Source: Methanococcus aeolicus Nankai-3
Lineage (GTDB): Archaea; AGJL01; Methanococci; Methanococcales; Methanococcaceae
Assembly (NCBI RefSeq): GCF_000017185.1
Contig: NC_009635.1
Coordinates: 746,563 to 810,562 of the forward strand
Length of the DNA stretch: 64,000 bases
Reading direction: 5' to 3'
Shown piece after piece: positions 1 through 64,000 of the stretch. Under the pieces are notes generated by a model. That model saw only the letters and a list, made by a program, of their open reading frames with translations, was not told the DNA's origin and did no database searches. Both the position numbers and the translations under genes were made by a program. Positions within the stretch are counted from its first letter, which is position 1, and each line of letters starts with the position of its first letter.

Positions 1-257
1 TTTATTGGTTCTGTTCGTCCATTAAATCCAATTGATTGAAGAAGCCCTGCAAGTCCTAATATATGGTCACCATGAAGATGAGATATGAATATATTATTTA
101 TTTTCATGGGTGATATGTCTGTGTATATCATTTGTCGCTGAGTTCCCTCCCCACAATCGAATAAAAAAACCTCGCCATCGTATTTAATTCCTACTGAAGA
201 ATGATTTCTATGTTTTGTTGGAATAGCCGCACCAGTGCCTAAAAAAATAATTTTCAT
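1..257 (-). CDS. rnz: Ribonuclease Z (tRNase Z), 3' end outside window
   Basis: Reading the minus strand from the ATG at 257 gives a protein starting [13 protein letters not shown] and running off the left edge after 85 codons. It shows the metallo-beta-lactamase signature HLHGDH near residue 63 (zinc ligands and catalytic Asp) and the preceding DCGEGTQRQ segment typical of RNase Z. Family members are about 300 residues and cut the 3' trailer from precursor tRNAs. Only the N-terminal third is visible. No overlap with the next gene; an intergenic repeat element begins about 22 bp upstream of the start. Identification is from motif and length of match, so the family is firm but integrity of the rest cannot be judged. 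Confidence 0.88.
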
Positions 258-279
258 AATATCGCCCAGATGGTTTATT

Positions 280-467
280 ATAGTAAGTTCAATAACTGTT
301 CCTTATCCGTCCAATTATTAATAAATTTCTTCATATATTGGTAATAGGTTAGATTTTAGCTTTTCATCATAGCATCTCTAAATTTTTCTCTGAAAAATTT
401 ATACGATCGTAAAAATCGCTTTGCGATTTTGAGACAATTTAGTGAAAAAGACCGAAGATTGACCATA
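280..467 (+). repeat. Intergenic TIR element, copy 1
   Basis: Begins TATAGTAAGTTCAATAACTG and ends AGTGAAAAAGACCGAAGATT followed by gaccata. The ends are imperfect inverted repeats of each other. The interior carries a cttcatatattg...gattttagctttt block shared with the copies at 4345 and 53520, plus two mini-hairpins (381-399 and 411-430, stem AAAATCGC/GCGATTTT). It lies in the 415 bp gap between rnz and the HTH regulator, in which I see no coding potential. Confidence 0.75.
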
Positions 468-509
468 TTTATTTATTTGAAAAGTAAAAAGTTCTCAAAC
501 CTATTTATA

Positions 510-631
510 TAGTTAATCGACATAAAGTGTCCCTTAATTGTCCCAAATAATTTGAGTTGGATATGGCATATTAATAGAATAGAGTCTATTAGTACATAAA
601 TATTAGGAAAATCGTTCGTCGATTTACTATA
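510..631 (+). repeat. Intergenic TIR element, copy 2
   Basis: Starts TATAGTTAATCGACATAAAG and ends TCGTCGATTTACTATA. The body (GTCCC...TTGTCCCAAATAATTTGAG, then ggcatattaatagaata) is nearly the same as in the copy at 11002 and partly as in 50506, so it is a sub-family. The last three bases run into a GGAGCTCC site at 634. Confidence 0.7.
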
Positions 632-672
632 ATGGAGCTCCTGAATACCCCTAAAAAATGATTAAATTTATT

Positions 673-1065
673 TTATATTTTTTCATCGGCCATATTTTTT
701 AAATCATTATCATCTATGGAATTTACCCAGTTTTTAACATCATTGCACCAAGTTTCCATAGCATTTTTAATAGCATTTTTTATCTCTTCAAAAGGAATTG
801 CCATATATACATAAAAATAGCCCCCTTCTTTAAGATTAATTTGTTTCCTCTTTGCAAGACCTGCATTTACAAGACTTTGGACAGCTCTTTGAACCGTGCT
901 TCTATCTCTATTAAGTTTTTCAGATATATCATTTACCTTCAAAGCTCCATTATTTAATAATGTAAAATATACTGAAACATCAAATGTCTTTATACCAAAT
1001 ACGCAACACATTATACTACTCAAAGTAAATGTTGAACATGGAGTTTTAATCATTAATTTAGCCAT
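673..1065 (-). CDS. Winged-helix transcriptional regulator (TrmB/MarR-like)
   Basis: A 130-residue protein with a central winged helix-turn-helix (about residues 28-80; LKVNDISEKLNRDRSTVQRA is the recognition region) and a short amphipathic C-terminus. The N-terminus contains PCST and SIMCCVFG, giving three cysteines before the HTH, a feature that could serve redox or metal sensing, although this is inference. The start is set by GGTGGTATT before ATG. It is transcribed away from the CBS-domain gene at 1302, so the shared upstream region (1066-1301) may hold operators for both. The target is unknown; a TrmB-type or generic archaeal wHTH assignment is as far as the sequence allows. Confidence 0.7.
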   Translation of the reverse strand: MAKLMIKTPCSTFTLSSIMCCVFGIKTFDVSVYFTLLNNGALKVNDISEKLNRDRSTVQRAVQSLVNAGLAKRKQINLKEGGYFYVYMAIPFEEIKNAIKNAMETWCNDVKNWVNSIDDNDLKNMADEKI

Positions 1066-1301
1066 AATACCACCGATTCTAATTTATTAAGTTATGTAGT
1101 GATAAATTATATATATATTTATCATTATAATATACACCACCAGTATATTTATAGTGTGTTCGAAAAATGTGTTATAAGGATTTAGTTTATTAGATTATAC
1201 TATTTAATATTTTAACATAACATTATATTATTGACTGTAAAAAGTTCTCGAACGCCATATATAATTCAAATATATAATAAAATAGATATGGGGGCACAAA
1301 T

Positions 1302-1700
1302 ATGAAAATAAAAGAAATAATGAATCCAACAGTGTATAAATTAAGTGAAACCTGCACATTAGCCGAAGCATTCAATATGATGCAAAATAAAGGGATAAAA
1401 AGAATATTTGTAGAAGATTTTAACAACAAGATAGTCGGGGTATTAAGTTATGGTGACATAGCAGAGGCAATTGTGAAAAATTCCAATGAATTATTGGATA
1501 TTATGGCCAATAATATAAAAAATATTTCATTGAAAGAGGTTTTAACCATTAATGAAAACCACGACATAAAAGAGGGGGCAAAAATTATGGTTCATGCAGG
1601 TGTATCTGCTTTATTAGTTATAGATGATAATAATAATTTCGTTGGAACCATATCGCAGACAGACATACTTAGATATACGATTAAAGAAAATATATTATAA
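1302..1700 (+). CDS. CBS-domain pair protein
   Basis: The 132-residue protein is made almost wholly of two CBS motifs (about residues 7-60 and 73-128), with the usual ending patterns IVGVLSYGDIAEAI and FVGTISQTDILRYT. Tandem CBS pairs (Bateman modules) bind adenosine nucleotides or S-adenosylmethionine and regulate partners; no catalytic domain is attached here. A strong GGGGG ribosome site precedes the ATG by seven bases. A DJ-1 family gene follows on the same strand 57 bp downstream and may be cotranscribed. The partner regulated by this stand-alone CBS protein cannot be told from the window. Confidence 0.85.
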   Translation: MKIKEIMNPTVYKLSETCTLAEAFNMMQNKGIKRIFVEDFNNKIVGVLSYGDIAEAIVKNSNELLDIMANNIKNISLKEVLTINENHDIKEGAKIMVHAGVSALLVIDDNNNFVGTISQTDILRYTIKENIL

Positions 1701-1757
1701 TTAATAAATAATAATAATAATAATAATAAATTAAAAATAATAAAATAGAGGAAAATT

Positions 1758-2285
1758 ATGAAAATATTAGTAGTGATTGCACCAGAAAATTTTAGGGATG
1801 AAGAATTATTTGAACCATTGCATATATTTAATAAAAATAATATTGATTTCGATGTAGTATCTACTACAAAGGGAGAACATACCGGTATGTTGGGCGGAAA
1901 AATAACAACAACCACGAATATTGACGAAATAGATGAAAAAGATTATTGTGGAATTGTTATAGTGGGTGGCTCGGGTTCAAAAGAATATTTATGGAATAAC
2001 AACAATTTGATAAATCTTGTAAAATCGTTTTATGAAAATAATAAAATAGTTTCAGCAATATGTATATCTCCCGCAGTTCTTGCCATCTCCAACATATTGA
2101 AAAATAAACGAGCCACAGTATTTCCATCAAATGATGCAATTGAGGAGCTCCTAAAAGGTGGTGCAATATATATTGATGAAGGTGTTGTTGTTGATAAAAA
2201 TATAATTACAGCAAAAAATCCAGATTATGCAACTGATTTTGGAATAAAAATTGTAGAATTGTTAAATATAGTTAATCTTCAATAA
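1758..2285 (+). CDS. DJ-1/PfpI family protein
   Basis: This 175-residue protein has the class-I glutamine amidotransferase-like fold pattern of DJ-1/PfpI: MKILVVIAPENFRDEEL at the N-terminus with the conserved Glu, and the nucleophile elbow SAICISPAVLA around residue 98. Members are chaperone, glyoxalase or peptidase-like enzymes, and the exact activity is not predictable. The final codons (coding VNLQ) and the TAA stop lie inside an intergenic repeat element that starts at 2268, so insertion of the element appears to have rewritten the C-terminus. It contains a GGAGCTCC site at 2144 coding E-L-L. Probably cotranscribed with the CBS gene upstream. Confidence 0.85.
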   Translation: MKILVVIAPENFRDEELFEPLHIFNKNNIDFDVVSTTKGEHTGMLGGKITTTTNIDEIDEKDYCGIVIVGGSGSKEYLWNNNNLINLVKSFYENNKIVSAICISPAVLAISNILKNKRATVFPSNDAIEELLKGGAIYIDEGVVVDKNIITAKNPDYATDFGIKIVELLNIVNLQ

Positions 2286-2381
2286 CTGTCCCTAATTCGT
2301 CCTTTGTTATATAATTATTACTATGAATACTGATTTAGTTTCAGTAATGTATTAACTGAAATAGTCCGAAGATTTACTATA
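2268..2381 (+). repeat. Intergenic TIR element, copy 3 (overlaps a gene end)
   Basis: Starts ATAGTTAATCTTCAATAACT and ends AGTCCGAAGATTTACTATA. The left end overlaps the last six codons and stop of the DJ-1 family gene. A G+C-rich stretch GCCCCAATCAGCCGGGG follows at about 2425-2441 and could fold weakly. Confidence 0.75.
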
Positions 2382-2475
2382 AATAATTGGCATCAGGTTC
2401 AAAAGTTCTCATCACATTAAGGGAAGCCCCAATCAGCCGGGGATAACATCATCATTTGCCAATATTTTATTTTAA

Positions 2476-3066
2476 TTATTTAACGATATGAATAGTTTTT
2501 TCATATTCTTCTTCAACATTATTATTTTCTGAAATATATCTGTCTAAAATATTTAATATGCCTTTAATCAATATTTTTTCATTAATCGGGTCTAGTTCAA
2601 TATTAGAACTAATAATACAATAAAGAGGAATCCCATTTTTAACTATTGAAATGATATATTTATATCCATCTTCTGATTTAATACTTATCTTCTGTAAGTT
2701 ATTTATTCCCCCATTATTATTTCTAGCATATTCAAACAATGCGCTATATTTTGCTGCTATTTCGTCAGGATTTTTAATTGTAGATATAATTGGAAGTCCC
2801 TCTTCACATGCAATAGTGATATCGGACAAATTATTTTCCAAAGCTAATTCTATTAACTCATATTCATTTGATGCATTATACATTTCTTGTTTTTTTGGAG
2901 TAGAACTTTTCTTTAATTCAAGAAGTCCTTCAATAACCTCATTTTCAAGCTGTTCTTTCTCATTTTGTTTTATTATATGTTGTTGTAGTTTATATACTTT
3001 CCATATTACCATGACAATTAAAAAACCTGAAATCGATGCCAAGAATAATATATAAATAGATTCCAT
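2476..3066 (-). CDS. Membrane-anchored roadblock/LC7-like protein
   Basis: The 196-residue protein begins with one transmembrane helix (about residues 4-24, LFLASISGFLIVMVIWKV), then a charged coiled segment (25-60), then a roadblock/LC7-type alpha-beta domain (about 65-180: ALENNLSDITIACEEGLPII...YSALFEYA...GIPLYCIISS). Roadblock proteins regulate small GTPases or dimerise as scaffolds. It is placed 15 bp downstream of the DUF2226-like gene and in the same operon, and both share the theme of sensing domains. The AGGGAGGGATGATTT site sets the start. No GTPase gene is adjacent. Family assignment is by pattern and is moderately secure. Confidence 0.6.
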   Translation of the reverse strand: MESIYILFLASISGFLIVMVIWKVYKLQQHIIKQNEKEQLENEVIEGLLELKKSSTPKKQEMYNASNEYELIELALENNLSDITIACEEGLPIISTIKNPDEIAAKYSALFEYARNNNGGINNLQKISIKSEDGYKYIISIVKNGIPLYCIISSNIELDPINEKILIKGILNILDRYISENNNVEEEYEKTIHIVK

Positions 3067-3081
3067 AAATCATCCCTCCCT

Positions 3082-4278
3082 CTATTTTATTATAATATTA
3101 ACTTCGGGCGTTATATCCAATATATTCTCCCGAATCATACTATTTATTTTATCAATAATATAGGGAATATTTATTTTCTTTTTGATAAATCCCATTTTCT
3201 TTTTTGGCATTATTTCAATATTGCATCTACATATATATCTATTGTCATATTCCACAGATACATCTAATGAATATGAAGAAATATTTTCTTCATTGCTAAT
3301 TATTTTATGTATTTTCTCCTCAAAATCCTTTTTTAAATTTAATAATTCTTCAGGAGTTGGTTTAGATATTAAATTAATATAATTATCTATTAGCTCATCA
3401 TCTGGCATCCGTATGCCCAATTTTTTCATTAATTCTTCTTTTGATAAATGTTCTTCTTCCTCTTTCTTTTTTTCATTATTTGCAAGTAATGAATCCATAA
3501 ATTCATTTAAGTCTTCGTCTTCTTCGCCATTGTTTTCTGTGGTAGTTTGAATATTTTGCATTAAATTCATTTTAGGACAATATTCTTTTAATATATTTAT
3601 TTTATTAATATCATAATCAAATATATCTACCACTGAATTAGGATTATTTAACAAATCTTCGGCTAAATTTTTGGAACTTTCGCCACATAAAACTCCATTA
3701 TTATCTTCATATGCCATCAATATGGGCGTATTATTGTCATAAATGATATATGCTTTTTTATATTCGTTATTGTCTTTATTAAATACCTCAATTAATTTAT
3801 ATCCACTTAAATATTGTTTGTATTCATTTATGCTTACCCCCATATTTAATGGGGCCCCCTCAGGAATATTTAAAACAACTGTGTCATAATCTTTATTATT
3901 GGAATATATATGGTCTGTGTTTTTTATGGTGGTTTTCTCTTCTTCTTTTGGAGCTCCTATTTTAAATATTTCCCCAAACATATCTTTCATAACATTTAAT
4001 TTATTATCATTATACTCATATACTTCAACCATACAATCCTGTTCTTTCATTTTAGAGATTAATTCTTCTGCTTTTTTTCCAGTGGTCTCATCCATCCCAT
4101 CAATATGATAATATCCAATTTTTTGCCCGCCTTCTACAAAAATATATCCCTCTTCAAAGCCACCATCCTTTTTTACAGATATTCTCAAATATCCAGTTAA
4201 ATTTTTAGCGATTTGCTCTATTTCCCCATAGTTACTTGCCGCCTTTATAAAATTTCCTTCGATTACATTAATATTCAT
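3082..4278 (-). CDS. DUF2226-like protein with internal duplication
   Basis: A 398-residue soluble protein. Residues about 5-105 and 130-235 are two copies of the same module: each has GYLRISV/GYKLIEV, a strand EGYIFVEGG/KAYIIYDNN, an AEELISKM/AEDLLNNP helix and an E-V-Y-E-Y or D-I-F-D-Y strand. This is the layout of archaeal DUF2226 proteins. An acidic linker (250-290) precedes a helical segment and a C-terminal alpha-beta region (330-398). It is the first gene of the pair with the roadblock protein downstream. Function unknown; the pairing suggests the two work together, possibly at the membrane through the partner's anchor. Confidence 0.6.
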   Translation of the reverse strand: MNINVIEGNFIKAASNYGEIEQIAKNLTGYLRISVKKDGGFEEGYIFVEGGQKIGYYHIDGMDETTGKKAEELISKMKEQDCMVEVYEYNDNKLNVMKDMFGEIFKIGAPKEEEKTTIKNTDHIYSNNKDYDTVVLNIPEGAPLNMGVSINEYKQYLSGYKLIEVFNKDNNEYKKAYIIYDNNTPILMAYEDNNGVLCGESSKNLAEDLLNNPNSVVDIFDYDINKINILKEYCPKMNLMQNIQTTTENNGEEDEDLNEFMDSLLANNEKKKEEEEHLSKEELMKKLGIRMPDDELIDNYINLISKPTPEELLNLKKDFEEKIHKIISNEENISSYSLDVSVEYDNRYICRCNIEIMPKKKMGFIKKKINIPYIIDKINSMIRENILDITPEVNIIIK

Positions 4279-4344
4279 TTTTATCCCTGCACTGTGGTAA
4301 CAATAATAATCCCAATATATTCAAAATATAATATTTATTATATT

Positions 4345-4465
4345 ATAGTCAATCTTCGGTCTTTTTCACTAACTCCTCTATTAAAGCTAATATCTTCATA
4401 TTACCAATATATGAAGAAATTATAATAATAGGACAGATAAGGGACAGTTATTGAAGATTAACTAT
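4345..4465 (-). repeat. Intergenic TIR element, copy 4 (reverse)
   Basis: Reverse orientation: reads ATAGTCAATCTTCGGTCTTT at the left and ends GGGACAGTTATTGAAGATTA plus actat. Shares the tcttcatat...ccaatatatgaagaa interior with copy 1. It lies between the DUF2226-like gene and dtdA. Confidence 0.75.
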
Positions 4466-4536
4466 ATTTATCAATGAGTTCCTAAATACGCCATATATTA
4501 TTAATATATATTATATGTATATATAATATATATAAA

Positions 4537-5340
4537 TTAATAACATAAATCTTTAACTTTTTTCCATAAAATATTATTTTTATCAAAAAATTCAATATAT
4601 CTTTTTTTATCTTCGCTATTTATACCTTTCCAGTCAAATAATATATAGTCAAAATCTTGCATCTGAATTAACTGTTGTAGCACCTTTTCAGATATTTTTG
4701 CATATTTTGGAATTATATATCCGACGAAACATTTATTTGATAATGATAATTTTGTAAATCTTGGGGCATAATGCCCTCCGCCAAAGGCTATCACCTTATC
4801 CAATTTTTTATAAGATTTTGATTCAATTGATGATATGGTATCAATTATGGCATTTGCCATTATTTCTCCTGCCTCATCTATTGCCCATTCTTTTTCGGAG
4901 CTCCCTATTTCAACAAAAACAGAGGGGACATCTAAATCAGTTGGTGCATGGTGGATTGCCTCAAATGAAACATCAAAACCTAATTTTTTATATTTTTCTA
5001 AATTATTGTATTTATTGATATTTACTAATAAAATAGTGTTTAAAATAGCATCACAGCAACAAACCTCCTCAATATTTCCGCCGTGGCTGTTGTCTGTTGT
5101 TAAATTTCCAGAGGTATGAACTGTTAAAGTTGGTTTTTCACTAACACTTCTATGTTTGGATAAAAAAATATAATAATCATAATCTTGGGGGAGGTCTTTT
5201 TTGGATAATTCTGTTAATTTTTTAGGAGTTTCAAAAAAATCAATTATACAGTTATTATTTATATTATTTAATTTTTCTAAATTGTTTCTTATATTTATTC
5301 CAGCTTTATCTTTTGAAGAATTTATAAATAAATATTTCAT
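4537..5340 (-). CDS. dtdA: D-aminoacyl-tRNA deacylase, archaeal DtdA
   Basis: A 267-residue protein from the ATG at 5340 (an upstream in-frame ATG at 5376 adds 12 residues, but [14 protein letters not shown] is the family's usual beginning and GGGAAAAA precedes it). Diagnostic DtdA/GEK1 blocks are [21 protein letters not shown] in the first third, [16 protein letters not shown] in the middle and [13 protein letters not shown] in the last third, the latter with the probable metal-binding histidine. The enzyme hydrolyses D-amino acids mischarged on tRNA. The glycosyltransferase gene ends upstream by about 45 bp on the same strand, so they may share a transcript. Confidence 0.88.
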
Positions 5341-5385
5341 TTTTTCCCTTATTTTATTTATTATATATATTGGCATATTAATATA

Positions 5386-6078
5386 TTAATGCAGTTTATG
5401 GAATATGAGTTTAATAAGTATTTTAAACCCAGTTATTACATTTGTTCCCCTTGCCATTGAATATTCTGTATATATTGTTTTTATGGGAACTTCTTTAAAT
5501 TTTAATTTATTTCTTTTAATCAATACGACAAATTCAGAAGAAATTTCATACCTATTACTTTTCAATTGTTCGGCAACTATTTTTGCACTATTGTATGAAA
5601 AGCCCCTTAATCCGCTTTGACTATCTGTTATAAAATGTCCGCCCATTAAATATGTTAAAAAATTTAAACCCCAGTTGCCCACCCTTTTAATAATTGGCAT
5701 ATTTTTTACTTCATCTCTATCCATTAATCTACTACCAATTACTACCTCATATTCATCTTCTAAAATTGGTTTTGCAATCTTTTCAATATCTTTGGGGTCA
5801 TGCTGACCATCTGCATCAAAGGTAACTATTACCTTTGGATTATATAATAATGCACAGCCAATACCTGTTCCAAGAGCTCCCCCCAATCCCCGATTTATAA
5901 TATGTTTGCATACTATAACGCCCCCTTCATCTTTTGCAAGATTATATGTTTTATCGGAGCTCCCATCATCTACAACTATTATATTATTATATCCTTCATC
6001 TTTTAATTTTTTTAATGTGCTTTTTATTAATTCTTCTTCGTTGTATGCTGGTATTACAATGTAAATATCCTCTTTCAT
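5386..6078 (-). CDS. Family 2 glycosyltransferase, DPM1-like
   Basis: A 230-residue GT-A fold enzyme. IVIPAYNEEELI at the N-terminus, VVDDGSSDKTY near residue 40 and the metal-binding FDADGQHDP near residue 92 are the family 2 signatures, and the RGFSYNSAKI and SEFVVLIKR segments resemble dolichyl-phosphate mannose/glucose synthases without membrane helices. It likely transfers a sugar to a polyprenol phosphate for N-glycosylation or S-layer glycans. The start chosen is the ATG at 6078 with a GGGGGG site seven bases upstream; an ATG five codons earlier contains that site and is unlikely. Confidence 0.82.
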   Translation of the reverse strand: MKEDIYIVIPAYNEEELIKSTLKKLKDEGYNNIIVVDDGSSDKTYNLAKDEGGVIVCKHIINRGLGGALGTGIGCALLYNPKVIVTFDADGQHDPKDIEKIAKPILEDEYEVVIGSRLMDRDEVKNMPIIKRVGNWGLNFLTYLMGGHFITDSQSGLRGFSYNSAKIVAEQLKSNRYEISSEFVVLIKRNKLKFKEVPIKTIYTEYSMARGTNVITGFKILIKLIFHKLH

Positions 6079-6162
6079 AATAATGCCCCCCATTATGTAT
6101 TAATTATATATTATACTACTATTTTTATTTATCTTTGATTTATTTTTATCACTATGTGGGGC

Positions 6163-8109
6163 TTAAAATCCCATCATCGTTCCAGCATTATAAATTATAA
6201 TACCTACAATTGTAGCCACAAATGTTTGGAATAATATTGAAAATGTAGTCCATTTTATGCTTTTTGTTTCAACATAAAATGCAGCAATTGTGGCCACACA
6301 CGGGACATAAAGCACAGATACAATACATAGCACAAAAGCATTTAATGGTGTCAGGATATTTGCATAATTTCCACCATATACAATATCCATAGTAGATACT
6401 ACCAACTCTTTTGCCACAATTCCAAACAATAATGCCAGAGCCCCCCTCCAATCTATGCCCATTAATAAGGTTATTGGTTCTAATGTCCTACCAATCGCAA
6501 TAGCATAACTATTATCAACAGTAGGATAATTCAAAAGCCAATAAAATGCAACAGAACCAGCAACAATTACAGTCCCTGCTTTTTTTAAGAAAGATTTACT
6601 TTTATCCCATGTTGATTTTAATATATTATTCCAATCAGGAGTTCTATATGGCGGGAGCTCAAATATAAATTCCTCAGATTTTCCTTTTATTAATTTGCTC
6701 AATATATATGATACTGTCCAAATTACTCCAAACATTATACTTATTATAGCAATAGTAAACAATACTGTGTTTTCTGGGAAAAATGCCGCTGCCATAAACC
6801 CAATAATTATAAACCGTGCAGAACATGGCATCATTGGAGCCATTAATAAGGTAATTAATCTCTCTTTATGATTTGACATAAACCGAGATGCCATTAATCC
6901 TGGAACTGTGCAACCAAAACTAACAATAAATGGGATAATGGATTTTCCACCCAATCCCATTTTTGACATGTATTTATGCATAAGTGCGGCTACTCTGGAC
7001 AAATATCCTGTATCCTCCAATAATGACAATGAAAGCATAATTAATACAATCATAGGAAAAAATTCCAACACACCACCAACTCCTGCCAGAGCTCCATCAA
7101 CAACAACACCAACATATTGCGGAGGTAGGGCATAAGTTAAATAATTTCCAACATATTCGAATATCATGGCCACATATCCTGAGAATATATTTCCAACACC
7201 AAAAACAAAACTATACATAAGATACATTACAATACCGAAAATGCAAAGTCCATATATCGGATGTAATACTATGGGGTCAATATCATCATATACCTGATTT
7301 TGTTCTTTTATTACATCTTTTAAAATTTTATCAGATTTTTTATATCTTTGTTCTACAATGTAGCTTTCAATATCATGTTTAATCTCAGACTCAATTTTTT
7401 CCGTTATTTGTTGCACAAAATCCATCAATTTTGGGTTATTAAATGATTCTAATACATCAGGGTCTCTTTCAAATAATGATAATGCTATCCATCTTTTTGG
7501 AACTGTTTTAAATTTATCGGGAATGGCATTATTGGGATAATATTCATTTATTTTTTCCACAACTTTATTAATCCCATCTTCAAGAATATCAGAATATTTG
7601 ATTATAGGTGGTTCTTTGTATTCATAACTATATATTGCATTTTTTAATTCTTCCACTCCAATTCCAAATCTACCTGAGGAAGTGATTATAGGTAAATTTC
7701 CTAATTTCTCACTTAATTTTTTAATATCGAGTTGTAATCCGTGTTTTTCGGCTTCGTCAATTAAATTTAAACATAATATGGGAAATTTTCCAAGTTCGAG
7801 AAGTTGTAAAGTTAAATATAAATTTCTATTAATATTGGGGGTATCAACTACATTAACCACAATGTCACTGTATTTTAATATATAATCTCTTGCTATTTTT
7901 TGGTCTATTGAATCAGACATTAAAGAATATATCCCGGGCAAATCTACAACTGCATATTCTTTATTACTACCATCTTTTAAAATTCCTTCTTTCTTTTCTA
8001 CTGTAACTCCTGCCCAATTTCCTATCTTCTGTCTCATTCCAGTAAGTAAATTAAATAATGTGGTTTTTCCAACATTTGGCTGACCCACCAATGACACGGT
8101 ATTTTCCAT
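6163..8109 (-). CDS. feoB: Ferrous iron transport protein B
   Basis: The 648-residue protein has an N-terminal G domain: GQPNVGKT (G1), the DLPGIYSL segment (G3) and NLIDE (G4, with the Asn and Asp that set guanine specificity). A helical spacer (about 170-270) leads to a polytopic membrane domain from about residue 278, with two Gate-like repeats (GGVLEFFPMIVLIMLSLSLLEDTGY and FGIVAKELVVSTMDIVYG regions). Length is normal. It imports Fe2+ across the cytoplasmic membrane. It is preceded in the same direction by feoA and a small Cys-rich ORF. The start follows TTGGTGAATAT. Confidence 0.95.
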   Translation of the reverse strand: MENTVSLVGQPNVGKTTLFNLLTGMRQKIGNWAGVTVEKKEGILKDGSNKEYAVVDLPGIYSLMSDSIDQKIARDYILKYSDIVVNVVDTPNINRNLYLTLQLLELGKFPILCLNLIDEAEKHGLQLDIKKLSEKLGNLPIITSSGRFGIGVEELKNAIYSYEYKEPPIIKYSDILEDGINKVVEKINEYYPNNAIPDKFKTVPKRWIALSLFERDPDVLESFNNPKLMDFVQQITEKIESEIKHDIESYIVEQRYKKSDKILKDVIKEQNQVYDDIDPIVLHPIYGLCIFGIVMYLMYSFVFGVGNIFSGYVAMIFEYVGNYLTYALPPQYVGVVVDGALAGVGGVLEFFPMIVLIMLSLSLLEDTGYLSRVAALMHKYMSKMGLGGKSIIPFIVSFGCTVPGLMASRFMSNHKERLITLLMAPMMPCSARFIIIGFMAAAFFPENTVLFTIAIISIMFGVIWTVSYILSKLIKGKSEEFIFELPPYRTPDWNNILKSTWDKSKSFLKKAGTVIVAGSVAFYWLLNYPTVDNSYAIAIGRTLEPITLLMGIDWRGALALLFGIVAKELVVSTMDIVYGGNYANILTPLNAFVLCIVSVLYVPCVATIAAFYVETKSIKWTTFSILFQTFVATIVGIIIYNAGTMMGF

Positions 8110-8258
8110 ATATTCACCAATATATAATTATAATCTATTTCTATATGTTTATAATCGTTAAAAAATATTAAGATATCGGCATGATTATTAGGGGAGCTCC
8201 ATAAAATAATAACATCTCAATATATATGTCCTTACAATAATAATTATATTGATTACAT

Positions 8259-8357
8259 TTATTTATGACATTTTTTATTACATCCCGAGCATGAAGATTT
8301 TGCGATAGAATGCATAATTTTATCAAAATATTTTTTTAATAATTTTATCAAATTCAT
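8259..8357 (-). CDS. Small Cys-rich Feo-associated ORF (32 codons)
   Basis: Reading the minus strand from the ATG at 8357 gives a 32-residue peptide: a basic amphipathic N-terminus (MNLIKLLKKYFDKI) followed by SCSGCNKKCHK and a TAA stop at 8259. It sits between feoA and feoB on the same strand, where many genomes carry a FeoC or a FeoB-associated Cys-rich protein with a C-x2-C-x3-C tail after a short N-terminal helix. No strong ribosome site is obvious (GTGGGT lies 6-11 bases upstream), which lowers confidence. The match in position, strand and cysteine pattern is what supports it; it could bind iron or an Fe-S cluster and modulate FeoB. Confidence 0.55.
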   Translation of the reverse strand: MNLIKLLKKYFDKIMHSIAKSSCSGCNKKCHK

Positions 8358-8433
8358 TTAATAAACCCACTATATAGTAATAATTAATTAAATATTAAAC
8401 ATTATAATTCGGACAATATAACAATATATTATC

Positions 8434-8640
8434 TCATTCAACAAGTATATAATTTGCTATTTCTTTACCTATTGCTATTTTTGAATTTCCTACCCTTATT
8501 ATCATTGGGTCAATATTTGAAGAAATGATGGTTATTTTTGAACCTATCCTAATTCCTAATTCACATAATTTTTTAAAATCTCCATTCATATTTAAAACAG
8601 TGTATGTCCCAGGAGATTTATTTGATAAAGATTCCACCAT
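8434..8640 (-). CDS. feoA: Ferrous iron transport protein A (FeoA, SH3-like)
   Basis: A short protein of the FeoA SH3-like fold: SPGTYTVLNMNGD, then CELGIRIGSKITII, PMIIRVGNSKIAIGKEIANYI, the usual LxxLGIxxG and iAlgxxxAxxI pattern. The long frame opens at 8682, but the ATG at 8640 gives the family's usual length (68 residues) and sits about 25 bp after an AT box (aaatatataat, 8665-8680), so I prefer it; GGTGGT is directly before this ATG, which is unusually close. FeoA binds FeoB and is thought to regulate its GTPase-coupled Fe2+ transport. First gene of the feo group. Confidence 0.8.
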   Translation of the reverse strand: MVESLSNKSPGTYTVLNMNGDFKKLCELGIRIGSKITIISSNIDPMIIRVGNSKIAIGKEIANYILVE

Positions 8641-8837
8641 ACCACCAATATTATATATACTAAATATTATTATATATTTCAATTTGCCAAAAACAAATTA
8701 TTTGGCCCTGGAAAAATTAAAATATTTGATTTTGATATATTATTTTATAAAATTCCTTTGGACTTTTAATTTATTGAATATCATATAAATTAAAAATTTA
8801 ATTTTCTTTTTAATTTTTTGCCCCACTTAAAAAGCTA

Positions 8838-8857
8838 TGAAAACCCGAAGGTTTTCA
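8838..8857. repeat. Mini-hairpin TGAAAACC/GGTTTTCA
   Basis: Inverted repeat tgaaaacccgaaggttttca with a short loop, the same AAAA-stem-TTTT design seen elsewhere in the window. It lies upstream of feoA and just before the TIR element at 8881. Confidence 0.6.
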
Positions 8858-8880
8858 TTTAAACCATTCTTTCGGTTAAT

Positions 8881-9010
8881 TATAGTAAGTTCAATAGCCG
8901 TCCTTATCTGTCCTAATTATATGTGGTTTTATGTTTTTTAGTAATATAGTAGGCTATTTTGGCTTAATTGTAGAGTATATTTATGAAAAAGACCGAAGAT
9001 TAATGATATT
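8881..9010 (+). repeat. Intergenic TIR element, copy 5 (abuts rpiA stop)
   Basis: Starts TATAGTAAGTTCAATAGCCG and ends TGAAAAAGACCGAAGATTAA plus tgatatt. The right end touches the first base of the rpiA stop codon (9010-9012 on the minus strand). Its centre (tttttagtaatatagtaggctatttt) resembles the block in the 48633 copy. Confidence 0.72.
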
Positions 9011-9714
9011 TATTTTTTTAATATTTCTGCCTTATCAGATTTTCCTACTATCACTTTATCAACTTTTGTAAATATACCATTTTCGACAACCCCTGGAATA
9101 TTGTTTAATTGTTTTTCAACTTCTTCGGGATTATTTAAATCAATAAATACATCAATAATCATATTTCCATTATCTGTAATCACTGGGCCCATTTTTTTAT
9201 CTGCCATCCTAATTGAAGGTGCTGAATTCATTTTCAATAATTCATTTAATACGGAAGAATATGCAAATGGAAGAACTTCAAGAGGAACTGGTGTATTTTC
9301 CCCCAATGAATCCACAAGCTTACTTTCATCCACAATAATTATGAGCTCTTTTGCACAATAATCAATTATTTTTTCTTGAGTATGGCAACCACCGCCACCT
9401 TTTATAACATTTAATGTCTCTTTATTCACTTCATCAGCACCATCCACCGCAATATCTAACTCTCCATATTCGTCAAGAGATACCAATGGGATGCCATACT
9501 GAATAGCCATCATTCGAGATTCGAATGATGTTGGAACTCCAAATACATTTAAACCCTCTTCCGATATTTTTTTGCCCAATTCCGCGATAAATAAATTTGC
9601 CGTAGTCCCTGAGCCCAATCCTACAATCATTCCATCTTTTATAAATTTAAGGGCCTCATTTACTGCATTTAATCTTGGGTCAGCTTCTACTTTAACTGCT
9701 TTTTTTCTTGCCAT
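9010..9714 (-). CDS. rpiA: Ribose-5-phosphate isomerase A
   Basis: A 234-residue protein with the RpiA signatures GLGSGTTANLFI (phosphate loop, about residues 32-43), DGADEVN with the catalytic Asp near residue 92, and KGGGGCHTQEK (about 106-116). It interconverts ribose-5-phosphate and ribulose-5-phosphate, which in methanococci feeds nucleotide synthesis through the ribulose monophosphate route. The start follows CGGTGAAAAT. An intergenic repeat element adjoins its stop codon. The 425 bp region upstream (9715-10139) holds another element at 9840 and a GGAGCTCC at 10073 but no gene. Confidence 0.93.
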   Translation of the reverse strand: MARKKAVKVEADPRLNAVNEALKFIKDGMIVGLGSGTTANLFIAELGKKISEEGLNVFGVPTSFESRMMAIQYGIPLVSLDEYGELDIAVDGADEVNKETLNVIKGGGGCHTQEKIIDYCAKELIIIVDESKLVDSLGENTPVPLEVLPFAYSSVLNELLKMNSAPSIRMADKKMGPVITDNGNMIIDVFIDLNNPEEVEKQLNNIPGVVENGIFTKVDKVIVGKSDKAEILKK

Positions 9715-9839
9715 ATTTTCACCGATTTTTTATATCTATGTTGTTTTATACAAAATAGTTGTTAAAATAATATATAAAGATTACACCATAAATATATCGT
9801 ATTCGAAAAGTTTGTTTAATTTTAAATATATATAGGTTT

Positions 9840-9950
9840 ATAGTAAGTTCAATAACTGTCCCTAATCCGTCCTAAATTTAAGTAATGAATTAGTGATTTT
9901 AGCTTTTAATAATACGAATAGTTTAGTGAAAAAGTCCGAAGATTAATTAT
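9840..9950 (+). repeat. Intergenic TIR element, copy 6
   Basis: Starts ATAGTAAGTTCAATAACTGT and ends TTTAGTGAAAAAGTCCGAAG plus attaattat. One of the shortest copies (about 111 bp), with no internal hairpin module, so it may be close to the minimal unit. Confidence 0.75.
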
Positions 9951-10139
9951 GGTGTAAATATGTGCCAACATAAAATTAGTATATTAAAATATTATGATGT
10001 AAATTGTTCCTAAATATATTTATTATATAACTATACGCCACAAGATTGGCATATTAAATATAATTAGTGCAAGGAGCTCCTAAACTACCCTTCCTTAAAC
10101 TACAAAAATAAGAAAATTAAAATAATTAATAAAAATATA

Positions 10140-10967
10140 TTACAATCTCATAGGGATATTTTTATCCATACAATATTTTTTTAACTCTCCAACAGTGTAT
10201 TCTCTGTAATGCAAAATACTTGCCATAAGTGCAGCATCTGCTTTACCATATTCAAATACCTGATGAATATGCTGGGGAGCTCCGCAACCACCACTTGCTA
10301 TAACTGGTAATTTTATATGGGTAGAAATTGATTTAGTTAATTCAATGTCATATCCGTCTTTTGTCCCATCTGCGTCCATACTTGTTAAAAGTATTTCTCC
10401 TGCACCTAATTCCTCAGCTGTTTTAGCCCATTCAATAGCATCAATGCCGGTTTCTTTTCTACCTCCATAAATAAATACTTCAAACCAGCAATATTTATTT
10501 TTATCAACTTTAACGACATTTTTATCTTCAAGCTGTTTTGAATCTAAATCCTCCTCATTAACATAATGTCTTTTTGAATCAATTGCCACCACAACACATT
10601 GGGCACCATATAATTCACTTGATTGTTTTATCAAATCTGGATTGTGTATTGCCGCTGTATTAACTGATATTTTATCAGCTCCTGCCCTAAGTATTCTCCT
10701 AAAATCGTCGGTGGTTCTTATTCCTCCTCCAACGGTTAATGGAATAAATACTTGGTCAGCTGTTTTTTCAACTAAATGCTCAATTATATCCCGTTTTTCA
10801 TGAGATGCCCCAATATCCAAAAATACTAATTCGTCAGCTCCCTGCTCATTGTATATTTTTGATAACTCTACTGGGTCACCTGCATCACGGAGCTCCACAA
10901 AATTTGTTCCTTTAACTACTCTTCCATTTTTAATGTCCAAACATGGTATAATTCTTTTTGTTAACAA
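10140..10967 (-). CDS. hisF: Imidazole glycerol phosphate synthase subunit HisF
   Basis: A TIM-barrel cyclase of about 275 residues. Family blocks are [17 protein letters not shown] (catalytic Asp 11 region), [22 protein letters not shown] and [11 protein letters not shown]. With HisH it forms IGP and AICAR from PRFAR using ammonia. The reading frame opens at 10979 (TTG), but the TTG at 10967 gives the standard [11 protein letters not shown] beginning and is spaced three bases after GGTGGAT, so it is the likelier start. A charged insertion (about residues 140-165, [15 protein letters not shown]) is typical of methanococcal HisF. No other his gene is adjacent. A TIR element lies 35 bp upstream. 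Confidence 0.93.
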
Positions 10968-11001
10968 TTTATCCACCAAATATAATTTATAGATATGTTA
11001 T

Positions 11002-11118
11002 ATAGTAAGTTCAAAAACTGTCCCTTTATTGTCCCAAATATTGAGTTGAATAGGGCATATTAATAGAATATAGTCTTATTTACGAAAATATAGTGGAACG
11101 GTTCGAAGATTGACTATA
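11002..11118 (+). repeat. Intergenic TIR element, copy 7 (supplies ATPase stop)
   Basis: Starts TATAGTAAGTTCAAAAACTG and ends ACGGTTCGAAGATTGACTATA. The minus-strand TAG stop of the upstream ATPase (11114-11116) is the complement of the terminal CTA of the element. Body similar to copies at 510 and 50506. Confidence 0.75.
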
Positions 11119-11959
11119 ATCTTTTTGGATTAAATTCTTCTATATCAAAATCGTCCATATCAAAATCGATGTCCTCATCCGATTTATCCTCCAAAGGTTC
11201 TTCCCCAATAATTGCGCCCCTTAAATCTTTTGCAATATTCAATGCTCTTTCTGTTGCAATTCCTTCTTCAATATATGCTCCTGCTAACTCATCGGATAAT
11301 TTTATAAGTTCTTTTCTAAATTTGGAATTTTTAATATCTATTATGGGGACATTATCTATATATTGTTTTTCAACTTTTTTATCATAAGGCAATATTGCCA
11401 ACAATTTATCAACAACTTCTTCAAATTGAACATTCCCCATATCCATATTTACTACTGTTCCTATAATGCCAATATCTAATTCATCCAATAAGTCTGCTGT
11501 TTTTAATGTATTTGCTATTCCTGGAATACTATCATTTGATACCATTATTATATTATTTAGTCTTTCCGATCCCACAAATAATAGATTTCCTTCTGTTATA
11601 TTGGGCGGCAAATCATATATAACTACATCAAATTCTTTTTCCATTAAATTTATTAATTCCACGACTTTTTCAGGGTTTGAATTGGTATTGAAAGCTTCTG
11701 GTGTGGCATCACATAATATCAGTGATAATGTATCATATTGTTGAATCATATCTTCCAATGGAATGTCTCCATTTAGGTATGCATTTAGGGTATTTACATT
11801 ATTTTCAAATCCAAATAACATCGGAGCAGTAGTTCCGTATAAATCACAATCCACATAAATAGTTCTTACGATTTTACTTAAATGATATGCCATATTTGTA
11901 GCGATTGTGGTTTTTCCGGTTCCTCCTTGAATGCTATAAAATCCTATTTTCAAAATCAT
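11114..11959 (-). CDS. MinD/ParA-like ATPase with altered Walker A
   Basis: A P-loop ATPase of about 281 residues. The N-terminus MILKIGFYSIQGGTGKTTI holds a Walker A of the deviant type, but the signature lysine of KGGxGKT is Gln here. VDCDLYGT is the A' motif and VIYDLPPNI the Walker B. The C-terminus is very acidic. The frame opens further upstream, but ATG at 11959 or TTG at 11953 (four bases after GGTGAT) fits. The last codons and stop are at the edge of a repeat element. Family members position proteins, plasmids or envelope complexes; the missing lysine leaves membrane-switch behaviour in doubt. Neighbour genes give no clue. Confidence 0.75.
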   Translation of the reverse strand: MILKIGFYSIQGGTGKTTIATNMAYHLSKIVRTIYVDCDLYGTTAPMLFGFENNVNTLNAYLNGDIPLEDMIQQYDTLSLILCDATPEAFNTNSNPEKVVELINLMEKEFDVVIYDLPPNITEGNLLFVGSERLNNIIMVSNDSIPGIANTLKTADLLDELDIGIIGTVVNMDMGNVQFEEVVDKLLAILPYDKKVEKQYIDNVPIIDIKNSKFRKELIKLSDELAGAYIEEGIATERALNIAKDLRGAIIGEEPLEDKSDEDIDFDMDDFDIEEFNPKRL

Positions 11960-12047
11960 CACCCTGGGTTCCAAAAATATAGAAAAATCCAATGACATAT
12001 ATCAATGTTTTTATATCAATGTTTCATGAAATTCCACATATTCATTA

Positions 12048-12151
12048 TATTAAATCGACAAGATAATAAATCGATAGATAATTTGTGTTAATTTTATATA
12101 CAATTAACTATGTTATTCCAATGAAGGACATTCAATTGTCGATTCACCATA
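12048..12151 (-). repeat. Intergenic element, type 2 (GAATCGAC ends)
   Basis: On the minus strand it begins TATGGTGAATCGACAATTGA followed by atgtccttcattgg, matching the element at 19235 (TATAGTGAATCAACAGTTAG then atgtcctttaatgg), and ends near tgtcgatttaat. Lies between the lipoprotein and ATPase genes. Confidence 0.55.
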
Positions 12152-12188
12152 TATATTTAGGCCCCCAAACATCTATAAATACATTATT

Positions 12189-13862
12189 TTAATTATTGAG
12201 CCCCAATCGTTTTGGAGGATTTTCTATTACAATTTTATTTAAATCATTATTATATTCCTCTATCGAATATTTAGAGAATAATTTATTATTTATATCTTTA
12301 ATATTTTTGTTATATATTGTTATTTTTATGTTTTCATTGTATTTTGTAGTTATATTGCCCTTTTTTATAACAATATTATTTGTAGTATATTTATTACTCC
12401 AGTCTGCATAATTTTTAAATGAACAAATCCAAGTATAATTATCTTTTAAGGCATATATTTTATTTTTATCATAATATATGCTATCTGCAACATATACTCC
12501 AAATTCTTCATTGTGTGGTTCAAGATAATATTCTTTAATATAATGAACTCCATAAACTTCATTATTTAATAATCCCGGAACTTTAATTATTGTAATATTA
12601 TTTTCTTTTGATATTTCTTTATGGCCAGGGATTACAACATAATCCACCCTGTCACCAATGTTTAATTTCCAAAACATATTTTTATTTTCCTTTCCAAATA
12701 CCATATTGTAAAGTGTTTTATCATTGGAATACAATAATAATCCATCTACATTTTCACTTAGTGCATAGGCATAATTCTTTACAAACCAATAATTAAAATA
12801 TTCGTATCTATTATTCATTTCGGTGTCATTTGCGGGTGAGACGGAGCTTCCTTCATAATACCAGTTAGAATTATATTCGTCGTTATCATTCCAATTGGGT
12901 TCTCCTTTTTCGTAGTGGTAATAGTTATTTTCAGATTCTGCTCCTTTCTGCCAATAACCTGTATTATTTGGTCCTTCATAGCTTATGGTTTCAGGATAAT
13001 ATCCACCCGTTGGGTCATTTTCAAATGTTTCTGGTGCTTTATCAACATATATCATAGGATAATGACTCATTGCCAATATATCTAAGTTTTTAGCGTTGTA
13101 TTTAGTTTTTACATCTGATGGAGTATATTGAATATGAGTATATTGATTATTATACCATTTTTTAAACCAGTAATTATTTAATAAATCATTCAATTCATTA
13201 TTGTCCACAATATTTTCTTTTTTAATGTCTTTTATATTCTCAGAACCTGTTGAGATATATGTAATATTGATATTCAATAATTCCGACAACGATTTAATTG
13301 AATTTATTTTTTTAGTTAATAATTTGTCGTCAATCATATCTACTTTTATCTTTCTTTTTGCAACACTTATGGCATATTCTCCATTTTCGTCTGGAACCAC
13401 TTTTTGCACTGCCACACCATTAATAACCACTTGTTCATATTTTGGTGGAACTTTATTTATATATGCAAAACTTCCATTATTCTCTGAAACATAATTTCCA
13501 ACAAAATCTAAAATATCTTTATCATCTGGATTTATTGGATTTGTCATCAATATTTTTTTAGGTTTGATTCCATAAATTCCTTTTTCTGCATCTATTGGCA
13601 TAAGGATTTTTTTAGGCATAGCAATTATTTTTTCATCGTCATTACCCATAAATATATTGTCGTTTGAAGATAAATAATTTTTATCCGTATAAAATATTAC
13701 AATATTTTCGTTATTCAGGTAGTAATCAAACTGTTTTTCACTAGTTATTGACGATAGGGGAATATATTCAATTGGTATGGTGGAACTCCACTTATAATTC
13801 ATAGCATTACATCCATTAACCAATAAAAATATAATTCCAACTATGAATACATATTTTTTCAT
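12189..13862 (-). CDS. Large secreted lipoprotein of unknown function
   Basis: A 557-residue protein with a signal peptide ending in a lipobox-like LLVNGCNA (Cys 18), so it is probably anchored outside the membrane. The body is rich in Asn, Tyr and Lys with no recognised domain; a stretch around residues 280-345 is unusually Tyr/Asn/Trp-rich (YWQKGAESENNYYHYEKG). Repeated IVI/VVIPG strands suggest a beta-rich fold. Start set by CGGTGATTTT before ATG. It stands alone: the ATPase gene follows 190 bp downstream on the same strand after a repeat element. I do not recognise a homologous family. Confidence 0.7.
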   Translation of the reverse strand: MKKYVFIVGIIFLLVNGCNAMNYKWSSTIPIEYIPLSSITSEKQFDYYLNNENIVIFYTDKNYLSSNDNIFMGNDDEKIIAMPKKILMPIDAEKGIYGIKPKKILMTNPINPDDKDILDFVGNYVSENNGSFAYINKVPPKYEQVVINGVAVQKVVPDENGEYAISVAKRKIKVDMIDDKLLTKKINSIKSLSELLNINITYISTGSENIKDIKKENIVDNNELNDLLNNYWFKKWYNNQYTHIQYTPSDVKTKYNAKNLDILAMSHYPMIYVDKAPETFENDPTGGYYPETISYEGPNNTGYWQKGAESENNYYHYEKGEPNWNDNDEYNSNWYYEGSSVSPANDTEMNNRYEYFNYWFVKNYAYALSENVDGLLLYSNDKTLYNMVFGKENKNMFWKLNIGDRVDYVVIPGHKEISKENNITIIKVPGLLNNEVYGVHYIKEYYLEPHNEEFGVYVADSIYYDKNKIYALKDNYTWICSFKNYADWSNKYTTNNIVIKKGNITTKYNENIKITIYNKNIKDINNKLFSKYSIEEYNNDLNKIVIENPPKRLGLNN

Positions 13863-14584
13863 AAAATCACCGAAAGGGATTCATCAAAGCGATTTAATAA
13901 AATTTGGTTTTTATTATACTATAATCTATATCCGAGTATATTCTTTTTAATTAATATGATATAATTATTTATTATGATATTATATATCCCTTTAGGTCAA
14001 AATATTGTCAAATCATATTATTTGATAAAATTAATAATTTAGAAAATAAATAATTAAATGTATATTATAAATGTATAAAAAATAAAATATATCATATATG
14101 GTGTGTAGGGAGCTCCCAAAATTCCTTCGGAACCAAATCTTTGATTCTTCAAAATCGCAAAGCCATTTTTACAGTCGTAAAACTTTTCCTCTGGAAAAGT
14201 TTGAGATGGTTCAAAAAAAACATATGGTCTTTTGTAGATTATTATGATTATAACAATTTTCCTTTGGAAAATTTTAAAGCTCCATGAACAAACTTTTTGA
14301 ATACGCCATAATTCATAGTATTTTCAATGAATTTTTGCAGTTAAATATTCTATTATTATTTTAAGTATACTATTTTACATAACCTAAAAATTTTTTTTTG
14401 GATATATTAGAACACACTTTTGAACAAACTATACAAGAAAACCATATTATATATATAGTAAAAACATCAAAATTATATTATTTATTATATATATTTAAAA
14501 TTAGTTGAATTGTTATATTATATACTATGTAGATATTATATATTATTATATTATGTGAGACTGGCAGGGAGTTGGAGGGATAAT
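13863..14584. other. Long non-coding region upstream of dnaG
   Basis: About 720 bp without a credible gene. It holds a GGGAGCTCCC palindrome at 14108, two mini-hairpins (14179-14202, stem AAACTTTTCC/GGAAAAGTTT; 14255-14276, stem AATTTTCC/GGAAAATT), a gaatacgccata motif near 14303, and AT-rich boxes at 14447-14457 and 14481-14495 that are candidate TATA elements for dnaG. Confidence 0.6.
14179..14276. repeat. Two mini-hairpins upstream of dnaG
   Basis: Positions 14179-14202 (AAACTTTTCC tct GGAAAAGTTT) and 14255-14276 (AATTTTCC ttt GGAAAATT) are perfect short stem-loops of the class found inside the intergenic elements, but here without element ends. Confidence 0.6.
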
Positions 14585-15979
14585 ATGATGATAGAAATAG
14601 GCACAACAAAATATGTTATTTATGCAAAAGTTATAGTTGATGGATATGTTGAAAAACATGATATTATTGGAGCAATATTTGGTCAAACCGAAGGACTTTT
14701 AGGAAGCGACCTTGATTTAAGGGACCTCCAAAAAAGTGGAAGAATTGGGAGGATAGATGTTGAACTTGAAAATATAAATGGAAAATCATACGCAAAACTA
14801 ATTTTTCCATCTAGTTTAGACAGAGTTGAAACAGCAATAATTGCTGCCACAATTGAAACACTTGATAGAGTAGGGCCATGTATTGCAACAATTAAAGTAT
14901 TAAATATAGAAGACATAAGAATCAAAAAGAGACAATATATTACGGATAGGGCAAAAGAACTTTTAAAATCAATAGTTGATACTACAATAGATACCTACGA
15001 AATAGCCGAAGAAATAAAGGAATTCGTAAGGTCAGAAGAAATAATCGAGATGGGAAATGAAAAGTTACCATCTGGCCCAAATGTTGAGGATTCAGATACC
15101 ATAATTATTGTTGAAGGGCGTGCTGATGTTCTAAATTTATTACGATGTGGCATAAAAAATGCCATAGCGGTTGGAGGAACATCCATTCCAGAATCCATTA
15201 TAGAATTATCTAAGAAAAAAACCACCACAATATTTACAGACGGGGACCGCGGGGGAGAACTAATATTAAAAGAGGCCATTCAAACTTGCGATATCGATTA
15301 TGTAGCCAGAGCTCCGAAGGGTAGGGAAGTAGAGGAGCTCACCAAAAAAGAAGTGGTAAAATATTTAAGGTCCAAAATACCAATAGAACAATATATTCAA
15401 TTTCATTCCAACAAATGTAACGAATTATTAAAAAAAAGCAAAGAATATAGGAGTAATACCATAAATAACAATAATGACAGTGGTAAAATATCAATTGATT
15501 CAATAATCTCTGAAAACGCGACAAACGATATAGGGGAGCTCCCTGTATCCAAAACTTCGAAAAATGAAAGGAATAATACCAAGGTTATTGACGAAAATAT
15601 TGAGAAAAATAATCAAAATATAAAAGAAGACAATAATATAGAGATTAAACAAAGCGATATTTCTGAAATATTAAAAAAAGATTGTTCTGAACAGTGGGAA
15701 TATATTGAATCACTATTAAATGACATATCCAACACAGACAATATAAAAATAATAACCAACGACAATATTATAAAAACCATACATTACAGCGAATTAGATA
15801 AAATAGATAAATCAGATATTCAAATGGTTATGTCAGATATGCCAATTACTCAAAAAATAACAGATTTATTCCATGAATGTTCTCCGATAATAATTGGAAG
15901 AGATATAAATATTACAAAAAAACCGGCAAAGTTAAAAGTTTTTTCTCATGACATGCTAAAAAACATGGTATGTTTATAG
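14585..15979 (+). CDS. dnaG: DnaG-like primase / exosome subunit
   Basis: A protein of about 464 residues with a central Toprim domain: TIIIVEGRADV near residue 176 carries the catalytic Glu and IFTDGDRGG near 218 the DxD. There is no bacterial zinc-finger or helicase-binding domain, as in all archaeal DnaG. Archaeal DnaG is a component of the RNA exosome and has limited primase activity. A low-complexity Asn/Lys/Glu linker (about 295-375) precedes a conserved C-terminal part. Start: ATG at 14585 after GGAGGGATAAT; an upstream in-frame ATG at 14510 has no site. Contains GGAGCTCC at 15535 inside the linker. A stem-loop (16001-16019) follows the stop. Confidence 0.92.
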   Translation: MMIEIGTTKYVIYAKVIVDGYVEKHDIIGAIFGQTEGLLGSDLDLRDLQKSGRIGRIDVELENINGKSYAKLIFPSSLDRVETAIIAATIETLDRVGPCIATIKVLNIEDIRIKKRQYITDRAKELLKSIVDTTIDTYEIAEEIKEFVRSEEIIEMGNEKLPSGPNVEDSDTIIIVEGRADVLNLLRCGIKNAIAVGGTSIPESIIELSKKKTTTIFTDGDRGGELILKEAIQTCDIDYVARAPKGREVEELTKKEVVKYLRSKIPIEQYIQFHSNKCNELLKKSKEYRSNTINNNNDSGKISIDSIISENATNDIGELPVSKTSKNERNNTKVIDENIEKNNQNIKEDNNIEIKQSDISEILKKDCSEQWEYIESLLNDISNTDNIKIITNDNIIKTIHYSELDKIDKSDIQMVMSDMPITQKITDLFHECSPIIIGRDINITKKPAKLKVFSHDMLKNMVCL

Positions 15980-16535
15980 TTAATAGCGAAACATGTGGTA
16001 TCGAAATCTCTGATTTCGAGTAATAATAATCGGAGATTTTTATCTGATGTTATGTCAAAACATGGAGCTCCCGGTATAATAATAAATCCCAAATCAATAT
16101 CACATTTATGTATTGTAGTTGCAATTAATTAATATTTTAAGACCTAGGAATTATAATAATGTCAACATCTTGCGTTATATTGTATTGACATAAAGGTTAT
16201 TATTATAGTATTAATAACCATTGTAGTGTATGGCCCTTATTTTGGACATACATACGCGTAATTATTGTAGATTTACCGCTCCATATATATGAACAAACTA
16301 TTGAATACCCCATAATTTCCTGAAAACTGCGTTTTCAGAGGATTTACGAGGCCGTAGTTAGTAAAGAAATCCGAAAGAATTTCTTCTGATTTTATTAGCT
16401 TTGTTGAAAATATACTTAATCAGCATAATTAACACTTAAAAGTTTATATTTCCTTGATTATTTTGGACGAATAAAAAACATATAATTGTCTATTTAATAT
16501 AGCTAAACTCCTTAAATTTAATATTCGGTGATTAC
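15980..16535. other. Non-coding region between dnaG and UPF0058
   Basis: About 556 bp. It contains a perfect stem-loop TCGAAATC tct GATTTCGA (16001-16019) 21 bases after the dnaG stop, a GGAGCTCC at 16064, the palindrome TGAAAAC tgc GTTTTCA (16321-16337) and a gaataccccata motif near 16303. The first hairpin could aid termination. I see no gene. Confidence 0.55.
16001..16019. repeat. Perfect 8-bp stem-loop after dnaG
   Basis: TCGAAATC-tct-GATTTCGA. Same loop (tct) and geometry as other hairpins of the window; position just downstream of dnaG suggests a 3'-end role, which is inference. Confidence 0.6.
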
Positions 16536-16838
16536 ATGCAGAAGGATGAGCTCATCCAACTACATCAGATTTTGGTATATATGAGAAAAGACCTAAATAA
16601 TAAATTTGGAAATACTATTGAAAAATATTTCGAAAATTACGATAATTTAAAAATATTTCCCCATCATATCCACAGAACAAAAGCAGAACATGTTTATGCC
16701 ATATTTTTATTAGCTAGTAGTATAGCAAAAATACTATCAGAACATGGCGATGTTCCCAGAAGTGTTTCAAGTAGGTTAAAAGACACAAGTGATAAGATAG
16801 AGCGGGAAATTATCCGAAAAAAGAGGAAAATATCTTAA
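16536..16838 (+). CDS. UPF0058 family protein
   Basis: A 100-residue, mostly helical protein starting MQKDELIQLHQIL, with FPHHIHRTKAEHVYAIF in the middle; this is the conserved signature of archaeal UPF0058, a small family of unknown function. The histidine pair and RxKxEH segment look like a possible ligand or metal site. The start follows TCGGTGATTAC. The antiporter gene starts 18 bp after its stop on the same strand, so they are probably cotranscribed, although that does not establish a link in function. Confidence 0.85.
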   Translation: MQKDELIQLHQILVYMRKDLNNKFGNTIEKYFENYDNLKIFPHHIHRTKAEHVYAIFLLASSIAKILSEHGDVPRSVSSRLKDTSDKIEREIIRKKRKIS

Positions 16839-16856
16839 TCTGCAAAGGGGGAAATC

Positions 16857-18044
16857 GTGGATGAATATTTTATGTTTTTTATAATAATATCATGTATATT
16901 GTTAATCCCAGAAATACTAAAAAAATTCAATATCCCTGGCATCACTTCCGTAATGTTGGCTGGTATTATTATAGGCCCATATGGAATTGGACTAGTTAAA
17001 TTGGATGCAGCATTAGAAATATTCGCAATGTTTGGAGCAATATTTTTAATGTTTTTAGCCGGAATGGAATTAGACAATAAAACATTAAAAGAAGAATTTA
17101 AAAATTCAACATTTATAGCATTTTCTTCGTTAATTTTACCTGCTATTGGAGGATATGCCATAGGAAAACTTTTTGGATTAAATACCATTGGGGCCCTACT
17201 ATATGCAGCAATATTTTCGTCCCATTCTATTGGAATAATATATAGTTTAATGGATGAATTGAATATGATAAAATCACGGTTTGGAACCACGGCATTAAGT
17301 GCTACAATTCTTGTTGATTTGTTTAGTTTGATAGCTTTATCTGCAATAATAAAAATGAGCTCTGCAACTCAAAATTTAGATATAGTATATTTCATATTGA
17401 TGGTATTTGGATATATTATTTCTCTTTTAATATTCATACCATTTATTTCAAAAATAATATTCAAAAAATTTGCTAAATTGCATGTGCAAAAAATACATTT
17501 CGTATTATTTATAATATTTATATCAATACTTGCGGGAGAATATATCGGCCTACATCCAATAATTGGGGCGTTTATAACTGGAATTGCAGTTTCAGAAGCG
17601 TTATCAAAAGAAGAACATGATAAACTATTAAATAATAATTTAAATGCAATAGGTTATGGTTTCTTTATACCGATATTTTTCCTTACGCTGGGCATGACGA
17701 CAGATATTAGTGTATTATATGATTTAAACAATATATGGTTAATATTGGCAACAATAATAACAGCATCGGTTTTAAAAATAGGTTCTGGATATACATCTTT
17801 CAGAATATTGAAATATGACAAGATAAAAAGTTTATGTGGTGGGTTATTGACCATGCCCAAAATATCTGCATCATTAGTTGCTGCATCTGTTGGACTTGAA
17901 CTTGGAATTTTATCACGAGAATTTTTCGTGGCAATAGTGGTTTTATCAATTCTTAGCTCCATGATAACCCCAATTTTTGTAAAAAACCTCGTAGTTAAAA
18001 ATAGTTCGGCATTTGTGGACAAATGCAACGAGGAAAAGCGATAA
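16857..18044 (+). CDS. CPA2-type Na+(K+)/H+ antiporter
   Basis: A 395-residue membrane protein with about 11-13 predicted helices and the layout of monovalent cation:proton antiporter-2 (NapA/KefB type): MLAGIIIGPYGIG early, AIFLMFLAGMELD near residue 70, and the HPIIGAFITGIAVSE segment. It lacks the RCK/TrkA regulatory tail, so it is the transporter core only. The start is GTG, set by AAAGGGGG five bases upstream. Probably follows UPF0058 in one transcript. Ion preference cannot be read from sequence. Confidence 0.85.
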   Translation: MDEYFMFFIIISCILLIPEILKKFNIPGITSVMLAGIIIGPYGIGLVKLDAALEIFAMFGAIFLMFLAGMELDNKTLKEEFKNSTFIAFSSLILPAIGGYAIGKLFGLNTIGALLYAAIFSSHSIGIIYSLMDELNMIKSRFGTTALSATILVDLFSLIALSAIIKMSSATQNLDIVYFILMVFGYIISLLIFIPFISKIIFKKFAKLHVQKIHFVLFIIFISILAGEYIGLHPIIGAFITGIAVSEALSKEEHDKLLNNNLNAIGYGFFIPIFFLTLGMTTDISVLYDLNNIWLILATIITASVLKIGSGYTSFRILKYDKIKSLCGGLLTMPKISASLVAASVGLELGILSREFFVAIVVLSILSSMITPIFVKNLVVKNSSAFVDKCNEEKR

Positions 18045-18357
18045 AACGACAAGAAAATTAAAACATCTTTAAATAATAATATATACATAAAAAATACACA
18101 AATATATATTATATATTTATAATATTTTTTTCTATTCAAAGAACATTTAAAAACACAATTACAACAATAAATTATTTAAAATACAGATAATTATTTTTTA
18201 TAGTAAACATAGATAACCTTTTTAAACACATACCCACTACAAATTAGTGGCACTTATTTATATATAATATCTATAACTATATCATTAAAATATTCTAATG
18301 AACTTAATGAATATAACAATACAATTATATTTTAAACAAAATAATAAAGGAGATATG
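18045..18357. other. Leader region of pyrH
   Basis: About 313 bp without a gene. It has a perfect stem-loop CCACTA caaat TAGTGG (18234-18250) followed by a canonical archaeal box A at 18257. Confidence 0.55.
18257..18266 (+). promoter_or_regulatory. TATA box candidate for pyrH
   Basis: TTTATATATA, matching the Methanococcus box A, about 90 bp upstream of the pyrH ATG. A predicted start of transcription near 18290 would leave a leader of about 70 bases. The stem-loop at 18234-18250 immediately upstream might be an operator. Confidence 0.5.
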
Positions 18358-19035
18358 ATGAAAATAGTTTTTGCATTAGGTGGTTCTGTATTAATGCCTA
18401 AAGAAGGGGCATCGGTAGATAAAATAAAAGAATATGCTGATGTGTTTAAAAAAATGAAGGATGAAAATAATGAAATATGTATTGTGGTCGGAGGAGGAAA
18501 CACGGCACGGACTTACATTTCTGTTGCAAGAGAATTTGCAAATGAATCATTTTGTGATGAAATTGGAATACTTGCCACAAGAATGAATAGTATGTTGTTA
18601 ATATCTGCACTAGATAATTATGCCGTTAAAAAAGTGCCTGAAAATTTCAAGGATGCGGAAATAATATTAAATTTAAATAAAATTGTGGTAATGGGGGGAA
18701 CACATCCAGCACATACAACAGATGCTGTTGCGGCATCACTTGCGGAATATATTGATGCCGATATGCTTGTAGTAGCTACAAATGTAGATGGAGTATATGA
18801 TAAAGACCCGCGAAAACATGCTGATGCTAAAAAAATAAAACAATTAACTACAAAAGAATTATTAAATATTACTGGTTCAGCGTCAATTGAAGCAGGGAGC
18901 TCCACGATTATTGACCCATTGGCATCAAAAATTATCGACAGGGCAAAATTAAAAACCATTGTTATTGAGGGAGCTCCCGAAGAGATTTTAAAAATACTAA
19001 ATAATACCCACAGCGGAACAATAATAAATCCATAG
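18358..19035 (+). CDS. pyrH: Uridylate (UMP) kinase, archaeal type
   Basis: A 225-residue amino-acid-kinase-fold enzyme: MKIVFALGGSVLMP, IVVGGGNTARTYI, GGTHPAHTTDAVAA and ATNVDGVYDKDPR are its nucleotide and UMP binding blocks. It phosphorylates UMP to UDP. The start is the ATG at 18358 because GGAG lies five bases before it; an extended frame upstream has no ribosome site. Two GGAGCTCC sites occur near the 3' end (18896 coding G-S-S and 18970 coding G-A-P), in different reading frames. A zinc-ribbon membrane protein gene follows 8 bp downstream, likely in one transcript. Confidence 0.93.
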   Translation: MKIVFALGGSVLMPKEGASVDKIKEYADVFKKMKDENNEICIVVGGGNTARTYISVAREFANESFCDEIGILATRMNSMLLISALDNYAVKKVPENFKDAEIILNLNKIVVMGGTHPAHTTDAVAASLAEYIDADMLVVATNVDGVYDKDPRKHADAKKIKQLTTKELLNITGSASIEAGSSTIIDPLASKIIDRAKLKTIVIEGAPEEILKILNNTHSGTIINP

Positions 19036-19043
19036 GTGATAAT

Positions 19044-19232
19044 ATGGCAGTAGAAAAACATAGCCATTGTATAATGTGCGGAGTATCAATTCCGCCAGAT
19101 GAAATATTATGCTCCGAAAAATGTAGGGAAGCATATACTAAAAAGAGAAAAAAAATGATTAGAACTCAGCAAATATATTTATTAATTGTATTTGCCGTAA
19201 TTGCAATATTCATATTAACAAAATTCTTTTAA
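19044..19232 (+). CDS. DUF2116-type zinc ribbon membrane protein
   Basis: A 62-residue protein: a Zn-binding ribbon HCIMCGVSIPPDEILCSEKC with two CxxC/CxxxC knuckles (residues 9-28), a basic stretch (KKRKKM), and one C-terminal transmembrane helix (about 43-60). This is the DUF2116 layout, a small archaeal family of unknown role that is tail-anchored in the membrane with the zinc ribbon in the cytoplasm. RBS GGTGATAAT. Directly behind pyrH. Confidence 0.85.
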   Translation: MAVEKHSHCIMCGVSIPPDEILCSEKCREAYTKKRKKMIRTQQIYLLIVFAVIAIFILTKFF

Positions 19233-19234
19233 TT

Positions 19235-19365
19235 TATAGTGAATCAACAGTTAGATGTCCTTTAATGGTCAAAAACATAGGAATTTATGTTAATTATTTA
19301 ATAAATAAAGTATAATTTAGTAATTTAACAGGCAGGCATCAAGCCAAAAGTCCATTGATTTACTA
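19235..19365 (+). repeat. Intergenic element, type 2
   Basis: Starts TATAGTGAATCAACAGTTAG and ends TCCATTGATTTACTATA. The ends are imperfect inverted repeats (TATAGTGAATCAA / TTGATTTACTATA). Related to the ones at 12048 and 53299 but not to the main family interior. Confidence 0.6.
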
Positions 19366-19404
19366 TATTATGGTTGTTGTATTTATCCCCACGATACCAC
19401 AACC

Positions 19405-19440
19405 TTTATATATTGCCTCCTCCATCTTTACTGTGCGAGT
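19405..19440 (+). promoter_or_regulatory. Stable-RNA promoter: box A and box B
   Basis: TTTATATA at 19405-19412 and TGCGAGT at 19434-19440, spaced 21 bp, match the known Methanococcus tRNA/rRNA promoter (box A TTTATATA, box B TGCaAGT). Transcription would start in box B, 10-14 bp before the first tRNA. Confidence 0.75.
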
Positions 19441-19449
19441 AAGATAATT

Positions 19450-19525
19450 AGCGAGGTAGGGTAGCCAGGCCCATCCCGCCGGGCTCATAACCCGGAGATC
19501 CGAAGTTCGAATCTTCGCCTCGCTA
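19450..19525 (+). tRNA. Initiator tRNA-Met (CAT), copy 1
   Basis: 76 nt cloverleaf: acceptor AGCGAGG/CCTCGCT with an A1-U72 pair, anticodon arm CCGGG-CTCATAA-CCCGG with the three G:C pairs that mark an initiator tRNA, T arm CGAAG-TTCGAAT-CTTCG, discriminator A. CCA not encoded. Followed by a T-run (19526-19532), a likely terminator. It is preceded by the box A/box B promoter. Confidence 0.93.
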
Positions 19526-19599
19526 TTTTTTTATGTAATGTAAGAATTATTAATTTAAATATATTATTTATCCATTTTTGCCATATGAATAAATTAATT

Positions 19600-19675
19600 A
19601 GCGAGGTAGGGTAGCCAGGCCCATCCCGCCGGGCTCATAACCCGGAGATCCGAAGTTCGAATCTTCGCCTCGCTA
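19600..19675 (+). tRNA. Initiator tRNA-Met (CAT), copy 2
   Basis: Identical in sequence to the copy 150 bp upstream, including the short flank aatta before and ctatttttttat after it. Its own upstream has only a weak AT box (about 19554-19564), so it may be transcribed from the first promoter if the T-run is read through, or from a separate weak one. Confidence 0.93.
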
Positions 19676-19825
19676 TTTTTTTATACAACATAATAACCAT
19701 AAATTTAAATCTATAATTTATTAAAAATCCATATAATAAAATCTATATAATATCGAATATGTCCCAATTGACAATTATAGGTTTATTTTTGGATATTGCC
19801 TAAAATAAAGTAGTGAAATTTTCAT

Positions 19826-21997
19826 TTAAAAATTATTAATATATTTATCTTCCAGATATGTTAAATATGTTGAATAATGTTGAAGTGCAATATCATAATT
19901 TTCCATATTGAATTCAATATTCTCCCTATTTTCAAATGATTTTAAATTGTCAATTTTTTGGATTTTTTCCATAATTTGTATATCTGATGGATTATACTCC
20001 ATAACTTTTTGATAATATGAAATAGATTCCGCATATTTTTTATTATTGTATAACCCATTCCCTTTTTCGATGTATTTTATTATTTTATTATTTTTTTCTA
20101 TTTCATCAGCATATTGGCCATTGGTTAAATTATTTAATTTAATATATTCTTTTAAAGATAAAGTATAATTTCCATTTTTATATTTTTGTTCAGCTATTTC
20201 AACTGATTCAATAATTTCTGATAAAGTATTTATTTTATCAATAATATCTTCTTTATTGTTGTCTGCATACATTTGTGCTTTTTTATAATATTCTATTGCA
20301 GAGTAGTAATTTTTATTAGATAGTGCTTTATTTGCAATTTTGACATTCTCATTATACACCATCAACCCATTGAATTCTATCTTTTCCTTTAATTCCTCAT
20401 TTTTAAAAATTTCATGAGCACAATTATAATATAAATGTGCTTTTTCATATGCATTATGGAGGCACAATCTATCTCCTTTCTTAATTAATTTTAAATACTT
20501 CTTTATTTTTTCACAATTTGATTTAGCTTCTTTATCTGCGGGACATATTGATAAAATCATATTAAATATATTTAATGCGGTTTTGTACCTATTTTCATTA
20601 ATGGCATCATATCCCTCATTCATTAGATTTTTAATTTTATCAATAAATGTCCTACATAAATCAATTTTATCGATTATCTCTTTATTTTTGGGCTCAATCT
20701 TTAATATATCGCCATATATTACAGTGGCTTTTTGATAATCGCCAAAATTATATAATTCATCCCCTTTATTTTTTAATCTATCTATATCGTCCAATATTTT
20801 TTCACAATATTCTGCCCCTTTCATACCTTCTATATTATTGGGCTCAATCTTTAAAATTTTATTATATATTGCATAGGCTCGAGTATATTCTTTGCAATTT
20901 AATAAATTAGTCCCATTATTTAGTAATAAGTTAATTTTATCGATATTTTCATTGCACTTTTTTACTTTATATTTTATATCTTTATCATTTGGCATTAATG
21001 TCAATAATTGATTATAATAATTCAGAGCATTTTGATAATTACCCAATTTCAATTCATTATCGCCATTTTCTTTTAATTCCAAGCATTTGCTAAATAATTC
21101 TATATTATTATTTAATTCATCATGCTCTTTTTTACTAAATTCCATATTAAGTTCTTTTATTTTTAAAAAATTGCATAATGCCAACCCATAATTAAATTCA
21201 CTAATTGCATTAATTCCTTCTTCATTATATATTTCATATACTATCTTTTTAAGTCCACATATCTCATTTAAAGCCCCTTCATCATATGGATAGGCATCCA
21301 AAATTTCTCGATATATATTATATGCAAGTTCATATTCTCCCTTATTTTGTAATTTTTCCCCCCTTTGCCTCAATATTTCTATTCTATTTAGTTCCCTCCG
21401 TATATCTCCCAATACATCATGAATATCCATATCACATGGACATAACTCCAATAATTCACTGTATGCATCTATTGTATCATGATATCTTTTAGAATTGTAT
21501 AATTCATCGCATTTCTGTTTCAACAATTTAATTTTTTTGATTATGTCATTAAGTTCATTAACTTTATGTACATATTTCTCGTCGTCCGGATTTAATTTTA
21601 ATATTTTTTTGTAGTTATCTACTGCCAAATTATATCTATAAGTCTTGTAAAATAAATCCCCCTTCTGTATCCATTTTATAATATTATTGATACGATATTC
21701 CATATATTTTATTTTTTGGTCTTTTGGATTCAGTTGAATTATATTTTTACATAATGGGATACATTTTTCATAATCTCCGTTTTGATAGTTTAGAGAAATA
21801 TCCTTATATAGACATATAATTTTATTAGATGCCTCTATTTTTAATTTAGCAGTTTTATTGGTTGGATTTATAGATATAGCTTCTAAATATTTATCAATAG
21901 CTTCTAAATATTTGCCTTTAAAATATAATTTATTTCCCTCATTAACTAAATCTTTATCTTTTCCCAGCACAGTATGAATAATATTTTTAATGAACAT
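19826..21997 (-). CDS. Long tetratricopeptide-repeat protein
   Basis: A 723-residue soluble protein built from a run of TPR-like units (each with a pattern such as GDELYNFGDYQKATVIYGDIL then P-x-N/D), at least ten between residues 15 and 700, with coil-like linkers. No enzyme domain is joined to it. TPR arrays bind partner proteins; the partner is not known. Start follows AAGGGAAAAT. It lies alone between the tRNA genes and the NADH oxidase-like gene, which is divergent. Repeat count is approximate because units vary in length. Confidence 0.8.
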   Translation of the reverse strand: MFIKNIIHTVLGKDKDLVNEGNKLYFKGKYLEAIDKYLEAISINPTNKTAKLKIEASNKIICLYKDISLNYQNGDYEKCIPLCKNIIQLNPKDQKIKYMEYRINNIIKWIQKGDLFYKTYRYNLAVDNYKKILKLNPDDEKYVHKVNELNDIIKKIKLLKQKCDELYNSKRYHDTIDAYSELLELCPCDMDIHDVLGDIRRELNRIEILRQRGEKLQNKGEYELAYNIYREILDAYPYDEGALNEICGLKKIVYEIYNEEGINAISEFNYGLALCNFLKIKELNMEFSKKEHDELNNNIELFSKCLELKENGDNELKLGNYQNALNYYNQLLTLMPNDKDIKYKVKKCNENIDKINLLLNNGTNLLNCKEYTRAYAIYNKILKIEPNNIEGMKGAEYCEKILDDIDRLKNKGDELYNFGDYQKATVIYGDILKIEPKNKEIIDKIDLCRTFIDKIKNLMNEGYDAINENRYKTALNIFNMILSICPADKEAKSNCEKIKKYLKLIKKGDRLCLHNAYEKAHLYYNCAHEIFKNEELKEKIEFNGLMVYNENVKIANKALSNKNYYSAIEYYKKAQMYADNNKEDIIDKINTLSEIIESVEIAEQKYKNGNYTLSLKEYIKLNNLTNGQYADEIEKNNKIIKYIEKGNGLYNNKKYAESISYYQKVMEYNPSDIQIMEKIQKIDNLKSFENRENIEFNMENYDIALQHYSTYLTYLEDKYINNF

Positions 21998-22262
21998 ATT
22001 TTCCCTTTTTATATTGCATTGTTAATATATAAAAAAATGAATATATTTGTTGAAATTAGCTATTTTAATAATATCTTGTCAATTTATCGATATTACATAA
22101 CATACCACAATAATAATAAAACATGAAAATTATTGTTAGATGGATATGGATGTTTAATATATTAATTATTTGCACAAATATTATATATAATGGGGCCTAC
22201 AAAGATATCAATATATTAATACCATTATTATTTCTATATATTTTATTTTATAAGGTGAATTA

Positions 22263-23612
22263 ATGAGAACTATAATAATAGGAAGTGGTGCTGCTGGACT
22301 CACTACTGCATCTACGATAAGAAGATACGATAAAGAAATGGAAATAACCGTAATAACAATGGATAAATATATAGCATATTCCCCATGTGCTATACCTTAT
22401 GCAATATGTGGCGAAATTCCATCATTTGACGATATAATAATGCACACACCAGAAGAATATAAAAAAAATAGATTAATTGATGTAATCACTGAATCCGAAG
22501 TATTAACAGTTAATTCAGAAAATAATAATATAACATATAAGGATAGCAATGGCAAAATAAATGAATTATCATATGATAACCTGGTAATAGCAACAGGCGG
22601 TTCCTCGTTTATTCCTCCTATTGAGGGCATAGATTTAGAGGGGGTATTCAAACTAAGAACAATTGAAGACGGAATGAAAATAAAAGAATATGCTGAAAAT
22701 TCGAAAAGTGCCGTAGTTGCAGGTGCAGGAGCTATTGGATTAGAAATGGCATATGCCTTAAAAGTTATGGGTCTTGATGTGGTTGTAATTGAAATGGCTC
22801 CGCAAGTGCTTCCAAGAGCATTAGATATTGACATGGCTGAAACCGTTAAAAAATATTTGGAAGATATTGGCATAAAATTCATAATTGGAAAACCATTGGC
22901 AAAAATAATTGGAGAGGATAAGGTTAGAGCAATATATGCCGACGATAGAGAGATTGATACAGACATGATTATATTGGCAACAGGAGTTAGATCAAATACG
23001 GAGCTCGCTAAAATGGCGGGCTGTGAAGTAGGAAGATGGGCAATAAAGGTAAATGAAAAAATGGAGACTTCAATACCTAATATATATGCTGTTGGAGATT
23101 GTGTCGAAGTTAAGGATTTTATAACTGGGCAGACAACTCTTTCGCCATTTGGAACCACAGCAGTTAGGCAAGGTAAAGTTGCAGGTAAAAATATTGTAGG
23201 AATTGAAGCTAAATTTAATCCAGTCTTAAATGCCATGGTATCAAAAATAGGAGATATTGAAATGGCTGGAACTGGTATGAGTGAGCTCGGTGCTCACCAA
23301 AATAGGCTCAAAGTAGTAGTTGGAAAATCAAAGGCACTAACCAGAGCAAGATACTACCCAGATGGAAAATTAATAGAAGTTAAATTAATATGCGATAATA
23401 ACAAGCACATTGTCGGATGCCAGATTGTAGGGGGCGAACGAGTTGCTGAAAGAGTAGACGCCATTTCAATAGCTATTGTAAATCATATGACTTGTAAAGA
23501 GCTCGCAGATATGGAATTCTGCTATGCGCCCCCTGTTTCGATGGTAATTGATCCATTAGCTCTTGCAGCTGAAAATGCATGCGATAAATTTAAAAAGATT
23601 AAAAAGGAATAA
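22263..23612 (+). CDS. NADH oxidase / CoA-disulfide reductase-like flavoprotein
   Basis: A 449-residue FAD/NAD(P)-dependent protein: IIIGSGAAGLTTA at the N-terminus (FAD), SPCAIPYAICGEI with Cys 42 (redox-active Cys of this family), VVAGAGAIGLEMAYAL near residue 150 (NAD), and YAVGDCVE near 275 (FAD). The Cys42 place is that of NADH oxidases and CoA disulfide reductases. In anaerobes it probably removes O2 or reduces disulfide or persulfide. RBS AAGGTGAATT. Divergent from the TPR gene. The specific substrate is not clear from sequence. Confidence 0.85.
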   Translation: MRTIIIGSGAAGLTTASTIRRYDKEMEITVITMDKYIAYSPCAIPYAICGEIPSFDDIIMHTPEEYKKNRLIDVITESEVLTVNSENNNITYKDSNGKINELSYDNLVIATGGSSFIPPIEGIDLEGVFKLRTIEDGMKIKEYAENSKSAVVAGAGAIGLEMAYALKVMGLDVVVIEMAPQVLPRALDIDMAETVKKYLEDIGIKFIIGKPLAKIIGEDKVRAIYADDREIDTDMIILATGVRSNTELAKMAGCEVGRWAIKVNEKMETSIPNIYAVGDCVEVKDFITGQTTLSPFGTTAVRQGKVAGKNIVGIEAKFNPVLNAMVSKIGDIEMAGTGMSELGAHQNRLKVVVGKSKALTRARYYPDGKLIEVKLICDNNKHIVGCQIVGGERVAERVDAISIAIVNHMTCKELADMEFCYAPPVSMVIDPLALAAENACDKFKKIKKE

Positions 23613-23696
23613 AAATATATTATTATTTGTTTAATAATATATTAATAACAATTAATTATATTCAATAAATAAAGAAAAAATTAAAAAGGGGATATT

Positions 23697-23876
23697 ATGG
23701 ATATGGAAATGCTTGTTGGATTAATCGATATCATCGAACAAAAAGGAGTGGGAATTCAACTATCCGTAGAAGGTCAAAAAACCGTTGAAATAACAATAAA
23801 TGATAAAAAAATAGATATTAATATAACAAATCCTTCAAAAATAGGGGATTTAATAAAAGAATTAAATCTAAAATAA
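23697..23876 (+). CDS. Small conserved-looking protein (59 aa)
   Basis: A 59-codon frame starting MDMEMLVGLIDIIEQKGVGI, then QLSVEGQKTVEITIN and ending KELNLK. It has a helix-strand-strand pattern with balanced codon use and a GGGGATATT ribosome site before the ATG, so it is likely real. It follows the NADH oxidase-like gene by 84 bp on the same strand. No family is recognised; it could be a small fold or a partner of the flavoprotein. Confidence 0.6.
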   Translation: MDMEMLVGLIDIIEQKGVGIQLSVEGQKTVEITINDKKIDINITNPSKIGDLIKELNLK

Positions 23877-23984
23877 ATAATATTAACTATCATTTATCTT
23901 ATTTTATTTTTATTTAGATTATCAAAATTATTTTAAAAAATTATTTTAAAAACAAAAAAATTAAAAGATAAATCCGTTAAAAGA

Positions 23985-25401
<1,417 letters not shown>

Positions 25402-25529
25402 ATAGTCAATCTTCGGTCTTTTTCACTAAACTGTCTCAAAATCGCAAAGCGATTTTTACGACCTCAAAATTCCATAGGAATTTTTACGATAGGATAGATA
25501 AGGGACAGATATATTGAAGATTAACTATA
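25402..25529 (-). repeat. Intergenic TIR element, copy 8 (reverse)
   Basis: Reads ATAGTCAATCTTCGGTCTTT at the left and TATTGAAGATTAACTATA at the right. Internal hairpins AAAATCGC/GCGATTTT (25438-25456) and AAAATTCC/GGAATTTT (25466-25484). It precedes cofH and is followed by a GGAGCTCC at 25540. Confidence 0.78.
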
Positions 25530-25597
25530 TTATTGTAAGGGAGCTCCCAGGCATACTATTATATATACACATACAATTATTATCATTTGGTGATTTA

Positions 25598-26686
25598 ATG
25601 GATTTTGATAGTTATGCGGATAATTACAGCAAAAGTATCTCAAAAAAACAATGTTTAGAATTATTTGAAGATAATGAAAATCTTTTTAATATTTTGAATT
25701 GTGCAAATAAAATCAATAAAAAAATAAACGGAAACACCATAACATATGTTGTAAATAGAAATATTAATTTTACAAATATTTGTGTGGGAGATTGTAAATT
25801 TTGTGCCTTTAAGGTTGATGAAAACCATAACGATGCCTATTTTATTAATCCAAAAGAAATTGGAAAAAAAGCTTTTGAGGCAAAAAAATTGGGATGCACA
25901 GAGGTATGTATTCAGGGCGGACTACGCAATAATATAGATGTGGAGCTCCAATCCAACATATTAAAAGAAGTTTGTTCTGCCACAAAACCACTTGGAGGAA
26001 TACATATTCATGCGTTTTCGCCCATGGAAGTAAAATTTGCATCCGAAAATTCTGGATTAGACATTAAAGAAGCACTAATGATATTAAAAGAAAACGGATT
26101 AAACACAATGCCGGGAACTGCTGCGGAAATATTGGATGACAATATTAGGGCCGAATTATGTCCTTCGAAATTATCTACCAAGGAATGGATAAAAATAGTA
26201 AAAACAGCACATAAAGTAGGAATTAAAACAACTTCTACTATGATGTATGGACATATTGAGGAATATAAACACATTGTAAATCATTTATTTATTTTAAAAG
26301 AAATTCAGGAAGAAACTGGCGGAATTACGGAATTTGTACCACTTAGTTTTATGCATAAAATGGCACCAATATATTATGAAGGAAATGCAAGAGGAGGGAG
26401 CTCCGGGATTGAAGATTTAAAAGTTTATGCCATTAGTAGAATGTTATTTGGAGATACTATTAAAAATATTCAAGTTTCTTGGGTTAAATTGGGAATTAAA
26501 TTGGCACAAATGGGATTAAAATGCGGTGCAAATGACTTTGGGGGGACACTTATGGAAGAAAATATTTCAAAATCAGCCGGTGCAAGTTATGGAACTTATA
26601 TGGGTGCCGAAGAAATTAGAAATGTTATAAATGCCATTGGTGGAGCTCCCAGAGAAAGAGATACATTTTATAATATTTTAGAGTAA
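25598..26686 (+). CDS. cofH: FO synthase subunit 2 (CofH)
   Basis: A 362-residue radical SAM enzyme: CVGDCKFC (Cys 62, 66, 69) binds the [4Fe-4S] cluster, followed by CIQGGLRN and IHIHAFSPMEV. CofH with CofG condenses a tyrosine-derived radical with the pyrimidine to make FO, the precursor of coenzyme F420. Start is the ATG at 25598 with GGTGATTTA, since the frame upstream to 25514 has no site. Contains three GGAGCTCC (25942, 26397, 26642), coding ELQ, GSSG and GAP. A PUA-domain gene follows 23 bp on. Confidence 0.93.
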   Translation: MDFDSYADNYSKSISKKQCLELFEDNENLFNILNCANKINKKINGNTITYVVNRNINFTNICVGDCKFCAFKVDENHNDAYFINPKEIGKKAFEAKKLGCTEVCIQGGLRNNIDVELQSNILKEVCSATKPLGGIHIHAFSPMEVKFASENSGLDIKEALMILKENGLNTMPGTAAEILDDNIRAELCPSKLSTKEWIKIVKTAHKVGIKTTSTMMYGHIEEYKHIVNHLFILKEIQEETGGITEFVPLSFMHKMAPIYYEGNARGGSSGIEDLKVYAISRMLFGDTIKNIQVSWVKLGIKLAQMGLKCGANDFGGTLMEENISKSAGASYGTYMGAEEIRNVINAIGGAPRERDTFYNILE

Positions 26687-26709
26687 ATAAAATAAAAACA
26701 GGTGAAAAA

Positions 26710-27186
26710 TTGGAAATAAAAAGAAGATACTGCCTAAATAAAAAAGAAATAAAAAAATTAAAAGAAGAACTAAATAATATATTTGAAAAAGAAATAATAC
26801 CAAATAAAGCAAATATAGAAATAGCGATAACAGAAGATTATGAAATGGTTTTAGCAAATAACGAACCAATAGCATTTAAAATAAATAATAAAGTATATCC
26901 TACCTTAAAAACAATATTAAAACACAATTTAAACAGTGGTAAAGTTGTTGTAGACATGGGAGCTCTGAGATTTATAGCAAATGGTGCCGATGTTATGGCT
27001 CCTGGCATAGTAGATGCGGATGAGGAAATAAAAGAAGGAGATATAATTTTTGTAGTTGATGAAAACCACAATAAACCATTATGTGTTGGTATTGCTTTAA
27101 TGGATGGCAAAAGCATGAAAGAATCAAATAAAGGCAAAGCAATAAACACTATTCATTATATTGGGGACGATGTTTGGAACTTTTAA
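26710..27186 (+). CDS. PUA-domain RNA-binding protein
   Basis: A 158-residue protein with an N-terminal pre-PUA alpha-beta part (1-75) and a C-terminal PUA domain (about 78-155: GKVVVDMGALRFIANGADVMAPGIVDAD). Such proteins resemble MCT-1/Tma20 and bind tRNA or rRNA, often with translation initiation or modification roles. Begins at TTG after GGTGAAAAA; TTG starts occur in other genes here. Placed in a run of genes with cofH and methyltransferase, possibly an operon. The specific partner is unknown. Confidence 0.8.
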   Translation: MEIKRRYCLNKKEIKKLKEELNNIFEKEIIPNKANIEIAITEDYEMVLANNEPIAFKINNKVYPTLKTILKHNLNSGKVVVDMGALRFIANGADVMAPGIVDADEEIKEGDIIFVVDENHNKPLCVGIALMDGKSMKESNKGKAINTIHYIGDDVWNF

Positions 27187-27253
27187 AAATAAAAATATTA
27201 GTAATATAAATGAAGTAATATAAATAAAAATAAATTAAAAAATAAGGAATACA

Positions 27254-27880
27254 ATGGAAAAAAATCCCACAATTAAAATAAAAGATATAACTATAAAAAT
27301 TCACCCAAAAGTTTATGAACCTGCGGAAGATAGCGAATTATTAATAAATAATTTAACAGAAGTCAAAAATAAATCAGTTTTAGATGTCGGAACAGGGACA
27401 GGGATTCAGGCAATAAATGCAAAGAAGCAGGGGGCTAAAAAAGTAATTGGAATAGATATAAATCCTTATGCCATAGAAACAGCAATAGAAAATATAAAAT
27501 TAAATAAATTAGATGCCAACAAAATATCATTTATTGAAAGCGATTTGTTTAATAGTATAAAGACAGAATATAAATTTGATGTAATTTTATTTAATGCCCC
27601 TTATCTCCCTACAACAGAGGAGGAAAAATTAGAAAAATACTTAAATTATGCCTTTGATGGCGGTATTGATGGAAGAAAGGTATTGGACAGATTTATTAAA
27701 GAAGTATCTAATTATTTAAAAGAAAATGGAGTAATTCAAATAGTGCAATCTTCATTAACCGGGGAGGAAAAAACCATCGAGTTATTAAAAAAATATGGAT
27801 TTAAGGCAGAAAAAACAGCATCAATGAAATTTCCATATGAAGAACTACAAATAATAACAGGTTGGAAAAATGGAAAATAA
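27254..27880 (+). CDS. HemK/PrmC-like methyltransferase
   Basis: A 208-residue class I SAM methyltransferase: SVLDVGTGTGIQAI (motif I), VIGIDINPYAIE (acidic loop), and FNAPYLP, the N-x-P-Y motif of N5-glutamine methyltransferases. Archaeal members methylate the GGQ glutamine of release factor aRF1, often with a Trm112-like partner. Its last 11 bases overlap the start of the Nif3-like gene, indicating coupled translation. A methyltransferase on a small metabolite cannot be excluded. Confidence 0.82.
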   Translation: MEKNPTIKIKDITIKIHPKVYEPAEDSELLINNLTEVKNKSVLDVGTGTGIQAINAKKQGAKKVIGIDINPYAIETAIENIKLNKLDANKISFIESDLFNSIKTEYKFDVILFNAPYLPTTEEEKLEKYLNYAFDGGIDGRKVLDRFIKEVSNYLKENGVIQIVQSSLTGEEKTIELLKKYGFKAEKTASMKFPYEELQIITGWKNGK

Positions 27881-28634
27881 AAATAATAAAATAAAGGCAA
27901 TTGATATTATAAACACAATAGAAGAATTTGCACCAAAAGAATTGGCAATAGAAAGGGATAACATAGGGCTTCAAGTTGGAAATGATATAAATAAAGAAGT
28001 TAAAAAAATCGGGATAGCATTAGACCCTTCTTTAAGTGTGGTAAAAAAAGCAGAAAAAGAGGATATTGATTTTTTATTTACCCACCATCCAATATTAAAA
28101 GACCCGATAAGAACAATTACAGGCGTTATTTATGAAAAACTAAAAATATTATCGAAAAATGATATTATATTATATTCAGCACATACAAACCTTGATATAT
28201 GTAAAAATGGTTTAAATGATGCTCTTGTTGATTTATACAATTTAAAAGATGTAAATAATTTATATGATAATGGACTTGGTAGAGTTGGATTATTTGATGG
28301 CTCTTTCCCGGAGCTCCTTGATATAACAAAAAATAATATATGTAAAAATCCTGTTGTGGTGGGAGCTCCCAACCTCACCAAAGATAAAAATTTAACCGTG
28401 GCCGTGTTGTCAGGTTATGGATTATCCCAGAGCTCCATAAATTTCGTATCAAATAAAAATATTGATGTATATATTTCAGGGGATTTAACCCACCACTCAA
28501 AAATAATTGCAGAAGAAAACAATTTATGTATTATCGATGGTGGACATTATGGAACAGAAGTTTATGGGCTGAAATTTATTAAAAAATATCTTGAAAATAG
28601 GTTAAATATTCCTATTGTGTCCCTTGATTTTTAA
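27870..28634 (+). CDS. Nif3-like (DUF34) metal-binding protein
   Basis: A 254-residue protein of the NIF3/YbgI family: ERDNIGLQVGN, FLFTHHPI with the conserved His-His metal site, YSAHTNLDI and IDGGHYGTE near the C-terminus. Members are dinuclear metal hydrolases annotated as GTP cyclohydrolase 1 type 2 homologues, but the true reaction is unknown. Overlaps the previous methyltransferase by 11 bp. GGAGCTCC at 28310 (E-L-L) and 28362 (G-A-P). Confidence 0.88.
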   Translation: MENKNNKIKAIDIINTIEEFAPKELAIERDNIGLQVGNDINKEVKKIGIALDPSLSVVKKAEKEDIDFLFTHHPILKDPIRTITGVIYEKLKILSKNDIILYSAHTNLDICKNGLNDALVDLYNLKDVNNLYDNGLGRVGLFDGSFPELLDITKNNICKNPVVVGAPNLTKDKNLTVAVLSGYGLSQSSINFVSNKNIDVYISGDLTHHSKIIAEENNLCIIDGGHYGTEVYGLKFIKKYLENRLNIPIVSLDF

Positions 28635-28775
28635 TTTAATCAAAACATATTTATACTTTTATTTTCATATTTTTATAAACTAAATATCATTATTTATAAT
28701 CATTTGTAATTAATTATCATTATTTATAATTAATTATCTATATAATTACATATAATAATTTGTGATGGTGTTATT

Positions 28776-29684
28776 ATGGAGCTCACCATAGTTCAGAAAG
28801 AAATTCTTCAAGAATTAATTGCAATATACGAAGAAAAAAATAAAGCAGTGAAAGGGACAGAAATAGCCATTAAATTAAATAGAAACCCCGGAACAATTAG
28901 AAATCAAATGCAAGCTTTAAGGGCTTTAAATCTTGTAGATGGAGTTCCGGGACCAAAAGGAGGCTATGTTCCAACAGGTCAGGCATATAGGTCAATAGGT
29001 CTTTTATGCGATAAAAAAGACATCACTGTGCCAATATATAAAGATAATAAACCAGTAGAAGGAGTATTTGTTGAAAAAATAATATTTGATACAATAGCTC
29101 ATGAAAAATCTTGTTCTTCTATGATACATATAAGGGGAGATACCAAATTATTTAGTGCTGGAGATATTGTAAAAATTGGACCTACTCACCACAATAAAAT
29201 AACAGTTGTTGGTAAAATAGCGGGGAGAGACGATATAAACCATATATTACTAATTGATGTAATTGGAGTTATGAGTGTGCCAAATATCCCTGTGGAAAGC
29301 ATATTACATAATAAAAAAGAAATGATATTTTTAAAACCAACCGCAACAATAAGGGAGGCCTCAAAATTATTATACTCTAAAAATATCCATGGTGTGCCAA
29401 TAGTTAGTGATGAAACTAATCAACTACTTGAAGGAATTATAACACTTCACGATATTGCCAAATCTTTGGCAGAAGGACTTGAAAATGGCACAGTGGATAA
29501 AATTATGGTAAAAGATGTTATTACCATATCTACAAAAGATAAAATATTTGATGCCATTGAAAAAATGGACAAACATAAAGTAGGTAGATTAATTGCCGTA
29601 AATGAAGATAATAAAGTTGAGGGCATTATTACTAGAACAGATATTATGGATTTATTAAATGGAGCTCCCCTCCTAAATGTTTGA
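28776..29684 (+). CDS. HTH-CBS transcriptional regulator
   Basis: A 302-residue protein: winged HTH at the N-terminus (about 1-70, GTEIAIKLNRNPGTIRNQMQ), a middle domain (70-170) and two CBS motifs (about 180-240 and 245-300, ending EGIITLHDIAKSL and EGIITRTDIMDLL). This architecture is an archaeal nucleotide- or SAM-sensing regulator. Start ATG after TGATGGTGTTATT. Its operon relation is uncertain; TiaS converges from the other side 16 bp away. GGAGCTCC near the end (29661). Confidence 0.85.
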   Translation: MELTIVQKEILQELIAIYEEKNKAVKGTEIAIKLNRNPGTIRNQMQALRALNLVDGVPGPKGGYVPTGQAYRSIGLLCDKKDITVPIYKDNKPVEGVFVEKIIFDTIAHEKSCSSMIHIRGDTKLFSAGDIVKIGPTHHNKITVVGKIAGRDDINHILLIDVIGVMSVPNIPVESILHNKKEMIFLKPTATIREASKLLYSKNIHGVPIVSDETNQLLEGIITLHDIAKSLAEGLENGTVDKIMVKDVITISTKDKIFDAIEKMDKHKVGRLIAVNEDNKVEGIITRTDIMDLLNGAPLLNV

Positions 29685-29700
29685 TATAATTATTAAAAAA

Positions 29701-30954
29701 TTAAAATAATAGGAGAGGTTTGCTTAAATGCCTTCTTGCAGATACAGGCACTTCGTAAAACCCTTCAATTACATCTCTTTTTATTTCTATTAATTTTATG
29801 TCGTTATAAGGTATAGTTTTTTTACATTTATTGCATTTATATCCACTACCTTTTCCTTTTGATTTAAGTGTTCCCCCACATTCACATTTTTTGTCTTTAA
29901 TATATTGTTTAGCTAATTTTATTATTTTTATTTTTTCTATGTTTATCTCAAATGGACTATCTCTAACAGTTCCATATACTGCCACTAAATCCCCCATTTT
30001 TAAAGCCCTGATAATATTTCTAAATGATTTTGTTGGCTCATAAGCTATACAATTTATTGTACCAGTATGGTCTTTAATTTCAAATAATACAATATTTTTT
30101 ATATTTTTTGGATTGCTTGAAACTTCTCCATACACCCTAACTCCCGTATTGGCATAAATATCTTTAATTTTAAAATTCCGTAAATGAATGTCTGTTCCTT
30201 GGTTTGTTAAATATATTCTGTATTTATCTATTTCTTCACTATTTACCATGTTCATAGCTTCCAGTAATGTCTCTTTTTTAGTTCCCCTAATTCCATATAA
30301 TACGGGACATTTTGTATTTGGAGCTATTATTTGTTTATTTCCATCTACATTATTGTATGTGTATGGAATAGTTTTTTTATCCATTTCAACTACTGAATTA
30401 CTGTCTATTGTTCGTTTTGTTCCCCATTTTTCTTTTTTTCGGTATGTTAATAGCTCGTATGTAAATGGTGGATTTGATGCAATACTTCCCAGGGCCCCTA
30501 TAATTCCTAGACCTTTTTTGTAAATTATATACTCTGCCCCCACTTTGTCTAAAATTTCTTTTGTGTAATTTATATCTACAATGTCTTTTAAAACTTTTTT
30601 ATAATAATTGTTTAAAATTTCTTTATTTTTATTATAATTTTCTTCGCTTAAAAACACAATACCAGGATTTGTGCCTTCGCATTCAAAATCTGAATATTTT
30701 TCCACTAGGTTTATAACTGTTTCCTTTATATATTCTATGTCTCTGTTGGATAATGGAGCTCCATCATTTTTACCCAACACCCTTAAAGAAACTCCTCCAT
30801 TTCCACGAGTTTTATATTTAACCATAGGATTCATTCTTATAAGCTTTGGAATGTCCATTTTATATTTTTTTTCTAATTGTTCCATCAATAAAGTTCCTAT
30901 ATAGGTTGTGCAATATTTATCTCTGCTGTCTGTGTCGTCAATGCCTATAAACAT
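29701..30954 (-). CDS. tiaS: tRNA(Ile2) 2-agmatinylcytidine synthetase
   Basis: A 417-residue enzyme starting MFIGIDDTDSRDKYCTTYIG, the signature of TiaS, with KTRGNGGVSLRV and FEIKDHTGTINCIAYEP (OB-fold-like) and a C-terminal zinc ribbon CECGGTL...YKCNKCKK. It converts C34 of tRNA-Ile(CAU) to agmatidine so that the tRNA reads AUA, an essential step in archaea with an AT-rich genome. Start follows TTGGTGAGATT. One GGAGCTCC at 30755. Converges with the HTH-CBS gene. Confidence 0.95.
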   Translation of the reverse strand: MFIGIDDTDSRDKYCTTYIGTLLMEQLEKKYKMDIPKLIRMNPMVKYKTRGNGGVSLRVLGKNDGAPLSNRDIEYIKETVINLVEKYSDFECEGTNPGIVFLSEENYNKNKEILNNYYKKVLKDIVDINYTKEILDKVGAEYIIYKKGLGIIGALGSIASNPPFTYELLTYRKKEKWGTKRTIDSNSVVEMDKKTIPYTYNNVDGNKQIIAPNTKCPVLYGIRGTKKETLLEAMNMVNSEEIDKYRIYLTNQGTDIHLRNFKIKDIYANTGVRVYGEVSSNPKNIKNIVLFEIKDHTGTINCIAYEPTKSFRNIIRALKMGDLVAVYGTVRDSPFEINIEKIKIIKLAKQYIKDKKCECGGTLKSKGKGSGYKCNKCKKTIPYNDIKLIEIKRDVIEGFYEVPVSARRHLSKPLLLF

Positions 30955-31090
30955 AATCTCACCAAGTTAAAATAAATAATATAATGAATAATAGTGTAAA
31001 TAAAATACTAAATAACAATAACATAATAAAATAGTATATTACATATATATAATATATATTAAATTTTATACTCAATTTTAAAGGTAGATT

Positions 31091-32428
31091 ATGAAAACTA
31101 TTAGAAATAACAACATAGTAAGGCAAAATAAACAGGAAACTGCCAAAAACATAGCAAAAGTTAGAAATAAAAAATTAAAGAAATACAGGGAGCTCCGAAT
31201 AAATTCACTATTGGAGGAAATGCCATTAAATTTAAATTGCTATTTGCTTAATTTAAAAATAGATGGAGTCATGAAAAAATATCCTGAAGATTTTATAGTT
31301 GAAGAAATAACTCCAGAAGGGATAGTTTTGGAAGCTGGAAAAGACATAGGATTTAAAGAGGAAAATAAACATGATTGGAATGGTTCATTTATCCATTTTA
31401 CGATGGAAAAAATAAACTGGAATACTATGGACGCTATAAGGGAGTTGGCAAGAAGAACAAAAACTAAACGGAAAAATTTTGGTTTTGCTGGAACAAAAGA
31501 TAAATTTGCCTTAACTACTCAAAGAGTAGGCTGTTTTGGCATAAAACCAGAGAAACTTGAAGAGATAAAAAACTCCATCAAAGATATAACCATAAGAGAC
31601 ATTCAAAAAACAAACATAAAATTAAGAATGGGCCATTTATGGGGCAATAAATTTACAATAAAAATAAGATTAAATGAAACCGATAAATATTATAATGATA
31701 TTTCTAAATATGAAGAAATATTGAAAAATAAAAATTTAGACTATATTTTAAATTACTATGGAACTCAAAGATTTGGAACATTCCGACCCATTACGCATAT
31801 TGTGGGTAAATTTATATATAATCGGGATTTTGAAAGTGCTTTTTATACATACTGTGGAGCTCCAATAAATGAAACAGGCGTTGTAAAGGAAGCTCGAGAG
31901 ATGGTAGATAATGGAGAATTTGAGAAGGCTTTAAAATTATTCCCTAAAAAAAGTTATTATAATGAAATAAAAATGATAAGACACTACATTAAAACAGGGA
32001 ATTATAAAGAATGTTTTAAAGTATTACCTCCACAATTAAGTAGTATGTTTGTAAATGCATATCAATCATATTTATTCAATGAAATGATAAATATTAGACA
32101 TAGGGATTATTCATTTGATATTCTTGATGGAGATGTGGTGGAGGAGGGAGCTCCCACAGGGAATATACTTGGTAGTGATACAATATTAAGTGATGGAATT
32201 CAAGGAGATATTGAAAAATATATTATTGAAAAAGAAAATCTTGATTTAAAAAAGTTTAAAATTGAAGATTATGGAAACTTCCCTGGAACTCGCCGAAAAT
32301 TAATCACAAAAATTTATGATTTTGAAAGTTCAATAGATAAAGACAATAATATAATCTCCATATCATTTAAAATGGAGCGAGGAAATTATGCTACGGTTGT
32401 ATTGAGAGAAATCATATCTGAGATTTAA
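31091..32428 (+). CDS. truD: tRNA pseudouridine synthase D
   Basis: A 445-residue TruD family protein: KNFGFAGTKDKFALTTQRV holds the catalytic Asp (about residue 137), and NYYGTQRFG and NAYQSYLFNEM are further TruD motifs. It makes pseudouridine in tRNA (position 13 in bacteria). The length is usual for archaeal TruD, including the inserted domain. Four GGAGCTCC sites lie in or just past the gene (31189, 31856, 32147, 32444). RBS AAAGGTAGATT. Divergent from tiaS. Confidence 0.94.
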   Translation: MKTIRNNNIVRQNKQETAKNIAKVRNKKLKKYRELRINSLLEEMPLNLNCYLLNLKIDGVMKKYPEDFIVEEITPEGIVLEAGKDIGFKEENKHDWNGSFIHFTMEKINWNTMDAIRELARRTKTKRKNFGFAGTKDKFALTTQRVGCFGIKPEKLEEIKNSIKDITIRDIQKTNIKLRMGHLWGNKFTIKIRLNETDKYYNDISKYEEILKNKNLDYILNYYGTQRFGTFRPITHIVGKFIYNRDFESAFYTYCGAPINETGVVKEAREMVDNGEFEKALKLFPKKSYYNEIKMIRHYIKTGNYKECFKVLPPQLSSMFVNAYQSYLFNEMINIRHRDYSFDILDGDVVEEGAPTGNILGSDTILSDGIQGDIEKYIIEKENLDLKKFKIEDYGNFPGTRRKLITKIYDFESSIDKDNNIISISFKMERGNYATVVLREIISEI

Positions 32429-32546
32429 ATGGAGAGTGAAAAGGGAGCTCCCCTATAATGCACCATATAATTTAAAATTAAAAAATAATATATATTTTTC
32501 AGTATATGGCTAACGCCACCCTGTTTTTAAAAATGTTAAAATTTCT

Positions 32547-32633
32547 AAATTTTCCTTTGGAAAATTTATACAATCCGTCCGGGATTCAATAATCTCTGAT
32601 TATTGCATATCGTAAAAATTCCGAAGGAATTTT
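32547..32633. repeat. Three mini-hairpins after truD
   Basis: AAATTTTCC/GGAAAATTT (32547-32567), CAATAATC tct GATTATTG (32588-32606) and AAAATTCC gaa GGAATTTT (32615-32633), joined by a tccgggatt and gcatatcgta linker that also occurs inside the elements at 48633 and 53520. No element ends are present here. They lie between the convergent truD and eS1 genes. Confidence 0.65.
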
Positions 32634-32661
32634 AAGAAATAATAAAAAAATAATAAATAAA

Positions 32662-33351
32662 TTATTCAGTTTGTGTTTCAACAACTTCCTTTTTTACTTC
32701 TTCCTTTACCTCTGTTTCAGCAGGTGCTTCAACAACAGGAGTTGCAGATTTACCAAATTCCATTACTTCGGATTTGTATATTTCTACTCTTTTCATAGGC
32801 ATTATTCTTTTACAGGTTGCATATATTTTTGAACCTAATCCGCCCAACAACATAGCTTGAACAAATTCTGGGAATGTTGAGTTTCTAGCCATATTTACAA
32901 TGATTTGTTCCATTTTCTTTCTTATGTCTGTTTTATGGTGGTCTCTTGCTCTAACAGCAGTTAAAACCATAGCTTTAACTCTTATTTTATATCCATCTTT
33001 TGTTCTAATATCTGTTATTGTAACTATTTTACTTCTTCTTCTTCTAACTAATGACTTTAAATACTCTCTTGTAGTGTTATGTCCTACAAATTGTGTTGTT
33101 GCATTATTTCCAGCAACACCATCTACTTTGAAGTATAACCTAACCATATGTTTTGAGTGGTCATTTGTTAAATCTTTTAAACTGGTCTCTGTAACTCTAC
33201 CCAATAAATTAGATGGGTCATTTGCTGGAGTTGTTCCAAGTAAATCGCCACCAAATGATTGAGGGGTTCTTATTTCATACCATGATTTAGTTTTCCAAGT
33301 ATCTCTGGCTACTCTTCTCCCTTTACCAGACCTTGCTTTCATTCTTGCCAT
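32662..33351 (-). CDS. rps3ae: Ribosomal protein eS1 (S3Ae)
   Basis: A 229-residue protein with the eS1/S3Ae signature: KGRRVARDTWKTKSWYEIRTP, TSLKDLTNDHSKH and a KIVTITDIRTKDGYKIRVKA segment. Part of the small ribosomal subunit near the mRNA exit. The C-terminus has an acidic, Val/Glu-rich tail (about 200-229). RBS GAGGTGCAATT. It converges with truD. Codon use is like other ribosomal genes in the window. Confidence 0.95.
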   Translation of the reverse strand: MARMKARSGKGRRVARDTWKTKSWYEIRTPQSFGGDLLGTTPANDPSNLLGRVTETSLKDLTNDHSKHMVRLYFKVDGVAGNNATTQFVGHNTTREYLKSLVRRRRSKIVTITDIRTKDGYKIRVKAMVLTAVRARDHHKTDIRKKMEQIIVNMARNSTFPEFVQAMLLGGLGSKIYATCKRIMPMKRVEIYKSEVMEFGKSATPVVEAPAETEVKEEVKKEVVETQTE

Positions 33352-33402
33352 AATTGCACCTCATAAGGTATTCTATTCACTAATAATGATAATAATAAGG
33401 AA

Positions 33403-34005
33403 TTATACAATATTTTCAGTCAAATCTTCAAAATCCCTAAGTGGTTTTGCTGAGTCGGAATATATTCGCTTTATTTTTATTGCGAGTTCCCGCTTAAAAG
33501 TTCCTTTTTCGGTTTTTATTTTCTTTATCCTGAAAAATAACCTTCCAACCCGATACAGTGTTTTATTGTCAAACACATAATCATTGGGGACTAAAACGCT
33601 AACCGAATGAGTAGTGACCCCATCATTTATTGATATTCCTACTTTTTTAGGGATATTTAGAGATTTAACCCATAGGGTTGTTATTTCCTCTACTTTTGAA
33701 GAGGAAACTCGTTTTGTGGTATCAATACCCGTGATTTCAACATCCTCATCATAAACTACGAGCCTATCGCCTATTTTTAAATTTTCATCAGTCGGCAATT
33801 GAATAGTTTTTTTTTCGGATTCTCCATATCTACTTATAATAACATGAATATCCTTTAATTTTATTCGCTCTTCGATATGGTGGACATGCCCACAATCTAA
33901 ACATCTTACAGTTATTTTAAAATGTTTTTTAGATTCTTCCCGTTTTAATTCAACATGGGGCGTTACATCATCACATATTGGGCATTGAAGTAATATATCA
34001 TCCAT
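33403..34005 (-). CDS. HVO_0476-type zinc finger protein
   Basis: A 200-residue protein with an N-terminal zinc finger: LLQCPICDDVTPHVEL and VRCLDCGHVHHIEE (two CxxC knuckles, about residues 8-42), followed by a beta-rich domain. This fits the archaeal HVO_0476 family of unknown function, often near translation genes. It is 50 bp downstream of the uS2 gene and in the same direction, so an operon with uS2 is likely. RBS AGTGATTAAAA. Confidence 0.82.
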   Translation of the reverse strand: MDDILLQCPICDDVTPHVELKREESKKHFKITVRCLDCGHVHHIEERIKLKDIHVIISRYGESEKKTIQLPTDENLKIGDRLVVYDEDVEITGIDTTKRVSSSKVEEITTLWVKSLNIPKKVGISINDGVTTHSVSVLVPNDYVFDNKTLYRVGRLFFRIKKIKTEKGTFKRELAIKIKRIYSDSAKPLRDFEDLTENIV

Positions 34006-34055
34006 TTTTAATCACTAATATAATAATCTATATCGCAGTCATATTTATTGATTAT

Positions 34056-34718
34056 TTATCTTCTTTTTCCCCATCTTCTTCCTCTTTGGAATTGCTGAGG
34101 TTTAACTTTAACTTTAACACTCATTGCTTTTTCCAAAAATTCTTCGTAGGTGAATGGAACATCTTCCCCAATTAATCCTCTGTTTTTCATATATTCTCTT
34201 GCTATAAGATAATATACTAATGAAACAGATTTTCTACCTTTGTTGTTTGTAGGTATTATGAAATCGATAAATGAAGTTAAATGCTCTGTGTCACACATTC
34301 CTACAATAGGTATTCCAATTTCTATTGCTTCTTTTAATGCCTGTCTGTCTATTCTTGGGTCACTTAAAAACAAAACTTCTGGTTCAAGGAATTTTCTTGA
34401 TGAAGGGTTGGTAAGTGTTCCAGGAACAAACCTTCCAGCTGCTGTGGTTATTCCTGTTGTTTGACCAAATTTCTTTAAAGGACCTACTGAATAGATTCTT
34501 CTTGAAACTGCCAATATTTCTTCTGGTTCGTATTTTGACAAAAATTTAGCTGCTAATCCTATTCTTTCGTCTGTTTTTCTAACATCCAAAACATAGAGAC
34601 CGTCTGCTCTTACCCTATATATGAATCTTTTCATATCTTCTGTCTTTTGCTGGGTTCCGATATGGATTCCAGACGCCAAGTATGTATCTAATGTTGTTAA
34701 TAGATTATCATCTGCCAT
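34056..34718 (-). CDS. rps2: Ribosomal protein uS2
   Basis: A 220-residue protein: [16 protein letters not shown] at the N-terminus, [14 protein letters not shown], and [18 protein letters not shown] are uS2 signatures. It belongs to the small subunit. The gene starts at an ATG after GGAGGAATACG, a strong ribosome site. It heads the pair with the HVO_0476-like gene. A TATA box sits about 80 bp upstream. Confidence 0.96.
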
Positions 34719-35110
34719 TCGTATTCCTCCAAAAAAGTGGTTTTACGGCTTAAAAACAAAAGCCTTATAGTATATCGTATTCTTATTTTGTTTGTAGATA
34801 TATATTTTATTGCATTATGCAAAGCTTTAAACTATTTAAAAAAGTTAAACAATAGTGTAATATTATATGTAGTATATATAGTTTTCCAATAAATAATAAA
34901 AAGCTTCTGAACATACCCTATATATATGATGGTAAATAATATATATTTTAAATTAATTTAAAATAACCTATTATGAAATACTGATTTATTTTTAGTATTG
35001 TTGTTTTTAATTATGATTATATAATTTTATGAATATTGTATGGATATTATAATATTATTAATATTATAAATTCATTGTATCTATATAATTATTATATTTT
35101 GGTGATTTTT
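34719..35110. other. Divergent promoter region between rps2 and nop5
   Basis: About 390 bp without a gene. It has a TATA-like box for rps2 (34797-34809 on the minus strand), a motif aagcttctgaacatacccta (34911-34930) and further AT boxes near 34921-34950 and 35080-35098 upstream of nop5. Confidence 0.55.
34797..34809 (-). promoter_or_regulatory. TATA box candidate for rps2
   Basis: On the minus strand aaaatatatatct, about 80 bp upstream of the uS2 start codon, leaving an expected leader of about 55 bases with the GGAGG site near its end. Confidence 0.5.
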
Positions 35111-36592
35111 ATGATAAATTTAACATTTACAATATTTGGAGCATTTGCCACGGAAAAAGATGGCGAAATTAATTCAATCGATGATATTGATTATTATAAA
35201 ATATTTGATAACAATAACAGGATTAAAATATCATATGATTTGAAAAATGGAGATTATACAATAATCGAAGAATTAAAAGAACAGTGGAATTTGGAAACCG
35301 ACGATATAAAAGTAGAATTAGCCGGAAATACACCCCTACCAATTGGAATTTTTGTAAGACGAAATTTATATGAAATTGGATTAAAATATGGAGAAGGATT
35401 ATTCAACAACTATGAAGAATTTTTGGAAAAAATGAATTTATGGAGCTCCGAACTTACAAAAATGAACATGAAACAATCAGCAGGAGAAAGGGATAAATTA
35501 ATTATTCAAACAGTAAGTGCCTTAGACGATTTGGACGAATCATTGAACCTATTTTCCGAAAGATTTAGAGAGTGGTATTCATTATATTTCCCTGAAATGG
35601 ATAATTTAATAAAAAAACATGAATTATATGTAAGCACAGCTTATGAATACACAGAACGGGAAAATTACACCAGAACAAGATTAAAAAAATCCATGCCTTC
35701 GAATCTTGCTAGAACGCTATCCACCGTATCAAAACAGTCAATGGGAGCAGATTTATCTGAAACCGATATAATGACCATAAAAATGTTTGCAGGACAGATA
35801 AAATCTATGTATGAATTTAGAGAAGAATTAATAAACTATTTAAATGAATTGATGGAGGAAATAGCACCAAGTTTGACAAAAGTTGCAGGGGCCTCATTGG
35901 GTGCAAGATTAATAAGTTTAACTGGTGGCATAGATAGATTATCAAAACTACCTGCATCTGCAATACAAGTGATGGGGGCAGAAAAAGCACTATTTGCTCA
36001 TTTAAGAGAAAGAGCTTTGCCGCCAAAGCATGGTGTAATATTCCAACACAGTTTATTACAGGGAGCTCCTTGGTGGGTAGCCGGTAAAGTAGCCAGGGCA
36101 ATAGCTAACAAATTGGCAATTGCTGTTAGAGCTGATGTTTATGGAAATTACATCGGAGATATGTTATTGGAAGATTTAACTAAAAAAGTAGAATCTATTA
36201 AGGAAAGAAATCCAGAAGCTAAAAAAAGAAGAAGAAAACCAGTAGATAGGAGAGATGATAGGGGTAGAGGAGATAAAAGAGATGATAGGGGTAGAGGAGA
36301 TAAAAGAGATGATAGAAGAGGAGGGGATAGAAGAGGAAAAGATGATAAAGGTAGAGGGGATAGAAAAGGAAGAGATAAAAAAGATAGAGGAGATAAAAGA
36401 GAAGATAGAAGGGGAGGGGAACGAAAGAGAACAGATAAAAGAGAAGATAGAAGGGGAAAAGGTAGTAAAGAATCCAAACCTAAAAAAGAATATAAAGAAA
36501 AAACTAAAAACACTTCCGAAAAAAAAGATAAAAAAGATAAAAAAGTTAAAACTGAAAGAAAAATCATAGGCAAAACTTCATCAAAATATTAA
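35111..36592 (+). CDS. nop5: Nop5/Nop56-like C/D RNP protein
   Basis: A protein of about 493 residues: Nop domain (SLTKVAGASLGARLISLTGG, then MGAEKALFAHL and HGVIFQHSLLQGAPWW) after an N-terminal fibrillarin-binding and coiled-coil part. It is the scaffold of C/D box sRNPs that guide 2'-O-methylation, with fibrillarin (next gene) and L7Ae. The C-terminal 120 residues are a very basic tail with short repeats (DDRGRGDKR, EDRRGG and similar). Start is the ATG at 35111 after GGTGATTTTT; the upstream extension in frame lacks a site. Contains GGAGCTCC at 35442 and 36062. Confidence 0.94.
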   Translation: MINLTFTIFGAFATEKDGEINSIDDIDYYKIFDNNNRIKISYDLKNGDYTIIEELKEQWNLETDDIKVELAGNTPLPIGIFVRRNLYEIGLKYGEGLFNNYEEFLEKMNLWSSELTKMNMKQSAGERDKLIIQTVSALDDLDESLNLFSERFREWYSLYFPEMDNLIKKHELYVSTAYEYTERENYTRTRLKKSMPSNLARTLSTVSKQSMGADLSETDIMTIKMFAGQIKSMYEFREELINYLNELMEEIAPSLTKVAGASLGARLISLTGGIDRLSKLPASAIQVMGAEKALFAHLRERALPPKHGVIFQHSLLQGAPWWVAGKVARAIANKLAIAVRADVYGNYIGDMLLEDLTKKVESIKERNPEAKKRRRKPVDRRDDRGRGDKRDDRGRGDKRDDRRGGDRRGKDDKGRGDRKGRDKKDRGDKREDRRGGERKRTDKREDRRGKGSKESKPKKEYKEKTKNTSEKKDKKDKKVKTERKIIGKTSSKY

Positions 36593-36621
36593 TAAATTTA
36601 CATAACTTAGAGGTTAAAAAA

Positions 36622-37317
36622 ATGGAAAAAGTAAAACTTAAAGAAATATTTAATAATATTTATGAATTAAAGTCAGATGATGGATTGAAAAGAATAGCCA
36701 CAAAATCGTTGGTCCCGTCAAAAAGAATATACGGGGAAAAATTAATTACTGGCGAAGATAATTTAGAATATAGAATATGGAACCCAAATAGAAGTAAATT
36801 GGGTGCTGCAATAGTAAATGGATTAAAAACAATGCCAATAAAAAAAGGCTCAAAAGTGCTGTATTTGGGAGTATCCGCAGGAACAACACCATCGCATGTT
36901 GCAGATATAACCGAAAATTCCCCAGTTTACTCAGTAGAATTTGCACCGAGAATTATGAGAGAATTTTTAGATGTCTCCAAAGATAGAAAAAATTTAATCC
37001 CAATACTTGGAGATGCTACAAACCCAGTTGAATATTCAAATGTAGTTGAGGAAGTTGATGTGATTTTTGAAGATGTAGCACAACCAAAACAGGCCGAAAT
37101 TCTTGTAAATAATGCAAAATGGTTTTTAAAAGAGGGCGGCTATGGAATGATTTCAATTAAAGCGAGAAGTGTTGATGTACTAAGAAACCCCAAAGAAATA
37201 TTTGAAGAACAAAAACAAATATTAATAGAAGGGGGTTTTGAAATAGTAGATGAAGTGAATATTGAGCCTTTTGAAAAAGACCATATATTATTTGTTGGGA
37301 TTTGGAATAAACAATAA
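36622..37317 (+). CDS. flpA: Fibrillarin-like rRNA/tRNA 2'-O-methyltransferase
   Basis: A 231-residue SAM methyltransferase: KVLYLGVSAGTTPSHVADI (SAM motif I), YSVEFAPRIMRE and DVIFEDVAQPKQAEI are fibrillarin signatures, with the archaeal N-terminus. It is the catalytic subunit of C/D RNPs. It follows nop5 by 29 bp in the same direction, the usual archaeal operon. Start after AGAGGTTAAAAAA. Confidence 0.96.
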   Translation: MEKVKLKEIFNNIYELKSDDGLKRIATKSLVPSKRIYGEKLITGEDNLEYRIWNPNRSKLGAAIVNGLKTMPIKKGSKVLYLGVSAGTTPSHVADITENSPVYSVEFAPRIMREFLDVSKDRKNLIPILGDATNPVEYSNVVEEVDVIFEDVAQPKQAEILVNNAKWFLKEGGYGMISIKARSVDVLRNPKEIFEEQKQILIEGGFEIVDEVNIEPFEKDHILFVGIWNKQ

Positions 37318-37378
37318 ATTTTAAGCAAATGTTCGCCGATTTACCCCCCCTATTTTTTTAAATATTTTTGGTGATATA

Positions 37379-38812
37379 ATGAACAATAATTTAAATCCTA
37401 AAAAAATAATTGAAATGGATAAAAAATTTGTATGGCATCCATATACCCAAATGAAAGAATACAACCAAAACCCCAATAATATAATAATTGAAAGAGGTGA
37501 AGGAAATTATTTAATAGATATACGAAATAAAAAATATCTTGATGCTGTTTCTTCTATTTGGTGTAATTTATTAGGACATAGTGAAAAAAGAATAATAAAT
37601 GCAATTAAAGAACAGGCAGATAAAATATGCCATTCCACATTATTGGGTTGTGGAAATGTTCCATCAACAATATTGGCGGAAAAGGTAATTAATATTACTC
37701 CCCCGCATTTGAAAAAAGTATTTTATTCAGAAGATGGGTCGGAAGCTGTTGAAATAGCTGTAAAAATGGCTTTTGAATATTGTCAATTGAAAGATAGTAA
37801 AAATAATAAAGATAATAATAACAATAACCAAACAGCACAACCTCAAAGGACAAAATTTGTTTCTGTAAAAGAGGGATACCACGGGGACACAATTGGAACA
37901 ATGAGTGTAGGGGGGAGCTCCACATTTCACGGTATGTTTAAACCGTTGTTGTTTAATGGATATTTTGCAAATACTCCTTATTGTTATAGATGCCAATATC
38001 ATAATTTTAAAGATACAGACGATAGAAACAAATGCGGTTGTGAAATGGACTGTTTAAAGGAAATGTTAAATTTAATAGAATCCCACAAAGAAGAACTATT
38101 TTGCGTAATTCTTGAAGCTGGAGTTATGGGCTCAGCAGGTATAATTCCATATCCAGATGGATATATCGAAAAAGTTGCAGAGCTCTGCAAAAAACACAAT
38201 ATTATATTAATATTAGATGAAGTTGCCACATATGGGAGACTTGGAAAATATTTATTTTCAGACAATGAAACCCTTAAAAAATTAAATAAACCAGATATAA
38301 TATGTATAGGAAAAGGAATAACTGGCGGTTATTTACCATTAGCTTTAACAATTACAACGGAAGAAATATATAATGAATTTTTAGGGGATTTTAAAGACTG
38401 TGTGCAATTTTTCCACGGGCATACCTATACAGGAAATCAACTATTATGCGCCTCTGCAATTGCTACCCTTGATGTATTGGAAGATGACAAAATATTTGAA
38501 AATACAAAGGATAAAATAAAATACCTCCATAATTCAATGGACAAATTAAAAGAACTGAATAATGTTGGAGATATTAGGAAAAAAGGATTTATGATAGGTA
38601 TAGAACTTGTAAAAGACAAAGAAACAAAAGAGCCATTCCCATATGAATTTAAAGCAGGATATAAAGTCGCAGATAAATTACTTGAAAAAGGAATATATAT
38701 GAGACCAATATTTAACACAATTATAATAGTCCCCCCTTTAACCATAACCGCCGAAGAAATATCATTTTTGGTTGATGGATTATATAATTCAATTAAAGAA
38801 ATTTTTGAATAA
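37379..38812 (+). CDS. bioA: Adenosylmethionine-8-amino-7-oxononanoate aminotransferase
   Basis: A 477-residue class III aminotransferase: FVWHPYTQMKEY at the N-terminus is the BioA signature, with YHGDTIGTMSVGG, LDEVATYGRLG (PLP-interacting Asp) and CIGKGITGGYLPL with the PLP lysine. It makes 7,8-diaminopelargonic acid for biotin. No other bio gene is adjacent. A short Lys/Asn-rich linker (about residues 139-150) is inserted. GGAGCTCC at 37914. RBS GGTGATATA. Confidence 0.92.
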   Translation: MNNNLNPKKIIEMDKKFVWHPYTQMKEYNQNPNNIIIERGEGNYLIDIRNKKYLDAVSSIWCNLLGHSEKRIINAIKEQADKICHSTLLGCGNVPSTILAEKVINITPPHLKKVFYSEDGSEAVEIAVKMAFEYCQLKDSKNNKDNNNNNQTAQPQRTKFVSVKEGYHGDTIGTMSVGGSSTFHGMFKPLLFNGYFANTPYCYRCQYHNFKDTDDRNKCGCEMDCLKEMLNLIESHKEELFCVILEAGVMGSAGIIPYPDGYIEKVAELCKKHNIILILDEVATYGRLGKYLFSDNETLKKLNKPDIICIGKGITGGYLPLALTITTEEIYNEFLGDFKDCVQFFHGHTYTGNQLLCASAIATLDVLEDDKIFENTKDKIKYLHNSMDKLKELNNVGDIRKKGFMIGIELVKDKETKEPFPYEFKAGYKVADKLLEKGIYMRPIFNTIIIVPPLTITAEEISFLVDGLYNSIKEIFE

Positions 38813-38876
38813 TATTTTTTTATTCATATCTTAACATACCATAATTATAAATAACAATTTAATACCATAAAATATT

Positions 38877-39428
38877 ATGAAAGAATTATATCGACAGCTA
38901 ATTCATTTAATATTTGGTTTAATAATAGCATTTGCAGTACTATGTTTTGGAAAAATAATAATATATCCATTATTTATTATATTATTTATTGGAATATTTT
39001 TATATTTTTATTTAAAAAATAACTACCTTATTATAATCTCGGAGCTCCATGAAATTTGTAGTAGAAATAATGAAAATGGAAGGGGGGCCATATTATTTAT
39101 AATTGGATTATTAATTATGTTAATCATAATACCAGATATTAAAATAATATTTTATTCTATTCTTGTGCTTGCAGTGGGGGATTCCTTAGCCACAATAGTA
39201 GGAATTAACGGAAAATTAAAAATAAAATATTTTAAAAAAACCGTAGAAGGATTTTTGGCGTTTTTTATTTCCTCTTCATTGATATTATATTATGGATTTG
39301 GAACTGTTGGAATAGTTATGGCATTTATTGGTGCCTTTATGGAGTTAATAAGCGAAAAAATTAAAATAGATGATAACCTATTATTGCCTGTTGGTATTGC
39401 CATTATGTTAGAATTAATAAAACATTAA
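38877..39428 (+). CDS. Polyprenol/diacylglycerol kinase-like membrane protein
   Basis: A 183-residue membrane protein with six or so helices and the SEC59/dolichol kinase signature AVGDSLATIVG near residue 100 followed by KKTVEGFLAFF. Members use CTP to phosphorylate polyprenol or similar lipids, supplying the carrier for glycosylation or lipid synthesis. No clear ribosome site precedes the ATG, so it may be leaderless. One GGAGCTCC near the centre (39041). Confidence 0.8.
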   Translation: MKELYRQLIHLIFGLIIAFAVLCFGKIIIYPLFIILFIGIFLYFYLKNNYLIIISELHEICSRNNENGRGAILFIIGLLIMLIIIPDIKIIFYSILVLAVGDSLATIVGINGKLKIKYFKKTVEGFLAFFISSSLILYYGFGTVGIVMAFIGAFMELISEKIKIDDNLLLPVGIAIMLELIKH

Positions 39429-39532
39429 ATAAAATATATGATATGTTTTAGAACATCATTATTTAACATAAAATTATCCTATAAAAAGACATACTTTCCG
39501 AACAGACTATAAAAAAGTGAAAATGAGATATT

Positions 39533-39718
39533 ATGAATATACAACTTAAATTAAAAACATTATACTGTATTGGGGCCATTCAATTTATGTTATTTCTACT
39601 TGCCATATATACTGGAAGATATTTGGTGGGTGCATGTATATTCCCATATTATCCTGTGTTCGTAATTTCAAAGCTTAAAAAAAGACAAAAATTTGAAAAT
39701 CTTGAAAAATTGATGTAA
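39533..39718 (+). CDS. Small membrane protein
   Basis: A 61-residue protein with one or two hydrophobic stretches (about 8-28 and 32-48) and a basic end KLKKRQKFENLEKL. GAGATATT before the ATG is a plausible ribosome site. No family recognised. The hydrophobic composition suggests a membrane location. It could be associated with the lipid kinase-like gene 104 bp upstream. Confidence 0.5.
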   Translation: MNIQLKLKTLYCIGAIQFMLFLLAIYTGRYLVGACIFPYYPVFVISKLKKRQKFENLEKLM

Positions 39719-39790
39719 AATGTTTGTAGTAAATAATTTATCTTTATAATAATATTGAAAGGAGGCATAATATATTACAATAATCCAAAT

Positions 39791-39809
39791 AAAAACTCTT
39801 CGAGTTTTT
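39791..39809. repeat. Mini-hairpin AAAAACTC/GAGTTTTT
   Basis: A short inverted repeat of the AAAA-stem-TTTT class between the convergent genes ending at 39718 and 39836, a position that would suit a terminator on both strands. Confidence 0.6.
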
Positions 39810-39835
39810 ATAATATATAAATATAAATATAAATA

Positions 39836-41341
39836 TTATTTTTTATTTTTAATCATTTCAGTTAAATGGAGTCTTAAAATTTCTTTTCTATCAATAGATA
39901 TAATATCTTCTTCTGATATCGAATAATTAATTAGATATTTATCAATATTGTCCGATACCCATCTATCTATTTTTCGCCATTCTTCGAATTTTTCATTTGT
40001 GATTACCGAAGCGCCAAATCCTTTAATATAATTTATAATTATATTCAGGACTCCTTCTTCCGAATTTGTCAATATTGTATAAGTCCCAGCTATTGGAGAG
40101 GATGATTTTTTAAATCTAGGTATTATTGTTACCACTTCAAAGTGGAGCTCCCTTATAATATCTCTCAATTGCGATATATATTTATGAGTAATGCTACTGG
40201 TATCTATAATAATAAATCTTTTTGAAAATATTGGCATATTATATTTTTCAAATATCTCTTTATTTTCATTGTATTTGATTATTGATGAAATAAACTCCTG
40301 TTGCAAAATATATTTTTTTAAATCATCCTTGTCCTCAAATGTCTTTGAATACCATGTTTGAGTATATTCAATTTTTTCACTTTTATTTTTTAATTGGTCA
40401 TGATTTTCTAGTATTGCATTTATTCTTTCTTTTGGGACTTGTTTTATTTTTTTGTTATTTCTTAGATTGTCCCATAATTCATCAATGGAAATTGCACCAT
40501 TTACTGGCATATTAAATATTGTATCATATAGTAATGCCTCCTCAAAGGTATCCAAATTATATTTTAATTTAATTTTTTCCAGTTTATCGTAAAATTCTAA
40601 TGATTCTTTACTGTGCATACCTAATTCTAATGATTTATGGTATTCTTCGGCGGTTTTAAATCCTTCCTCTAAACATAGATGGTATTCTTCGGCGGTTTTA
40701 AATCCATTTTTGTAAGCATTTTTGTAGGCATTTGCATTTCTAAATCCGGCCAATAAAGCACTTTTAAATTCCTCAAAATCCTCAAAATTATTTTTGATGG
40801 CAAAATAATATAAATCGGCATTATTGGCAATATCGTACTCCTCTATAAACCCACTATCCCCATAATAATTGATGTATTTACATTCATTAAGTGTATTATT
40901 ATAAAGGAGCCCCATATGTTCCAATTCTTCTAATCCTTTTAAATATCCTAATTTTTTAGCATTTCGGTAATCGTGAGTATTATCAAAACCGGCTTCTTTA
41001 AATTTAATGTATTCGTTACATTTTGAAAATCCAAATTCTTTCCCTTCATAATAATCATTTCCATTATTATATCCTTGTTTAGAACCTATTAGATAGTCCC
41101 TCAATTTATTATATCCTTTATTGGGTATCCAATACAATACGCCCCCGACCATGACGAAAAATTTTCCAGAGTTCGATTCTTTTTCATTATAAACGCATAC
41201 AAAACCAGATCCGCATTTCTTGGCAAACATTATAAATTCTTTGATACTTTTCAATTTAATCATGGGCATTGGATTCATTTCTTCTACTTGAACATGCTCA
41301 ATATTATCCGCAGTTATTTTTAATAATTCATCATTATACAT
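39836..41341 (-). CDS. GF-repeat protein with probable NYN/PIN-like nuclease end
   Basis: A 501-residue protein. Residues about 75-250 are a degenerate array of 13-15 residue units around GF/GY-x(3,6)-EY (EEGFKTAEEYHKSLELG; FKTAEEYH occurs twice in succession). A helical linker follows. The C-terminal part (about 385-495) has FIIIDTSSI with an Asp-rich strand end, then TNSEEG and ASVITNEKFEEWRKIDRW, a layout reminiscent of NYN/Zc3h12a-type RNases, although I cannot confirm the acid residues. Start is set at ATG 41341 with GTGGTATGATT; an ATG at 41347 is possible. Function unproved; the nuclease call is tentative. Confidence 0.5.
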   Translation of the reverse strand: MYNDELLKITADNIEHVQVEEMNPMPMIKLKSIKEFIMFAKKCGSGFVCVYNEKESNSGKFFVMVGGVLYWIPNKGYNKLRDYLIGSKQGYNNGNDYYEGKEFGFSKCNEYIKFKEAGFDNTHDYRNAKKLGYLKGLEELEHMGLLYNNTLNECKYINYYGDSGFIEEYDIANNADLYYFAIKNNFEDFEEFKSALLAGFRNANAYKNAYKNGFKTAEEYHLCLEEGFKTAEEYHKSLELGMHSKESLEFYDKLEKIKLKYNLDTFEEALLYDTIFNMPVNGAISIDELWDNLRNNKKIKQVPKERINAILENHDQLKNKSEKIEYTQTWYSKTFEDKDDLKKYILQQEFISSIIKYNENKEIFEKYNMPIFSKRFIIIDTSSITHKYISQLRDIIRELHFEVVTIIPRFKKSSSPIAGTYTILTNSEEGVLNIIINYIKGFGASVITNEKFEEWRKIDRWVSDNIDKYLINYSISEEDIISIDRKEILRLHLTEMIKNKK

Positions 41342-41515
41342 AATCATACCACAATTTATTATATATACAATTGCTTAATTTTAGTTAAGTATTGTTTATT
41401 AATACTAATTATTTTATATATTTTATATTATTCTTTTTAACATATTTATATAATAATCGATATAATCGATATAATTAGTATATAATATAAATTAATAGTT
41501 AATTAGTGATATATT

Positions 41516-42298
41516 ATGGTTCCAAAAACACATCCAAGATACAAATCATTATTAAACAGAGAAAAAGTGGTGGAAGCATTTGATAAGGGAATTCTTGCAA
41601 AAGCAGGATTAACGGCACATGGGAGAGGCGAATCTTTTGATTATCTCATTGGCGAAAAAACCACTACCGAAGCATTGCATTCTATCAAAGTTGCGTCAGC
41701 AGTGTTATTATTGGCAGAAAATCCTGTTATATCCATAAATGGAAATACTATTGCACTATCAAAGCATGATATTGTGGAACTCTCCGAAGAATTAAATGGA
41801 AAAATAGAAGTAAATTTATTTTATAGGACAAAAGAGAGAGAAGAAAACATAAAAAAAGCATTTGAGGAAGATAAAGAAATATATAATAAAATAAAGAATA
41901 AAAAAATAAAATTACTTGGTTTGGACCCTGCAACTACAAATAAACAAATAAAGAATTTAGATAGTTTAAGGGGAAAAGTTTCAGAAGAAGGAATTTATAG
42001 TGCTGATGTTGTTTTAGTTCCTTTGGAAGATGGAGATAGAACAGAAGCATTAGTAAATATGGGAAAAACTGTTATTTGTATTGATTTAAACCCCCTTTCA
42101 CGAACAGCAAGAAAATCCACAATAACAATCGTAGATGAATTAACTCGATGTATTCCTTTATTAACAAAATATGTAAAGGAATATAAACAAAAAGATAAAA
42201 AAGAACTTGAAAACATTGTAAAAAATTATGATAATAATCAAAATCTAAAAAGTATATTGAATTATATATCAAATAGATTAAAAAATATGGAAATTTAA
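41516..42298 (+). CDS. 4-phosphopantoate--beta-alanine ligase
   Basis: A 260-residue protein starting [20 protein letters not shown], with [18 protein letters not shown] and [19 protein letters not shown], the archaeal phosphopantothenate synthetase (DUF137) signatures. It joins 4-phosphopantoate and beta-alanine in the archaeal coenzyme A route, replacing bacterial PanC. RBS AGTGATATATT. It is divergent from the GF-repeat gene and converges with trxB. Confidence 0.93.
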
Positions 42299-42324
42299 AT
42301 ATTATTTTTTATTTTATTTTTTTA

Positions 42325-43239
42325 TTATTTACTATCCAATTTATCCAAATATCTTGAAGCACTTGCCAAAGCTACAGCTCCTTCTCCAACTGCCTTTGAT
42401 ACTTGCAAAATACCCCCTGCAATATCTCCGCAGGCGAATATTCCTTCTATGTTGGTTTTGCAGTTTTTATCCACTTTTACAAATCCTCTTTTTGTTAATT
42501 CAATCCCACTATCTTTCAAATATTCTGAATTTGGAATATGTCCCATAGTAATAAATATGCCCTCGGATTTTATTTCTTTTTCATCCCCATTCAAAGATAT
42601 TAATAGCCCCTCTACCTTATTTTCCCCAATTATTTTTAAAGGTTTAGCATTTGTGATTAATTCAATATTTTCTGAATTATTTAATCTTTCCAGCATGATT
42701 GGTTCGGCAGCCTTTATTTCTGGTTCTTCTGTTATAAGTATTACTTTTTTTACGATGTCTTTTAAATTTAGTGCTGACATAACCGCAGGAGTTCCTTTTC
42801 CAACTACAATTACTTCTTTACCAACATAAAAGAAAGCATCGCAAGTTGCGCAATAGCTTACCCCTTTTCCTACGAATTCGTCCTCATTTAATCCTAATTT
42901 TTTATCCTTTGTTCCTGTTGCCAATATTATGGCGTTTGCTTTATATGTTTCATTATCTCCCATTATCTTAAATGGTCTTGCTGTTGTATCAATATTTTGT
43001 ATATTGTCGTGGATTATATTTAATCCAAATTTCTTTGCATGATTTGAAAAATTTTGGGCTAATTCATATCCTTTTATATTTTCAAATCCAGGATAATTTT
43101 CAACGGCTCCTGCCTCGGCTATTTTCCCTCCTTCGTTTTCCTTTTCGATGCATGCCATATTTAATTTTGCCCTCATTCCATATATCCCTGCGGTTAAACC
43201 TGCGGGACCTGCCCCAATTATTATTAAATCATAAACCAT
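42325..43239 (-). CDS. trxB: Thioredoxin reductase
   Basis: A 304-residue flavoprotein: [15 protein letters not shown] (FAD), YCATCDAFF with the redox CxxC near residue 137, [12 protein letters not shown] (NAD-like), and FACGDIAGG at the end. It reduces thioredoxin. In the methanococcal relatives the electron donor is F420H2, and the second nucleotide motif here (GKGTPA rather than GxGxxA) is consistent with a changed donor site, which is inference. Start after AAGGTGAAATC. It sits 13 bp after the unknown gene at 43253, on the same strand. Confidence 0.9.
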
Positions 43240-43252
43240 GATTTCACCTTTT

Positions 43253-44263
43253 TTATTTTTTGAAAAGCCCCTTTATAAATATTTCAAATGAGTTAAAATC
43301 GGTGATTTCTTTACCGTTTAAATACTCATTTAAATAGATATTGGAAATTCCATATGCGGAGCTCCCATAAAATTCTTTATGCATATTATTATATGATCTT
43401 ATTTTATTTAATTCTTCCACAAAATCATTGTTTAAATAAAATACTTCATTGGGAGCTCCTTCATTCATTACAGGTTTATTTGATAATGAAGAAGGACTTC
43501 TTGTAATTACTGCGGAAGCTTCTGATAATATATTTGCCTGTTTCATGCCCTCTATACTTGATGCCGGCTCTATTATTGTGGATTTATCTTTATTTATTGC
43601 CTCTGGCAAAAATGACACCTTTACCCTTAACCAGTTGCTGTTCTCTGGATTGTCTTTTATTATTTCTTTTCCCTTTTTAGATAAATTTGAATTATTTAAA
43701 TAATATTCAAAATGTTCATTACATAAATCCCTTAATTTATTGTCCATTTTTTTGGTGTGTGTATAATGATAATTAATTTTACTAACTTCGCCATTATTGT
43801 TTAGATTATTTAATTTATAATCATAATATTTTTTAAAATTATCCCCTGCTTCTTTTGTCAATATTAAAGCGTCTTCATATGATATATTAGTTTTATATTC
43901 TATAAGTTTGGCATATTCATATGTTTCAAGAATTATATTTGTGACATATTTCTTTTTAGTTTTTATAGCGATTGAAACAAAATCCTCAAATGTGGGATGT
44001 CTCAACAGCATTTTTCTAACTTCTTCTATTGTGGTATTTTTGTTTAAACTGTTTATTTCCTTAGAAGTTAAAAGGCAAGGTCCTGTGGTAATGTTTTTAT
44101 ATATCTCATCCCCAATCATTCCGATAAATCTATATTCTGGTATATTTGTAAATATATTTGTATAAACTTGTTTTAAATTATGTTTCTCAATTACCCTACT
44201 CCAATATTGAGGATAGCTATTTTTCCGATATATATTCATTATCTCGCTTCGATTAACTGCCAT
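43253..44263 (-). CDS. Unknown protein, operon partner of trxB
   Basis: A 336-residue soluble, mainly helical protein with no domain I recognise. Conserved-looking stretches are [30 protein letters not shown] and [15 protein letters not shown]. Lys/Asn-rich throughout. Start follows AAGGTGGGATT. It heads the pair with trxB (13 bp gap), so redox association is possible but not shown. Two GGAGCTCC sites near its 3' part (43368 and 43452). Confidence 0.7.
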
Positions 44264-44332
44264 AATCCCACCTTAAATCATAATAAATTATAGTGGACCA
44301 TAATAATATTTTTAAATTATTTACCATATTAG

Positions 44333-44456
44333 ATTATTTGATGTCGTTATTATATATGTTTATGGTTATGTCATTATAATACACTATTGATTATTAATAT
44401 ATATGTTTTTAGTATATATATTTTTCTAAGAGATTAAAAATTAGATATAATTGTAA
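44333..44456 (+). repeat. Direct repeat flanking the TPR gene, downstream copy
   Basis: Contains tatggttatgtcattataa, acactatt and, at its end, tttttctaagagattaaaaa. The same blocks occur in the same order at 45341-45460, upstream of the TPR gene, so the gene lies inside a direct repeat of about 120 bp. Confidence 0.65.
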
Positions 44457-44471
44457 AATAAATAATTATTA

Positions 44472-44527
44472 TAATTTGATAGCTTTATCGTATCCTTCTG
44501 TTAAATCGATAACAGAAACTCAAATTG
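44472..44527 (-). pseudogene. Decayed eighth TPR unit after a premature stop
   Basis: Beyond the TGA of the TPR gene, the minus strand goes on with sequence alignable to the previous units (GACAATTTGAGTTTCTGTTA, then a GAAGGATACGATAAAGCTAT stretch), but with a 2-base loss just at the stop and an extra T further on, ending in a TAA TAA. It reads as the former C-terminus of the gene. This is from alignment by eye. Confidence 0.6.
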
Positions 44528-45304
44528 TCATATACTCCATTTTTTATCATCTGGGCTAAGCTCCAATGCTTTATTATGGTACTTGATGGCTTTATCGTAT
44601 TCTTCTTTTAATTGATAACAGAAACCCAGATTGTCATTTATCTGCCATTTTTCTTTATCGGGGCTGATTTCCAGTGCTTTCTTATAATATTTAATGGCTT
44701 TATCGTATTCTTCTTTTAACCGATGACATAAACTCAAATTGTTATATATGCTCCATTTCTTATCATCTGGGCTGATTTCCAGTGCTTTCTTATAATATTT
44801 AATGGCTTTATCGTATTCTTCTTTTAACAGATGACATAAACTCAAATTGTTATATATGCTCCATTTCTTATCATCTGGGCTGATTTCCAGTGCTTTCTTA
44901 TAATATTTAATGGCTTTATCGTATTCTTCTTTTAACAGATGATCACGGAAACCTAGATTGTCATTTATTTGCCATTTTTCTTTATCGGGGCTGATTTCAC
45001 ATGCTTCATTATACTCTTCAAGGGCTTTATCGTATTCTTCTTCTGAGTGATAACAGAACCCCATATTATTATTCATCTGCCATTTTTCTTTATCGGGGCT
45101 GATTTCCAGTGCTTTCTTATGGTACTTGATGGCTTTATCGTATTCTTCCTTTAATAGATAACAGAACCCCATATTATTATTTATATGCCATTTTTCTTTA
45201 TCGGGGCTGATTTCCAGTGCTTTCTTATATTCCTCAATGGCTTTATCGTATTGTTTATTTTTTAAATATTCTATTCCTTTTTTTATAATTTCTTCCCAAA
45301 ACAT
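44528..45304 (-). CDS. TPR protein with seven near-identical repeats
   Basis: A 258-residue protein of tandem TPR units of 34-37 residues, each with LKEEYDKAIKYYKKALEISP. Neighbouring units are nearly identical in DNA over 108 bp, which points to recent tandem duplication. The gene ends in the middle of a unit at TGG AGT ATA TGA, and decayed repeat sequence follows (44472-44527). RBS ACTGGTGATTAT. It is flanked by direct repeats (44333-44456 and 45341-45460). Partner unknown. Such arrays bind proteins; copy number changes are expected. Confidence 0.85.
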   Translation of the reverse strand: MFWEEIIKKGIEYLKNKQYDKAIEEYKKALEISPDKEKWHINNNMGFCYLLKEEYDKAIKYHKKALEISPDKEKWQMNNNMGFCYHSEEEYDKALEEYNEACEISPDKEKWQINDNLGFRDHLLKEEYDKAIKYYKKALEISPDDKKWSIYNNLSLCHLLKEEYDKAIKYYKKALEISPDDKKWSIYNNLSLCHRLKEEYDKAIKYYKKALEISPDKEKWQINDNLGFCYQLKEEYDKAIKYHNKALELSPDDKKWSI

Positions 45305-45340
45305 ATAATCACCAGTTAAATTAATTGTTAGAAATCATAT

Positions 45341-45530
45341 GATTTGATATTGTTATGATATATGTTTGTGGTTATGTCATTATAATACACTATTATTTTG
45401 TTAACATATATGATTTTGGCAGGTATTTTTCTAAGAGATTAAAAATTAAATATAATTATAATCATAAAAATGTTTTTAGTATATATATTTTTCTAAGAGA
45501 TTAAAAATTAAATATAATTATAATAATAAA
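45341..45530 (+). repeat. Direct repeat flanking the TPR gene, upstream copies
   Basis: 45341-45460 matches the downstream copy at 44333; 45470-45530 repeats the block tttttctaagagattaaaaa plus ttaaatataattata a third time. A further stretch links to the stomatin gene end. The structure suggests duplication of the segment around the TPR gene. Confidence 0.65.
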
Positions 45531-45540
45531 AAAGATAAAT

Positions 45541-46341
45541 TTATTTTTTAATAAATTTCTTTGCAATATCTATTATATTTTCAGATATTACATATTTTGT
45601 ATTTTCTTTTAATACATCTCGGGATACTTCCAACGCTTTATATAATTGTGCTTCGTCCTTGAAGTATTGTTGTGCCGATTCTGCAACAATTTTTATTGCC
45701 TTTGCCTGCCCTTCTGCTTCTATCCTTAAACTCTGGGCAATACCTTCTGCTTTTAATATTTTACTTTGTTTTTCTCCTTCTGCTTCTAATATCGCCGCTC
45801 TTTTTAATCTTTCGGCTTTCATTTGCTGGGTCATTGCATTTTTTATGTCTGTTGGTGGCTCTATTTCTCGGAGCTCCACCTTTTCAACTTTAACTCCCCA
45901 TGCATCTGTATCCTTGTCAAGGGTTTCAGATAATTTTGTGTTTATATACTCCCTATTATTCAACGCTTCATCAAGCTCCATACTTCCGATAATTGCCCTA
46001 AGTGTGGTTTGAGTAAGGTTTATTATGGCATATTGATAATTTTGAACTTCCAATAGTGCTCTTTTTACATCTATTACCCTATAATATACCACAGCATCAA
46101 TTGAAACGGCCGCATTATCTCGGGTAATCATTTCTTGAGAAGGAACATCTATTACTTTTGTTCTTACATCTACCCGTACAGGATTTTCAATTAATGGAAT
46201 AAGTAAATTTACCCCCGGAGCTAGAACCCGTGAAACTTTACCCAATCTAAATACTAAACCAAGCTCATATTGATTAACTATTACCATTGATTTTATGATA
46301 ATATACAATATTATCAATCCAACAAATATTTCCAAATACAT
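45541..46341 (-). CDS. Stomatin/prohibitin (SPFH) protein
   Basis: A 266-residue protein: an N-terminal transmembrane helix (about 3-22), an SPFH/band-7 domain ([44 protein letters not shown]) and a C-terminal coiled coil ([20 protein letters not shown]). It forms membrane oligomers. It pairs with the NfeD-like gene upstream, the classic stomatin operon partner (32 bp gap). Start is the ATG at 46341 after GGGTGTATATC; the frame opens at GTG 46350 within that site. Confidence 0.93.
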
Positions 46342-46372
46342 GATATACACCCATTTTATTTTTTATTTTCAT

Positions 46373-46813
46373 TTATATATGTTCAATATCGTCAATATTT
46401 TCGACTATCAAACTCACACCTTCAATACCAACTATTTTAACGATGTCCCCCTTTTTCAACCGTTTCCCTGCTGATTTTGACTTTATATACCATTGTTCAT
46501 TATCTATTATGATAGAACCATAATTCTGGTCATCTAAGTCCTCCGTTAGTGTGATTTCCCTACCAATAAACCTATCTGCCCCTATTTTTATGTCTGCTCC
46601 TACCCCATACACAAGCCTATACATAATATATATTGTAATTAGTCCTGACAATATTGCCGTTGGTAATGCCAACGATGGCAAATATATTAAAAATACCCCA
46701 TATATCAATAAAGCTATTCCAATTGCAGGAAAATAAAGCCCCGGAGTAATTACCTCTAATAGTATTAATCCCAATCCAATCAACATAAATATTTGCCCTA
46801 AACTCATGCCCAT
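46373..46813 (-). CDS. NfeD-like membrane protein
   Basis: A 146-residue protein: three to four hydrophobic helices (residues 5-75, FMLIGLGLILLEVITPGLYFP) and a C-terminal OB-fold (about 85-146, GSIIIDNEQWYIKSKSAGKRLKKGD). It lacks the ClpP-class protease domain of long NfeD, so it is the short form. It acts with stomatin in membrane organisation, perhaps quality control. RBS AAGTGATTAT. It is the first gene of the pair. Confidence 0.92.
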   Translation of the reverse strand: MGMSLGQIFMLIGLGLILLEVITPGLYFPAIGIALLIYGVFLIYLPSLALPTAILSGLITIYIMYRLVYGVGADIKIGADRFIGREITLTEDLDDQNYGSIIIDNEQWYIKSKSAGKRLKKGDIVKIVGIEGVSLIVENIDDIEHI

Positions 46814-46964
46814 ATAATCACTTTTTATATTTTAGTACGACATATAATAAGTAATATAGTGATATAATTAATATATTATATATAATTTTATTTGTTTATT
46901 AATTATACTAATTTTAATAGTATTATATTATTATTTCATTGTATTTATAACAGATAGTGAAAAA

Positions 46965-47855
46965 ATGGATTTAACTGCTACACCAATTAAAACTAAATAT
47001 ATAAAAGAAAATGATGATTTTGTAGAGGAAGTAATTAATTCCTTGAAAAGAGATATTAATGAAGGAAAAATAAACATCGAAAATGGAGACTTCATAATAT
47101 TGAGTGAAAAATTTGTTTCCACAAGTGAAAATAATTTGGTAGATGAAAAAGAAGCATCTCCAAAATTTTGGGCATATTTTTGTTATTATTGGTCAAAATA
47201 TCTTTGGGGCTATATTTTGGGCCCATTGTTAAAAACACGAAAAGATAGAATAAAAAATTTAAGAAAGATGCCGAAAAAAGAAACAATAAGGCATAAACAA
47301 ATAGTAATAGATAATGTAGGGCTTAGATATGCCTTAAAACCTGCATCAGAAGGGGGCATTGATTTAACAAATGTCCCGGGAACTTATGCCTCTTTACTAC
47401 CTGAAAATCCAAAAAAGTCGGCGGAAAAAGTATATAATGCCATTAAAAAAGAATTATCCGTTGATGTTGTTTTAATTATAATTGATACAGATGCCACATA
47501 TAGATTTTATAAATGGTATATCACTGCCTTACCAATAGCATCAGAGGGCATAATATCAAAAGTTGGAGTATTGGGCTACATCATTGGTAAATTAGGCGGA
47601 TTATTTAAAATAGGAGGATTATGCGGAGCCACACCACTAACAATAGTTGGAAATGAAATTCATAAAAAATATGATTTAAGGGAGCTCCTCTATATATCCA
47701 ATCTTGCCGATACCTCCCAAGTGCCTTTTGTAAAATCTATCCACGATGTTATGAAAAAACATAATTCGTTTGAAATCACGGCGGAGATATTACGGGAGAT
47801 GGAACATACTCCGATAGTTTTAATAAAGGATAAAAATAAAGATAAAAGAAGATAA
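46965..47855 (+). CDS. CofE-like F420 gamma-glutamyl ligase family protein
   Basis: A 296-residue protein of the F420-0:L-glutamate ligase superfamily (COG1478 type): LTATPIKTKYIKENDDF, GDFIILSEKFVSTSE, NVPGTYASLLPENP and IIIDTDATYRFYKW. It is longer than CofE and has a hydrophobic stretch (about 60-80) and LGGLFKIGGLCGATPL; it may be a paralogue with a different substrate. Start after ATAGTGAAAAA. It is followed by queC, 21 bp on, in the same direction. Confidence 0.8.
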   Translation: MDLTATPIKTKYIKENDDFVEEVINSLKRDINEGKINIENGDFIILSEKFVSTSENNLVDEKEASPKFWAYFCYYWSKYLWGYILGPLLKTRKDRIKNLRKMPKKETIRHKQIVIDNVGLRYALKPASEGGIDLTNVPGTYASLLPENPKKSAEKVYNAIKKELSVDVVLIIIDTDATYRFYKWYITALPIASEGIISKVGVLGYIIGKLGGLFKIGGLCGATPLTIVGNEIHKKYDLRELLYISNLADTSQVPFVKSIHDVMKKHNSFEITAEILREMEHTPIVLIKDKNKDKRR

Positions 47856-47876
47856 TAAAAAATTAAAGGTGGAATA

Positions 47877-48581
47877 ATGAAGGCTGTTTGTGTTTTAAGT
47901 GGTGGGTTGGATTCTGCTGTATGTATGGCAATGGCAAAATCCGAAGGTTTAGAATTATATAGTATAACTTTTGACTATGGGCAAAGGGCAGTTAAAAAAG
48001 AAATAATAGCTTCAAAAAAACTATCTGAATTATTTGGGGCAGTTCATAAAGTTGTGGAGCTCCCCTTTGTAAAAGATTTTTCTAGTAGTGCATTAACAAA
48101 AAAGGAGGAAGAAGTCCCAACAATTAAAAACAGCGAATTAGATAATTTAGAAAAGGCGACAGAAACCATGGAAAAAGTATGGGTTCCAGCTCGAAATATG
48201 ATATTATTTTCAATTTCTTCGGGATTTGCTGAATTTGTTGATGCCAAATACATATATACAGGATTAAATGTAGAAGAGGGAGCAACTTTTCCAGACAACA
48301 CAGAGGAATTTTTAAATAGATTTAATAGTGTTCTTGAATATGGGACACTTAATAAGGTAAAAATGAAATCTCCACTATATAAATATAGCAAAAAAGAGAT
48401 TGTAAAAATAGGAAAGAAGTTGGAGGAAAAATTAAATGTAGAATTCCTTAAATATAGTTATTCATGCTACCACGATAATAAAACCGATTTTTTACATTGT
48501 GGAACTTGTGAAAGCTGTATGAGGCGAAAAAGAGCATTTAAAGAAGCTGGGGTTGAAGACCCTACGGAATATATATTATAA
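47877..48581 (+). CDS. queC: 7-cyano-7-deazaguanine synthase
   Basis: A 234-residue PP-loop enzyme: CVLSGGLDSAVCMAMAK near the start (ATP), and a C-terminal zinc site YSCYHD plus CGTCESCMRRKRAF. QueC makes preQ0, used in archaea for archaeosine in tRNA. Follows the CofE-like gene by 21 bp. GGAGCTCC at 48056. RBS AAAGGTGGAATA. A TIR element follows 52 bp downstream. Confidence 0.95.
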   Translation: MKAVCVLSGGLDSAVCMAMAKSEGLELYSITFDYGQRAVKKEIIASKKLSELFGAVHKVVELPFVKDFSSSALTKKEEEVPTIKNSELDNLEKATETMEKVWVPARNMILFSISSGFAEFVDAKYIYTGLNVEEGATFPDNTEEFLNRFNSVLEYGTLNKVKMKSPLYKYSKKEIVKIGKKLEEKLNVEFLKYSYSCYHDNKTDFLHCGTCESCMRRKRAFKEAGVEDPTEYIL

Positions 48582-48632
48582 TATAAATAATAAGTAATAG
48601 ATAATAAATACCAAATAAATTATAATAACAAT

Positions 48633-48853
48633 ATAGTTAATCTTCAACAACTGTCCCCAATCTGTCCTATTGTAAAAATTCCTCTGGAATTTTGAGGTCC
48701 CCCGGGATTCAATAATCTCTGATTATTGCATATCGTAAAAACTCCTTCGGAGTTTTGAGAAATTATTAGGCATATCTATGTTTTTTAGTAATATATTATA
48801 GGATTTGCCCTTAATTGGACATACTAACATGAAAACGACCGAAGATTGACTAT
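48633..48853 (+). repeat. Intergenic TIR element, copy 9 (long)
   Basis: Starts ATATAGTTAATCTTCAACAA and ends AACGACCGAAGATTGACTATA. Interior carries hairpins AAAATTCC/GGAATTTT (48675-48693), CAATAATC/GATTATTG (48710-48728) and AAAACTCC/GGAGTTTT (48737-48756). It fills most of the gap between queC and purO. Confidence 0.78.
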
Positions 48854-48880
48854 AAATTGATAAATAAATGGTGATATATT

Positions 48881-49492
48881 ATGTATATTGGAAGATTTTT
48901 AGTGGTTGGAAAAACACAGCAAGGAAAACCATTTGTATCTTATAGGGTATCAAGTAGGAGTTTCCCAAACAGAAAAGCCGTAATAAATAATACCAACGAC
49001 ACAGTGGCAATTTTACCAAATGATTTAAATGATATGTTTGCAAATCCATATATCGCATATAATTGTATAAAAATAGTAGGAAATACAGTAATAGCAACAA
49101 ATGGAACACATACAGATATTATTGCAGATAAAATTAAATTGGAGCTCCCTATCAGAGATGCTTTGGCACTATCTTTAATTGCCATGGACTATGAAAAAGA
49201 TGACTACAATACGCCAAGAATAGCCGTAGTTTTAAATGAAAATACAGCATATATGGGGTATGTAGCGGATAATGATATAAGAATAAAAGAAGTCCCCCTT
49301 AAAGATGGATTGGCATATTATTTAAGCACCTATGAATGTTGTAGAATTAGCACGGAACATCAAAATATTGTAGTTGATGGAGAAAATCCAGAAGAAATTT
49401 GTAAATTTGTTATGGACTATGAAAAATTTGAAAAACCGGTGTGCTGTGCAACGGCAACTATTGATGGAGATATCGAATTAGGAACTCTTTAA
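48881..49492 (+). CDS. purO: IMP cyclohydrolase, archaeal PurO
   Basis: A 203-residue protein starting [20 protein letters not shown], with [35 protein letters not shown] and the [15 protein letters not shown] stretch, all PurO signatures. It closes the final purine ring to IMP in archaea, unrelated to bacterial PurH. RBS AATGGTGATATATT. GGAGCTCC at 49141. A second one lies just downstream at 49517. Confidence 0.95.
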
Positions 49493-49648
49493 TATTATTT
49501 TTTTATGTGTTATTTGGGAGCTCCCCAAATACCATATACCAATATTCTATTTTTTCATAATAACTTATTTATATAATTGACATATATTTTGCATATATCT
49601 TTTTTCAAAACTAACGAATATTATATTTATTATTTATTTGGTGAGAAT

Positions 49649-50509
49649 ATGATACTTTTAGACGAGAATACTAAGGCAGTAGTTCAGGGAATAACGGGGA
49701 AACAAGGTAGTTTCCACACAAAAAATATGGTAGAATGCGGAACAAATATTGTAGCAGGAGTTACCCCTGGAAAGGGAGGAATGGAATTATATGAAATACC
49801 AATATATGACACAGTGTTAGAAGCAGTTAAAAAACATGATGCCAATGCATCAATTATATTTGTTCCAGCCCCATTTGTAAAAGATGCGGCCTATGAAGCA
49901 ATTGATGCAGGAATTAAGCTAGTAATAATTATTACAGAACATGTGCCTGTTAATGATGCCATAGATATAATTAGTTATGCTAAATCAAATAATGTCCATG
50001 TGATTGGACCAAATACTCCGGGAATGGCATCTCCAAAAGTTGGAAAATTAGGGATTATTCCAATGAATGTTATAAAAGAAGGAAAAATAGGAATGGTTTC
50101 AAGAAGTGGAACACTCACATATGAAATAGCAAATGAATTATCCAATAATGGATTTGGACAGTCCTCCTGTATTGGTATAGGGGGAGACCCAGTAATAGGA
50201 TTAAGTTATATAGAAATATTGGAAATGTTTGAAAATGACCCCGACACAGATGCAGTAGTAATGATTGGTGAAATAGGGGGTAGCAATGAAGAAATAGCTG
50301 CTGAATATGTAAAAACAATGAAAAAACCAGTAATTGCATATATTGCAGGTCAGACTGCACCAGAAGGTAAAACCATGGGACATGCTGGAGCCATTATTGA
50401 AAAAGGAGTGGGAACAGCAGAAAGTAAAATGAAAACACTCGAACAGGCAGGGGCCTTCGTAGTTAGAACAATTTCAGAAATACCAAAAGTATTAAAAGAA
50501 GTATTGTAG
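49649..50509 (+). CDS. sucD: Succinate-CoA ligase alpha subunit
   Basis: A protein of about 286 residues: [15 protein letters not shown] (CoA-binding), [14 protein letters not shown] and [14 protein letters not shown] with the phospho-His. It forms succinyl-CoA in the incomplete reductive cycle of methanogens, with SucC coded elsewhere. Start is the ATG at 49649 after TTGGTGAGAAT. Its TAG stop (50507-50509) is the TAG of an intergenic element end (TAGTTAATCTTC), so the element supplies the stop. Confidence 0.93.
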
Positions 50510-50618
50510 TTAATCTTCAATAACTATCCCTTTATTGTTCCAAATAATTTTGGATAGGACATATTAGAATCTAGTTTATTCACATAATATTGAGTGAAAA
50601 GGTTCGAAGATTAACTAT
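50506..50618 (+). repeat. Intergenic TIR element, copy 10 (supplies sucD stop)
   Basis: Starts TGTAGTTAATCTTCAATAAC and ends AAAGGTTCGAAGATTAACTAT. The body resembles copies at 510 and 11002. A partial second copy begins directly after it (50620-50690: ATTAATCTTCAATATCCCTT ... AGTGAAAAAGACGGTAATGA). Confidence 0.75.
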
Positions 50619-50619
50619 A

Positions 50620-50690
50620 TATTAATCTTCAATATCCCTTATCTACATTATATTTTATAATATTTTTAGTGAAAAAGACGGTAATGACTA
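50620..50690 (+). repeat. Partial TIR element next to copy 10
   Basis: Begins TTAATCTTCAATATCCCTTA and ends with AGTGAAAAAGACGGTAATGA, with both ends recognisable but the centre short and decayed. Confidence 0.55.
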
Positions 50691-50755
50691 AAACTAAAAT
50701 ATAAAATGGAGCTCCTTTTATTCAAAAAATCCCTTTTATTCAAAAAATAAAAAAA

Positions 50756-51826
50756 TTAATATTTAATTATGCAGTCATAGATTCCCAAAACTCCCAAATC
50801 ATTTAATTCATTTAATAAATCTTCTTTTTTATTTTCATTTATTAATATTATGGCAATTCCGCCTCCCCCCGCACCAGATAATTTAGCACCATATCCTAAT
50901 TTTTGCCCAATTTCTACGATTTTATTTAGTTTTTCAGTGGATACTCCCAATTTATTTAATAATTTATGATTTTCCACCATTAATTTTCCTAACTCTTCCT
51001 TATTTTTCACAAATTCGGCTTTTTCTACAATTTCTCCAATCTGTTTAAATATCTGCCTTTTTTGTGGATGTTTTGCCACTTCATTTACTAATTCGGCTGT
51101 TTTTTTAATTCTTCGTTCGGAATGCACTATTAAAAATTGACAACCTGCCAATAAATTATTAAAATCATTATTTTCAATTGGTTTAATTTTGTTGTCTTTT
51201 ATTTTCAGAGCTCCCCCATATATTATGGTGGATGTGTCCGTTATACTTGCTATACCTTGAACCTCTTTTTCTACGGTATATGCTATTTTTGATATTTCTT
51301 CTTTTGATAATATTAAATTATGCACTGTTAAAATAGATTTAATAATAGTTATTATAATTGATGCCGAAGAACCCAACCCACAACTAATGGGAATATTTGA
51401 AGTGATGGTTAATTTAAATGGCTTTATATTATTATTTATAGGATTTAATTTCATTAAATTTTTATCCATTAAGTAATTAACTGTATTTTTTAGAGTAGAT
51501 GCCACATATTTTAAATCATTATCGTAGTTGCTTAGATTTATATTTAGAATATCCTGCGGATTTATTTCTACTTTTTTGTTTAAATCAATTAAATCAATTA
51601 TTATTGGTTCTGGTGTTGTTGGTTGTTGGTTGTTGATAATATAATCATAACACTCCAATAACCCACTAATTTTTAAATCAACTGCCATTGAAAGTGCCAT
51701 ATATCCACCCACTACGGCATGCTCACCAAATAATATGACTTTTGAAGGCGTTTCTATTGTGGTTATTTTGCTATCATTGTTGTTGCCGTCATATTTAATA
51801 TTATTAATATTACCAATATTATTCAT
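50756..51826 (-). CDS. mvk: Mevalonate kinase
   Basis: A 356-residue GHMP kinase: PSKVILFGEHAVVGGY near residue 29, PISCGLGSSASIIIT (ATP motif) near 147, and KLSGAGGGGIAIIL near the end. It phosphorylates mevalonate for isoprenoid lipids. The ATG at 51826 overlaps the TAA of selB (TAATG), so it is translationally coupled; GGTGGGGAT precedes it. The longer frame begins with GTG inside that site. The N-terminal Asn-rich stretch is extended. One TIR element lies downstream. Confidence 0.94.
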   Translation of the reverse strand: MNNIGNINNIKYDGNNNDSKITTIETPSKVILFGEHAVVGGYMALSMAVDLKISGLLECYDYIINNQQPTTPEPIIIDLIDLNKKVEINPQDILNINLSNYDNDLKYVASTLKNTVNYLMDKNLMKLNPINNNIKPFKLTITSNIPISCGLGSSASIIITIIKSILTVHNLILSKEEISKIAYTVEKEVQGIASITDTSTIIYGGALKIKDNKIKPIENNDFNNLLAGCQFLIVHSERRIKKTAELVNEVAKHPQKRQIFKQIGEIVEKAEFVKNKEELGKLMVENHKLLNKLGVSTEKLNKIVEIGQKLGYGAKLSGAGGGGIAIILINENKKEDLLNELNDLGVLGIYDCIIKY

Positions 51827-53232
51827 TATCCCCACCGTCTAAGCCTATTTAAAATTACTTTATCTTTATTGCTAACTTCACCATCAAAATCAGCCGTTAA
51901 ATATCCTTTTGTCCCAAATGTGTTTTTTAATTTTCCAGTTATATTTTTATCTGGGAGCTCCACCACCTCACCAATTAATTTTTCAGCCGAAGATTTAGAA
52001 TTTGCCAACCCCTCTATAAATACTCTATTTTTATCTATTTTTATATTTCCTGTTCTAATTACTTCTTTTTTAATATTCAAGTCTTTCATTGATTTAAATT
52101 CTACTATTTCCCCCCTACCGCATATTCTTAGTGTCGTAGGTGGTAAATCCAACCTTGTAATAAGTATATTGTCCCCTATTTCTGCCATTACTTTCTCGTC
52201 AAGCTCAAATGAACAGTAGCATTCATCCCCTTTTTGTATTTCTTTTAATATTATATTTTCCTCCTTTCCTTTAAATTTGATTTTTTTAAATGGAACCACA
52301 ATTGCTGGAACAATTAACATTCCTACATTTAAATGAACCTTCATTTTTGGTTTTATGTTGTATCTAAATATGTCGGACATTTTTATTTTAGCCACAATTT
52401 TATCCACTATTTCCAATTTAGAATTTGAGGATGTGAGAATACAGCCCCTATAAATTTGCTTTGCATCTACTCCATGAAGTGCCATTCCAACCCTGTCCCC
52501 CATCATTGCCTCCTTTTCTTCCTTTTTAAATCGCTGTATGCTTTTTACCTTTATATTATTCATATTTATTGGCATAATTTTTAAGTCATCCTGCCCTACG
52601 GATACTTTTCCTTTTAATATTGTTCCAGTTATTACTGTCCCAATTCCCTTTATTGGGAAGGCGTGGTCTATTGGCATCTTAAAATATTCGTCGGAGCTCC
52701 TTGTTATATTCAAACTATTCAATGTTTTATGAATAGTATTTTTTAGATTATCGATATTTTTATTTTCTTTTGCAGATATTTCTATTATTTGACTATCTTT
52801 TAAATTTTCCGTAGAATTTAATACTGCACTTACTATTGATTTTGTTCTTTTTATTTCTTCTTCTGTTGCCAGATCTATTTTTGTAATTACAGCAATGGTA
52901 GGAATGTTAAAATAATCTAATATTAGTAAATGCTCGCCTGTTTGTGTTTTTGGTCCTTCTTTTGCATCTACAACCAATATTGCCAGATCTATTATATCTG
53001 CTGCACTAACTACTGCCTTTATTAAGTCGGCATGTCCTGGTGCATCCACCAATGTGATAATATAATCGGGCATATTAAATGAAGAAAAACCTATATCAAT
53101 TGTAATTCCTCGTTTTTTTGATTCTGGTAATTTATCCAATGATGAAGTTGATGCTATTTCTGTTAAAACTCTTGCTAATGTCGTTTTTCCGTGGTCAATG
53201 TGTCCAAATATTCCTAAATTTATATTTTTCAT
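51826..53232 (-). CDS. selB: Selenocysteine-specific elongation factor
   Basis: A 468-residue GTPase: [14 protein letters not shown] (G1), DAPGH (G3), TKIDL (G4), and EF-Tu-like domains 2 and 3 with a short extension. Matches archaeal SelB that brings Sec-tRNA to UGA codons with a SECIS in the 3' UTR. The organism therefore probably makes selenoproteins, but none with an internal TGA was found in this window. Contains GGAGCTCC at 51954 and 52693. Coupled to mvk downstream. RBS AAAGGGATATAAT. Confidence 0.92.
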   Translation of the reverse strand: MKNINLGIFGHIDHGKTTLARVLTEIASTSSLDKLPESKKRGITIDIGFSSFNMPDYIITLVDAPGHADLIKAVVSAADIIDLAILVVDAKEGPKTQTGEHLLILDYFNIPTIAVITKIDLATEEEIKRTKSIVSAVLNSTENLKDSQIIEISAKENKNIDNLKNTIHKTLNSLNITRSSDEYFKMPIDHAFPIKGIGTVITGTILKGKVSVGQDDLKIMPINMNNIKVKSIQRFKKEEKEAMMGDRVGMALHGVDAKQIYRGCILTSSNSKLEIVDKIVAKIKMSDIFRYNIKPKMKVHLNVGMLIVPAIVVPFKKIKFKGKEENIILKEIQKGDECYCSFELDEKVMAEIGDNILITRLDLPPTTLRICGRGEIVEFKSMKDLNIKKEVIRTGNIKIDKNRVFIEGLANSKSSAEKLIGEVVELPDKNITGKLKNTFGTKGYLTADFDGEVSNKDKVILNRLRRWG

Positions 53233-53298
53233 ATTATATCCCTTTATCTAATATATCCAATATATAACATATATATTATGTATAATCTATATAACATA

Positions 53299-53445
53299 TA
53301 TAGTGAATCGACAATTATATATTCAATAAATATCTTTTTCTAATCCTATAATCAGTTTTTAATCAAATAATGGTGTAATTAACCCATATATACATCATAT
53401 TAAATGTAAATACCATTAAATGTAAATACCCATTGATTTATTATA
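53299..53445 (+). repeat. Intergenic element, type 2
   Basis: Begins ATATAGTGAATCGACAATTA and ends ACCCATTGATTTATTATAAT. Contains a direct duplication of taccattaaatgtaaatac. Related to the elements at 19235 and 12048. Confidence 0.5.
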
Positions 53446-53519
53446 ATTAATATTAAATAAAATGAGGCATTATCATAAATATAGTTTATTGTTTATATCA
53501 TATTATACATATCATTATT

Positions 53520-53806
53520 TAGTTAATCTTCAATAACTGTCCTTATTCGTCATATCGTAAAAATTCCTCTGGAATTTTGAGGTCCCCCCGGGATTCAATA
53601 ATCTCTGATTATTGCATATCGTAAAAATCGCTTTGCGATTTTGAGAATTATTAAATAAAATCCTTTTAGGATTTTATACAAAATCGAAGATTTTGTAAAT
53701 AAAATCTCTTAGAGATTTTGTAAACGAATTTCTTCATATATTGATAATATAGTAGAGATTTTAGCTTTTAGGACGGTTTAATGAAAACGACCGAAGATTG
53801 ACTATA
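53520..53806 (+). repeat. Intergenic TIR element, copy 11 (longest, six hairpins)
   Basis: Starts TAGTTAATCTTCAATAACTG and ends AACGACCGAAGATTGACTATA. At 287 bp it is more than twice the shortest copy because of a run of hairpins between 53559 and 53719. It ends 17 bp before the protease gene start. Confidence 0.8.
53559..53719. repeat. Array of six mini-hairpins in copy 11
   Basis: In order: AAAATTCC/GGAATTTT (53559-53578), CAATAATC/GATTATTG (53596-53614), AAAATCGC/GCGATTTT (53623-53642), AAAATCC/GGATTTT (53657-53675), AAAATC/GATTTT (53680-53694), AAAATCTC/GAGATTTT (53701-53719). Stem bases differ but pair in every case. Confidence 0.75.
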
Positions 53807-53822
53807 AATAAAAGGTGAAAAA

Positions 53823-54299
53823 TTGATACCAGATTCATTAAAGAAAGAAATATTAATTATGGGTTGCGGAAATCTTATATTTGCCGATGATGGCTTTGGA
53901 TATGAAGTAATAAATAAGTTGGAGAGCATGGAGCTCCCTGAAAATATTGGATTAGTAGATGCTGGAACTAGTGGCTCAGCTTATTTGATGTCTATGTTGG
54001 ACGAGGAAAGTAGTGTAAAAAAGGTAATACTTGTAGATATTATTGATTTTGAATTGCCTGCTGGAACATTGAAAAAGTTCGGAGTTGAGGAGCTCCCAAA
54101 TATTCCAAAATATAATTTTGATGCCCATGATATGCCACTTGCTCCATTTTTAGTAGAGGCCCAGAAAAATGGAATAGAGGTAGTAATTATCGGATGTCAA
54201 TTGAAATATGTATCCAACCCAGATATTGTAGTGGGATTAACCGAGGAAGTTAAAAATAGCTTAGACGATGCCGTAAAAATGGTTTTGGAAGAAATTTAG
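53823..54299 (+). CDS. Hydrogenase maturation-type protease (HycI/FrhD-like)
   Basis: A 158-residue protein: IMGCGNLIFADDGFGYEVI near the N-terminus with the Glu/Asp of the nickel-recognition site, IGLVDAGTSG, and IIDFELPAG. These are [NiFe]-hydrogenase endopeptidase signatures; the enzyme trims the C-terminus of the large subunit after nickel insertion. Which hydrogenase (F420-reducing or other) cannot be told. Start is TTG after AAAGGTGAAAAA. GGAGCTCC at 53930 and 54089. No hydrogenase gene is in the window. Confidence 0.88.
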   Translation: MIPDSLKKEILIMGCGNLIFADDGFGYEVINKLESMELPENIGLVDAGTSGSAYLMSMLDEESSVKKVILVDIIDFELPAGTLKKFGVEELPNIPKYNFDAHDMPLAPFLVEAQKNGIEVVIIGCQLKYVSNPDIVVGLTEEVKNSLDDAVKMVLEEI

Positions 54300-54523
54300 T
54301 ATTTTTTACCGAATAGTTTCGTTTCTTTTTTCTTTTTTTATTCATTCCGTTATTCTTTTACTAATATTATTATTTTTTTATCTTATTGTATATTTCACAT
54401 CATATTTTTTTATTATAATAAATTAAAATAATATATACTACTATTACTAATATTATATTGCGCCATGTGCCGATTAAATTATAAAATATAACCATGAATA
54501 ATAAACATATTTAAGGTGATATA

Positions 54524-56380
54524 ATGTATGAATGGAAGTTAAATGATATTGTAGATAATGGATTATGTGCCAAATGTGGAACATGTGTTGTTGTATGTCC
54601 TAACAATATATTAGAATTCGAGGAAGTTCCAAAACTAACCGAAGAATGTTTAAGAAAAGGATATGGAATGTGCCATGATGTATGCCCGAGAGTTTCATCA
54701 GGTAAATACCAAATAAGCATTAGGGAAAACTTTAAAGAAGAACATTACTATGGAAAAGGAGATATAGAAGGGCAAGACGGTGGAGTAGTTTCAACATTTT
54801 TAAAACATTTATTGGAAAACAAAAAAATAGATGGTGCAATTGTAGTTGGAGACGAGTGCTGGAAACCTGTTTCATTAATTGTTCAAAATCCCGAAGATAT
54901 AGAAAAATCAGCGAAATCAAAATATGCTGTATCAACACTTGAAGCCCTAAGGGAAGCCGGAGAAATGGGTATTGAAAAGGTAGCCGTTGTTGGATTACCA
55001 TGTCAAATAGCAGGCCTTAGAAAACTTCAATATTTCCCATATTTAGCAAAATATGATGGGGAGCTCGGCAAAAATGGAAAATTAGCAAAATTACCAAAAA
55101 TAGAATATCTTATTGGATTGTTATGCACAGAGAAGTTTGAATATGATAAATTAAAAGAAGCCCTTGCAAAGAACGATATAAAAATTGAAGATGTAAAGAA
55201 ATTTGACATCAAAAAAGGTAAATTAATTATAATTACAGAAGATGAAGAGTATAAAATACCTTTAAAAGATATTGAAATGAATGCCGGCTGTAAAATGTGT
55301 AGGGACTTTGATGCTGAAATGGCCGATGTATCAGTTGGATGTGTTGGAAGTCCAGACGGCTACTCAACAGTGACCATCAGAACAGAGAAAGGGGAAGAAA
55401 TTAAAAATGCAGTGGAGTTAAACGAAGGTGTAGAATTAGCCCCTATTGAAAAATTAAAAGAATTAAAACTTAACAGATTCAAAAAAGAACTCGAAAGAAG
55501 AAAAGAAAATAATGAAAAAATATCATTCTATTGGCTTGCTGATTATGCGGGAGTAGGTAAAAGAGCAGATAACGACTACTTTATAAGAGTAAGAGCAAAA
55601 CCTGCTGGATGGTATTCGTTGGATGAAGTTAAAGAGATAGTAAAAATAACTGAAAAATATGACGGCAAAATAAAGATGACAAATAGAGGAGGCTTCGAAA
55701 TCCACCATATAACTCCATTTTATGCAGAAGACATGGCCCTGGAACTTGCTGAAAAAGACCTAATTACAGGTTCGGAAGGACCACTTGTAAGGGCAACTCT
55801 TGCATGTCCGGGGGAAGGAAACTGTGGAAGTGGATTAATAAATACCACAGAATTATGTTCAATTATCGAAGATAATTTCATAGAACATCCTGCACCATAT
55901 AAATTCAAAATTGCAATAAGTGGATGTCCAAATAAATGTGTAAGACCTCAAATCCACGAAATAGGTATTGCAGGCGTTAAATTCCCAATAACTAATGAAG
56001 AAAATTGTAATGGATGCGGAAGATGTGCCGATATTTGTAAAGTCGAAGCAATAGACATTAGGGGAGATACATCATATACAAACTACAATATATGTATAGG
56101 TTGTGGAAAATGTATAAAAGGCTGTCCAAATGAAGGTAGAGATATGAAAGAAGAAGGATTTATGGTATTCGTTGGCGGAAAATCAGGTAGGGAAGTAATT
56201 GAAGGAATAAGCATGAAATTAATGAGTATAGAGGAAATAGTAAATTTAATTGATAAAGTATTAATTGTATACCATAAATATGCCCAAAAACCGCAAAGAG
56301 AAAGATTGGGGGCAGTTATGGCAAGGGTTGGAAAAGGAAAATTCTTAGAAGAAGTTAAAGAATTGATGGAGAAAGAATAA
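54524..56380 (+). CDS. fsr: F420-dependent sulfite reductase (Fsr)
   Basis: A 618-residue fusion. The N-terminal half is an F420H2 dehydrogenase (FrhB/FpoF-like) with a ferredoxin site CAKCGTCVVVC (Cys 15, 18, 21, 25). The C-terminal half is a sulfite reductase: CPGEGNC (about 428-434) and SGCPNKCVRP (about 467) are the siroheme-[4Fe-4S] Cys pattern, and an inserted ferredoxin has CNGCGRCADIC (about 494) and CIGCGKCIKGC (about 524). It reduces sulfite to sulfide with F420H2, protecting methyl-coenzyme M reductase and giving sulfur. RBS AAGGTGATATA. Followed by DsrE-like and DUF169 genes. Confidence 0.93.
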   Translation: MYEWKLNDIVDNGLCAKCGTCVVVCPNNILEFEEVPKLTEECLRKGYGMCHDVCPRVSSGKYQISIRENFKEEHYYGKGDIEGQDGGVVSTFLKHLLENKKIDGAIVVGDECWKPVSLIVQNPEDIEKSAKSKYAVSTLEALREAGEMGIEKVAVVGLPCQIAGLRKLQYFPYLAKYDGELGKNGKLAKLPKIEYLIGLLCTEKFEYDKLKEALAKNDIKIEDVKKFDIKKGKLIIITEDEEYKIPLKDIEMNAGCKMCRDFDAEMADVSVGCVGSPDGYSTVTIRTEKGEEIKNAVELNEGVELAPIEKLKELKLNRFKKELERRKENNEKISFYWLADYAGVGKRADNDYFIRVRAKPAGWYSLDEVKEIVKITEKYDGKIKMTNRGGFEIHHITPFYAEDMALELAEKDLITGSEGPLVRATLACPGEGNCGSGLINTTELCSIIEDNFIEHPAPYKFKIAISGCPNKCVRPQIHEIGIAGVKFPITNEENCNGCGRCADICKVEAIDIRGDTSYTNYNICIGCGKCIKGCPNEGRDMKEEGFMVFVGGKSGREVIEGISMKLMSIEEIVNLIDKVLIVYHKYAQKPQRERLGAVMARVGKGKFLEEVKELMEKE

Positions 56381-56490
56381 TCATTTCAACTTTGCTTTTT
56401 CTTACTCTACTATCTTCTTTACCTTAATTAATTATTATTTTAACTATTATTTTAACTATTTATTATTTTTTTATTTTATAGGGGGATTTT

Positions 56491-56838
56491 ATGGACTATA
56501 ATGTTGTTTTTCATATTGAAGAGGATATATTAGAAAGGCTCAATATTGCCCTCAACATGAGCTCCAATCTATTAAGGAATATAAAAACCGCTAAAATTGC
56601 AATGGTTTCAACCCACAATGCTCCAAAGCTATTTTTAAAAAAAAACTTAACTGGGGATGTATGTGAAAGGATAAAATTTTTGGCATCTAAAAATGCAAAA
56701 TTTTTTGTGTGCCGTAATGCCTTGGAGGGCTTAGGTATCCATGAATCAGAACTTATTGCTGAATGCGAGGTAATTCCTGCGGGAATAGTTAAGCTCATAG
56801 AACTTCAAAATAACGGTTTTGCATATATTAAACCTTAA
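56491..56838 (+). CDS. DsrE-like sulfur-relay family protein
   Basis: A 115-residue alpha/beta protein: MDYNVVFHIEEDILERLNIAL, AKIAMVSTHNA, NAKFFVCRNALEGLGI and CEVIPAGIVKLIELQNNGFAYIKP is the DsrE/F-fold pattern, with Cys in the middle and in the last third as candidate persulfide carriers. It follows Fsr by 110 bp in the same direction, so a role in sulfur handling is plausible. RBS AGGGGGATTTT. GGGGG is a stronger site than usual. Confidence 0.75.
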   Translation: MDYNVVFHIEEDILERLNIALNMSSNLLRNIKTAKIAMVSTHNAPKLFLKKNLTGDVCERIKFLASKNAKFFVCRNALEGLGIHESELIAECEVIPAGIVKLIELQNNGFAYIKP

Positions 56839-56963
56839 TACATGATGGCATATCATAATCCACATTAAATTAAACTTTTGAATATATTAATTTCTTTTTT
56901 AACATAACAATACTTATAATACTTATTTTTGAAAAAAATGTAAGAAATTATCCTGGTGATATG

Positions 56964-57647
56964 ATGAATATTAAGGAGCTCGGTAAGATGATGGAAGAAC
57001 TATTGGGATTAAACTATCCAGCAGTTGCCGTAAAACTTGCAAAATCCCCTGGTGATATACCAGAAGGATACAGTGAGATAAAAGATAAGATAAGACATTG
57101 TGAAATGGTTCAAAAAGTAAGAAAAGAAGGCATAAAATTCTATGCCACAAATGAAAATCATTTATGTAAAGGGGGAGCTCATAATATTGGGGTCAATCAA
57201 AGTCCCAATATAGAAGACTTGGAAATAAAATTGCATGTGAAACTGGGAAATTTTAAGACCTATGAAAGTTCAAAGAAAACCATGGAATTAGTTCCGAAAA
57301 TTAGAGAACAAATGTATGCAAGTGTTTATGCACCGCTAAGTGATGCAGATTTTAAACCTGATTCAATAGTTGTGGTTACCACTCCAAAGATTGGACTTAG
57401 GCTATCTCAGGCATTATTATACAGCAAGGGTGGGAGAATCCATGCAAGCTTTGCAGGAACTCAGTCTTTATGTGGCGATGCAGTTGCAGCAGTTAAACTC
57501 AGTGGGACAGCAAATGCAACATTGGCATGCAATGGCTCAAGAAAATATGCAAAAATCGAAGATAATGAGATGGTGGTTGCATTTCCTCCATCGGAATTAG
57601 AAAATATAATTGACGCATTGAAACATTTTAGAGAAGTATGGGGATAA
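56964..57647 (+). CDS. DUF169 family protein
   Basis: A 227-residue protein of DUF169: LNYPAVAVKLAKSPGDIPEG, IRHCEMVQKVRKEGIKFYAT, HLCKGGAHNIG, QALLYSKGGRIHASFAGTQSLCGD. Conserved cysteines at CEM, LCKGG and LCGD suggest a metal or cluster site. Family function is unknown, with members near redox genes. Third gene after Fsr on this strand, so it may belong to sulfur assimilation. The frame opens at ATG 56961; the second ATG 56964 has the usual GGTGAT-N3-ATG geometry and I chose it. Confidence 0.75.
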   Translation: MNIKELGKMMEELLGLNYPAVAVKLAKSPGDIPEGYSEIKDKIRHCEMVQKVRKEGIKFYATNENHLCKGGAHNIGVNQSPNIEDLEIKLHVKLGNFKTYESSKKTMELVPKIREQMYASVYAPLSDADFKPDSIVVVTTPKIGLRLSQALLYSKGGRIHASFAGTQSLCGDAVAAVKLSGTANATLACNGSRKYAKIEDNEMVVAFPPSELENIIDALKHFREVWG

Positions 57648-58099
57648 ATACATAAATTAAATATGCTTTGATACAGCTATTTTTATATTTTTTATAATTT
57701 TTTCGTAAATTTAATGGAATCTTTTGCAAGTATTTGCTACTGCCATATTTTGATTAAACATTTACAGCAAATATGCAATTTAAAAATAGTTTTTTCTTAT
57801 TATGTTTTTTCCCAAATGTTGTAAAACCATATGTCTATTTAATAACTTTACAATATAAAATAGGAGCTCATCAAGAAATATATGTTTTTACTATTTATGT
57901 GAGCTCTAATATAATATAAATTATGATAAACAGAAATTGAAAATAAAATTCACCATATCCACTATGGAATATGGTGATATATGCTCCCTACACACTATGG
58001 AATAAGGATTAAAAAGATAAGAAAAATAATAATGAGTATTGCAACATAATATTATATATTGCAATTATAAAAACCTATGCGATCTAATAATTTATAAAA
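57648..58099. other. Non-coding region before the str cluster end
   Basis: About 450 bp without a gene between DUF169 and uS10 (convergent). It holds a stem-loop CACCATATCC actat GGAATATGGTG (57951-57976, one bulge) and GAGCTC palindromes at 57865 and 57901 that are not full GGAGCTCC. Likely termination region for both flanking units. Confidence 0.5.
57951..57976. terminator. Stem-loop in the convergent gap
   Basis: caccatatcc-actat-ggaatatggtg, a ten-pair stem with a one-base bulge, in the gap between two convergent operons. A terminator role is inference from position. Confidence 0.4.
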
Positions 58100-58408
58100 T
58101 TAGCTTCTTAATTCAATTTCAATTTGAACAGCTTCTGGAATTCTTATTTTCATGATGTGTTTCATGGTTCTTTCGTCTGCTTCTATATCAATTACTCTTT
58201 TATGAACTCTCATTGTCCATCTATCGAATGAAGAAGAACCTTCTCCATCTGTTGATTTTCTTGTTGTAACTTTTAATGTTTTTGTTGGCAATGGGATAGG
58301 TCCAGCCATATCTACTCCTGTTTTTTCCGCTATTGTTTTTATGTTGTTGCATACTCCGTCTAATTCTTGATAGGAGGTACTACTTAATTTAATTCTTGCT
58401 TTTTGCAT
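58100..58408 (-). CDS. rps10: Ribosomal protein uS10
   Basis: A 102-residue protein starting [20 protein letters not shown], with [17 protein letters not shown] in the middle: uS10 signatures. Last gene of the archaeal str cluster here (NusA-like, uS12, uS7, EF-2, EF-1alpha, uS10), the standard archaeal order. RBS GAGGCAATATT. Confidence 0.96.
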
Positions 58409-58535
58409 AATATTGCCTCTATTTATTTTATAGTATTTAATATAAAAAACTGATTTACGCCCTAAAAAATTAAAACCCTAAAAAAGGTTAAAAAAATATA
58501 GATATTATTAATAATTATTTGAATCAATTATTAAA

Positions 58536-59822
58536 TTATTTGTTTTTAGCTTTTACATCAATACACATACCAGCTGCTACTGTCATTCCCATATCTCTAA
58601 TAGCGAATCTACCGAGTTGTGGAATTTCTTTAACATTTTCAATAACCATTGGTTTTGTTGGCATGATTTTAACGATTGCTGCATCTCCTGCTTTTAAGAA
58701 GTCTGGGTTTTCTTCTTTAACTTCTCCTGTAGCTGGGTTCAATTTCTTTTGGAGCTCCATGAATGTACATGCTACCTGTGCTGTGTGAGCGTGGAATACT
58801 GGTGTGTATCCTACGGTCATAACTGATGGGTGCTGTAATACAACGATTTGAGCTGTGAATTCTTCTGCTACTGTTGGGATGTTGTCTGGGTGTCCTAAAA
58901 CATCTCCTTTTTTAATGTCTTTTTTACCTACTCCTCTTACATTGAATCCAACATTGTCCCCAGGTTCTGCTTTTGGTAATTGTTCGTGGTGAGCTTCAAT
59001 TGTTTTGATTTCTCCACTTACTCCAGCTGGTTCAAATACAACTTTGTCCCCTGGTTTCATAACTCCTGTTTCAACTCTTCCTACTGGAACTGTTCCTACT
59101 CCTGTAATTGTATATACATCTTGAATAGGCATTCTTAATGGTAAGTTTGTTGGTTTTTCAGGTGGGTTGAATGTATCGATTACTTCAACTAGCGTTGGAC
59201 CTTTGTACCATGGCATTTTATCAGATTTTTTAACATTGTTGTCTCCAACGAATGATGCTACTGGAACAAAGTGTATGTTAGCTGGGTTGTATCCTAACAT
59301 TTTTAATAATTGGTTTGAAAGCATATCTACCATAGCTTTGTATTCTTCTTCACTGTAATCTACGGTATCCATTTTGTTAATTGCAACAGCTAACTGGTTT
59401 ACACCTAATGTTCTGATTAAGAAGATGTGCTCTCTTGTTTGGGGTTGAAGACCTGTTTTAGCATCATTTACATCACATACCAATACAGCTGCATCAGCTT
59501 GTGAAGCTCCTGTAATCATGTTTTTAATGAAGTCTCTGTGCCCTGGGCAGTCCACAATTGTTACATCGTATTTTTTACTCTCGAATTTCTTGTGAGCAAT
59601 ATCGATTGTAACTCCTCTTTCTCTTTCTTCTTTTAATCCATCCATAACATATGCAAATTCGAATCCTGCTTTACCTTTTTCAGAAGCTTCTCTTTTTAAT
59701 CTTTCTATTATTTGCGGGTCAATTGTTCCACTGTCCAATAATAATCTTCCTACTGTTGTGGATTTACCAGCATCTACGTGTCCGATAAATGCAACATTTA
59801 GTACGGGTTTTTCTTTTGCCAT
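58536..59822 (-). CDS. tef1a: Elongation factor 1-alpha
   Basis: A 428-residue GTPase: [17 protein letters not shown] (G1), DCPGHRDF (G3), NKMDT (G4). Delivers aminoacyl-tRNA to the ribosome. Codon use is strongly biased as in highly expressed genes, and only one GGAGCTCC occurs (58751). RBS TTGGTGATAAA. A TATA-like run AAAATATATATACT lies about 100 bp upstream (59924-59938). Confidence 0.97.
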
Positions 59823-59923
59823 TTTATCACCAAGTTTTATTTAAAATATATATTTTTAACATATATAATATTTTATAATATCAACAACTATAAATTGTAA
59901 TATCCATTATGCCAAAGGAGTAT

Positions 59924-59938
59924 ATATATTTTATGGTA
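59924..59938 (-). promoter_or_regulatory. TATA box candidate for tef1a
   Basis: Minus strand aaaatatatatactcc about 102-115 bp before the start codon, preceded by an A-rich BRE-like stretch. The leader would be about 85 bases. Confidence 0.4.
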
Positions 59939-60063
59939 TAATGGATACCCAATATAGTTATTATTATCTTATTTTTTTATTTTATTAATTTATAGTATGT
60001 TTTAATATATAGTATGTTCGGAGCTCCGAGAATTAAAACAAAGAATTAAATAATGAATAATAT

Positions 60064-62247
60064 TTAATCTGTTTTTAATCCTTTTCTTGTCCTAATTTCT
60101 TTTACAATTTGTGGCTGTAATTCAGTAGGAACTTTTTCAAATCCTCCGAATTCAATACTCCACAAACATCTACCTTGGGTAGCTCCCCTAATAGCACCAG
60201 CGAATCCAAACATTTCAGAAACAGGAGCTTTTGATTTGATTGTGGTCATATCTCCTTCCTGTTCCATGTCCAATATTTGTCCTCTTCTGTTGCTGAGCTC
60301 CTTCATAGCATCTCCCATGTAGTCTTGTGGTGTGCTGATATATACATTTTGAATAGGCTCTAATAATCCAACATTAGCCTGAGCAATAGCATCTCTTACA
60401 CCAGTTCTTACAGCAGGTATCAATTGAGCAGGCCCTCTGTGAATTGCATCTTCGTGGAATACTGCATCCATTAATTTAACCTTTACGCCTTGACATTTTT
60501 CAGCAGCTAATGGACCATTCTTTACAGCCTCTTTAAATCCTTCAATGATTAACTCCCTAGCTTCGTCCAATTGAACAATACCTCTGGTCATGTTAAGAAG
60601 AACATTTCCTTCGTATATTGTCATTACTCTTTTAGCTTCTTCTCTGTTCATTCCTATTTCAACCAATTTGGTTTCTACTTCTTTTGGAGTTTTCTTTTTA
60701 AAGTCTTCGTCTTTAATAAGTCCTTCCACATGAGCATTATATACACATTCGTCCAATGGTTCAGCTACGAAGTATAATCTGTTGTGTTTGTTTGGAGATT
60801 TACCTTCTACCTCTGGCGATACACCATTTACAGCTTCCCTATATACAACAATAGGCTCACCAACATCTACTTCAACACCTGCATCTCTTCCAATTTTGGT
60901 ATTGGTAATAACTTCAATGTGCAATTCTCCCATACCACTGATTAAGTGTTCTCCTGTTTCTTCGTTAATTTCCACTCTTACTGTGTTGTCTTCTTTTGCT
61001 ATTTGTCTTAACACATCAATTAATTTCGGAAGATCTTTTGTGTTTTTAGCTTCTATTGCCACAGTAATAACTGGCTCACTCACATGGGTAATGGATTCAA
61101 ATGAAGGGTCAAGTATTGTGTTAGGACTACATACTGTTTCTCCCGCACTTGCTTCTTTTAATCCTGTTAAAGCACAAATATTTCCAGCTGAAACGCTTGG
61201 AACTTGCACTCTTTCAGCACCCATAAATACAGCAACTTGCTGTGCTCTTGCCTTAGCCTTTATACTCACTAATCTTAATTCATCCCCTTGTTTAATCCTA
61301 CCACTGAATAACCTACAAGCAGATATTGCACCAGCGTGCTTATCCATGATAATTTTAGTAACTACTCCTGCCATTGGTCCATTAGGATCACAGTTAACCA
61401 TAGCTTTACCAATTTCTGACTCTAAATCTCCTTTCCAAATGTTTGGAATTCTGTATTTTTGAGCTTCAACTGGGTTTGGTAAATGTGTAACAACCATGTC
61501 CAAAAGAACGGCATGAAGTGGAGCTTTTTCAGCAAGTTCTTTTTGATTTTCTGCTTCACAATAGTCGATAATGTCTTTAAAGGTAATTTTTGTTTTTTGC
61601 ATGTATGGAACTGATATAGCCCAGTTGTGGTATGCTGAACCAAATGCTACACTTCCATCCATAACATTTACAACCCATTTTCCTTTAAATTCCTCAGGAG
61701 ACATTTTTTCAATTAATTTATTTACATCAGCAATGATTTTCATAAATCTATTTTGGAGCTCCTCAGGAGTTAATTTTAATTCATTTAATAACCTATCTAC
61801 TTTGTTAATAAATAAAATAGGTTTAACTTTTTCTTTTAATGCCTGTCTCAATACTGTTTCTGTTTGAGGCATAATACCTTCAACAGCACAAACTACAACA
61901 ACAGCACCATCAATTGCCCTCATTGCTCTTGTAACATCCCCTCCAAAATCAACATGTCCAGGAGTATCGATTAAATTAATTAAATGAGGTTTTCCTTGAC
62001 ATTCATGCACCATTGAAACATTTGCCGCATAAATTGTAATTCCTCTTTCTGCTTCTTCTTCATCAAAATCTAATGCAAGCTGGTCTCCTGCAAGGTCTTT
62101 TGATATCATTCCAGCTCCTGCTAAAAGGTTATCTGATAAAGTTGTTTTCCCATGGTCAATGTGGGCACAAATTCCAATATTTCTAATTTGGTCGTGGGTC
62201 TCCATCAAGCTCACAACCTGTTCAACCATTTTTGCTCTTCTTCCCAT
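60064..62247 (-). CDS. fusA: Elongation factor 2
   Basis: A 727-residue translational GTPase: [18 protein letters not shown] (G1), [12 protein letters not shown] (G3), NKVDR (G4), and [16 protein letters not shown], which includes the His of the diphthamide site. It moves tRNA and mRNA on the ribosome. RBS AGGAGAAACC. It follows uS7 in the str cluster. Contains GGAGCTCC at 61755 only, with one more at 60020 just past its stop codon. Confidence 0.97.
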
Positions 62248-62435
62248 TGGTTTCTCCTCTAATATGATTATTAATAATGGATATATGTTATGTATATATA
62301 ATATTCTATTTCCACAATATGATATATAATAAAATAAAGTTCATAAAATATGTATTATTATGTAAAATATGAGTAATAATAGACAATAATGTATTTGAAT
62401 ACTATTATTACAATCATATATATATTTTACTAAGA

Positions 62436-63002
62436 TTATCTTGCAGACTGTGCAACTCTTTCTTTTTCTTCTTTTTTCCTTACAGCGAAACTTCTTTGCA
62501 TATCTGCTTTTGAAGCAAACATAATTTCGTCAGCTAAACACTGTGCAGCTGATTTTTTATTTTTGTGAGCTGAATTTAATGTTCCTATTGCGATGTTTCT
62601 TAAAGCTGTATCCAATCTTCTTGATGGCGATACATCCACAGATTGAAGGAATGCAATTCCCCCGTAGGAGATTCTTGTGGTTTCTTCTCTTGGTCCGCCA
62701 TTTTCTAATGCTTCAACCAATACTTTAACAGGGTTTTCGTTTGTTCTTTTTTCAATTATTTCAAAAGCTTCTTCAACGATACTTAATGTTACTTGTTTTT
62801 GACCGGTGTTTTGTTCTGCCCTCATTAAATTATTTACTAATCTTTCTACAATGTTCATTTTTGCTTTTTCGAACATTCTACCTGAGTTTCTTCCTGATGT
62901 ATGAGGTACAAAAATTGGTTCAAGGTTAATGTAATGTCTTAAACTTGGGTCTTTAACAACAATTTCTGTGGTGTCCCATTTATTAAACAATTTTATTTCC
63001 AA
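62436..63002 (-). CDS. rps7: Ribosomal protein uS7
   Basis: A 188-residue protein: [39 protein letters not shown] and [19 protein letters not shown] are uS7 signatures (archaeal form). It begins at TTG after AGGTGAGACA. Part of the small subunit and the str cluster. Confidence 0.96.
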
Positions 63003-63067
63003 TGTCTCACCTAATTTTAATTTTAAATAATTTTTCTTTTATGATATTTGTGGGTATATTGAGTTAA

Positions 63068-63511
63068 TTATCTTCTTACTTTTTCTTGTCTTCCTCTAAC
63101 AAGCTCTCTCATTGAGTTTTTACCTACCATAACAACTCTAAATCTAACTCCTGGGATATCCCCTTTAGCTTGCCCACTTGGACCACCAATTCCTTCAATA
63201 ACTACCTCATCGTGTTCGTCTATGAAGTTAATAGCATGGTTTCCTGGTGCAAATGCTGTAACAACTCTACCATTTTTAATTAATTGAACTTTAACACATT
63301 TTCTAATAGCTGAGTTTGGCTGTTTTGCTTCCAATCCTACTTTCTCAACTACAATTCCTCTTCCCATAGGAGCTCCTCCCAATGGGTCGGATTTTTCTTT
63401 TAATTTCAATGCTTTATTTACATATTTATAATGGTGCCATCTGCTTTCTTTTCTTTTTAATACAATTTTTCTTCCAGCAAACTCTCCCTTTGGGGACTTA
63501 CTTCCTGACAC
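63068..63511 (-). CDS. rps12: Ribosomal protein uS12
   Basis: A 147-residue protein: [54 protein letters not shown] and [14 protein letters not shown] are uS12 signatures, with the PNSA and KxxS decoding loop. The true start is the GTG at 63511, four bases after GGTGAT; the frame opens at a GTG that is inside this site. GGAGCTCC at 63369 codes G-A-P. Confidence 0.96.
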
Positions 63512-63567
63512 GGTAATCACCTAATATTATTACTTTTTATTCTTTTATTATTAATATAATATTTTAA

Positions 63568-64000
63568 TTATTCAGTTTTTTCAATGATTTCCTTAGGTTC
63601 ATTGGATTGTTTTTCAGCTGGTTTGTCTGTTGATTGTTTTTCAGCTGGTTTGTCTGTTTTTGGTTTATTGGAGTTGAATTTTTTAGGAGGTCTTGAATCT
63701 GAAATTACTTTAATATTTGTTGCATCGGTTAATCTTTTAATTATATCAACAGTTCTATTAATGTTCTTTCCTCTATCTCCCACAATTGATTTCCTTAATT
63801 TAGGATGCACTCTAACATATACAACCAAATCATCATTGTATTTTTTAACCCATACATCATCTAATTTTAATGGAGCCAATAAATTCCTTACAAATTGTTT
63901 TAAATCTGTGGAATACTCAACAACATCTATTCTTTTTCCGAACTTTTCAGTGGCATTCCTAACATTTTCTCCACCTTTTCCAATTGCAGCCCCTATGTCT
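63568..64000 (-). CDS. nusA: NusA-like KH-domain protein, 5' end outside window
   Basis: The minus-strand frame runs from the right edge through to 63568. A KH-type GKGG motif is seen near the edge (AAIGKGGENVRNATEKFG) and a second KH domain follows (SIVGDRGKNINRTVDIIKR). This is the archaeal NusA-like protein always placed before uS12. The C-terminal tail is low-complexity: two DKPAEKQS repeats. No start codon is visible; the TTG-initiated frame at 63879 is not a true start. Function: RNA binding in transcription elongation. Confidence 0.88.
   Translation of the reverse strand, partial: DIGAAIGKGGENVRNATEKFGKRIDVVEYSTDLKQFVRNLLAPLKLDDVWVKKYNDDLVVYVRVHPKLRKSIVGDRGKNINRTVDIIKRLTDATNIKVISDSRPPKKFNSNKPKTDKPAEKQSTDKPAEKQSNEPKEIIEKTE

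Follow-up and report, generated by a model that had tools for sequence, protein, structure and literature searches.

The fsr locus of Methanococcus aeolicus

The window is a stretch of 64,000 nucleotides from Methanococcus aeolicus Nankai-3 (NC_009635.1, positions 746,563 to 810,562), whose genome comprises 1,569,500 bases on one contig. Within it, three genes that were taken from the ORF list and that match Pfam families above the cut-offs follow one another on the plus strand. The first, fsr (54524-56380), codes for a Group I F420-dependent sulfite reductase of 618 residues, the second (56491-56838) for a DsrE-like protein of the MTH1491 type with 115 residues, and the third (56961-57647) for a DUF169 (COG2043) protein of 228 residues, a second, divergent paralogue. 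An earlier note on this DNA had given the trio the same identities, with conserved cysteines in the last protein, and these assignments hold.

The genes are separated by two AT-rich gaps, one of 110 bp (56381-56490), in which T runs and an RBS-like GGGGGA ahead of the ATG were seen by eye, and one of 122 bp (56839-56960), which, also judged by eye, could contain a separate promoter. Gaps of this size do not prove an operon. The gene for a hydrogenase-maturation protease, frhD (Pfam/NCBIfam annotation), precedes fsr by 224 bp in the same orientation and seems not to belong to the group. Upstream of frhD, six short AT-rich inverted repeats (arms of 8-18 nt, loops of 1-3 nt) were noted one after another in the intergenic DNA at 53560-53728.

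The product of fsr combines the Pfam domains FrhB_FdhB_N, FrhB_FdhB_C, NIR_SIR and NIR_SIR_ferr, and both these domains and the PDB alignment divide it into an F420-oxidase (FrhB-like) half and a sulfite reductase half on a single chain. Residues 1-617 align to PDB entry 7npa_A over the full length and without gaps (1197 bits). The entries 7npa and 7np8 are the Group I enzymes of Methanothermococcus thermolithotrophicus and Methanocaldococcus jannaschii; compared with them, the protein shows no difference that is likely to matter for function, whereas the downstream genes differ. The sulfite-binding residues Arg355, Arg423, Lys460 and Lys462, as given for Group I in PMC10229431, are all kept. 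The protein is 83% identical to an orthologue in another Methanococcales genome (G033), and its sequence characterises it as an ordinary Group I enzyme. An Fsr homolog is listed for this strain in PMC3448663.

Matches to fsr (E up to 1e-60) were found in 27 of the 36 Methanococcales genomes. In the window, as in seven further genomes that share its genus code, the ribosomal protein gene rpsJ (S10) lies downstream on the opposite strand; it comes directly after fsr in five of these seven, and one extra ORF stands between the two genes in G023 and G031. Two genomes, G033 and G007, carry second fsr copies (L076, L081), each preceded by genes for a NarK-like transporter and a protein resembling nitrate reductase, the latter gene being split into two frames beside the G033 copy; PMC13381448 has already described an operon of this kind in M. 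thermolithotrophicus and Methanocaldococcus sp. FS406-22. In an incomplete genome, fsr is present in two pieces with stops (G030:C115:22511-24327; L060, L063), through decay or sequencing error. Outside the order, several Fsr proteins from the phylum of the Methanobrevibacter genome G036 have an N-terminal extension of about 70-80 residues (L216 1489-3558, with similar lengths in L217-L228), and the only one tested, that of L216, scores as a HAAS domain (34.3 bits against a cut-off of 27).

Conservation of the three-gene arrangement

The surroundings of fsr were surveyed at 58 places in 54 genomes, made up of 29 places in 27 Methanococcales genomes, one of these places being split in two, and 29 further places in 27 other genomes. 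Most loci had flanks of about 1.5 kb and 20 had 6 kb, with shorter ones where a contig ended; these flanks were screened with profiles of DUF169 and of the DsrE type of the window, each built from few sequences. Within these flanks, DUF169 or a DsrE protein of this type occurs near fsr at one place out of 58, the window itself. Conversely, all seven genomes of genus g2 encode DUF169, and none of them has a match to fsr. Since the pair is missing at the other fsr places and DUF169 is kept in a genus that lacks fsr, the trio does not constitute a conserved sulfite unit. A conserved fsr-dsrE-DUF169 operon was therefore rejected, and a sulfite-handling group in the sense of a conserved unit is not supported; the co-occurrence near fsr in relatives, which had been suggested as a check, did not materialise, so that one half of the refuting condition given in the note applies. 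The placement of dsrE and DUF169 between fsr and rpsJ is specific to this species.

In one congener by genus code (G023), the position after fsr is occupied by another sulfur gene, a single-domain rhodanese (PF00581, 78.7 bits) that follows at a distance of 76 bp on the same strand. Its ORF of 107 residues is the sole short rhodanese match in the 36 genomes, the other frames having at least 205 residues. Thus, the slot downstream of fsr holds different sulfurtransferase-family genes in two species of one genus code.

The three neighbours could nevertheless be unrelated, with a duplicate of DUF169 and a dsrE of whatever origin having landed between fsr and rpsJ by chance. This is a serious possibility, if a somewhat doubtful one, and it agrees with the single occurrence of the trio, with the separate gaps and their T runs, and with the maintenance of fsr in other genomes that lack the pair. 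It is opposed by two estimates. The chance that two or more of the 29 Methanococcales places have a sulfurtransferase-family gene immediately behind fsr, as two do, is about 0.002, a rough figure that was calculated post hoc and assumes about 1600 genes per genome. For a copy of DUF169, the random expectation of having a DsrE-fold gene next to it is about 1%, given seven DsrE matches in this genome and the same assumed gene number. A mobile origin was sought for both genes: 19 plasmid records matched the DsrE protein, all with less than 60% identity, and DUF169 gave no phage match and one weak plasmid match, so that no origin was found for either.

The DsrE-like protein

The DsrE-like protein matches PF02635 with 37.4 bits (cut-off 22.7) and two structures of stand-alone DsrE-fold proteins, namely 1l1s (MTH1491; E 1.1e-11) and 2pd2 (ST0148; E 2.6e-6). 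It shares with both a similar length, the family and an aligned cysteine, Cys74, and is about 28% identical to MTH1491. We know of no tested function of MTH1491.

The DsrEFH and TusBCD complexes are encoded by three neighbouring genes E, F and H, whereas dsrE of the window stands alone. It also differs from YedF, in that Pfam detects no TusA domain and NCBIfam gives no hit, which places it below the cut-off of TIGR03527. The 115-residue type has a match in one of the 36 Methanococcales genomes, its own, which does not extend to the DsrE family as a whole, for which Pfam matches are found in 36 of 36. M. aeolicus has seven DsrE matches, the mean being 2.8 per genome. A dsrEFH/dsrE2-like cluster of DsrE-fold genes was noted by eye elsewhere in the same genome (G000:C1, about 988-989 kb; L209 4998-6439).

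The DUF169 protein and its paralogue

The DUF169 protein of the window matches PF02596 with 193.7 bits (cut-off 27) over profile positions 2-208 of 209. It contains exactly four cysteines, at positions 47, 69, 171 and 190, of which the first three are found in all 66 DUF169 proteins of the context set and the fourth in 63. Judged by family membership it is therefore a typical DUF169/COG2043 protein with the four family cysteines, set apart as a divergent paralogue beside fsr. The genome's ordinary copy (G000:C1:524722-525348; L084) is 60% identical to it, and among the 34 Methanococcales genomes that encode DUF169, M. aeolicus is the only one with two copies.

In a tree of 57 of the 66 rows, calculated with a quick method and SH-aLRT support, the window protein falls inside Methanococcales (support 98), where its terminal branch is long at 0.48; its top identity in the set is 66%, to the copy of L092. 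The nine divergent rows that were left out come from L115, L116, L186, L189 (twice), L190, L191, L192 and L193. At 25 positions that are common to 19 or 20 of 20 ordinary copies, the window protein deviates, while retaining the four cysteines, so its role may have changed. The simplest reading of the sequences would be a fast-evolving Methanococcales paralogue.

An AlphaFold2 model based on 14 sequences (pLDDT 89.5, pTM 0.89) predicts Cys47 and Cys171 as the second residues of helices, and Cys69 and Cys190 directly before helices. DUF169 has no sequence match in the PDB. Foldseek returned no PDB match for the model at E up to 0.001 and the best Z of VIA-align was 4.3, for thiolase-like rows, a score within the stated noise of that tool and therefore given no weight; on the model, these searches neither show nor exclude a new fold.

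A recurrent neighbourhood of DUF169

DUF169 is widespread in methanogens: 34 of 36 Methanococcales genomes encode it, as do at least 147 of the 151 that represent the phylum of G036. In Bacillota, it was found in one of 392 sampled genomes, the genome at the centre of the sample. A contig scan yielded 13 DUF169 loci, nine in Methanococcales, two in Methanobrevibacter and two in Solobacterium.

In M. aeolicus, the ordinary copy is followed by a thioredoxin of the MJ0307 family (109.9 bits, cut-off 92.75), a TusA-TusA-DsrE fusion (PF01206 twice and PF02635) and DUF5400. The fusion is reminiscent of YedF and related TusA-DsrE relay proteins, but scores 28.5 of the 110 bits needed for YedF and is thus far under the cut-off. 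By match coordinates, it lies on the same strand and within 2.4 kb of an ordinary DUF169 gene in 22 of 34 genomes that carry it. Among the matches listed, these are all 13 of family f1 and all nine of the phylum of G036, and none of the 12 of family f2; in the 12 f2 genomes with both genes, the fusion is far from DUF169 or on another contig. In 15 of 20 Methanococcales loci, the thioredoxin gene is no more than four same-strand genes away from DUF169. Seven loci from the phylum of G036 were read, in which the fusion comes directly after DUF169, and the two ORFs overlap in six of them, by 10 bp in five and by 101 bp in one, where a longer ORF was called. Fusions were recognised by ORF length (273-301 residues in Methanococcales, 269-308 in the phylum of G036) and confirmed by sequence in ten Methanococcales loci and in seven of the nine in the other phylum; a partial DsrE match in a 372-residue frame of G099 was excluded from the count.

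The fusion-linked DUF169 copies of the phylum of G036 and all Methanococcales copies in the tree together form one clade of 28 rows with an SH-aLRT support of 100. The genomes of that phylum in which the link occurs are probably Methanothermobacter or close to it, since one of them, G182, encodes a protein identical to MTH1491 over the printed stretch. Elsewhere, DUF169 is often without this company. The fusion is missing in 11 of the 36 Methanococcales genomes (9 of 22 in f1, 2 of 14 in f2), some of which are 97-99% complete, and in 142 of the 151 genomes of the phylum of G036, where just nine have it. From this phylum 40 loci were fetched, and 33 of them lack both the fusion and an MJ0307-type thioredoxin within four same-strand genes, in a tally that covers these two genes. 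As DUF169 is common without the fusion, the link with sulfur is demonstrated for one clade and not for the whole family.

One of these 33 loci, L186 (2932-6529), shows a different setting. Its divergent DUF169 copy is placed directly between the gene of an arsR-family regulator and one whose product has weak Fe-S motifs (under the Pfam cut-offs), and is followed by the gene of another thioredoxin; a gene for an SBF-family transporter is close by on the opposite strand. Such an arsenic-operon-like setting would suit a DUF169 protein that deals with thiol or metalloid stress, of the redox or arsenic type, and that is no partner of sulfur carriers. This explanation is quite improbable, because the L186 copy is one of the divergent rows outside the tree and the clade to which the window copy belongs is found beside TusA/DsrE genes.

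A proposed sulfur relay and its alternatives

The earlier note had suggested two possible roles for DsrE and DUF169, the relay of sulfide or persulfide and the binding of siroheme-related metal. The metal idea found no support, none of the eight annotated window proteins being a siroheme-synthesis protein; a tetrapyrrole link of DUF169 was set aside, a single instance having been seen in L190, where the gene upstream of a divergent copy encodes a TP_methylase. The relay idea fares better in part, as one DUF169 clade adjoins the TusA-TusA-DsrE fusion, and often the thioredoxin, in two GTDB phyla, and as a congener has its rhodanese in the same slot after fsr, whereas the many DUF169 genes without the fusion speak against it. 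What we favour, tentatively and slightly short of calling it an even case, is a species-specific sulfur-transfer pair beside Fsr, together with a DUF169 clade that forms an unrecognised part of sulfur trafficking in methanogens.

Proteins of the DsrE type bear sulfur on a cysteine, as is known for DsrEFH (PMC3397948). By such chemistry, the TusA-TusA-DsrE carrier would hold sulfur as a cysteine persulfide, and the ordinary DUF169 protein of the clade would work with this carrier as a thiol or Fe-S partner in a methanogen sulfur relay, in which the thioredoxin could reset disulfides or release sulfide. In the window, by analogy, Fsr would reduce sulfite to sulfide with F420H2, Cys74 of DsrE might carry sulfur near this site of sulfide production, and the DUF169 protein might hand the sulfur on or reduce it. 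We infer these transfer steps from Fsr to DsrE to DUF169, as we do the persulfide chemistry, the partnership of DsrE with DUF169 and any link to Fsr or sulfite; gene neighbourhood is not function. They are opposed by the lack of conservation of the pair near fsr, by the separate gaps and by the divergence of the window copy. A more specific version, in which the DUF169 proteins of Methanococcales and Methanothermobacter are an unrecognised four-cysteine (Fe-S or persulfide) relay component that works with TusA-DsrE and thioredoxin, and in which the spare copy of the window and its own DsrE beside Fsr channel the sulfur of sulfite into assimilation, is unlikely.

The element moved could instead be selenium, the pair and the TusA-DsrE/DUF169 cassette handling it while Fsr also reduces selenite. 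The gene selB is located in the window (51826-53232), the fusion has its distant likeness to YedF, and MtFsr is described in PMC10229431 as reducing selenite in vitro. Furthermore, PMC11097638 gives transcripts annotated as tusA/tusD, perhaps of other genes, as 4.5-4.6 log2 up on selenium depletion in M. maripaludis; there, another DsrE/DsrF-like transcript is down (-2.7 log2). The cassette also occurs in Methanothermobacter-like genomes, whereas PMC5322559 confines SelD in archaea to Methanopyrales, Methanococcales, Halobacteriales and Methanomicrobiales and states that archaea lack YedF. Overall, a selenium role appears very improbable.

Implications for methanogen sulfur metabolism

Published mentions of DUF169 are scattered. 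A STRING row in PMC5322559 links a DUF169 protein with YedE in Slackia, DUF169 is occasionally found in SepRS operons (PMC8762117), and the locus number of a Desulfovibrio DUF169 gene, mutants of which have high fitness with nitrate, is next to that of a TauE-type permease (PMC4001038); the excerpts of these three papers give no tested DUF169 function. PMC5322559 was the only paper retrieved for DUF169 together with DsrE and PMC4001038 the only one for COG2043, none was retrieved for MJ0307 with thioredoxin, and PMC12828279 was discarded because its match is DUF1691, another name. In the portions of the DUF169/COG2043 literature found by word match, a partnership with TusA/DsrE in methanogens is not proposed.

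Methanogens that grow on sulfide have to deliver sulfur to Fe-S clusters, Cys-tRNA and thio-tRNA, by a route that is not known to have been established. Because one clade of DUF169 recurs beside TusA/DsrE and thioredoxin genes, its members are a direct and testable candidate for sulfur transfer in these archaea.
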